In this document: piece after piece, positions 1 to 32,623 of the stretch | Layout of the letters: each line of letters starts with the position of its first letter | Position numbering within the stretch: the stretch's first letter is position 1 | NCBI GenBank assembly: GCA_019752235.1 | Contig: JAIEMI010000241.1 | Span: 1 to 32,623 of the forward strand | DNA from: Rhodospirillaceae bacterium | GTDB taxonomy: Bacteria; Pseudomonadota; Alphaproteobacteria; Rhodospirillales; Rhodospirillaceae | Direction: 5' to 3' | Length of the DNA: 32,623 bases | Made by a program: the position numbers and the translations under genes | Notes under the pieces: generated by a model | The model's input: the letters and a program-made list of their open reading frames with translations, nothing else | What the model was told of the DNA's origin: nothing | Databases searched by the model: none

Positions 1-87
1 TATCGGCAGCGGGGCCCATCTGGCCGCTGCATCCCTGATGCATCGCTCCCTGTTGCCCGACCATCCTGCAAACGACGCCGGCGATGA

Positions 88-163
88 TGGCGTCCCCAGG
101 GGGATTCGAACCCCCGTTACCGCCGTGAAAGGGCGATGTCCTAGGCCTCTAGACGATGGGGAC
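88..163 (-). tRNA. tRNA-Glu (anticodon UUC), CCA encoded
   Basis: The reverse complement folds as a complete 76-nt tRNA. The acceptor arm GTCCCC pairs with GGGGAC. The anticodon loop is CTTTCAC (anticodon TTC, glutamate). The T arm carries GGTTCGAATCC, the discriminator base is G (91) and the terminal CCA is encoded at 88-90. The sequence follows the well-known bacterial tRNA-Glu pattern, including GTCTAGAGGCC in the D arm. No intron or odd base was seen, and no clear terminator lies in the 87 bases below it. Confidence 0.97.
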
Positions 164-197
164 GCAAGGAGCCTTGCGCTGGGCCGTTGGAGGGGCG

Positions 198-226
198 GTG
201 ATAACGGGTGACGCATCATAAATCAA
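198..226 (-). promoter_or_regulatory. Putative promoter of tRNA-Glu
   Basis: On the minus strand a TTGATT -35 box (221-226) and a TATCAC -10 box (198-203) are separated by exactly 17 bases. Transcription would start near 190 and reach the tRNA 5' end at 163 after a short leader. The call rests only on box match and spacing. Confidence 0.45.
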
Positions 227-471
227 GCCCGGCGGGAGGACTTTTGGCCAGGAAAATGCTCGCATTTCCCGGGGGATGCGGTTTCCCGGGCGGAAAGCGC
301 CGTGCGCAGCTCAGGGCGTTCAGCGCTGGGTTTTTTCCGGCCGGCATAGGGGGCTTCTGGGAACCGCCGTTTTCCGGGCTTTCCGCCGTAATGCTGCGCA
401 TCTCCCGCCGCAGGGTTCCACACCCACCACGCGGGAGGCGGAGGGGTATAGCCAAGGCCATTTTCTAAAGC

Positions 472-497
472 TACTATAAGTAACATTACTGGGAGTA
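472..497 (+). promoter_or_regulatory. Double operator for the BlaI-type repressor
   Basis: Two copies of the dyad TACTnnnAGTA lie in tandem: TACTATAAGTA (472-482) and TACTGGGAGTA (487-497), 15 bases apart. The inner halves also form a dyad, AGTAAcaTTACT (479-490). BlaI/MecI repressors are known to bind TACTA/TAGTA-type dyads and to repress their own gene. The site overlaps the likely -10 region and the GGGAG ribosome binding site (491-495), five bases before the start codon, which fits tight self-repression. Confidence 0.6.
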
Positions 498-502
498 GCA
501 TA

Positions 503-883
503 ATGACGGAACGGCCTCCCGATCTCGGCGATCTTGAGCGCGATGTTATGCAGTTGGTGTGGGCCCATGCACCGATCACCGCCGACGATGTCCGCAAGCG
601 CCTCAAACGCCGCCTGAAGGAGTCCACCATCCGCACGGTCCTGCGCCGTCTCAAGGAGAAGGGCTTCGTGACCTACGTGACGGAGGGGCGGACGTTCGTC
701 TATCGCGCCGCCGAACCCCGTGAGCGCGTTGCCGCCAAAGCCGTGCAGCGGGTGGTGGACTGGCTCTGCGATGGCGCGGTGAGCGAAGTCCTGGTGGGCA
801 TGATCGACACGGCCATGCTGGACGACAAAGAACTGGACGCTTTGGCCAAGAAAATAGACGCGGCGAAAAAAGGGAAGGCGTAA
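503..883 (+). CDS. BlaI/MecI/CopY-family transcriptional repressor
   Basis: This 126-residue protein matches the penicillinase-repressor family in length and layout. The N-terminal winged helix runs from about residue 8 to 75 and includes DLERDVMQLVW, ITADDVRKRL and the recognition-helix stretch STIRTVLRRLKEKGFV, followed by a beta wing ending TFVYRA. The C-terminal helical part (about 76-126) is the usual dimerisation and cleavage segment. The ATG at 503 is chosen for GGGAG eight bases upstream. Family members repress beta-lactamase, metal-stress or respiratory genes and are released when a BlaR1-type protease cleaves them. No intact blaR1 lies next to it. The double TACTnnnAGTA dyad over its own start suggests autoregulation; other targets are unknown. 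Confidence 0.85.
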   Translation: MTERPPDLGDLERDVMQLVWAHAPITADDVRKRLKRRLKESTIRTVLRRLKEKGFVTYVTEGRTFVYRAAEPRERVAAKAVQRVVDWLCDGAVSEVLVGMIDTAMLDDKELDALAKKIDAAKKGKA

Positions 884-990
884 TGCTGTTCCTGCTTCTT
901 GAATCCGCGCGGCTTGCCGCCGCGGGACATTTCCGCCCCCAGGCCGCCGTTTTTTTATGCCGCTTTGAGCTAGGCCGCGGGCGCGGCTAG
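883..990 (+). pseudogene. Possible remnant of a BlaR1/M56-type sensor gene
   Basis: An ATG overlaps the repressor stop codon (TAATG), as in many blaI-blaR1 operons. It opens a 35-codon frame beginning MLFLLLESARLAAAG. That resembles the first membrane helix of proteobacterial M56/BlaR1 proteins (LLLESALR-type starts), but the frame then becomes low-complexity and stops at 990, running into the convergent gene that ends at 987. There is no protease or sensor domain. It may be the stub of a deleted partner gene or chance. Confidence 0.3.
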
Positions 991-1373
991 TGCGCGTGGG
1001 TGCCGCAGAGTTCGATCAAACGGCTGATGGCGATGGCGACATCATTCGCGTCGCTGTGAACGGTAACATTGAGTACGGAGGACGTGTGCGATTTTCCCGC
1101 GATACACTGTTCGCCCTTGCGGCATTCGAAGTGAATTTCCGTGGGTTTGATGACGGACGGGACGATGTCCAGCGACGCCGCATGGAAAACGCCTTCATGT
1201 TCGGCGCCCGGCGCTTTGGCGGCGAACACGCAGCGTTTTTGTTCGGTCAACTTGGTGTTGAGCAGGCTGTTGATGTACCCGACGGTTGCTTCATAGTCGG
1301 GACCATCGGCGCGCGCGGGCGCCGCCATCGCGCAAACGACACCAAAAATGACCGCGAAACCGAGACGACCCAT
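987..1373 (-). CDS. Small secreted protein of unknown function
   Basis: A 128-residue protein starts at the ATG whose complement is 1371-1373, with GAGGAG a few bases upstream. A longer open frame extends further upstream but has no such site. Residues 1-23 form a Sec signal peptide (MGRLGFAVIFG..., cleavage after APARA). The mature part, about 105 residues, has four cysteines (RCVF, ECRKGEQC, LCG) that could form two disulfides in the periplasm. I do not recognise the family. It is convergent with the BlaI-type repressor gene and followed upstream by the SDR gene after about 90 bases. Confidence 0.65.
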   Translation of the reverse strand: MGRLGFAVIFGVVCAMAAPARADGPDYEATVGYINSLLNTKLTEQKRCVFAAKAPGAEHEGVFHAASLDIVPSVIKPTEIHFECRKGEQCIAGKSHTSSVLNVTVHSDANDVAIAISRLIELCGTHAH

Positions 1374-1464
1374 GACACCGCTCCTCACTGATTGCGTATG
1401 ACGCGAGTATGACGTTGGGCCGGTTGTTTGTCGATTTAAGCTGCGTATCAGGTTTGTAACGCGG

Positions 1465-2214
1465 TTAGGTCGAAGCGCCATCCACGGCGACGACCGAACC
1501 GGAGATATTTCCACCTTCGGGCGAAGCGATGAAAACCGCCATGTTCGCGAGTTCGCTGGGTTTTGCCAGCGCCATGCTGGTGCGCGGCAGCGTCGCCAGG
1601 ATTTCAGGGTTGGCATCGGGCGGGAAAGGCACGTCGTACATGGGCGTCTCGATGCCGCCGGGCGCCAGCACGTTGATGCGGACTTTGCGGTCGACGTATT
1701 CCTTTGCCATGGCGCGCGTCATGGCGATCAGCGCGCCTTTGGACGTGCTGTAGGACACCATGTAGGGCACGCCCATGGTGCCGGCGAGCGAAGCGACGTT
1801 GACGATGGAGCCCTGATTCTGGACGAGGAACGGCAATACGGCTTTCGACATCAGGAAGGCGCCGCCGACGTTGATCGCGAGAACCTTGGAGAAGGTCTCG
1901 TAGCTCACCTGTTCGACACGGCCGTGGCTGACGATGCCCGCGGCATTGAACAGCCACTTCGGCGCGCCAAGCTGCGACTGGACCGCGGTTATGGTCGCCG
2001 TGACCTGGGCGGGGTCGCTGATGTCGCAGCGGAAGGCCGCGGCCTTGCCGCCGCCCGCGGTGATGTCTTTGGCGGTTTGCGTGGCGCCGTCCATGTTGAT
2101 ATCCACGGCCGCGACGAAGGCGCCTTCCTGGGCCAGGCGCATACAGATCGCGCGGCCCAGGCCCGAGCCGCCGCCGGTCACGATACCCACGCCGCCTTGC
2201 ATCGAAAGTTGCAC
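1465..2214 (-). CDS. Short-chain dehydrogenase/reductase (SDR)
   Basis: This 249-residue protein is a classical SDR of normal length. It has the cofactor motif TGGGSGLG (13-20), the structural NAAG (90-93), and the catalytic Ser142, Tyr155 and Lys159 (YSTSK). The PGGIETPM segment follows, and the protein ends with the usual GSVVAVDGAS tail. Asp38 at the end of the second strand favours NAD(H) over NADP(H). The start is a GTG with a strong GGGGAGGAAATC site directly before it. It would act in the cytoplasm on an alcohol/ketone pair that cannot be deduced. It appears to be transcribed alone, divergent from the peroxiredoxin gene. Confidence 0.88.
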   Translation of the reverse strand: MQLSMQGGVGIVTGGGSGLGRAICMRLAQEGAFVAAVDINMDGATQTAKDITAGGGKAAAFRCDISDPAQVTATITAVQSQLGAPKWLFNAAGIVSHGRVEQVSYETFSKVLAINVGGAFLMSKAVLPFLVQNQGSIVNVASLAGTMGVPYMVSYSTSKGALIAMTRAMAKEYVDRKVRINVLAPGGIETPMYDVPFPPDANPEILATLPRTSMALAKPSELANMAVFIASPEGGNISGSVVAVDGAST

Positions 2215-2444
2215 GATTTCCTCCCCAAAATTCCAAGCACATCAGTGTAGCGGCACTTTAATGGCACATCCGCCGCGCGCAAGACGGGGTGGCGGGATAC
2301 CATGGTATTGGCCTATTTCGTTAAGTATGGCTCTTTCGCTAAGGTCTCGGCACAAGGCGCTGTGCTGTGAGACTATCGGGGACCAAGCAATTTTGGTTCT
2401 TATGAAGTGTTTCGTTATATGGGGTTTTAGGTCAGGAGGTTATT

Positions 2445-2978
2445 ATGGAAGACCGCAAACTACCGGATGTCGTTTTCAAGACCCGCGTGCGCGACGAAAG
2501 CATCGGCGGGCCCAATCCGTTCCGTTGGCAGGACAAAACCACGGCCGCGTATTTCGCGGGCAAGCGCATTGCCGTGTTTTCGCTGCCGGGCGCGTTCACG
2601 CCGACCTGCTCGTCCAAGCAGTGCCCGGCTTATGATGCGCTCTATGCTGACATCTTGAAGCTCGGCATCGACGAGGTCTATTGCATCAGCGTCAATGACG
2701 CCTTCGTGATGTTCCAGTGGGCGAAAAACCTCGGCTTGAAAAACGTCAAGTTCATCCCCGACGGGTCGGGCCATTTCACGCGCCGCATGGGCATGCTGAT
2801 CAATAAAGAGCATCTGGGCTTCGGCTACCGCAGCTGGCGCTATTCCATGATCGTGAAGGACGGCGTCATCGAGAAATGGTTTGAAGAGCCCGGCATCAAC
2901 GATGCGGGCACGGATGAAGACCCGTATGAGGTCACCGATCCGGAGACCATGATCACGTACCTGAAGTCCGCGGCCTGA
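2445..2978 (+). CDS. Peroxiredoxin, Prx5-like (AhpC/TSA superfamily)
   Basis: This 177-residue thiol peroxidase carries the Prx5 signature PGAFTPTCS with the peroxidatic Cys55. It would reduce hydrogen peroxide or organic hydroperoxides in the cytoplasm. Two further cysteines are present: Cys60 (SSKQC), only five residues after the peroxidatic one, and one in VYCISVND near residue 81. The second is at a common Prx5 position. There is no fused glutaredoxin domain, so a separate thiol donor is needed. The start is fixed by AGGAGG just upstream. The 230-base leader region contains TTTCGTTAAG (2316-2325) and TTTCGCTAAG (2334-2343), a near-perfect direct repeat 18 bases apart that could be a regulator site. 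Confidence 0.9.
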   Translation: MEDRKLPDVVFKTRVRDESIGGPNPFRWQDKTTAAYFAGKRIAVFSLPGAFTPTCSSKQCPAYDALYADILKLGIDEVYCISVNDAFVMFQWAKNLGLKNVKFIPDGSGHFTRRMGMLINKEHLGFGYRSWRYSMIVKDGVIEKWFEEPGINDAGTDEDPYEVTDPETMITYLKSAA

Positions 2979-3067
2979 CTTTCACGGCTGCGGAAACCTC
3001 CGCTATTTCCTACAATCAGGGGCTTTGCCGCGGGCATAGTCTATCCATCGATTGTTTGGAGTGAGCC

Positions 3068-3940
3068 ATGAGTCTCGGCCCAACGTCTCAGACTTATTTT
3101 TCACAGCGCTTGCGCCTGCACTACGTGGATTGGGGCAATCACGGCGCGCCGCCGCTGCTTCTGATTCACGGGGGCAGGGACCATTGCCGCAGCTGGGACT
3201 GGGCGGCCGAACGGCTGCGCGATGAATTCCACGTCATCGCGGTGGATTTGCGCGGTCACGGTGATTCGGAATGGGCCTCGGGCAGCAGTTATCCGCTCGC
3301 CGAGTTCATCTATGACATCGCGCAGCTGGTGGAACAGAAGCAGCTCAAGCCGCTGTCGATTTTGAGTCACTCCATGGGCGGAGCCATCAGTCTCATGTTC
3401 ACCGGCGCGTATCCCGCGGCGGTGCGCAAGCTGGCGGTGATCGAAGGCATCTTCTGGTCGCCGTCGGAATTCGAGCGGCGGCAGGGCGCACCCATCGCCG
3501 GGCGGATCACGCGGTGGGTCGAACAACTGCGCGAATTATCCGGACGGCCGCCCCGGCGCTATGCCTCCCTGGACGAAGCCGTGAAACGCATGCGCGCGGA
3601 AAACCCGCGCCTCAATGCCGATCAGGCCGAACACCTCACCGTGCATGGCATGAATCAGAACGAGGATGGGTCTTTTAGCTGGAAGTTCGACAACTATATC
3701 CGGGCGCTGGCGCCGTTCAATTTGCCCGTGCGCGACGTCACGGCCCTCTGGGAGGGAATCACATGTCCGACGTTGCTGATCCGCGGCAGCGAAAGCGAAG
3801 CCAGTGATCCGGCCACGGACGGTTCGCTGCGGTTCTTTAAAAATGCCCGCACCCTGACGGTGCAGGGCGCGGGCCATTGGGTGCATCACGACAAGCTGGA
3901 CGAATTGATCGCGGCTGTCGGATTATTCTTAAAGGATTAA
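3068..3940 (+). CDS. Alpha/beta-fold hydrolase
   Basis: A 290-residue protein with the full alpha/beta-hydrolase pattern: oxyanion HGG in LLLIHGG (about 32-38), the DLRGHG segment, nucleophile elbow SHSMGG with Ser102, and late His270 in GAGHWVHHD. The acid residue is probably in the LIRGSESEASD region. A lid of about 80 residues lies between strands 6 and 7. There is no signal peptide, so it acts in the cytoplasm. The family includes esterases, epoxide hydrolases and C-C bond hydrolases, and nothing here fixes the substrate. The start follows GGAGTGAGCC at a good distance. It lies 89 bases after the peroxiredoxin gene and could be read from the same promoter. Confidence 0.87.
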   Translation: MSLGPTSQTYFSQRLRLHYVDWGNHGAPPLLLIHGGRDHCRSWDWAAERLRDEFHVIAVDLRGHGDSEWASGSSYPLAEFIYDIAQLVEQKQLKPLSILSHSMGGAISLMFTGAYPAAVRKLAVIEGIFWSPSEFERRQGAPIAGRITRWVEQLRELSGRPPRRYASLDEAVKRMRAENPRLNADQAEHLTVHGMNQNEDGSFSWKFDNYIRALAPFNLPVRDVTALWEGITCPTLLIRGSESEASDPATDGSLRFFKNARTLTVQGAGHWVHHDKLDELIAAVGLFLKD

Positions 3941-3969
3941 TGTACCGCGTGCATGGCGTGGGGGACGCT

Positions 3970-4004
3970 CATCTCAACGCCGTGAGATGCAGTCCCGCAG
4001 GACT
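3970..4004. terminator. Paired hairpins between convergent genes
   Basis: Two adjacent perfect stems lie between the hydrolase stop and the selO stop: CATCTCA/TGAGATG (3970-3976 with 3983-3989) and AGTCC/GGACT (3991-3995 with 4000-4004). Neither is followed by a T-run, so a Rho-independent terminator is not proven. The position suggests a role in ending both transcripts. Confidence 0.3.
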
Positions 4005-4030
4005 CTACAATCAAACCGCTTAAAATGCGA

Positions 4031-5551
4031 TCAAGACGAGCACGATACGCTGAGGTGGCGGAGCGGTTCCGGTGGCGGCGCGGCGAATTCAGCATCACCG
4101 GGGTGCTCGTCAAAAGGTGTCTGCAACACCCGCATGACGCGTTCTAGGACCGTCAGGTCATGGCGGTCCTCGACGGCGCGGATGACGGTTTCCGCGATCC
4201 AATTACGCAGCACATATTTTGGGTTGATGGCATCCATTGAAACGCGCCGGTCGGATGCGGGCAACAGCGGGGCCAGGCCATAACGCTCCAACCATGCGGC
4301 GGCCTCGGGGCGCTGGCCGAGGGAGAACAGCGCCAACCACGCCTCGCGTCCCTCCGGCGTGCCGGCCCGCGACAATAGGCGGAAGGTCAGGGTGTAGTCC
4401 GACGCGCTGTGCATCATGATCTGCAGCAGCTCTTCAGCCATGTCGGCGGTTTGCGGCGTGAAGTCCGCGAAGCCGAGCTTGCGGTGCATGAGCGCCGTGA
4501 AGCGTTCTATGAAGGCGGCTGCAAATCCCGAGAGCGCTTCCTTGAGCGTGTCCGTCTCGATCAGCGTGCTCAGTGCGACCGCCAGAGCCTGCAAATTCCA
4601 GAGCGCGATGCCCGGCTGCTGATCGAAGGCGTAACGGCCGGTGTGATCGGAGTGGTTGCAGATGAAGTGCGGGTCGAAGCCGTCTAAAAATCCGAAGGGG
4701 CCGTAGTCGATGGTAAGCCCGAGGATCGACATATTGTCGGTATTCATGACGCCGTGGGCGAAACCGAAAGCCTGCCACGCCGCCAGCAGGTGCGCGGTCC
4801 GCTGCACGATCTCGCGGAACCATAGCGCGAAACGTTCCTCGCTGCGGGCAAGACCGGAAAAGTGTTCCGCGATGACATGATCGGCCAGCACCCGCACCAG
4901 GTCGGGACGTCCGGCGTGATGGAAGTATTCGAAATGGCCGAAGCGCACGAAGGACGGCGCGAGGCGCGTGACGATGGCGCCCGGTTCGGGCGTTTCGCGA
5001 TAGACCGTCTCGCCGGTGGCGACGACGGACAGCGCGCGCGTTGTGGGGATGCCCAGCGCCGCCATATGTTCGCTGCACAGGTATTCGCGCAACGACGAAC
5101 GCATCACGGCCCGTCCGTCGCCGGAACGGGAGTAGGGCGTATGGCCCGCGCCCTTGAGTTGAATGCCCCAAAGCTCCCGCGCGCGGTTGCGGACTTCGGC
5201 GATCAAGAGCGCGCGTCCGTCGCCCAGGCGCGGGACATACGTGCCGAACTGATGGCCCGAATAGACGGTCGCCAGCGGCTCAAAATTGCCAATACGGTGG
5301 TGCCCCGCGAAAACGCTGGCGAAGGCGGGGTGGCGGAAGGCCGTGGGCGTCATATCCAGCAATGCCGCGGCGGGTGCGCTGGCATGAATCAGCCGCGGCG
5401 CTGTACCGACACGCTCGGGGTTCATAACCGTATAGAATTCCGGCGGCAAACGGCGGGTGTGGGCATCCAGGGACGCGGCAAACAGGGCGGCGGGCGGGGT
5501 TTCACCGCTTGTAACAGAATTGGCCGGAAGGGCGGGCTGTGCGGCGGTCAT
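4031..5551 (-). CDS. selO: Protein adenylyltransferase SelO (YdiU/UPF0061 family)
   Basis: This 506-residue protein is a full-length SelO pseudokinase, a family known to transfer AMP from ATP to Ser, Thr or Tyr of target proteins, with links to redox stress. Diagnostic segments are YSGHQFGTYVPRLGDGRA (nucleotide-binding region), the GRAVMRSSLREYL stretch and the metal-binding and catalytic part HGVMNTDNMSI followed by DYGPFGFLD. The C-terminus ends SVSCSS, keeping the conserved cysteine that replaces the selenocysteine of eukaryotic SelO. It is single-copy here and convergent with the hydrolase gene. The ATG at 5549-5551 has only a weak ribosome binding site. Confidence 0.95.
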   Translation of the reverse strand: MTAAQPALPANSVTSGETPPAALFAASLDAHTRRLPPEFYTVMNPERVGTAPRLIHASAPAAALLDMTPTAFRHPAFASVFAGHHRIGNFEPLATVYSGHQFGTYVPRLGDGRALLIAEVRNRARELWGIQLKGAGHTPYSRSGDGRAVMRSSLREYLCSEHMAALGIPTTRALSVVATGETVYRETPEPGAIVTRLAPSFVRFGHFEYFHHAGRPDLVRVLADHVIAEHFSGLARSEERFALWFREIVQRTAHLLAAWQAFGFAHGVMNTDNMSILGLTIDYGPFGFLDGFDPHFICNHSDHTGRYAFDQQPGIALWNLQALAVALSTLIETDTLKEALSGFAAAFIERFTALMHRKLGFADFTPQTADMAEELLQIMMHSASDYTLTFRLLSRAGTPEGREAWLALFSLGQRPEAAAWLERYGLAPLLPASDRRVSMDAINPKYVLRNWIAETVIRAVEDRHDLTVLERVMRVLQTPFDEHPGDAEFAAPPPEPLRHLSVSCSS

Positions 5552-5591
5552 GACCCGGAACCTATAACGCCCAATTGTCTTAATCCAGCCG

Positions 5592-5620
5592 TTATCAAAC
5601 TTAAGAAATCCCGATAAAAT
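5592..5620 (+). promoter_or_regulatory. Putative promoter of the exported dienelactone-hydrolase-like gene
   Basis: TTATCA (5592-5597) and TAAAAT (5615-5620) are separated by 17 bases, about 60 bases upstream of the chosen start. Both boxes are close to the vegetative consensus and sit in an unusually AT-rich stretch between divergent genes. Confidence 0.4.
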
Positions 5621-5679
5621 ATCGCGGTGAGGACCGCTCCGTCGTGGTGACGGAGGGCTGGCTGGGTAGGGAGAACACC

Positions 5680-6573
5680 ATGAACGACGATAGGGATTTC
5701 GGGCAGGATGAGACGCGCGGCGACGACGTGTCGCGCCGGACCTTCGGGGCGCTTTCGCTGGCGGCCGGGGCGGCCGTGGCGGCGCCGGCGGCTTTCGCCG
5801 CCGCGCCGCTGGAGGTGAAAGAAACCGATGTGCAGATCAAAACGGCCGATGGCATGTGCGACGCCGTGCTGGTGCATCCGGTCAGCGGCACATACCCCGG
5901 CGTGATTATTTGGGTCGATGCGCTGGGTCTGCGTCCCGCATTCCGCGACATGGCTAAGCGCCAGGCAGCCGAAGGTTACACGGTGCTGGTGCCCAATCCG
6001 TATTACCGCCTGACGAAAGCGCCGGGCTTGCCGCCGGGCTTCAGCTTCGAGAAGCCGGAAGACCGCGCGCAGCTTGGCAAACTGATGGGCTCATTGACCC
6101 CCGCATCGGTGACAACGGACGCCGGCGCGTTCATCGCGTTTTTGGACTCGCAACCGGCGATGAAAAAGGGCGCCAAGATCGGTACACACGGCTATTGCAT
6201 GGGCGGCGCGCTCACCATGCGCACCGCGGCGGCCTATCCGGACCGGATTGCGGCCGCGGGCTCGTTCCACGGCGGCGGTCTCGCCACCGACAAACCCGAG
6301 AGCCCGCATCTGCTCATTCCGAAGATGAAGGCGCAGTACCACGTCGCCATCGCTGCCGACGATGACAAGGCGCAGCCCGACGCCAAGGACAAGCTGAAGG
6401 CGGCTTTCGAAGCGGCCAAGCTGAAAGCCGATATCGAGGTCTATGAAGGCGCGCTGCACGGCTGGTGCATGGCCGACATGCCCCCGCGCGCCGGCGTGCC
6501 GCTGTATAACAAAGCCCAGGCGGAACGCGCCTGGGCGAAGCTGTCGGCGCTGTTCAAGACCGCGCTGGCGTAA
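5680..6573 (+). CDS. Tat-exported dienelactone-hydrolase family protein
   Basis: The ATG at 5680 is preferred over an earlier GTG/ATG frame start because AGGGAG lies just before it. The 297-residue product begins with a Tat signal, SRRTFGALSLAAG (about 18-30), ending AFAA, so it is exported folded to the periplasm. The rest is a dienelactone-hydrolase-type alpha/beta hydrolase: nucleophile Cys173 in GYCMGG, the acid in the AADDDKAQPD region and the histidine in ALHGWCM. Family members open lactones or cleave esters. A Tat-exported form with a Cys nucleophile is common in this class of bacteria, but its substrate is unknown. A strong terminator follows, so it is probably a single-gene transcript. 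Confidence 0.88.
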   Translation: MNDDRDFGQDETRGDDVSRRTFGALSLAAGAAVAAPAAFAAAPLEVKETDVQIKTADGMCDAVLVHPVSGTYPGVIIWVDALGLRPAFRDMAKRQAAEGYTVLVPNPYYRLTKAPGLPPGFSFEKPEDRAQLGKLMGSLTPASVTTDAGAFIAFLDSQPAMKKGAKIGTHGYCMGGALTMRTAAAYPDRIAAAGSFHGGGLATDKPESPHLLIPKMKAQYHVAIAADDDKAQPDAKDKLKAAFEAAKLKADIEVYEGALHGWCMADMPPRAGVPLYNKAQAERAWAKLSALFKTALA

Positions 6574-6594
6574 ATAGCTTCTATCCAAGACGCG

Positions 6595-6627
6595 GCGGGG
6601 CGGGCCCTATGGTCCGCCCCGCTTTTT
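6595..6627 (+). terminator. Rho-independent terminator
   Basis: A 12-bp GC-rich stem (6595-6606 with 6611-6622, one G-T pair) closes a four-base CTAT loop and is followed directly by TTTTTCTTT. It ends the transcript of the exported hydrolase and separates it from the patatin fusion gene. Confidence 0.9.
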
Positions 6628-6702
6628 CTTTGCCCTTACCGATTCCTTTAACAATCCCGCCGTAAACCGTTAGATTGTTTGGGGGAATGACGGTGGGGTG
6701 AC

Positions 6703-8961
6703 ATGAGTCGCGAGCCAAAGAATAACCGCAAGCGCCTGAATCTTGCGCTGCAGGGCGGCGGCGCGCACGGCGCCTTTACGTGGGGCGTGCTCGATCGCCT
6801 GATGCGCGACGGCCGGATTTTCATCGACGGCATCAGCGGCACCAGCGCCGGCGCCATGAACGGCGTGGTCTTCACCGACGGTTTTATCAAGAACGGGCGC
6901 GAGGGCGCCATCGACAGCCTGCAGGCCTTTTGGAAGGCCATCAGCGAACGCGCCATCATGACCTCGGCGCACACCCAGTTCCCGTGGCTGACCGGCGAAA
7001 ACCGCTGGAATGTGGATGACTCGCCCGCCTTCATGATGGCCGACTGGGTCACGCGCATGTTCTCGCCCTATCAGATCAACCCGCTCGACCTCAATCCGCT
7101 GCGCGACATCCTGAGCGAGATGGTGGACTTCAAGACCCTGCGCGGCCGCAAGGATATCAAGCTGTACGTCTCCGCCACCAACGTGCGGACGTGTAAACTG
7201 AAGGTCTTTAAGACCGACGAGATGTACGTCGAAACGCTCCTGGCTTCGGCCTGTCTGCCGCTGATGTTCCAGGCGGTGGAATTCAAGGGCGAGCAGTACT
7301 GGGACGGCGGCTATCTGGCGAACCCGGCGATCTCGCCGCTGATCCAGCATTGCGTCAGCAAGGACGTGCTGATCGTGCAGATCAACCCCATGAACCGCGC
7401 CAAGGTTCCGACCACGGCGCGGGAAATCCTGAACCGCATCAATGAAGTCAGCTTCAACGCCACGCTGGCGCGCGAAATGAGCGGTATCGCTACGATTTCG
7501 AATCTGATCGAGGAAGGCAAACTGAAAGACACGCCGTTTCATCAGGTGAATTTCCATATGATCGCCGCCGAGGAAGAGATGAGCCACCTGGGCGCGTCTT
7601 CCAAGTTCAACGCCGATTGGAAATTTCTGAGCTACCTTTATGACCTGGGCGTTGAAACCACCGACAAGTGGCTGGACGAGAATTTCGATAAGATCGGCAT
7701 TGAGTCGACCTTGGACATGGTCAAGGCCTACTCTTATCCCATGAAATGTATTGTTATCGGCGGCGGGCCCGCGGGTTTGATGGCGGCGGAAGTCTTGAGC
7801 GCGGGCGGCGCCGCCGTCGATCTCTATGACGCCATGCCCAGCGTTGGGCGCAAATTCCTTATGGCCGGGAAGGGCGGACTCAACATTACCCACGCCGAAC
7901 CGCCGGAGGCTTTCCTGTCCCGCTACGGCGCACGGCGGAGCGTTTTGGAAAAACTTATAGGCGGCTTCACCCCGGACGATGTGCGGGCGTGGATTCATGC
8001 CCTCGGTGTTGAGACTTTCGTCGGAACGTCGGGCAGGGTGTTTCCGAAAGAGATGAAAGCCGCGCCGCTGTTGCGGTCGTGGCTGCGGCGGTTGCGTGAA
8101 GCGGGCGTGCGGTTTCATATGCGCCACCGCTGGCGGGGATGGCACGGCGACCAACTGTGTTTCACGACCCCGCGCGGCGACGTGCAGGCCGGCGCCGATG
8201 CGGTGGTTCTCGCCCTCGGCGGCGGCAGCTGGCCGCAATTGGGCTCCGACGGCGCCTGGACGGATATTCTCGCGGCGCGCGGCGTCGAGATCGCCGCCTT
8301 GCTGCCGTCCAACTGCGGTTTTGACGCGGCGTGGAGCGCATTTTTCCGCGAGCGCTTCGCCGGGGCGCCGGTCAAACCCGTCGTGGCCTCCTTTACGAAC
8401 TCCGAGGGGCAAACCGTCCGGCGTCAGGGGGAGTTTGTCGTCACCGCCACGGGCGTCGAAGGCGGCCTGATCTACGCGCTGTCGGCGGGCCTGCGTGAGG
8501 CTATCGCCGCGACGGGCCAGGCCACGCTGCACCTCGATCTGGTGCCGGCCAAAAAACCCGCGCAACTCCTCCAGGATGTCGCGCGTCCACGCGGGAAGAA
8601 CTCGCTGGCTAATTACTTGCGGAAGTACGCGGGTGTGGAGGGCGTAAAAGCGGGCCTGCTGCGCGAGGTTCTGCCGCCCGCGCTTTTTGACAAGCCGCAG
8701 GGACTGGCGGCGGCCATGAAGGCCTTGCCGCTAGTTCTGACCGCGCCGCGTCCTTTGGAAGAAGCCATCAGCACGGCGGGCGGCATCCGGTTCGAGGCTT
8801 TGGATGAACGGCTGATGCTGCGCGGCGTGCCGGGCGTGTTCTGCGCGGGCGAAATGCTGGACTGGGACGCACCCACGGGCGGTTACCTGCTCACCGCCTG
8901 TCTGGCGGGGGGCAGGGCCGCCGCTAAGGGCGCCTTAAGCTGGCTGGAAAGCCGCCGCTAA
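6703..8961 (+). CDS. Fusion of patatin-like phospholipase and YhiN/HI0933-type flavoprotein
   Basis: One open frame of 752 codons joins two complete proteins. Residues 1-346 are a bacterial patatin: oxyanion loop GGGAHG (18-23), nucleophile Ser48 in GTSAG and catalytic Asp201 in DGG. It would cleave acyl esters of lipids. Residues 347-752 are an NAD(P)/FAD-dependent oxidoreductase of the YhiN/HI0933 group: MKCIVIGGGPAGL with the FAD-binding GGGPAG (353-358), GRKFLMAGKGGLNITH, and the C-terminal GVFCAGEMLDWDAPTGGYLL. The patatin part ends where stand-alone patatins usually end, and residue 347 looks like a natural start Met but has no good ribosome binding site. The junction reads TAC TCT TAT CCC ATG, one base change from a stop. 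It may be a true fusion or a recent stop-codon loss. Confidence 0.85.
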   Translation: MSREPKNNRKRLNLALQGGGAHGAFTWGVLDRLMRDGRIFIDGISGTSAGAMNGVVFTDGFIKNGREGAIDSLQAFWKAISERAIMTSAHTQFPWLTGENRWNVDDSPAFMMADWVTRMFSPYQINPLDLNPLRDILSEMVDFKTLRGRKDIKLYVSATNVRTCKLKVFKTDEMYVETLLASACLPLMFQAVEFKGEQYWDGGYLANPAISPLIQHCVSKDVLIVQINPMNRAKVPTTAREILNRINEVSFNATLAREMSGIATISNLIEEGKLKDTPFHQVNFHMIAAEEEMSHLGASSKFNADWKFLSYLYDLGVETTDKWLDENFDKIGIESTLDMVKAYSYPMKCIVIGGGPAGLMAAEVLSAGGAAVDLYDAMPSVGRKFLMAGKGGLNITHAEPPEAFLSRYGARRSVLEKLIGGFTPDDVRAWIHALGVETFVGTSGRVFPKEMKAAPLLRSWLRRLREAGVRFHMRHRWRGWHGDQLCFTTPRGDVQAGADAVVLALGGGSWPQLGSDGAWTDILAARGVEIAALLPSNCGFDAAWSAFFRERFAGAPVKPVVASFTNSEGQTVRRQGEFVVTATGVEGGLIYALSAGLREAIAATGQATLHLDLVPAKKPAQLLQDVARPRGKNSLANYLRKYAGVEGVKAGLLREVLPPALFDKPQGLAAAMKALPLVLTAPRPLEEAISTAGGIRFEALDERLMLRGVPGVFCAGEMLDWDAPTGGYLLTACLAGGRAAAKGALSWLESRR

Positions 8962-8966
8962 ACTAC

Positions 8967-10259
8967 TTATGGAAACGCGTACATCCACAACAGCGCGCCG
9001 GCCGCCGTCATGCGGCTGGGACGCTCGGCCGCCTTGTTCGGATCGCGGCTGAAGGCGTAGTCGTAGATGTCGTTGCCCAGCATATCGCCCGGCTTTTTGT
9101 CGCCCGCGTAGGTGTACAGAGCGTAGCCCTTGTAGGTCCACTGACGGGTGCCGTCTTCGCGGGTGATGAGCTGGTAGAAGCCCGAGGGCTGCGCCTTGGC
9201 GTCGGCCTTCACGGGGTGCCACATGCTTTGGCAGGCGGCGTCACAGCCGGACATGCTGGTGCCGATGTCACGGCCCACGTGCGGGCGCGGCGGCACGCCG
9301 CGGCGGATGCCATGACCGCCAAGCTGATAGACGTAAGCATCGCGGCGATAAACCGTCATGCCCTTCGGTGTGGACAGCACATAGCCCTGACCGAGCGTCG
9401 GGTGGATGGAGATTTCGTTGGGCCGGAAGTAGCGCACGACCACCGCCGGTTCGAGTTTTTTGTCGAGGCCGATGGCGGCGGCGTAGCCGCTCTCATAATC
9501 GCCGTCGAAGGTGAACAGCGCTTTACCCTTGTAGGCCCACTGGCGGGTGGCGTCGTTGCGGATCACGACCGTGAAGTCGCCGACCGTGGAGGCCAGCTCG
9601 GGCGCGTGCAGGGGCTGCCAGTGGCTGACGCAGGGGCTGCCGCTGCAGGCAGGATCGGCCTTTTTCACGTTGCCGTCGAACGCGTAGATCGCCATGCCCT
9701 TGGCATTGACGAGCACCTGGCCGTTGGCGTCGGGGATTTCTTCAGCGGAAATGCCCGGCGGGAAAACGATACCGGCATTGGGATCGAACAGCGCGGTCTG
9801 CCAGTTGCCCTGATCGAGGCCGCGACCGTTGACGTCGCTGATCTTCGTGTCTTTGGTGTAGGTGTAGAGCGGCTTGCCGCGGAAGGCCCACTGCTTCTGA
9901 CCGTCGTCGCGGGTGACCAGCGACCAATTGCCGAAAGGCTTGGACTTCGGAAGCGCGATGGCGGGCGGCCATACGGCGGCGCATGCGGCCACGCAGGTCG
10001 CTTTGCCCGGGGCGTCGGCATCCGGCCCGTAGGTGTACAGGGTCATGCCTTTGGCGTCGGCATAAGCGAACTGCTGATTGCGATCGAGGTTGTAGCCGAT
10101 GATCAGGCCGAAGGTGATCTTGCCGACAAGCTGCACAGTGATGCCCGGCGGCGTCGCGAGCTGAGGAGTGTCATCGCCCTTCGCGAGGGCGGCGTTCGCC
10201 GTCGCGCCGACGCACAAAGCCGCAAACGCGGTAGCCCGCAAGAATCTTAGTATGCGCAC
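8967..10259 (-). CDS. Secreted-repeat protein (PF03640 / COG4315-like), multi-repeat
   Basis: A 430-residue exported protein starts at a GTG preceded by GGGGAGAGACATC. Residues 1-27 are a Sec signal peptide (cleavage near NAALA). The mature part holds several copies of the secreted-repeat unit marked by Y-x-[FYW]-x-x-D: LYTYGPD, LYTYTKD, IYAFDGN, FTFDGD, VYRRDA and LYTYAGD. Each full unit has a cysteine pair before a Trp: CVAACAAVW, CSGSPCVSHW and CDAACQSMW. WxLVTRDDG...QWAFRGKPLY-type blocks alternate with them. The family is widespread but has no settled function. It is the last gene of the minus-strand operon, 33 bases after DUF1552 copy 1, and its stop lies five bases from that of the convergent fusion gene. 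Confidence 0.85.
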   Translation of the reverse strand: MRILRFLRATAFAALCVGATANAALAKGDDTPQLATPPGITVQLVGKITFGLIIGYNLDRNQQFAYADAKGMTLYTYGPDADAPGKATCVAACAAVWPPAIALPKSKPFGNWSLVTRDDGQKQWAFRGKPLYTYTKDTKISDVNGRGLDQGNWQTALFDPNAGIVFPPGISAEEIPDANGQVLVNAKGMAIYAFDGNVKKADPACSGSPCVSHWQPLHAPELASTVGDFTVVIRNDATRQWAYKGKALFTFDGDYESGYAAAIGLDKKLEPAVVVRYFRPNEISIHPTLGQGYVLSTPKGMTVYRRDAYVYQLGGHGIRRGVPPRPHVGRDIGTSMSGCDAACQSMWHPVKADAKAQPSGFYQLITREDGTRQWTYKGYALYTYAGDKKPGDMLGNDIYDYAFSRDPNKAAERPSRMTAAGALLWMYAFP

Positions 10260-10292
10260 GATGTCTCTCCCCGTCGTCTCTGTCTTTGCCGC

Positions 10293-11630
10293 TTAGATCA
10301 TCACTTCAGTGATGGTCTTCGCCGTGCGGTTGGATTCCGTGCCCCAGTTGCTGGTCGGCACGCCCAGCGCTTGCTGGACCGTCAAGCCGACGCGGCTGGT
10401 GGTGTCCCCGTTGCACGGCACGTGCAGTCCGGTCTTGATGATGCTGCTGCCGCCGAAGGTGAACATGGGAATGTTCTCCAGCGAGTGGAACTTGGCGAAG
10501 CCGGTGTCGGTGCCGAACATGATGACGATGCGATCCAGCAGCGTCTTGTCGCCTTCCTTGATGGCGGCGAGGTCGCCGAGATAGCCTGCCAGGCTCGTCA
10601 GGCAGGTTTCCATGAACCAGTCCACATTAGGCTGGTAACCGACAGCGGGATCGACCGGCTCTTCGTGGGTATGGATGTGGAAGGTCACGGGGCTGGCCGC
10701 GCGGCGGATGTCGCCGCCGGCGCCGCAGAACACCATGTTGACCACACGCGACTGACCGCAGGCGAGGGCGTGGGCCACCAGCTTGGAGAACAGCTTGGCG
10801 TTTTTGACGCAGTCGTCGACCACCAGGCCGCGGGGAATAGTGTCGATGCCTTCGGCCTTGGTGCAGGCCGCCATGGGCGCGGGCTTTTGCAGTTCCAGCT
10901 CAAGCTTGCCTTCCAGTTCGCGCAGCGCGGTGAAGTACTCGTCGATGCGCGCTTTGTCCGAGGAGCCCAGTTCCTTCAGCAGGCCCTGACGTTCTTCCTT
11001 AAAGGCGGACAGCACGCTCTTGCGCGCCATGATCGCGGGATCGGGCGTGAACTCGGCGGCGTTCGGATCCTGGAAGTCGGGGCCGAAGATGCGGGTGTAC
11101 ATCGCCACCGGATCCGGCTCGGTCGGGTTGATGGCGCTGCGGCTGCGGCGGCTGTAGCTCTCGCGCGATCCGCTGCAGGACACTTCCAGCGAACGGAAGC
11201 GGGTGCGTGTGCCGATGTGGTCGGCCACCAGGCTGTCGACGCTGGGGAAGGCGTTCGGTTCTTCGGGGATGCCGCCGCCCATGACGGCGATGGCGCCGGT
11301 GGCGTGCACTTTCGGCGCATGCCCGTCGAGGAACACGCGCATGCCGCTATAGACGTTGATCTTGTCGCGGAACTTCGCGAGCGGCTTCAGCTGGTGCGTG
11401 ACTTCGTAATCGGCGCCGACCTTTTTCGGTTCCCAATAGCCGGGGTTGAGGCCGAGGCCTTGGAACCATGTGCCGAAGCAGGCGGGCAGCGCTTGACCGC
11501 TGGCGGCGAGCGCGGTGCCGTTCTCGTTCAGGAAGCCGTCGAGGAAAGGTAGCCCCAGCGTGACGGCGGAGCCGCCCAACATGCCTTTGAGGACGCGGCG
11601 GCGGCTGGCAAGACGGGATGTAGCGCTCAT
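10293..11630 (-). CDS. DUF1552 (PF07586) exported protein, copy 1
   Basis: This 445-residue protein starts with a Tat signal, ASRRRVLKGMLGGSAVTLGLPFLDGF, placed as in most DUF1552 proteins. PF07586 is named for an HxxSHH motif; here the matching place reads HIHTHE (in VTFHIHTHEEP), keeping the first His and the His before the last position but with Thr for Ser and Glu for the last His. Downstream are LLDRIVIMFGTDTG and the conserved H of FAKFHSLENIP. The fold is thought to resemble sulfatase/phosphatase-like proteins, but no activity is established. It starts after AAGGAGAGAGATC. It is a tandem paralogue of the gene at 11708-13045, of identical length, and the first 100 residues differ at only a handful of positions. 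Confidence 0.88.
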   Translation of the reverse strand: MSATSRLASRRRVLKGMLGGSAVTLGLPFLDGFLNENGTALAASGQALPACFGTWFQGLGLNPGYWEPKKVGADYEVTHQLKPLAKFRDKINVYSGMRVFLDGHAPKVHATGAIAVMGGGIPEEPNAFPSVDSLVADHIGTRTRFRSLEVSCSGSRESYSRRSRSAINPTEPDPVAMYTRIFGPDFQDPNAAEFTPDPAIMARKSVLSAFKEERQGLLKELGSSDKARIDEYFTALRELEGKLELELQKPAPMAACTKAEGIDTIPRGLVVDDCVKNAKLFSKLVAHALACGQSRVVNMVFCGAGGDIRRAASPVTFHIHTHEEPVDPAVGYQPNVDWFMETCLTSLAGYLGDLAAIKEGDKTLLDRIVIMFGTDTGFAKFHSLENIPMFTFGGSSIIKTGLHVPCNGDTTSRVGLTVQQALGVPTSNWGTESNRTAKTITEVMI

Positions 11631-11707
11631 GATCTCTCTCCTTCCGGCATCAAACTAGATTTATTCTAAACTTAGATAGTGAGCTTGCGCGCCACGTTCA
11701 AACGCTT

Positions 11708-13045
11708 TTAGACCATCACTTCGGTGATGGTCTTTGCCGTACGGTTGGACTCGGTGCCCCAATGGCTCGTGGGCACGCCCAAGGCTTGTTGGACGGTCAG
11801 ACCGACGCGGCTGGTGGTATCGCCATGGGCGGCAACGTGGATACCGGTCTTAATGATTCTGCCGCCGCCGAACGTGAACATCGGGATGTTTTCCAGCGAA
11901 TGGAACTTGGCGAAACCGGTGTCCGTGCCGAACATGATGACGATACGGTCGAGCAGGGTCTTGTCGCCCTCGCGGACGTTGTTGAGCTCGGTGAGGTAGG
12001 TTGCAAGACCGGTCAGGCAGGTTTCCATGAACCAATGCACATTCGGCTGATAGCCGATGGCCGGGTCGACCGGCTCTTCGTGTGTGTGGATGTGGAAGGT
12101 GACGGGGCTGGCCGGGCGGCGGCAGTTGCCGCTGGCGCCGTCGAACAGCAGATTGACGACGCGGGTCTGGCCGCACGCCAGCGCATGCGCAATCAGCTTG
12201 CTGAACAATTTGTTGTTGGCGACGATGTCGTCGATCACAAGACCCGCGTGGATTTCTTCGGGGCCCGACGCCTTGGTGCAGGCCGCAAGCGGAGCCGGCT
12301 TTTCGAGTTCCAGCGCCAACTGCGATTCCAGTTCGCGCAGCGCGGTGAAGTACTCGTCGATACGCGCCTTGTCGGAGGCGCCGAGGTCTTGGACCAAGCT
12401 CGCGCGTTCTTCCTTAAACGCCGACAGGACACTTTTGCGCGCCATGACGGCGGCATCTGGCGTGAACTCGGCGGCGTTCGGATCCTTGAAGTCGGGGCCG
12501 AAGATGCGGGCGTACACGGACAGCGGCGAGGTGTCGGATGGATTGACCGCGCTGGCGCTGCGGCGGCTGTAGGTTTCGCGCGTGCCGTTGCACGACACTT
12601 CCAACGAGCGGAAGCGCGTGCGTGTGCCGATATGATCGGCGATCAGGCTGTCGACGCTGGGGAAGGCCTTGGGCTCTTCCGGAATGCCGCCGCTGGTGAT
12701 TGCGACGGCGCCGGTGTTGTGGACCTTCGGCGGATGTCCGTCGAGGAACACGCGCATGCCGCTATAGACGTTGATCTTGTCGCGGAACTTCGCGAGCGGT
12801 TTCAGCTGGTGCGTGACTTCATAGTCGGCGCCGACCTTCTTGGGTTCCCAATATCCGGGATTGAGGCCGAGGCCCTGGAACCACGTGCCGAAGCAGGCGG
12901 GCAACGCCTGGCCCGTCGCGGCCAGCGCGGTGCCGTTCTCGTTCAGAAAACCATCCAGGAACGGCAAGCCGACCGTGACGGCCGTGCCGCCCAGCATGCC
13001 GCGCAGAACGCGGCGTCGGCTTGCGAGTTTAGAAACCGCGCTCAC
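11708..13045 (-). CDS. DUF1552 (PF07586) exported protein, copy 2
   Basis: The chosen start is a GTG that shares its first G with the TAG stop of the upstream DUF1592 gene (TAGTG), which gives a 445-residue protein, exactly the length of the neighbouring copy. A longer open frame exists but reaches back into the upstream gene. The Tat signal is ASRRRVLRGMLGGTAVTVGLPFLDGF. The variant motif HIHTHE is shared with copy 1, as is the late FAKFHSLENIP. The copies differ most around the segment after LAACTKA, and copy 2 has LLFDGASGNCRRPASP where copy 1 has MVFCGAGGDIRRAASP. One-base overlap implies translational coupling to the DUF1592 protein. DUF1552 and DUF1592-type genes are typically adjacent, but their joint role is not known. 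Confidence 0.88.
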   Translation of the reverse strand: MSAVSKLASRRRVLRGMLGGTAVTVGLPFLDGFLNENGTALAATGQALPACFGTWFQGLGLNPGYWEPKKVGADYEVTHQLKPLAKFRDKINVYSGMRVFLDGHPPKVHNTGAVAITSGGIPEEPKAFPSVDSLIADHIGTRTRFRSLEVSCNGTRETYSRRSASAVNPSDTSPLSVYARIFGPDFKDPNAAEFTPDAAVMARKSVLSAFKEERASLVQDLGASDKARIDEYFTALRELESQLALELEKPAPLAACTKASGPEEIHAGLVIDDIVANNKLFSKLIAHALACGQTRVVNLLFDGASGNCRRPASPVTFHIHTHEEPVDPAIGYQPNVHWFMETCLTGLATYLTELNNVREGDKTLLDRIVIMFGTDTGFAKFHSLENIPMFTFGGGRIIKTGIHVAAHGDTTSRVGLTVQQALGVPTSHWGTESNRTAKTITEVMV

Positions 13046-14766
13046 TATTTCTTCTCCGCCGCGGAAGCATCGGCAGCCTTTGTTTCTTCGGCTTGGTCCT
13101 TGACGCGATAGAAGGCGTCGCTGGTGGAAATCTGGCGCATCAGGCTGGGGATACGATAGCCGCCGTCGGCGAAGCCCTTCACCATGAACGCCATCCACTC
13201 GCGTTCGGCGCGCGTGGCGGTGCGGCCCGACGCGTAGGCGAACAGCTTGTTCACCAGGCACGAAGCGGTGGCCGGATCGTCGTGGATGGCCTGACCGAGG
13301 CCGATGGCATCGTTGTACTTTTTGCCGTTCAGGTCGCCGGTGGTGTCGATCGTCTCGCCGTTCTCACGCGTGCGGAAACCGGCGGCGGAATCGAAGTTCT
13401 CCATGGCGAGGCCGATCGGGTCGGTGATCTTGTGGCAGCCCGTGCACATGGCTTCCGTGGCGTGGGCCTTCAGGCGCGCGCGCGCGGTCTTGTAAACGGG
13501 GTCCGCCGTGTCTTGCACGACGTTGAACGCGACGTTGCCCGGCGGATCGGGAACGCGCTGGCAAAGCAGCACTTCACGCACGGCCTTACCGCGCACGGTC
13601 GGCGAACTGCGGCCCGGGTGCGAGTGCAGCGCGACGAAGCTGGCTTGAGTCAGGATGCCGACGCCGCGCGGATCGCCTTCGGGGTATTCATAGGGCGTCC
13701 ATTGGTCCGGCGCGCCGTTGGCGGTGACTTTCGCCACCGGCACGCTGTAAAGCGAACCCAGCAGCGGCGTCAGGAAGGTTTTGCGCGTCGTGAACAGGTC
13801 GCGATAATCGCCGTTCTGCGTCAGAACCTGATCGACGATGGTGCGCAAGGTCTGTTCCTGCGCGTCGTCAGCCGCGGCGCCCGTGAATTTCGGATAAATC
13901 TGCGGGTCTTTGGCGAAGTTGGCGAAGCGGTCGAATTCCAGCATGTCCGTGAAGAAGGCGCGCACGCCGTCTTCGAGGCGGGGGCTGGCCAGCATGCGCG
14001 TGACCTGCTTTTCCAAGCCTTTCTTGGTCTGGATTTCACCGCTTTCGGCCGCCGCGAGCAGCGCGGAGTCAGGCGCGGTGTTCCACAGGAAGAACGAGAG
14101 ACGCTGGGCCTTCGAATAAGAGTCCAGGCGGCGCATGCCGGGGTTCTCCGGATCGGCCTCGGACATCTCGTGGCGGAACAGGAACTGCGACGAGCTCAGC
14201 ATGCCGGCGAGGCTCAAGGACAGGCCGGAATAGAAGTTCTTCAATGTCGTGGCGGCTTCACCGGCCGCGGCGACGCGGAGCTGCAATTCCTGCTGCGTCA
14301 GCGGTCGGCGGTACAGCATGCGGCCGGCCTTCTCGAGGAACTGCCTGGCGCAGGCTTCGTCGGGCTGGCGGGTATTGGCGGGCTTGCAGGGGATCAGCGC
14401 GGCGCGGTGCTGTTCGTCCACCACTTGCGAGGCGATGGTGCGCGCCATGGTGTCGTATTGGGCGAGGCCGCTGATGGACACGCTGATGCCGCTGGTGCCG
14501 ACGGCGAGCAGGCCGTCTTTGCGGACGTCCGGTTCGAAGCGGCCGCCGAGCTTGATGTCGGGGCCGAACACGTCGCTGATGATCTGTTGATACTGGCTGG
14601 GCGTCAGACGGCGCACCATCGCGGGGCCGCCCGGCGATACAGGCTCGGCCTTGACCGCCGCCGGTGCCGCGAAAGTCGTGCTGCCGCCCATCATGGAGGT
14701 CAGCGCCAGCGCGCCGCAGGCGGCGGCGATGGTCAGGCGCGTGGTCAGCCGGTTTGAAATCTTCAT
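13045..14766 (-). CDS. DUF1587/1595/1592/1588/1585 multidomain protein with one haem-c site
   Basis: A 573-residue exported protein is taken from the ATG at 14764-14766 with GGTGGAAAC upstream; a GTG nine codons earlier is possible. After a signal peptide (to about residue 34) come the planctomycete-type domains in order: DUF1587 (RRLTPSQYQQIISDVFG, about 50-115), DUF1595 (FLEKAGRMLYRRPLTQQEL, about 130-195), DUF1592 (about 205-335), DUF1588 (about 345-450) and DUF1585 (about 460-545). CTGCH at 441-445 is a covalent haem-c motif, in the DUF1588 domain where the family carries it. This marks a periplasmic redox protein. Family genes usually pair with DUF1552, as here. Their substrate is unknown. 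The stop overlaps the start of DUF1552 copy 2. Confidence 0.88.
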   Translation of the reverse strand: MKISNRLTTRLTIAAACGALALTSMMGGSTTFAAPAAVKAEPVSPGGPAMVRRLTPSQYQQIISDVFGPDIKLGGRFEPDVRKDGLLAVGTSGISVSISGLAQYDTMARTIASQVVDEQHRAALIPCKPANTRQPDEACARQFLEKAGRMLYRRPLTQQELQLRVAAAGEAATTLKNFYSGLSLSLAGMLSSSQFLFRHEMSEADPENPGMRRLDSYSKAQRLSFFLWNTAPDSALLAAAESGEIQTKKGLEKQVTRMLASPRLEDGVRAFFTDMLEFDRFANFAKDPQIYPKFTGAAADDAQEQTLRTIVDQVLTQNGDYRDLFTTRKTFLTPLLGSLYSVPVAKVTANGAPDQWTPYEYPEGDPRGVGILTQASFVALHSHPGRSSPTVRGKAVREVLLCQRVPDPPGNVAFNVVQDTADPVYKTARARLKAHATEAMCTGCHKITDPIGLAMENFDSAAGFRTRENGETIDTTGDLNGKKYNDAIGLGQAIHDDPATASCLVNKLFAYASGRTATRAEREWMAFMVKGFADGGYRIPSLMRQISTSDAFYRVKDQAEETKAADASAAEKK

Positions 14767-14804
14767 CTTGGTTTCCACCGTTTTCTCTTTCACGTTTGGT
14801 TCGA

Positions 14805-15971
14805 TTAGCGCGTCTTGCTGTCGCGGCCGGCTTCGGCGGTCTGGCCCTCAACCTGAACGGTGAACGCCGGCACGCCTTCAATGCGATAGGCCGTCGAGAT
14901 ATGCGTGTTCTGACCGTTTTCGTCGGGGTAGGCGTCGGCGAGACGTTTCAGCGTATGATACATACCGATGAAATCGATACCGGCGCAGCATTCGAGCGCG
15001 ATGCCGCCGTTGGCGACACCCCAGTACGGATCGTCGTAGGGCTGATAGCCGCCGATGAAGCCGTCGATGTTGCCGTTGGGCAGCAGCTTCAGACGGAAGC
15101 GCGCGTCCTTGAAGCGGAACTCCTGCACGTAATAAGGGTCCGCGACCATGTTGAACCTGAAGGGCTCGGTCGTCGTGACCTCGCCATTCTTCAAATAACC
15201 CTTGGCTTCGCTGTGCGAGCGCGGGTTGGGGTCGATGCGGTAGGTCATGTCGGCGCGCGTCTGCGACAGTGCGTCCCACTTGGTCGCTTCGAGTGCGCGG
15301 TCGAAGATCACGTTGACGGGGCCGTCTTTCGTCAGGTCTTCACCGACGATGGTGACCAGCCACGCGGGTTGGGTGAGGCGGATGGTGTCCCACTGGTACT
15401 CGCCGCCCTGCAGCGGACGGTTGGGATAATAGGCGCGCATGCCGGTGTGGCAGCCCATGGCGCGGAAGAATTCGTTGTCGATGCCCTTTTCGCCGGTTTG
15501 CGGCTCGATGAAGGATTTCGGGCCTTCCTTGCCGTCCAGATTGAAGCCGAAGGACTTGTCGGCGGTGACGGTGAACATCACCGGATCGGGCGCGGCCAGC
15601 GGATTGGCGTAAGCATTCACGGGTTTGCCGTCGATACGGGCGCGATTGATGATGATCTCGCCGGCTTCATCGCCACCCGTGGTGCCGACGAACTTCTCGA
15701 ACATGCGCAGCTCTTCTTTGGGCTCCAGGTTCATCTGGCGGAGCGCGTGCTTATAAATGCCGTCGATGCTCGGGTTACGGCCGGGGCAGTCGTCATCTTG
15801 GGAGAAGATGGCGGGGGTGAACCAGCTCACCACGAAGCTCTTGGTCTGAGCGGCCTCGGCGCTTTGCAGGTTCGCCGTCGAAAAAGCCAAACCGGCCAAA
15901 GCCATAGCTAAGCCGCGCCCGTGGAAAATGGGACGATTCATTGCGCCACCCAATAAGTTAAGTACGTTCAT
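14805..15971 (-). CDS. Secreted protein of unknown function heading the DUF1592/DUF1552 operon
   Basis: The ATG at 15969-15971 follows GGAGGCAAGAAAGACAT; a second ATG at 15939-15941 and a GTG at 15992 are alternatives. The product (388 residues) has a signal peptide ending at SAEAA. The mature part contains no domain I recognise. Visible features are SQDDDCPGRNPS near the start, MGCHTGMRAYYPNRPLQGG in the middle (one Cys-His pair, not CxxCH), DPNPRSHSEAKGYLKNG, and a late ECCAGIDF. It is rich in Asp, Gly and aromatic residues, as in soluble periplasmic binding or hydrolytic proteins. It is 38 bases upstream of the DUF1592 gene and is the promoter-proximal gene of the operon. Confidence 0.72.
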   Translation of the reverse strand: MNVLNLLGGAMNRPIFHGRGLAMALAGLAFSTANLQSAEAAQTKSFVVSWFTPAIFSQDDDCPGRNPSIDGIYKHALRQMNLEPKEELRMFEKFVGTTGGDEAGEIIINRARIDGKPVNAYANPLAAPDPVMFTVTADKSFGFNLDGKEGPKSFIEPQTGEKGIDNEFFRAMGCHTGMRAYYPNRPLQGGEYQWDTIRLTQPAWLVTIVGEDLTKDGPVNVIFDRALEATKWDALSQTRADMTYRIDPNPRSHSEAKGYLKNGEVTTTEPFRFNMVADPYYVQEFRFKDARFRLKLLPNGNIDGFIGGYQPYDDPYWGVANGGIALECCAGIDFIGMYHTLKRLADAYPDENGQNTHISTAYRIEGVPAFTVQVEGQTAEAGRDSKTR

Positions 15972-16034
15972 ATGTCTTTCTTGCCTCCACACAAGAAAGC
16001 GCCTCCCGGCGTCCGGCGGAGCCTTACCTAGACG

Positions 16035-16062
16035 TGAGTCCCTTGATTAGACAAGAGACTCA
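16035..16062. repeat. Inverted repeat, candidate operator or hairpin
   Basis: TGAGTC (16035-16040) pairs with GACTCA (16057-16062) and CTTG (16042-16045) with CAAG (16052-16055), with one mismatch between the two blocks and a six-base centre ATTAGA. It sits 64 bases upstream of the start of the first gene of the minus-strand operon, in the right place for a regulator site. Confidence 0.4.
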
Positions 16063-16252
16063 TCAGGCGAATTTAACACCCGGTACCCTGTTTCACAAGA
16101 AACCGGGCGGCGCATCTCCAAGCTGTAATCCGATTCTTCAATCACTTCAGATAGAAGGGCGGTCTTTACGTCAACAATCACACGGTCGCGTTCGTGTACC
16201 GTGGGGTAGGCCAAGATTACTTGACCACGCGTTTGTGAAGGCCAAAAAAAGA

Positions 16253-16328
16253 GCAACAATTTGTAACGGGTACCGTGTCCGCGGCGTGGGCGAGGCTGCG
16301 CGCGGGAAAATGGCAACAGTTTGTAACG
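16253..16328. repeat. Two near-identical 16-base sites exactly 60 bases apart
   Basis: GCAACAATTTGTAACG (16253-16268) and GCAACAGTTTGTAACG (16313-16328) match at 15 of 16 positions. Their centres are 60 bases apart, in the middle of the divergent control region. The first contains the small dyad ACAATTTGT. The repetition at a fixed spacing suggests paired binding of one regulator. Confidence 0.45.
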
Positions 16329-16468
16329 CGTGCCTGCAAATACGCGCGTTGTGTGCTTTGCACACGCTTTCGTTCATGAGCGTGAAACCGTTTCATTTAT
16401 CGACACCTTGAAAAATCGTATTTAGTATAAGCGCTACGCGTTTTCGCGATCGACCCGGGAGGGAGCGA

Positions 16469-16519
16469 CGCCGATCCTCGGCGCCGAATTGTCGGACGAT
16501 CACTGCGCGATGATTGTCC
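16469..16519 (+). promoter_or_regulatory. Two hairpins in the leader of the E1/cytochrome operon
   Basis: CGCCGA-TCC-TCGGCG (16469-16483) is a perfect six-pair stem. GGACGATCA (16494-16502) pairs with TGATTGTCC (16511-16519) over nine positions with one wobble. Both lie between the presumed promoter and the ribosome binding site of E1 alpha. They may stabilise the message or serve post-transcriptional control. No known riboswitch class was recognised. Confidence 0.3.
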
Positions 16520-16607
16520 CAGCACCAGACCGAGCTGATTGCATAACTCGACACGACGCTGAGATCGCTTCTGCGACTGCCAACGCCACATAAGGAGGGC
16601 CTCTCTA

Positions 16608-17819
16608 ATGGCAAGTGAACTTTCTTCGGAAAATCAGACTGATTCGCCAGTGACGGCTGAATCCCCCGCGGCGCCCCGCAAGGGTTTGCGTCGTCGTTCT
16701 TTCATGCAGGCCCTCGGCGGCGTCGCCGGCGGTGTGGCGGTGATGGCCGGCGCGACGCGCGCTAAAGCCGGCAACAGCTGGGACAGCGCGACCGACCTGT
16801 CCGACGAAAAGCTGATGGAGATGTACACCAAGATGCTGAAGTCCCGTTGGTGGGAAGAAGGCATGAAGGACGTGTTCCTGAAGGGCGACGACAAGATGTA
16901 CGGCGTTTGCCATTTGTACATCGGTGAAGAAGCCGTCGCCGGCGGCTGCATCGGCGCGCTGAACGACGACGACTACATCGTCAGCCACCACCGCGGTCAC
17001 GGCCATCTGATCAACAAGGGCGGCGATCTCGATAAGATGTCGGCCGAAATGTTCTTCCGCGAAGGCGGCTACAACAAGGGCTTCGGCGGCTCCATGCACA
17101 TCACCGATGTCAGCAAGGGCATCCTGGGCATGAACGGCATCGTCGGTGTCTCGCACATCCTCGGCGCCGGCGCCGCTTACGGCATCAAAGTCCGCGGCGG
17201 CAAGCAAGTCGCCGTATCCTTCGGCGGTGACGGTTCGGTCAACAACGGCTGGTTCTACGGCGCGCTGCGCAACGCGGCGCTCTACAAGCTGCCGTTCATC
17301 TCGGTCATCGAGAACAACGGTTTCCAGGTCGCGATCCCGACCACGGAAACCATCTCGGTGCGCGACCTGTCGCAGATCGGCAAGGGTCTCGATATCCCGA
17401 GCTACACCGTCGACGGCCAGGATATCTTCGCCGTGTACGCCGTCATGAAGCGTGCGGTGGACCGCGCGCGCAATGGCGAAGGCCCGACCCTGATCGAAGC
17501 CAAGACGCACCGCTTCTACGACCACGCCGGTATGGCGCGCGCGAAGATCGGTACGTTGGGCGCCTTTGGTCTGCCCTATCGTTCGGACCGCGACGTGCAC
17601 GCCTGGATCGCCAACGATCCGCTGCCGAAGTTCAAGAACGCGCTGATCAATCTCGGCTTGCTGGATGAAAAGAAGGCGGCCGCGTTGGAAGCGGATGTGA
17701 AGAAGCAGGTGCAGGCTTCGATCGAGTTCGCGCGTAAGAGCCCGATGCCGAAGCAGGAGATCGGACTCAGCAACGTCTTCGCTCAGGGCACCGTGTCCCC
17801 GAGCCAGTTGCACGCCTGA
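16608..17819 (+). CDS. TPP-dependent dehydrogenase E1 alpha subunit with Tat signal peptide
   Basis: This 403-residue protein starts at an ATG with AAGGAGG upstream. Residues 28-34 read RRRSFMQ, then a hydrophobic stretch to TRAKA (about 54): a clear Tat signal, foreign to normal E1 alpha proteins. The rest (about 350 residues) is an E1 alpha of the pyruvate/acetoin dehydrogenase type: HRGHGH (128-133), GFGGSMHITD, GDG (207-209) followed after 26 residues by NN (236-237) for Mg-TPP, and HRFYDHAG for the active-site loop. Relatives decarboxylate 2-oxoacids or cleave acetoin and pass the acyl unit to a lipoyl E2. No E2 or E3 follows here. I infer a periplasmic enzyme with another electron acceptor, probably the cytochromes at 19238 and 19691. 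The substrate is unknown. Confidence 0.92.
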   Translation: MASELSSENQTDSPVTAESPAAPRKGLRRRSFMQALGGVAGGVAVMAGATRAKAGNSWDSATDLSDEKLMEMYTKMLKSRWWEEGMKDVFLKGDDKMYGVCHLYIGEEAVAGGCIGALNDDDYIVSHHRGHGHLINKGGDLDKMSAEMFFREGGYNKGFGGSMHITDVSKGILGMNGIVGVSHILGAGAAYGIKVRGGKQVAVSFGGDGSVNNGWFYGALRNAALYKLPFISVIENNGFQVAIPTTETISVRDLSQIGKGLDIPSYTVDGQDIFAVYAVMKRAVDRARNGEGPTLIEAKTHRFYDHAGMARAKIGTLGAFGLPYRSDRDVHAWIANDPLPKFKNALINLGLLDEKKAAALEADVKKQVQASIEFARKSPMPKQEIGLSNVFAQGTVSPSQLHA

Positions 17820-17861
17820 TCCGTCCTTGCATCGATTAGCCCTCTAAAGGAGCTCAAAACA

Positions 17862-18836
17862 ATGGCCGTTAAACCTGGCAATTACGCCATCCTGGAAGGC
17901 ATCCAGGCTGAAATGAAGACCAACAAGGATCTGACCATTTTCTGGCAGAACCGCCCGACGGCGGTGAGCCCGATGGGGAAGGTCATCGATCTCGGCAAGG
18001 AATTCGGCAATGCCCGCATTCCGCAGTACACCGCGATCGACGAGGAGTGGTACATCGGTGCTTGCGCCGGCATGGCGCTGACGGGTGTTCCGTCGATCGC
18101 TCATACGCCGTACATGTGCACCACGCGCGCGTTCGATCTGGTCTTCAACCAGATCGGCAAGCTGCGTCACATGACCGGTGGTCAGGCTTCCATGCCGATG
18201 GTGATTTGGCAGGACGGTGCGGGGCGTCAGCCCGGCATGGCCGGCCAGCACGCCGACGCCGGTCAGGAATCGCTCTATGCCGCGATTCCCGGCATCAAGG
18301 TTGTGATCCCGTCCAACCCCTACGACGCCAAGGGCCTGATGATCGCCGCCATCCGCGATCCGGACCCGGTCATCTTCTGGCACTACGGTCAGATCAACGC
18401 CGTTCAGACCGATGTTCCGGATGAAGCGTATGAAGTCAAAATCGGCGAAGCCAAGCTCGTTCAGGAAGGCACCGATATCACCATCGTCGGCTACGGTCCG
18501 GCCATGGTCGAAATCAACAAAGCCATTCCGGGCCTGAAGGCCGCGGGCATCAATGCGGAAATCATCGATCCGCGTTCGTTGAAGCCGCTGCCGATCGAAG
18601 CCATCGCGGCTTCGGCCAAGAAGACGGGCAAGCTGCTGGCGGTCGACCACGGTCACGAAACGCTCTGCGGCGTGACCGAAATCATCGCGCGCTGCGCCAT
18701 GATGGGCGCGGGCAACAAGTTCCATCGTCTGGCGTTCCCCGACGCTCCGCCGCCGGGCAACAAGGAGATGATCGGCTGGATGACTCCGGACGCTCCGAAG
18801 ATCGTGGCTGCCGCAAAGAAAATGATGACGGCTTAA
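17862..18836 (+). CDS. TPP-dependent dehydrogenase E1 beta subunit
   Basis: A 324-residue E1 beta of normal length, 42 bases after E1 alpha and with AAGGAG before its ATG. It keeps Glu61 (in IDEEWYIGACAG), which aligns with the glutamate that activates the TPP aminopyrimidine ring. It also keeps the AGQHADAGQESLY and GIKVVIPSNPYDAKGL segments of the interface, and the C-terminal transketolase domain ending DPRSLKPLPIEAI and VDHGHETLCG. It has no signal peptide or membrane segment. E1 enzymes are alpha2beta2, with TPP bound between the subunits. If alpha leaves by Tat, beta must either travel with it as a folded complex, as known for Tat-exported hydrogenases, or the enzyme stays inside. Confidence 0.92.
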   Translation: MAVKPGNYAILEGIQAEMKTNKDLTIFWQNRPTAVSPMGKVIDLGKEFGNARIPQYTAIDEEWYIGACAGMALTGVPSIAHTPYMCTTRAFDLVFNQIGKLRHMTGGQASMPMVIWQDGAGRQPGMAGQHADAGQESLYAAIPGIKVVIPSNPYDAKGLMIAAIRDPDPVIFWHYGQINAVQTDVPDEAYEVKIGEAKLVQEGTDITIVGYGPAMVEINKAIPGLKAAGINAEIIDPRSLKPLPIEAIAASAKKTGKLLAVDHGHETLCGVTEIIARCAMMGAGNKFHRLAFPDAPPPGNKEMIGWMTPDAPKIVAAAKKMMTA

Positions 18837-18854
18837 GACGGCAAGGATATGGAA

Positions 18855-18888
18855 GGGGGGTGGGGCGCAAGCTCCACCCTTCTTTATT
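18855..18888 (+). terminator. Rho-independent terminator or attenuator after E1 beta
   Basis: GGGTGGGGC (18858-18866) pairs with GCTCCACCC (18871-18879), with one wobble, around a GCAA tetraloop of the stable GNRA type, followed by TTCTTTATT. It should end most transcripts after E1 beta and leave lower expression of the genes after it, unless they have their own promoter. Confidence 0.75.
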
Positions 18889-18908
18889 CCGGCCGGAGTG
18901 GTATTTAA

Positions 18909-19202
18909 GTGACGGATCAGGCTGCCGAAGACGCTCCCTTTCTGTGCGAGAGCTGCGGCGGGCCGACCTCCAAAAAGGTGGCTCAAGTGACGCTCTGGAG
19001 CGGTGACCAGCTGGTTCTGGTCGAGGATGTTCCGGTACACATTTGTGACAAATGCCAGGAGCAGTATTACGACGAACACACCGGAGAGGCCGTACTCCAG
19101 CTCGCGAGCGGCGGCTTTCCACAGGAATACAAGGTGCGCGATATCACCGTGCCGGTTTTTAGACTGCCGGACGGCGTGATTACGCCACAATCTGAAGATT
19201 AA
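18909..19202 (+). CDS. YgiT-type zinc-finger protein
   Basis: A 97-residue protein starts at GTG 18909, with GGAG ten bases before it. Two Cys pairs, CESC (about 13-16) and CDKC (about 48-51), would bind one zinc. The intervening DVPVHICDKCQEQYYDEHTGEAV matches the YgiT/MqsA N-terminal zinc domain. The helix-turn-helix half of MqsA-type antitoxins is absent, and there is no toxin gene nearby. The C-terminal segment YKVRDITVPVFRLP is of unknown role. It has no signal peptide, so it is cytoplasmic, while its neighbours on one side are secreted haem proteins. Its place between E1 beta and the cytochromes could mean an accessory or regulatory role, which is inference. Confidence 0.8.
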   Translation: MTDQAAEDAPFLCESCGGPTSKKVAQVTLWSGDQLVLVEDVPVHICDKCQEQYYDEHTGEAVLQLASGGFPQEYKVRDITVPVFRLPDGVITPQSED

Positions 19203-19237
19203 ATCGAACTTCGCGCTGTATTTGGAAAGGTGCTGAA

Positions 19238-19648
19238 ATGATCAAGACAATGACTGCCCGTGTTGCCGCCGTCGCCGGTATGTTGGCTTTGAGCGCCATG
19301 GGTATGAGCGCCCCGGTCTCGGCGCAGGAAGAATTCGACGTTAATAAGGTGTTCTGGTGCGACGCCGGAACAAAGACCGGCGAACAGACCGAAGCGGAAT
19401 GCATCGCGTCGCGCGAAGCCATTCTCGGTCAGTGCACCGTCTGCCACGCCATCACGCCGATCGTGAAGGCGCAGAAAGACAAGAAGGGCTGGGTTGCCTT
19501 CATGCAGACCCACAAGACTCGCACGCCCGACATCGCGGATGACGTTTATAGCGGCATGACCACATTCCTCCAGGGCCACTATAACCCGCAGAACCCGGTG
19601 CCGAAGCTGCCGCCGGAACTCGACGCGCTCGGCGTGCCGCCGGCGTAA
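19238..19648 (+). CDS. Secreted small c-type cytochrome, copy 1
   Basis: This 136-residue protein has a Sec signal peptide (1-29, cleavage at VSA) and one haem-c motif, CTVCH (66-70). Two more cysteines lie before it, Cys41 (VFWC) and Cys55 (AEC), then SREAIL. After the motif the only residues shared with copy 2 that could be the sixth haem ligand include His92 (QTHK), 22 residues after His70. The C-terminal HYNPQNPVPKLPPEL matches the FNPKLEPPEVPPEL of copy 2. The layout is unlike ordinary class I cytochromes with an MP-type ligand loop. GGAAAGG precedes the ATG. It is probably a periplasmic electron carrier for the E1 enzyme encoded upstream (inference). Confidence 0.85.
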   Translation: MIKTMTARVAAVAGMLALSAMGMSAPVSAQEEFDVNKVFWCDAGTKTGEQTEAECIASREAILGQCTVCHAITPIVKAQKDKKGWVAFMQTHKTRTPDIADDVYSGMTTFLQGHYNPQNPVPKLPPELDALGVPPA

Positions 19649-19690
19649 CCGGACCGGAACCAAAGCGTCTAAACTTAAGGAAGATCAGGT

Positions 19691-20089
19691 ATGGCTAGAA
19701 TGTTTTCGTTAAAGGTCACGGGCGTGCTTGCCGCCGCCGCTTTCATATTCCTCGTATTCCCCACGGCGCCGGCCAAGGCGCAGGACTTGGATATGAAGCA
19801 GATCTTCCGCTGTCAGGCTAAGGACAAGGCCGGTATCGCGCATTGCGATAAGTCGCGCGAAGTCATCCTCAACAACTGCACGACCTGCCATGTGTTCGTG
19901 GCCATCGTCGTGCAGCAGTTTGACAAAGCCGGCTGGGACGGCCTGTTCGACCGTCACAAGGGCCGCGCCGCGCAGTTGAACGACGCGCAGCTTGAAGACA
20001 TCAAGTCCTATTTGGTGGCCAACTTCAATCCGAAGCTGGAACCGCCGGAAGTGCCGCCCGAGCTCCTGAAAGAGTGGACGGCTTACTAA
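19691..20089 (+). CDS. Secreted small c-type cytochrome, copy 2
   Basis: This 132-residue paralogue of the preceding gene has a signal peptide (1-30, cleavage at AKA), Cys41 (IFRC) and Cys52 (AHC), SREVIL, then CTTCH (63-67). There is no methionine at all after the haem motif, so Met ligation is excluded. His89 (DRHKG) lies 22 residues after the haem His67, the same spacing as in copy 1, and is the best candidate for a bis-His haem. The C-terminal part is NFNPKLEPPEVPPELLKEW. AAGGAAG precedes the ATG, 42 bases after copy 1. The two together could form a relay or a pair bound to each half of the E1 tetramer; this is inference. Confidence 0.85.
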   Translation: MARMFSLKVTGVLAAAAFIFLVFPTAPAKAQDLDMKQIFRCQAKDKAGIAHCDKSREVILNNCTTCHVFVAIVVQQFDKAGWDGLFDRHKGRAAQLNDAQLEDIKSYLVANFNPKLEPPEVPPELLKEWTAY

Positions 20090-20117
20090 AGGCGTTTTGC
20101 CGCATCCGCGAACTCCA

Positions 20118-20252
20118 TTGTCATCCCGGACAAGCCGCGCCTGAGCGCGGCGAAGGCAAGGCGCGATCCGGGATCCATCACGCAAAAAACTCCGGCCATC
20201 GGCATTTTGTACGATGGATCCCGGCTCTCGCTCCGCTCGGCCGGGATGACAA
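20118..20252. repeat. 135-base intergenic palindromic repeat, family member 1
   Basis: The ends are a perfect 12-base inverted repeat, TTGTCATCCCGG (20118-20129) and CCGGGATGACAA (20241-20252). Inside is a second perfect one, CCGGGATCCATC (20168-20179) and GATGGATCCCGG (20213-20224). This nested design is shared with the element at 30097-30234 and is typical of non-coding intergenic repeats in alphaproteobacteria. It follows the last cytochrome gene and may end or stabilise its message. Confidence 0.8.
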
Positions 20253-20266
20253 GGGGGCCCAACCGA

Positions 20267-20284
20267 TTCCCGCTTTCGCGGGAA
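20267..20284 (+). repeat. Short hairpin of the TTCCCGC type
   Basis: TTCCCGC (20267-20273) and GCGGGAA (20278-20284) form a perfect seven-pair stem with a TTTC loop, 14 bases after the larger repeat. It looks like the end of another common intergenic repeat. There is no T-run, so terminator function is uncertain. Confidence 0.5.
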
Positions 20285-20294
20285 AGACACTGTG

Positions 20295-20300
20295 TATAAT
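20295..20300 (+). promoter_or_regulatory. Consensus -10 box upstream of the MBOAT gene
   Basis: TATAAT is a perfect -10 hexamer about 65 bases before the acyltransferase start. No good -35 box lies at the right distance; the nearest is CTTTCG at 20273-20278. It may be a weak or activator-dependent promoter for the two-gene operon. Confidence 0.35.
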
Positions 20301-20365
20301 GGTCAAGCAAACAAGCACTTTGATCTAGGTCGCGGGCTGGGGGAAGCGCGGTATGTCGCGCCATC

Positions 20366-21796
20366 ATGCTGTTTAACTCATTCGGCTTTCTCGGCTTCTT
20401 TGCCGCTGTCGCGATTCTCTATTACCTAGCGCCGCACCGCTGGCGCTGGGTGCTGCTGCTGATCGCCAGCTACTACTTCTATTCCGCCTTCGACCTGAAA
20501 TACCTGCTGCTGCTGGGCTTCTCGACGCTGGCGGCATACGGCGGCGCGCTGTGGATCGGCAGGGGCGGCGGCAAGGCCGCGCTCACCATTGGCGTGCTCG
20601 TGCAGCTTTCGGTGCTGTTCGTCTTTAAGTATTTCGATTTTTTCGCCGGCGCCATCGAAGACGCCATGCTGTCCTTCAATGTCGTCAGCGAAGCCATTGC
20701 GCTGCCGCGTTTAAAGCTATTGTTGCCCGCGGGGCTGTCCTTCTACGTCTTCTCCGCCATCAGCTATCAAGTCGACGTACATCGCGGCACGGTTCCGGCG
20801 GAAAGCCACCTCGGCAAGCTCGCGGTCTACATCGCCTTCTTTCCGAAGCTGCTGGCCGGTCCTATCGAGCGCGCCGGTACGTTCCTCGGCCAGCTGAATA
20901 CGCCGGTGGCCTTCAGCGCGGCGGGCGTCACGGCGGGCCTACAGCTGATGGCCTGGGGCCTGTTCAAGAAGGTCGTGATCGCCGACCGCTTGGCGGCCTT
21001 TGTCGACGCGGGCTTCACCAATCCGGCTTTTCAGTCGCCGGTCACCGTGCTGATCGCGGTTTATTTCTACGCCTTCCAGATTTACTGCGATTTCTCGGGC
21101 TATTCCGACATCGCCATCGGCGCGGCGCTGGTGCTGGGCTTCCGCCTGATGGAAAACTTCAAGCGCGCTTATCTCGCGCGCTCGGTGCCGGAATTCTGGA
21201 ACAGCCGCTGGCATATTTCCCTGGCGCGCTGGTTCCGCGACTACCTTTACATCCCGCTGGGCGGCAACCGCGTCGCCAAGTGGCGCCAATATATCAACGT
21301 CATGATCGTCTTCCTGGTCAGCGGCCTGTGGCATGGCGCCAACTGGACCTTCATCATCTGGGGCGGCCTCAACGGCCTCTATCAGATCATCCACGGCCTG
21401 TTGTCCGCGCCGCGCCGCATTTTCACCAGGATGCCGGCTTGGCTGTCGACGTTCCTGGCGATCTTCATCACCTTCCACGCGGTCGCGCTGGCCTGGGTGT
21501 TCTTCCGCGCCACGTCGGTCAAATCCGCCTGGGCGGTGCTGACCAAGATTTACGGCGCGATCCCGCAGTTGCCGACGCTGGTGAAGGGCTACACCTTCAG
21601 CGGCGAGTTCTACCTGTCCATCGGTCTGATCGTTTTCCTCATGACCGTGGAAATCTTCGACGAACGTAAGCCGGTCTCCCAACGCCTTCTGGCCATGCCT
21701 CGCGCGGTGCGCTGGGCGTTCTATTACGCCGTGATCTTCGCCATTCTGGTGATCGGCGTCTGGAACACCAAAGGCTTCGTCTACATGTCGTTCTAA
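20366..21796 (+). CDS. AlgI-like MBOAT family O-acyltransferase
   Basis: This 476-residue integral membrane protein has about ten hydrophobic segments. It starts MLFNSFGFLGFF, as AlgI-type proteins do. It carries the family blocks YFYSAFDLKYLLLL, FYVFSAISYQVDV, FPKLLAGPIERAG, QIYCDFSGYSDIAIG, FWNSRWHISLARWFRDYLYIPLGG and SGLWHGANWTFIIWG; the last contains the catalytic His. Relatives carry acetyl groups across the inner membrane to acetylate alginate, cellulose, teichoic acid or other glycans with the help of a periplasmic SGNH/DltD-like partner, which follows here. No polysaccharide synthesis genes are present, so the acceptor is unknown. The best ribosome binding site, GGGGGAAG, sits before an overlapping seven-codon ORF (20353-20376) whose stop lies just inside this gene. 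Confidence 0.92.
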   Translation: MLFNSFGFLGFFAAVAILYYLAPHRWRWVLLLIASYYFYSAFDLKYLLLLGFSTLAAYGGALWIGRGGGKAALTIGVLVQLSVLFVFKYFDFFAGAIEDAMLSFNVVSEAIALPRLKLLLPAGLSFYVFSAISYQVDVHRGTVPAESHLGKLAVYIAFFPKLLAGPIERAGTFLGQLNTPVAFSAAGVTAGLQLMAWGLFKKVVIADRLAAFVDAGFTNPAFQSPVTVLIAVYFYAFQIYCDFSGYSDIAIGAALVLGFRLMENFKRAYLARSVPEFWNSRWHISLARWFRDYLYIPLGGNRVAKWRQYINVMIVFLVSGLWHGANWTFIIWGGLNGLYQIIHGLLSAPRRIFTRMPAWLSTFLAIFITFHAVALAWVFFRATSVKSAWAVLTKIYGAIPQLPTLVKGYTFSGEFYLSIGLIVFLMTVEIFDERKPVSQRLLAMPRAVRWAFYYAVIFAILVIGVWNTKGFVYMSF

Positions 21797-21808
21797 GAGA
21801 GTGCGGTC

Positions 21809-22810
21809 ATGATCTCGCAAGATCTCAACAAGGAACTGACCATCGCGGAGGCCGCGCAGGCTTCTGATTCCATGACTTGGAAAAAGGCATGGGCGATTTT
21901 CGTGGCCGTCGGCGTCGTTCTCTATGTCGCGGCGTATGTGCACGCCGAGCGTCTGGTGATGACCTATGGCCAGCACAGCCGCTGGTTCATGACCGCCACG
22001 GCGCCGAAGACGGACTACGACATCGTCATCCTGGGCGCGTCGCACGCCATGCCCTTCGCCTACGACGATATGAACCGGCGTCTGGAAGAGGCGACCGGCG
22101 CGTCGATCATCAATTTGTCCATCGAGGGCGGCGGCATCGTTCCCGCGCGCTTTAACCTCGACTATTTCCTGGCCGGTCACACCACCAAAAACGTCGTCTA
22201 CGTTTTGGATTCTTTCGTGTTTTATGCGCGCCAGTGGAACGAGGATCGCATCAACGATCCCAAGCTGACCAGGCGCGCGCCCTTCGATCCGGCGCTGGTG
22301 GCCACAATGTGGAAGTATCCGGCGGCGCGCGATCTGATCCCCGGTTATGTCTCGGGCTTCTACAAGATCAATAATGCCGATCGTTACGCGCTGGACGTGG
22401 CCGAGAACGAAGGCAAGGCCTTTGATAAGGTCTACAAGCCGAATAACGCCATCGACCGCCAGCGCCTGAAGTATCTGTTTCCTGCGGAGATCGATCAGGA
22501 TGTGATGAACGGCTATCTTGCGTCGTTCAAGGAGATGGCGGAGACACTCCACCAGCGCGGCATCAAGCTCACGGTGATCCGCACGCCGCTGCCCGCGCGC
22601 GTGTCGCAAAAGCTCACGGGCGAAGCCGAGTTCAACGCGAAGATCGAGGAAATCCTGCGGCCCTATGGCTTCGCAATGCACGATTTCTCAGGCGTCGATA
22701 ACGATGAAGGGCTGTATTACGACACCGACCACTTGAACCGCGCCGGCGTCACCAACTTCATGAACAACCACTTGGTGGATTTGCTGAAGAGTCTCTCGCC
22801 GCAGTCATAA
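21809..22810 (+). CDS. SGNH/AlgJ-like partner protein of the MBOAT acyltransferase
   Basis: A 333-residue protein 12 bases after the MBOAT gene, with AAGAGAG before its ATG. One membrane helix (about 27-45, KAWAIFVAVGVVLYVAAYV) anchors it with the rest in the periplasm. SGNH features are GASHA (about 75-79, with Ser in the nucleophile position) and the late YYDTDHLNRAG, which gives the Asp-x-x-His-like pair as DTDH. The INLSIEGGG block would be the Gly/Asn part. Such proteins move the acyl group from the MBOAT protein onto a glycan. The same-strand spacing indicates co-translation. The last bases overlap the convergent YkgJ-type gene (stop at 22805). Confidence 0.78.
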   Translation: MISQDLNKELTIAEAAQASDSMTWKKAWAIFVAVGVVLYVAAYVHAERLVMTYGQHSRWFMTATAPKTDYDIVILGASHAMPFAYDDMNRRLEEATGASIINLSIEGGGIVPARFNLDYFLAGHTTKNVVYVLDSFVFYARQWNEDRINDPKLTRRAPFDPALVATMWKYPAARDLIPGYVSGFYKINNADRYALDVAENEGKAFDKVYKPNNAIDRQRLKYLFPAEIDQDVMNGYLASFKEMAETLHQRGIKLTVIRTPLPARVSQKLTGEAEFNAKIEEILRPYGFAMHDFSGVDNDEGLYYDTDHLNRAGVTNFMNNHLVDLLKSLSPQS

Positions 22811-23614
22811 GGTCGGCGCGATATTCGCCGCGAGTTCTTCGATCATATTGTCGAACGGCGTGCCGGCGCGTGTCCCGGAGCCGACTTCGACGGCCGCGAA
22901 TACATCCTCGCCCGCCAGCCAGCGCTCTTCGCTGTCGGCGGAAACGACGGCCGCGGCCAGCGCGCCGCTCCAGTCCAGGCTGCGGTAGGGCAGCCCCACC
23001 AGTTTCAGGGCGGCCGAGAGAATGGCGGCCGTGGCTGTGCAGACGCTGTTGTATTCCAGCAGGAAGGGCGGGTTCTCTTCCTTGCCTTCGATGTAAATCC
23101 GAAAGCAGACGTCGGCGGACGTCGATACACATCCGCGGCAGGTCAGGGGGCGCATGGCATGGACCGAACAGATATCGGCTTCCAGCAGCGCGCAGGGGAC
23201 TTTGGACTTCCAGCGTTCATGCTGGGCGATCTTCGAGGTGGCCGCATAGGTTTCCGTGATGCGCGCGGCGACGCCGTCCCGGGAGCGCGCGTGCCGGGCC
23301 ACACGGAAGGCTTCCGCCGGGATAATCGTGACAAAGGTATTGCAGCAGTGGGCGCACCCTTTCGCGCAGGCCACCGGCGGCGGCTTCAGGGAGGGCAGAG
23401 TGCGTTCGTAAAGGGTTTGGGCGAATGTGGCGGCTTCGGAGGCGCGGTGGGGGCGGGTTGTGTCGCGCAGCAGGCCCACCAGATGGCGGACATTGGCCTC
23501 AAAGGGGCGCGGCCCCCGGTTCAGGACCAGCGGTTTGCCGATCCATTTGGCGTCCTCGCGCTGGATGCGGCGCTTTTCAGCGCGATCCAGAGGTTGTCTC
23601 CCCAATCCAGCCAT
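22805..23614 (-). CDS. YkgJ-family cysteine-cluster protein
   Basis: The ATG at 23612-23614 is chosen for GGAGGGACACGA directly upstream, giving 269 residues; a longer frame exists without a site. The metal-binding cluster CAKGCAHCC (about 80-88) and later cysteines in VPCALLEADICSVHAMRPLTCRGC match the UPF0153/YkgJ family, which is thought to bind an Fe or Zn centre. A further Cys follows in SADVCFRIYI. The N-terminal 60 residues are basic and may bind nucleic acid or a partner. No enzyme function is established for the family. It overlaps the end of the SGNH-like gene by six bases, tail to tail. Confidence 0.82.
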   Translation of the reverse strand: MAGLGRQPLDRAEKRRIQREDAKWIGKPLVLNRGPRPFEANVRHLVGLLRDTTRPHRASEAATFAQTLYERTLPSLKPPPVACAKGCAHCCNTFVTIIPAEAFRVARHARSRDGVAARITETYAATSKIAQHERWKSKVPCALLEADICSVHAMRPLTCRGCVSTSADVCFRIYIEGKEENPPFLLEYNSVCTATAAILSAALKLVGLPYRSLDWSGALAAAVVSADSEERWLAGEDVFAAVEVGSGTRAGTPFDNMIEELAANIAPTL

Positions 23615-23715
23615 TCGTGTCCCTCCGGGACGGACTTTAGCCATGCTTTTGCAGCCCCGCCAACCCTCTGTTTCGGCGCTTTTGTAGGTCTCTTGGGCGT
23701 GATAAACCCCGCGCC

Positions 23716-25620
<1,905 letters not shown>

Positions 25621-25635
25621 GGGGAGGGGTCGCGT

Positions 25636-26619
25636 ATGAAAGCGGTGTTGTGCAAGCAGTTCTGCCAACCGGACGGTCTTGTCATTGAAGACGTTCCCGC
25701 CCTGAAGCCCGGCAAGGGCCAGGTGGTGGTCAGCGTCAAGGCCGCGGGCGTCAACTTCGCCGACTCTCTCATCATCCAGGGAAAGTATCAGTTCAAGCCG
25801 GCTTTCCCGTTCTCTCCGGGCCTTGAGTGCGCGGGCGTGATCCGCGACGTGGGCGAGGGCGTGACCCTGTTCAAGCCGGGCGACCGTGTCATGGCGCACT
25901 CCATTGCTTCGGGCGGTTTCGCCGAGGAACTGGTGATCGAGACCGGCCTCGTGTTTCACATTCCGCCGCGGATGGATTTCACCGTCGCCGGCGGATTTTT
26001 CATCACCTACGGCACGTCGCATCATGCCTTGAAGGATCGTGCGCAGCTAAAACCCGGCGAAACCCTGCTGGTGCTGGGCGCGGCGGGCGGCGTCGGTCTG
26101 ACGGCGGTGGAACTCGGTAAAGTCATGGGCGCGCGCGTCATCGCGGCGGCCTCGACCGACGAGAAGCTGGCGCTGTGCAAGAAATACGGCGCCGACGACG
26201 TGATCAATTATTCCAAGGAAGACCTGCGCGAGAAGATGAAGGAACTGACCGGCGGCAAGGGCGTGGACGTGGTCTATGATCCCGTCGGCGGCGCGCTGGC
26301 GGAACCGGCCATCCGCGGCCTCGCACCCGGTGGACGTTTCCTGGTGATCGGCTTCGCGGCGGGCGACATTCCGAAGATACCCATCAATCTCGTGCTCATC
26401 AAACGCTCGGCCATCGTCGGCGTGTTCTACGGCAACTGGGTGCTGGCCAACGAAGCCATCGCCCGCGCCAATTTCAAGGAACTCATGGATTGGTACGGCG
26501 CCGGCAAGCTGAAACCCCACGTCTCGAAGATTTTCCCCATGACCGAAGCCGCCGACGCCATCAGCCATGTGGCCGGGCGAAAGGTTGAAGGCAAAGTTGT
26601 CGTGGAGATTGGGCGGTAA
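25636..26619 (+). CDS. NADPH:quinone oxidoreductase family protein (zinc-free MDR)
   Basis: This 327-residue protein belongs to the medium-chain dehydrogenase superfamily, quinone reductase branch. The N-terminal GroES-like domain holds AAGVNFADSLIIQGKYQ and FPFSPGLECAGVI. The Rossmann domain starts LGAAGGVGLTAVELGKVMGARVIAAAS, followed by GADDVINYSKEDL. The catalytic zinc cysteines and structural-zinc lobe are missing, as is usual in this branch. It reduces quinones or enones with NADPH in the cytoplasm. GGGGAGGGG gives a strong start 15 bases after the ABC-F gene, so the two are probably one transcript. Confidence 0.92.
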   Translation: MKAVLCKQFCQPDGLVIEDVPALKPGKGQVVVSVKAAGVNFADSLIIQGKYQFKPAFPFSPGLECAGVIRDVGEGVTLFKPGDRVMAHSIASGGFAEELVIETGLVFHIPPRMDFTVAGGFFITYGTSHHALKDRAQLKPGETLLVLGAAGGVGLTAVELGKVMGARVIAAASTDEKLALCKKYGADDVINYSKEDLREKMKELTGGKGVDVVYDPVGGALAEPAIRGLAPGGRFLVIGFAAGDIPKIPINLVLIKRSAIVGVFYGNWVLANEAIARANFKELMDWYGAGKLKPHVSKIFPMTEAADAISHVAGRKVEGKVVVEIGR

Positions 26620-26667
26620 AACGCCACCGCCTTAACGCGCGGACGGATGGATTGCAGCCGTAATGAA

Positions 26668-27780
26668 TTACTCCGCCTCGACAACCTTATTCAGCTGTTC
26701 CACGGCATCCGAGAATTCGTTCAGGATGTCGTAAATCAACTGCTTCACGGTGGTCTCTTCATTCATCTGGCCGACCACTTGGCCCACGGGCGGGCTCATA
26801 TAGGAGATGGCCTTGCCGCGGTTGATGCGCAGGCGCGCTTCCATGGTGACAATGGTTTGCAGCGGCATGGGCAGGTAGGGCGGGGCGCCCGGCTTTTCCC
26901 AGGCCTCGGTCAACTTGCTGCGCAGAACACGCGCCGGTTTTCCGGTGCGGCTCTTGGACTGGATGGCGTCCTCGGGCTTGCCGCGGAACAGCGCTTCTTT
27001 TTCTTCCGGCAGTAGATCGCTCTGCTTGGTGCCCAGCCAGATGGAGCCGCACCAGATGCCTGCGGCGCCCAGGGCCAAAGCGGCGGCCATCTGTTTGCCG
27101 CGGCCGATGCCGCCCGCCGCCAGTACCGGCAAATCGCCGACCGCATCGATTACCGCCGGCCATAGGACCATGGAGCTGATGGAGCCGGTATGCCCGCCGG
27201 CTTCCGAGCCTTGCGCCACGATCATGTCCACGCCGGCTTCCTTCTGCCGAATGGCGTGCTCCGGCTTGCCCACCAGCGCGCCGACCTTGATGCCGCGGCT
27301 GTGCATGCGCTCGATCTGCTCCTTGGAGGGCGTGCCGAGCGCGTTGACGACCATTTTAATGGGGTGTTCCAGGCAGACATCGAACAGCGCTTCGCTCTCC
27401 TCGCGCGTCATGTTCACCTTGGTCACTTCCTTGCGGATCATTTCTTCGGCTTCACCGGGCGGCAGGGGCGGTACGCCGGCGTCGTCCAGCAGCTTGCGCA
27501 GGAACAGTGTCTGCGCCTGGGGCAGGGCGTTGAGATCGACCTTCACCTCGCCCAGGGCGACATGTTTGTTGGGCATGAGGACATCGACGCCATAGGGCTT
27601 GCCGCCGATATGGTCGTCGATCCACCTCAGCTCTTCCTTGAGCTGTTCCTTGGTGTAATAGCCCGCGCCCAGGCAGCCGAAGCCGCCGGCCTTTGAAACC
27701 TCCACCACGACGTCGCGGCAATGAGAGAACGCAAAAATCGGAACATCAATGCCGAGCATTGTGGTGGCGGCGGTACGCAT
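26668..27780 (-). CDS. Nitronate monooxygenase-family flavoprotein (NMO/2-nitropropane dioxygenase)
   Basis: A 370-residue TIM-barrel FMN protein. It includes the phosphate-binding GGIGRGKQMAAALALGAAGIWCGS, the AQGSEAGGHTG stretch with the catalytic His, and an N-terminal FAFSHCRDVVVEVSKAGGFGCLG that replaces the usual GG(M/V)-AGVS-PELAAAVSNAGGLG segment. It would oxidise nitronates or act as an enoyl-type reductase; family assignment is firmer than substrate. The start is well set by GGGAGGAA upstream. The C-terminal 60 residues (YMSPPVGQVVGQMNEETTV...) are a common tail in alphaproteobacterial members. It is convergent with the quinone reductase gene. Confidence 0.88.
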   Translation of the reverse strand: MRTAATTMLGIDVPIFAFSHCRDVVVEVSKAGGFGCLGAGYYTKEQLKEELRWIDDHIGGKPYGVDVLMPNKHVALGEVKVDLNALPQAQTLFLRKLLDDAGVPPLPPGEAEEMIRKEVTKVNMTREESEALFDVCLEHPIKMVVNALGTPSKEQIERMHSRGIKVGALVGKPEHAIRQKEAGVDMIVAQGSEAGGHTGSISSMVLWPAVIDAVGDLPVLAAGGIGRGKQMAAALALGAAGIWCGSIWLGTKQSDLLPEEKEALFRGKPEDAIQSKSRTGKPARVLRSKLTEAWEKPGAPPYLPMPLQTIVTMEARLRINRGKAISYMSPPVGQVVGQMNEETTVKQLIYDILNEFSDAVEQLNKVVEAE

Positions 27781-27967
27781 AGCAAAATTCCTCCCGTGAC
27801 CCGGACGAATGGCGTCCGGAACTGTTCATCTATTTGAATATCTTAAGTCCGTACATGAACTTTAAGCCCCCCATGTAGGGAGCGCAACGGCTGTCCTTTC
27901 GCTGGACATCGGAATGATCGCGCCGTGTTAGTTTATGGGCGGTATTTGATTCGGGGAGGATCATGTC

Positions 27968-30067
27968 ATGTCGGTGATTTTGCGCGGCTTTGGCGTTGCG
28001 GCCTTGGCTTTGGTGATGGTGGCGGGCTGCGACGGCGGCAAAACGCAAAACAGCGCGCAGAACCCGCCGGGCAAGGAATGGCCGCTCCATGATGGTCATC
28101 TCGGCAACTCGCGCTATTCGACCCTGAAAGAGATCAACACCGCTAACGTCAAAAGTTTGGGCGGAGCGTGGAAAACCGAGCTGAAGGGCGGCGTCTCGCG
28201 CACCGCGCCGGTCATCGAGAACGGGCTGATGTTCATCGCCTCGGGCGGCATACGCCTCGCGGCCGGGATCTCGCCGGAGAAAAGCTCCGAGATGTCGGCC
28301 ATGGCGGGTGGCGGCACGGTTGACGCCGCCGCGGCGGGCGGCATTTACGCGCTGAATGCTAAAACCGGCGACGTGGTTTGGCATTATGTGCCCAAGGGTC
28401 CGGGCGTTTCCACGTTGATCAAGGGCGCCGGCGCCGGTGACGGCAAAGTATTTGTCGGCTTGTCGGACGCCTATGTCGCCGCCGTCGATCAGAAGACCGG
28501 CAAGGAAGTGTGGAACATGCTGGCGGGCGCGGACCCGCTGCCGCCCGGCGAATTTATCGCTGCGGCTCCCATGTATGCCGAAGGCACGGTGCTGGTGGGT
28601 ATCGGCAGCGGCGATGCTGGCATAAGTGGCCGTACAGTTGCGATGGATGCCAAGACCGGTGCGAAGCTCTGGGAATTCCGTTCCATTCCCGGCCCCGGCG
28701 AAGCGGGCCATGAGACCTGGCCGCAAGATACCGACGCGTGGAAGCGCGGCGGCGGCGGGGTTTGGGCCAACATGTCCGTCGATCCTGAACTCGGCTTGGT
28801 CTACTTCGGCACCGGTAATGCCTTTCCGATGCAAGGCGGCGAGGTGCGGGCCGGGGACAACCTCTACACCGCGTCATTGCTCGCGGTCGATCTGAAGACC
28901 GGCAAGTACCGTTGGCACTATCAGTTCACCCGCCACGAAGTATGGGAGTCCGATATTGGCGCGCCCACGGTGCTCTATGACGCGGTGATCGACGGCAAAA
29001 CCGTTCCGGCCATCGCCGCCATGCGCATGGACGGCAACATCCTCATGTTCGATCGGGCCACCGGCAAGCCGCTGCAGGAAATGGAAGACCGTCCGGTGCG
29101 TCAGGTCGAGCGTATGCACACCGCCAAGACCCAGCCGTTTCCGAAGAATGCCGATCAGATCGGCTTCGCCTGCGCCCAGCCGGATTTGAATCCAAAAGGC
29201 TTTGTGTTGGGCTGTTTCTTCGACGCGGTGGATTACACCGATCCAAATATCATCCTGCCGGGCAGCGCCACGCGCTTTGCTCCCATGAGCTACAATCCGG
29301 AAACCAAGCAGTTCTACATCACGGGTGCGGTGTCCTCGGGCTGGGCGCGCCGCGCCAAAAATCCGTACTACTTCAGCGGCGGCAGCACGCCGGTGCCGGG
29401 CATCAAGACCTACGGCCTGTTGGTGGCCTTCGACGCGGCCACGCATAAGATTACGTGGCAAAAGCAAATGCCGCGCCCGATCTCCAACGGCAGCGGCGCC
29501 ATGACCACGGCGGGCGGGCTGCTGTTCCACGGCGAGCCCGACGGCAACTTCCAGGCCTACGACCTCAAGAACGGTGATCTGCTGTGGCAATTCCAAACCG
29601 GTTCGCCGGCCGTGGCGCCCGCGTCCACCTACGAGATCGACGGCAAGCAATACGTCGCCATTATCTCGGACTCCCATGTCTGGAGCTTCGCGGCGGGCGG
29701 CGCGCTGGAACAGGCGCCGGCGCGTGAAATGATGGCCGAGGGCTCGGGCTTCAGCGGGCGTATCGTCACCACCAATGAGATCAAGATGGGCGAGGAGCAG
29801 GAGAGCACCATCGCGCGCGGTGTCGACGAGAAATTCCTGGACGAATACGCCCTGGTGCCCAAGCGTGCCAAGACCGAGACCGGCGCGAAGGTCACCTGGG
29901 TCAACACCACCACGCTGACGCGCGACGCCACCGCACAGGACGGTTCCTGGACCACGGGCCCCATCGCGCCCGGTAAGTCCGCCACGCTGACCTTCGACAA
30001 GCCCGGCACCTACGTCTACACGTCGAAGGCTCATCCGTGGATTTATGGTGAGCTGACCATCGAGTAG
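27968..30067 (+). CDS. Lipoprotein quinoprotein (PQQ) dehydrogenase with degenerate cupredoxin tail
   Basis: This 699-residue protein starts with a lipoprotein signal, VAGC (18-21), with Asp at +2, which in E. coli rules keeps lipoproteins at the inner membrane. Residues about 40-600 are an eight-bladed PQQ propeller: WPLHDGHLGNSRYSTL, repeated TGKxxW blade motifs, GTGN with Asn284, and Asp297 in AGDN at the catalytic aspartate position. Asp216 replaces the usual PQQ-binding Glu, and the vicinal CysCys of methanol/ethanol dehydrogenases is absent. Residues 636-699 look like a plastocyanin-type domain, but three of its four copper ligands are replaced (Arg652, Ser686, Ile692; only His689 remains). 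It would oxidise an alcohol or sugar at the periplasmic face. Starts after GGGGAGGATCATGTC. Confidence 0.86.
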   Translation: MSVILRGFGVAALALVMVAGCDGGKTQNSAQNPPGKEWPLHDGHLGNSRYSTLKEINTANVKSLGGAWKTELKGGVSRTAPVIENGLMFIASGGIRLAAGISPEKSSEMSAMAGGGTVDAAAAGGIYALNAKTGDVVWHYVPKGPGVSTLIKGAGAGDGKVFVGLSDAYVAAVDQKTGKEVWNMLAGADPLPPGEFIAAAPMYAEGTVLVGIGSGDAGISGRTVAMDAKTGAKLWEFRSIPGPGEAGHETWPQDTDAWKRGGGGVWANMSVDPELGLVYFGTGNAFPMQGGEVRAGDNLYTASLLAVDLKTGKYRWHYQFTRHEVWESDIGAPTVLYDAVIDGKTVPAIAAMRMDGNILMFDRATGKPLQEMEDRPVRQVERMHTAKTQPFPKNADQIGFACAQPDLNPKGFVLGCFFDAVDYTDPNIILPGSATRFAPMSYNPETKQFYITGAVSSGWARRAKNPYYFSGGSTPVPGIKTYGLLVAFDAATHKITWQKQMPRPISNGSGAMTTAGGLLFHGEPDGNFQAYDLKNGDLLWQFQTGSPAVAPASTYEIDGKQYVAIISDSHVWSFAAGGALEQAPAREMMAEGSGFSGRIVTTNEIKMGEEQESTIARGVDEKFLDEYALVPKRAKTETGAKVTWVNTTTLTRDATAQDGSWTTGPIAPGKSATLTFDKPGTYVYTSKAHPWIYGELTIE

Positions 30068-30096
30068 AAGGCCCCACCTTCTCGCCGCGACACCGC

Positions 30097-30234
30097 TGTC
30101 GTCCCCGCGCAAGCGGGGATCCATTTCTCATCCGCACGAGCCGGAGTATGTTGCACAATGGATCCCCGGGCACGCGGTAAACGCGCGCCAACTTAAAGTT
30201 TGCCGGCCTTCCGCCGGCAAGCGCGGGGATGACA
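30097..30234. repeat. 138-base intergenic palindromic repeat, family member 2
   Basis: The ends TGTCGTCCCCGCGC (30097-30110) and GCGCGGGGATGACA (30221-30234) are inverted with one mismatch. The inner pair is GGGGATCCATT (30115-30125) and AATGGATCCCC (30157-30167). A further hairpin TTGCCGG/CCGGCAA lies at 30200-30220. Length and nested design match the element at 20118-20252, so the two belong to the same type of repeat. It separates the quinoprotein gene from the next gene. Confidence 0.75.
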
Positions 30235-30259
30235 ATTAGGGTTGCTGAGGGAGAGCACG

Positions 30260-30739
30260 ATGGTGGACGTGGACGCGAGAATGACGGCGCTGGAACAGCG
30301 TGTACGGCAATTGGAAGACCAAGTCGCCATCTACCAGATCCTCAGCACCTATGGTGCGGCTGCCGACGGCGCGTCGCACAAAGCCATGACCGAGCTGTGG
30401 ACCGACGACGCGGTCTATGACGCTCAGATCGTGGCCTTCCGCGGCAAGGCCGAAATCCTGGCCATGCTCAAGAGCGACATGCATCAGCAGATCATCACCG
30501 GCGGTGCGGCGCATGTCATCGGCATGCCGTCCGTGAGCATCCATGGCGATACCGCGGTGGCGACCTGCTGCGCGCGCCTGTACCGCAAGGACGGCGACAG
30601 CTACCGCGCCTGGCGCGTCACGGCCTGCCGCTGGGATCTCGTCCGCACGGCCAAGGGCTGGCGCATCAAAAGCCGCGTGAACAAATTGCTGAACGGCGAC
30701 GAGGATGCGCGCGAACTGCTGCGCAGCGGGATCGAGTAG
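30260..30739 (+). CDS. NTF2-fold / SnoaL-like domain protein
   Basis: The ATG at 30260 is chosen for GAGGGAG just upstream; an earlier TTG is possible. The 159-residue product starts with a short coiled coil (MTALEQRVRQLEDQVAIYQIL) and continues as a SnoaL-like cone-shaped fold: YGAAADGASHKAMTELWTDDAVYD, VIGMPSVSIHGDTAVATCCARLY, and WRVTACRWDLVRTAKGWRIKSRV. The coiled coil followed by helix 1 is typical of the SnoaL_4 type seen in cyclase, isomerase and dehydratase-like proteins. Substrate is unknown. It lies just after the palindromic repeat, so it probably has its own start of transcription. Confidence 0.8.
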   Translation: MVDVDARMTALEQRVRQLEDQVAIYQILSTYGAAADGASHKAMTELWTDDAVYDAQIVAFRGKAEILAMLKSDMHQQIITGGAAHVIGMPSVSIHGDTAVATCCARLYRKDGDSYRAWRVTACRWDLVRTAKGWRIKSRVNKLLNGDEDARELLRSGIE

Positions 30740-30774
30740 AGCCTCGCGCCGAAAAGTGGTCTTCGGGTTTTCGG

Positions 30775-30791
30775 GCCGGTCGAAGACCGGC
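30775..30791. terminator. Hairpin between convergent genes
   Basis: GCCGGTC (30775-30781) and GACCGGC (30785-30791) are a perfect seven-pair stem with a GAA loop, between the NTF2-fold gene stop (30739) and the stop of the convergent gene (30839). No T-run follows on either strand, so its role as terminator is only likely by position. Confidence 0.35.
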
Positions 30792-30838
30792 ATACTTAAG
30801 ATGCGCACCTTCCGCGCGCGCGATGCGGTCAAAAAATA

Positions 30839-31894
30839 TTACGCCGTTTCTTCGGCCGGCGACCAAGCTTGGCCGCGCGCCACGGCGACGATTTCGGCCA
30901 AGCCCTGGCGCATGTCGGTCATGATGAATTCGCCCTTGGCGCCGGGACCGCCCGATTTGGGATTGGGGAAGCGCACGACCCAGGCGTTCATCTTCACGGT
31001 CAGCCCGCACAGCACGCTGCCGACTTTGACCTGTGTGTCTTCGATGTAGGCCTTCACCTGCTCGAACTTGGCCGCCGTCAGGTTATTCCACATGTCCTGG
31101 GACATGGTGCCGAAGTCCTGGAACGTACGCTTGAGGAAGTTGATGAGGCCGGTAATCAGCTTTTCGACCTTTTCCATCTCGGCCATCAGATTGCGGTCGT
31201 TGCGCACCTGCATGCTGCCGCGCATGTCCTTCATGGCGTAGATGAAGGCTTCCAGCAGCGGCGTCAGGCGGTCGAGGCACTGGTTGTAGTAGGACAGCGA
31301 CATGAAAATGTCGCCGTAGTTCTCGAGGAAGCGCGGGATTTGGTCGATGGTGATCTGCAGTTTCTCGGCCATGGTTTTCAGGCGCGCCAGGGCCTTTTTG
31401 ACGTCGGGATCCTTGAACAGGCCGACGATGTCTTCGAAGCGTGTAATACCCTTGCTGTCGTCGCCGTAGATCTCTTTGATCAGCGGCATGGTGAAGCGCG
31501 ACATGTAGCCGGTGAGCTGCTTGTTTTTTTCTTCCGACAGTTTGAGGTCGCTGTAGTTGTTCACCGGAATTCCGCGATCGCGCAGCGAACGGCGCAGGCT
31601 GTAGACGTCAAAGCTCGGCAAGGGCGCAAGCGTGTAAAGAATGGCGAGGTCGGGATGCGCCATGCCCTCTCTCCATTTGAAATGCTGGGGCAGGTCGCGG
31701 ATTTCGATTTGTCCGCTGCCGGTTTCACGTTCGGCGAACAGTTCCATCACGCCGACAAGGTGACTGTTTTTCACCAGGCGTGAACGGGCGAGCGCTTCCG
31801 TTTTGAAAGGGATGATCCGCAATGGCAGAATGAACAGCGAATCGATATCGCTGTCCACGATGGGATTGCAGGGTTTCCCGGGATTGAAGCCCAT
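30839..31894 (-). CDS. Conserved-looking helical protein of unknown function next to motA
   Basis: The start is uncertain: the first ATG is at 31892-31894, and a TTG at 31927 would add 11 residues. Neither has a good ribosome binding site. The product (351 residues) is cytoplasmic, with no signal peptide or membrane segment. The N-terminal part (IVDSDIDSLFILPLRIIPF, LVGVMELFAER) looks like a small mixed fold; from about residue 100 it is mostly helical and charged (MAEMEKVEKLITGLINFLKRTF, FEQVKAYIEDTQ). I do not recognise a family. It lies on the same strand as motA, 210 bases downstream of it, so a flagellar or motility link is possible but not shown. Confidence 0.7.
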   Translation of the reverse strand: MGFNPGKPCNPIVDSDIDSLFILPLRIIPFKTEALARSRLVKNSHLVGVMELFAERETGSGQIEIRDLPQHFKWREGMAHPDLAILYTLAPLPSFDVYSLRRSLRDRGIPVNNYSDLKLSEEKNKQLTGYMSRFTMPLIKEIYGDDSKGITRFEDIVGLFKDPDVKKALARLKTMAEKLQITIDQIPRFLENYGDIFMSLSYYNQCLDRLTPLLEAFIYAMKDMRGSMQVRNDRNLMAEMEKVEKLITGLINFLKRTFQDFGTMSQDMWNNLTAAKFEQVKAYIEDTQVKVGSVLCGLTVKMNAWVVRFPNPKSGGPGAKGEFIMTDMRQGLAEIVAVARGQAWSPAEETA

Positions 31895-32105
31895 ATTCAC
31901 GGAAGGCCCAAATTCAGCACGTCCCAATCACCAACGATTGAGCCGGGCGGCCTGTTGCAGCGCATCTAGGAGTGTCGCAAAAGTAGTATCGAATCGCAAC
32001 TAAATCCCCGACCGGTGTAACAAGGCCGCAGGACCATGCCGGGAAATGGTTAATACGCGGTTAGGTCGTAACCGCAAAAAAGACCGCAAAATAGGATGTT
32101 AGCCG

Positions 32106-32623
32106 CTATTCCGTGGTGGCGTTCAGGGCTTCTTCCAGTTCGAAGAAGGTGGGCTGCATGTTGCTGGGCACGTTGCCGCGGCCAATTTCCACAGAAACCT
32201 GAGGGGCGTTGCCGTTGAGGTGGGCCACCAGCACGTCGCGGATGATCATGTAGAACTGATGTTCTTCATCGTAGACCTGCTTCAGGCGCACGCCGAAGGG
32301 GCCCACGAGCAGGTAGGCCAGGAACACGCCGAGGAATGTTCCCACCAGCGCGCTGCCGATCATGCCGCCCAGCACTTCCGGCGGCTCGGTCACGGAGCCC
32401 ATGGTCTTGATGACCCCCAGCACGGCGGCGACGATGCCGATGGCCGGCAAGCCGTCGGCCATGGTCTGCAGGGCGTGCTGCGGCATCATCTTCTCGTGGT
32501 GATGCTTTTCCAGCTGGGATTCCATGGTGTCGAACACCTGGTGCGGATCGTCCAGGTTCATCGACAGCATGCGCAGGGTGTCGCAAATGAAATCGACGGC
32601 AAAGTGGTCGTGCAGGATGCGCG
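32106..32623 (-). CDS. motA: Flagellar motor stator protein MotA (N-terminus outside the window)
   Basis: The last 172 codons of motA are present; the gene continues past the window edge. The visible part begins in the cytoplasmic loop (RMLSMNLDDPHQVFDTMESQ, EKHHHEKMMPQHALQTMAD). It continues with helix 3 (LPAIGIVAAVLGVIKTMG), the conserved Pro-containing turn and helix 4 (MIGSALVGTFLGVFLAYLLVGPFG), then the C-terminal cytoplasmic tail. MotA with MotB forms the proton-driven stator of the flagellar motor in the inner membrane. The tail ends FELEEALNATTE, and the stop is TAG at 32106-32108. Confidence 0.95.
   Translation of the reverse strand, partial: RILHDHFAVDFICDTLRMLSMNLDDPHQVFDTMESQLEKHHHEKMMPQHALQTMADGLPAIGIVAAVLGVIKTMGSVTEPPEVLGGMIGSALVGTFLGVFLAYLLVGPFGVRLKQVYDEEHQFYMIIRDVLVAHLNGNAPQVSVEIGRGNVPSNMQPTFFELEEALNATTE

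Follow-up and report, generated by a model that had tools for sequence, protein, structure and literature searches.

A rare and conserved bacterial gene set for the apparent export of a pyruvate-dehydrogenase-type enzyme

The window, namely the whole stretch of 32,623 nucleotides of a Rhodospirillaceae bacterium analyzed here, carries a set of seven genes that is rare and conserved in bacteria and apparently exports a pyruvate-dehydrogenase-type enzyme from the cytoplasm, combining it with haem proteins of its own and an acyl-transfer pair in place of the customary lipoate partners. With little better than even confidence, we lean towards regarding the seven genes as encoding an extracytoplasmic thiamine-diphosphate (ThDP) oxidoreductase that passes electrons to its own cytochromes. 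Among the matches listed in titles and abstracts of the open-licence literature, no description of an exported E1 of the Tat type was found.

An earlier, sequence-only reading had assigned genes for E1α, E1β, a YgiT-type protein and two CxxCH proteins to one strand, and both their positions and their contents proved correct (Table 1). Its interpretation of the locus as an exported enzyme wired to cytochromes stood in part, in that export and the constancy of the cytochrome partners gained support, and was incomplete, since the genes for an MBOAT acyltransferase and an SGNH-type protein (20366-22810), both belonging to the conserved set of seven, had been overlooked. Neither the promoter scan (1 versus 2.5 in shuffled sequences) nor the terminator scan (11 versus 8.1, sd 3.3) gave a count clearly higher than in the shuffles. 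The divergent upstream genes, which encode five proteins including a DUF1552 pair and a DUF1592 haem protein, were rejected as members of the system, as they are not kept in the relatives: none of the five proteins was matched in 20 related loci, and the one short match in a further nine loci comprised 26 residues of the DUF1592 protein (locus L085). The two DUF1552 proteins bear Tat-like signals as judged by eye.

Table 1. Positions of the seven conserved genes and associated features in the window
Feature	Position	Strand	Remarks
Ribosome-binding site AAGGAGGG	16592..16599	+	Strong; 8 nt upstream of the E1α ATG; from sequence
E1α subunit with Tat signal	16608..17819	+	403 aa; PF00676 E=1.3e-64
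Tat signal of E1α	16608-16769	+	About the first 54 residues; RRSFMQ, h-region, AKA
E1β subunit, without signal	17862..18836	+	PF02779/PF02780
YgiT-type Cys4 protein, without export signal	18909..19202	+	TIGR03831 above cut-off
Secreted protein, putative mono-haem c-type cytochrome A (CTVCH)	19238..19648	+	CxxCH, signal sequence, kept position
Secreted protein, putative mono-haem c-type cytochrome B (CTTCH)	19691..20089	+	CxxCH, predicted fold, weakly SorB-like
MBOAT acyltransferase, DltB-like	20366..21796	+	PF03062 E=1.9e-28; DltB E=1.6e-24
SGNH-type protein, membrane-anchored (DltD/PatB-like), S78/D305/H308	21809..22810	+	Kept motifs, predicted fold

At least 22 related loci including the window were found, 16 of which are in or near Rhodobacteraceae and one in Gemmatimonadota. 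The check on neighbor conservation proposed with the sequence-only reading turned out in its favor: all seven genes occur in one order in 19 of the 22 loci (window included). Two of the remaining three are truncated at the end of their contig, and the third is the divergent Gemmatimonadota locus, in which the same E1 and YgiT genes accompany a different CxxCH protein and a PQQ-type dehydrogenase. All seven contrast E1 loci were devoid of the five partner genes; in two of them, no more than ~2 kb of sequence follows E1β. The search with two peptide patterns, which recovered 20 loci (13 of the Tat type and 7 others), sets a lower bound, as do the searches with the window protein alone at an E of 1e-75, a threshold that a truncated copy (G026) failed to reach. 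The carriers include Roseovarius marisflavi DSM 29327, Sediminimonas qiaohouensis DSM 21189, Seohaeicola saemankumensis IOP_23 and Chelativorans xinjiangense lm93. No relative of the system was found on viral contigs, and the E1α-like matches in 710 plasmid records were all below 60% identity, the best 20 of the 710 reaching at most 41.7% and leaving out the signal, with matches that start no earlier than residue 52. Other neighbors detected by tblastn were a CRP/FNR regulator (4 loci) and a host-attachment family (3 loci).

The motif RRRSFMQ was confirmed at residues 28-34 of E1α, with a hydrophobic stretch and then AKA behind it. RRxF and AxA were found in all 20 complete E1α sequences of the Tat type, with the hydrophobic stretch judged by eye, and the signal is retained in relatives with as little as 36% identity to the E1α of the window. 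In two loci (L044 and L046), the beginning of E1α is missing and the signal is therefore unseen. The search for E1α homologues with the same neighbors and no Tat motif, named beforehand as potentially damaging to the idea of export, returned none among the 20 complete sequences. By motif and eye, no Tat signal was found in the 40 other E1α sequences, which are those of the loci at hand rather than a random sample, include one pair at zero distance (L055/L056), and may have N-termini that begin upstream of the true start. A loose RRx[FLIVM] precedes the match region in one of the 40 (L061), where it lies in an N-terminal extension with no signal by eye. A chance Tat-like string is ruled out by the distribution of 20/20 versus 0/40, and a wrong E1α start codon by the ribosome-binding site together with the conserved N-terminus; the start codon, and hence the signal, is supported because AAGGAGGG sits 8 nt before the ATG. 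In a quick, midpoint-rooted tree of 60 rows, the 20 Tat-type E1α sequences form one side of a branch with an SH-aLRT of 99, albeit with long branches flagged, including the one that joins the window to the rest. Altogether, the claim that the enzyme works in the periplasm holds insofar as the conservation of the signal speaks strongly for the E1 pair being exported; the passage across the membrane itself is what we infer from these sequences. E1β, which bears no signal, is presumed to be a Tat hitchhiker on that of E1α, for which PaoABC offers a multi-subunit precedent (PMC4273604).

Both subunits match their E1 families and possess the catalytic residues expected of a 2-oxoacid dehydrogenase E1. 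H102, R129, D208, N237 and H306 of E1α are kept in 20/20 sequences, and E61 and H130 of E1β, which align with the catalytic Glu and His of the bacterial E1β 3duf_B, are invariant in 22/22 rows. On the other hand, the E1α of the window scores 272.7 bits against the pyruvate dehydrogenase E1α equivalog TIGR03182, below its cut-off of 393.85. The outer active-site loop is 20-26 residues long in Tat-type E1α as opposed to 10-13 in other E1α, and H-x-x-x-D behind the catalytic His occurs in 0/20 of the former but in 36/40 of the latter. In the Geobacillus stearothermophilus E1, this outer loop engages the lipoyl domain, the enzyme forms acetate with DCPIP, and the loop mutant I206A shows 1331% of the DCPIP activity and 35% of the complex activity (PMC2663715).

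These loop data bear on the reading in which the Tat-like N-terminus is unused or serves only as an anchor, and a cytoplasmic E1 works with distant lipoyl E2 and E3. No match to TatC (PF00902) in the window's own genome, which is 79.5% complete, would fit such an arrangement, as would the further E1 genes that this genome carries, one of which (L001) adjoins a lipoyl motif. Nevertheless, we judge it very unlikely, given the signal in 20/20 Tat-type sequences and in none of the 40 others, the remodelled loop at the site of lipoyl contact, and the Tat-like signals seen by eye on the two DUF1552 proteins. In line with the proposal that the operon has no E2 or E3, lipoyl families are absent from the operon proteins of the window, where the single lipoyl-like string lies on the minus strand in a context that is not lipoyl-like. 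The motif search of the related loci yielded nothing convincing (2/21 with a chance string), and none was found in the seven contrast E1 loci; because the latter also lack these motifs, their absence nearby is no evidence for the exported oxidoreductase.

The putative cytochromes A and B are paralogues, 39% identical across residues 9-125. CxxCH is present in 20/20 aligned rows (cytochromes of 10 loci), and cytochrome A of two loci (L084 and L053) has GQFCH in place of the motif. Cytochrome B has no Met behind the haem motif and has a His at +22. The eight cytochrome A rows of the Rhodobacter type also share a constant Met at both +30 and +46, so that His-His haem coordination is tentative for that type. 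The structure model of cytochrome B (pLDDT 82.5) has SorB (2blf_B) as its nearest solved fold, a weak match (Z 5.1, rmsd 4.0, 80 aligned residues) in line with the weak SorB profile score of 17.4 bits against a cut-off of 93; the Foldseek search gave no strong match (E 1.2), which proves nothing. The sequence-only reading had cast these proteins as the physiological electron acceptors, and their constancy as partners in 19/22 loci fits that idea, with the electron transfer itself being putative. We regard it as unlikely that the exported E1 pair instead catalyzes a non-redox ThDP reaction, namely carboligation or simple decarboxylation of a periplasmic substrate, while the cytochromes serve another enzyme. 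An E1 is able to carboligate (PMC7696235), but the two mono-haem cytochromes are constant, no other oxidoreductase is found among the conserved seven, and a CxxCH protein is present even in the divergent Gemmatimonadota locus.

The YgiT-type protein (97 aa) scores 36.9 bits against TIGR03831 (cut-off 20.2) and carries the CxxC...CxxC finger of MqsA/YgiT; C13/C16 are conserved in 20/21 rows, the remaining row being truncated, and C46/C49 in 21/21. TIGR03830 gave 17.2 bits (cut-off 61.8), covering residues 13-63. The gene lies between those for E1β and a cytochrome wherever all three families occur together (20 loci), and also in locus L054. With neither a C-terminal HTH nor a toxin partner, a toxin-antitoxin role is ruled out, and the Cys4 protein probably aids assembly or export, or regulates.

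The genes for MBOAT and SGNH match the cytochromes in constancy, and any mechanism has to include them. H323 of the MBOAT protein is kept in 19/20 rows, the remaining row being a gap, and the SGNH motifs GASHA and DxDHLN are invariant in 12/12 aligned rows (12 loci); we take the conserved MBOAT His and the SGNH S/D/H residues to be catalytic. The model of the SGNH protein (pLDDT 86.4) has a predicted SGNH fold, with a Z of 15.2 to TesA and 12.8 to PatB. The reading frame of SGNH is broken in one locus (L089) and that of MBOAT in two (L053 and L084), perhaps owing to assembly errors. In the window, no gene for DltA, DltC or any other ligase or carrier interrupts or immediately adjoins the set of seven; the gene comparison in other loci covered 19/22 loci and took in frames of at least 90 aa.

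This pair is what recommends an acyl-making complex on the outside of the cell, in which E1 would carry out the oxidative decarboxylation of a 2-oxoacid, the cytochromes accept the electrons and replace E3, the SGNH and MBOAT proteins replace E2, and the acyl group goes to a surface polymer or lipid, so that acylation would be powered by oxidation with neither CoA nor ATP. The equal constancy of the two genes (19/22 loci), their conserved polar residues, the predicted membrane anchor and DltD- and PatB-related fold of the SGNH protein, and the ligase- and carrier-free surroundings in the window are in its favor. However, the known MBOAT/SGNH pairs draw the acyl group from cytoplasmic donors, we know of no link from acyl-ThDP to an SGNH serine, and no MBOAT or SGNH match was found on the 6150-base Gemmatimonadota contig, where other genes follow the E1 pair. 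We consider this complex quite unlikely, and it is distinctly improbable in our view that a 2-oxoacid dehydrogenase complex has been rebuilt extracytoplasmically with one oxidation both feeding the respiratory chain and powering CoA- and ATP-free envelope acylation.

For the oxidoreductase that we prefer, E1α and E1β would fold and take up ThDP in the cytoplasm before Tat exports them together. The periplasmic heterotetramer would then generate the enamine-ThDP, either by decarboxylation of a 2-oxoacid or by cleavage of an acyloin. Its long outer loop, probably unfit for a lipoyl domain, may be open to the two secreted cytochromes, which would accept the two electrons singly and deliver them to the respiratory chain, and the acyl group would pass to water or another nucleophile, with free acetate as the simplest product. 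A homologue of acetate--CoA ligase was detected by tblastn within ~3 kb of the operon in 6/22 loci (including L050) as opposed to 0/7 contrast loci, one such member scoring 891 bits against a cut-off of 729; none lies near the operon of the window. The nearby ligase fits acetate as the product. The MBOAT and anchored SGNH proteins may constitute an envelope O-acyltransferase linked to the same physiology, albeit release of free acetate leaves the pair with no obvious role, which counts against the oxidoreductase.

If the proposed oxidoreductase is real, E1 chemistry can run in the periplasm directly into the respiratory chain, the long-known side reaction of E1 with DCPIP acquires a physiological meaning, and a new class of Tat cargo is at hand. 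The constant MBOAT/SGNH pair raises the question of whether an oxidation is able to drive envelope acylation. As named isolates are among the carriers, the system is open to direct testing.

ThDP E1 enzymes are cytoplasmic or mitochondrial and hand acyl groups to lipoate. The pyruvate and branched-chain E1 enzymes (α2β2; TIGR03182, PDB 1ni4, 1w85 and 3duf) share with the present system both subunits, the ThDP motif and the catalytic His and Glu, whereas the Tat signal, an outer loop 7-16 residues longer and an operon with no lipoyl family distinguish the latter. Acetoin:DCPIP oxidoreductase (AcoAB) has the E1 pair and ThDP chemistry in common with it; AcoAB, whose activity is measured by means of an artificial acceptor, is cytoplasmic, works with lipoyl E2/E3 and is not known to have cytochromes or a Tat signal. 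As envisaged for the present system, PoxB and pyruvate:ferredoxin oxidoreductase carry out a lipoate-free oxidative decarboxylation with other acceptors, in their case of pyruvate, but they are intracellular with FAD or Fe-S clusters within the enzyme, whereas the redox cofactors here would sit on separate secreted cytochromes. The SorAB sulfite dehydrogenase is a periplasmic, exported enzyme with a dedicated mono-haem cytochrome, an arrangement like the one proposed here, yet SorAB is a molybdoenzyme instead of a ThDP E1, and the match between cytochrome B and SorB is weak in both profile and fold. Finally, the DltB/DltD and PatA/PatB pairs share the DltB-like MBOAT as well as an SGNH protein that is anchored and has the S/D/H residues; in contrast to them, the operon of the window has no ligase or carrier gene, and its pair is tied to a putatively exported E1 and cytochromes.

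The five features that the sequence-only reading had named in the window, namely E1α with a Tat signal, E1β, a YgiT-type protein and two CxxCH proteins (cytochromes A and B), were all found in place by the window sequence and family searches. The pair of CxxCH proteins is paralogous, at 39% pairwise identity. The ATG of E1α lies 8 nt behind AAGGAGGG, and thus the Tat signal is inside E1α. These five genes are real, but the set was incomplete as first described, since an MBOAT protein and an SGNH protein also belong to the series. We used the window's seven proteins and their seven counterparts in Roseovarius marisflavi as tblastn queries against 22 loci of this kind, the window included. The order E1α-E1β-YgiT-type-cytochrome A-cytochrome B-MBOAT-SGNH was kept in 19 of the 22; the E1β and the two CxxCH families proposed to accompany Tat-type E1α stay beside it in the same number. 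Within the 19, the start of E1α is missing in L044 and L046 and frames are broken in L053 and L089; outside them, the sequence ends early in L047 and L062. In L054 (Gemmatimonadota), another CxxCH protein and a PQQ-type dehydrogenase come after E1α, E1β and the YgiT-type gene. The YgiT-type, cytochrome A, cytochrome B, MBOAT and SGNH genes were detected by tblastn in none of the seven contrast loci with other E1 pairs (L055-L061), two of which span only ~2 kb past E1β. Altogether, the seven-gene set is real and conserved, and no description of such a set was found among the matches listed in the open-licence literature.

Features located in the window and in two related loci
Feature	Locus	Coordinates	Strand	Remark
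MBOAT	window	20366-21796	same as E1α series	family match; outside the range of the sequence-only reading
SGNH protein, weak DltD similarity	window	21809-22810	same as E1α series	family search; outside the range of the sequence-only reading
Divergent neighbour cluster	window	8967-15992	minus	two tandem DUF1552 (HXXSHH), DUF1592/1588/1595 protein with CxxCH, 14805-15992 protein, Lipoprotein_15 repeat protein
Protein of the divergent cluster	window	14805-15992	minus	no Pfam match
Different CxxCH protein and PQQ membrane dehydrogenase family protein	L054	2878-5276		dehydrogenase at 773 bits, below the cut-off of 832.65
11-CxxCH protein	L051 (Roseovarius MAG)	11942-13312		directly past the operon; distant likeness to selenite/tellurite reduction cytochromes

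An E1β profile scan of species genomes yielded 20 loci, in which a scripted comparison found window-type E1α in 13 and other E1 pairs in 7, and a further 8 loci of the window's kind came from surveys of whole genomes with an E1α profile. In seven genomes, members scored 573-798 bits versus at most 263 for other E1α; the window's nearest complete relative (in genome G742) scored 438.6 bits and a truncated copy in genome G026 195 bits. The kind is rare. It was found in one of 317 genomes of the window's order (the G026 copy being under the cut-off), 2/385 of its class and 1/398 of its phylum (the window's own genome), as well as in 1/346 of the Gemmatimonadota carrier's phylum, one of four of the order of G431 and one of three of the genus of G742 (in each case the carrier itself). 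The family of R. marisflavi gave 11 of 345, R. marisflavi counted. Eight of the 22 loci are in or near Rhodobacteraceae by taxonomy, and the family survey contributed 8 more.

The catalytic residues of E1 are kept: H102, R129, D208, N237 and H306 in all 20 Tat-type E1α aligned, and E61 and H130 in 22/22 E1β. In the alignment, H306 falls on the second HGH His of human E1α, which we take to be H271α of Geobacillus stearothermophilus E1. The stretch directly past H306 up to the next conserved Arg, both ends counted, spans 20-26 residues in the Tat kind versus 10-13 in other E1α, and H-x-x-x-D after the catalytic His occurs in 0/20 versus 36/40. As the loop is remodelled and the catalytic residues are retained, this comparison argues that the part serving lipoate is altered and the enamine-making part unchanged. 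According to PMC2663715, the outer loop of G. stearothermophilus E1 becomes ordered upon cofactor activation and contacts the lipoyl domain, acetate is the product of E1 with DCPIP, and the I206A mutation in the inner loop brings DCPIP activity to 1331% and complex activity to 35% of the wild type. At the position of I206, four residues past the ENN Asn, 17 of the 20 Tat-type E1α carry Q and the window carries V. GEEA replaces GQEA in two of the 20, the window (residue 107) and L092, as a natural counterpart of the Q81E mutant, which the same paper gives as neutral. A motif search around the related loci found nothing convincing for lipoyl motifs, and this absence bears no weight because the seven contrast loci gave the same result. 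The E1α of these contrast loci form a separate group (hosts Paracoccus, Ruegeria, Litoreibacter, Acidovorax and others; two loci at zero distance) in which E replaces D in the ThDP motif, giving GEG, and D replaces N in ENN; this may be a variant E1 whose metal site is changed.

We consider it most likely that the E1 pair would be exported by Tat, pass electrons to its own cytochromes and release free acid. Among 20 cytochrome sequences aligned from 10 loci, C63, C66, H67, W82, N113 and P122 do not vary. All 20 have a His 22-25 residues past CxxCH (+22 in those of the window and L044, +24 or +25 in the others), and Met is wholly absent after CxxCH in four, including cytochrome B of the window; for cytochrome B alone, His-His ligation of the haem may thus reasonably be guessed. 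Met at +30 and +46 is also kept in all eight Rhodobacter-type cytochromes A. The predicted model of cytochrome B (pLDDT 82.5) was nearest, weakly, to SorB of sulfite dehydrogenase (Foldseek E 1.2; Z 5.1, rmsd 4.0, 80 aligned), and its SorB profile match was under the profile cut-off. In cytochrome A of L053/L084 the haem motif is GQFCH in place of CxxCH, and the MBOAT frame of the same locus is broken, reflecting either decay or an assembly error.

A bolder alternative is that the MBOAT/SGNH pair takes the place of E2 in the exported system. The MBOAT protein is DltB-like, with H323 in 19 of 20 rows and a gap in the remaining one. The SGNH protein, absent from the sequence-only reading, is conserved as steadily as the cytochromes, with GASHA and DxDHLN invariant in 12/12 rows. 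Its predicted SGNH fold matched TesA (Z 15.2, rmsd 2.4, 165 aligned), PatB (Z 12.6-12.8) and DltD (Foldseek E 1.8e-4), and the N-terminal helix of the model would anchor it in the membrane.

Neighbouring families were searched by tblastn, one representative each, in the 22 loci and the seven contrast loci. An acetate--CoA ligase homologue, which would recover acetate made outside, lies within ~3 kb of the operon in six loci (L050, L051, L052, L085, L087 and L090; 891 bits in L051, cut-off 729). A CRP/FNR-type regulator, a hint of low-oxygen life, was found in four, F1F0-type ATPase subunits in four and a host-attachment/baeRF family in three. None of these families was detected in the window or the contrast loci. 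Acetate recovery and low-oxygen life are suggestive only. The divergent cluster of the window is not conserved alongside the operon.

As for export, each of the 20 complete window-type E1α carries RR-x-F followed by a hydrophobic stretch and A-x-A, so that no complete E1α with the same neighbours lacked the Tat motif. The loose motif RRx[FLIVM] occurred in one of 40 other E1α, within an N-terminal extension judged by eye not to be a signal. The 20 Tat-type E1α fell on one side of a branch with an SH-aLRT of 99 in a quick 60-sequence tree, for which the tool warned that long branches, the window's included, meet. No match to TatC was found in the window's source genome (3.82 Mb, 346 contigs, 79.5% complete; the window is contig C10), where several Tat-like signals are present; those seen by eye on two DUF1552 proteins in the window suggest that the organism has a Tat pathway. 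E1β bears no signal and therefore would have to ride along with E1α. Such a ride would resemble that of PaoB and PaoC, which, according to PMC4273604, pass through Tat along with PaoA.
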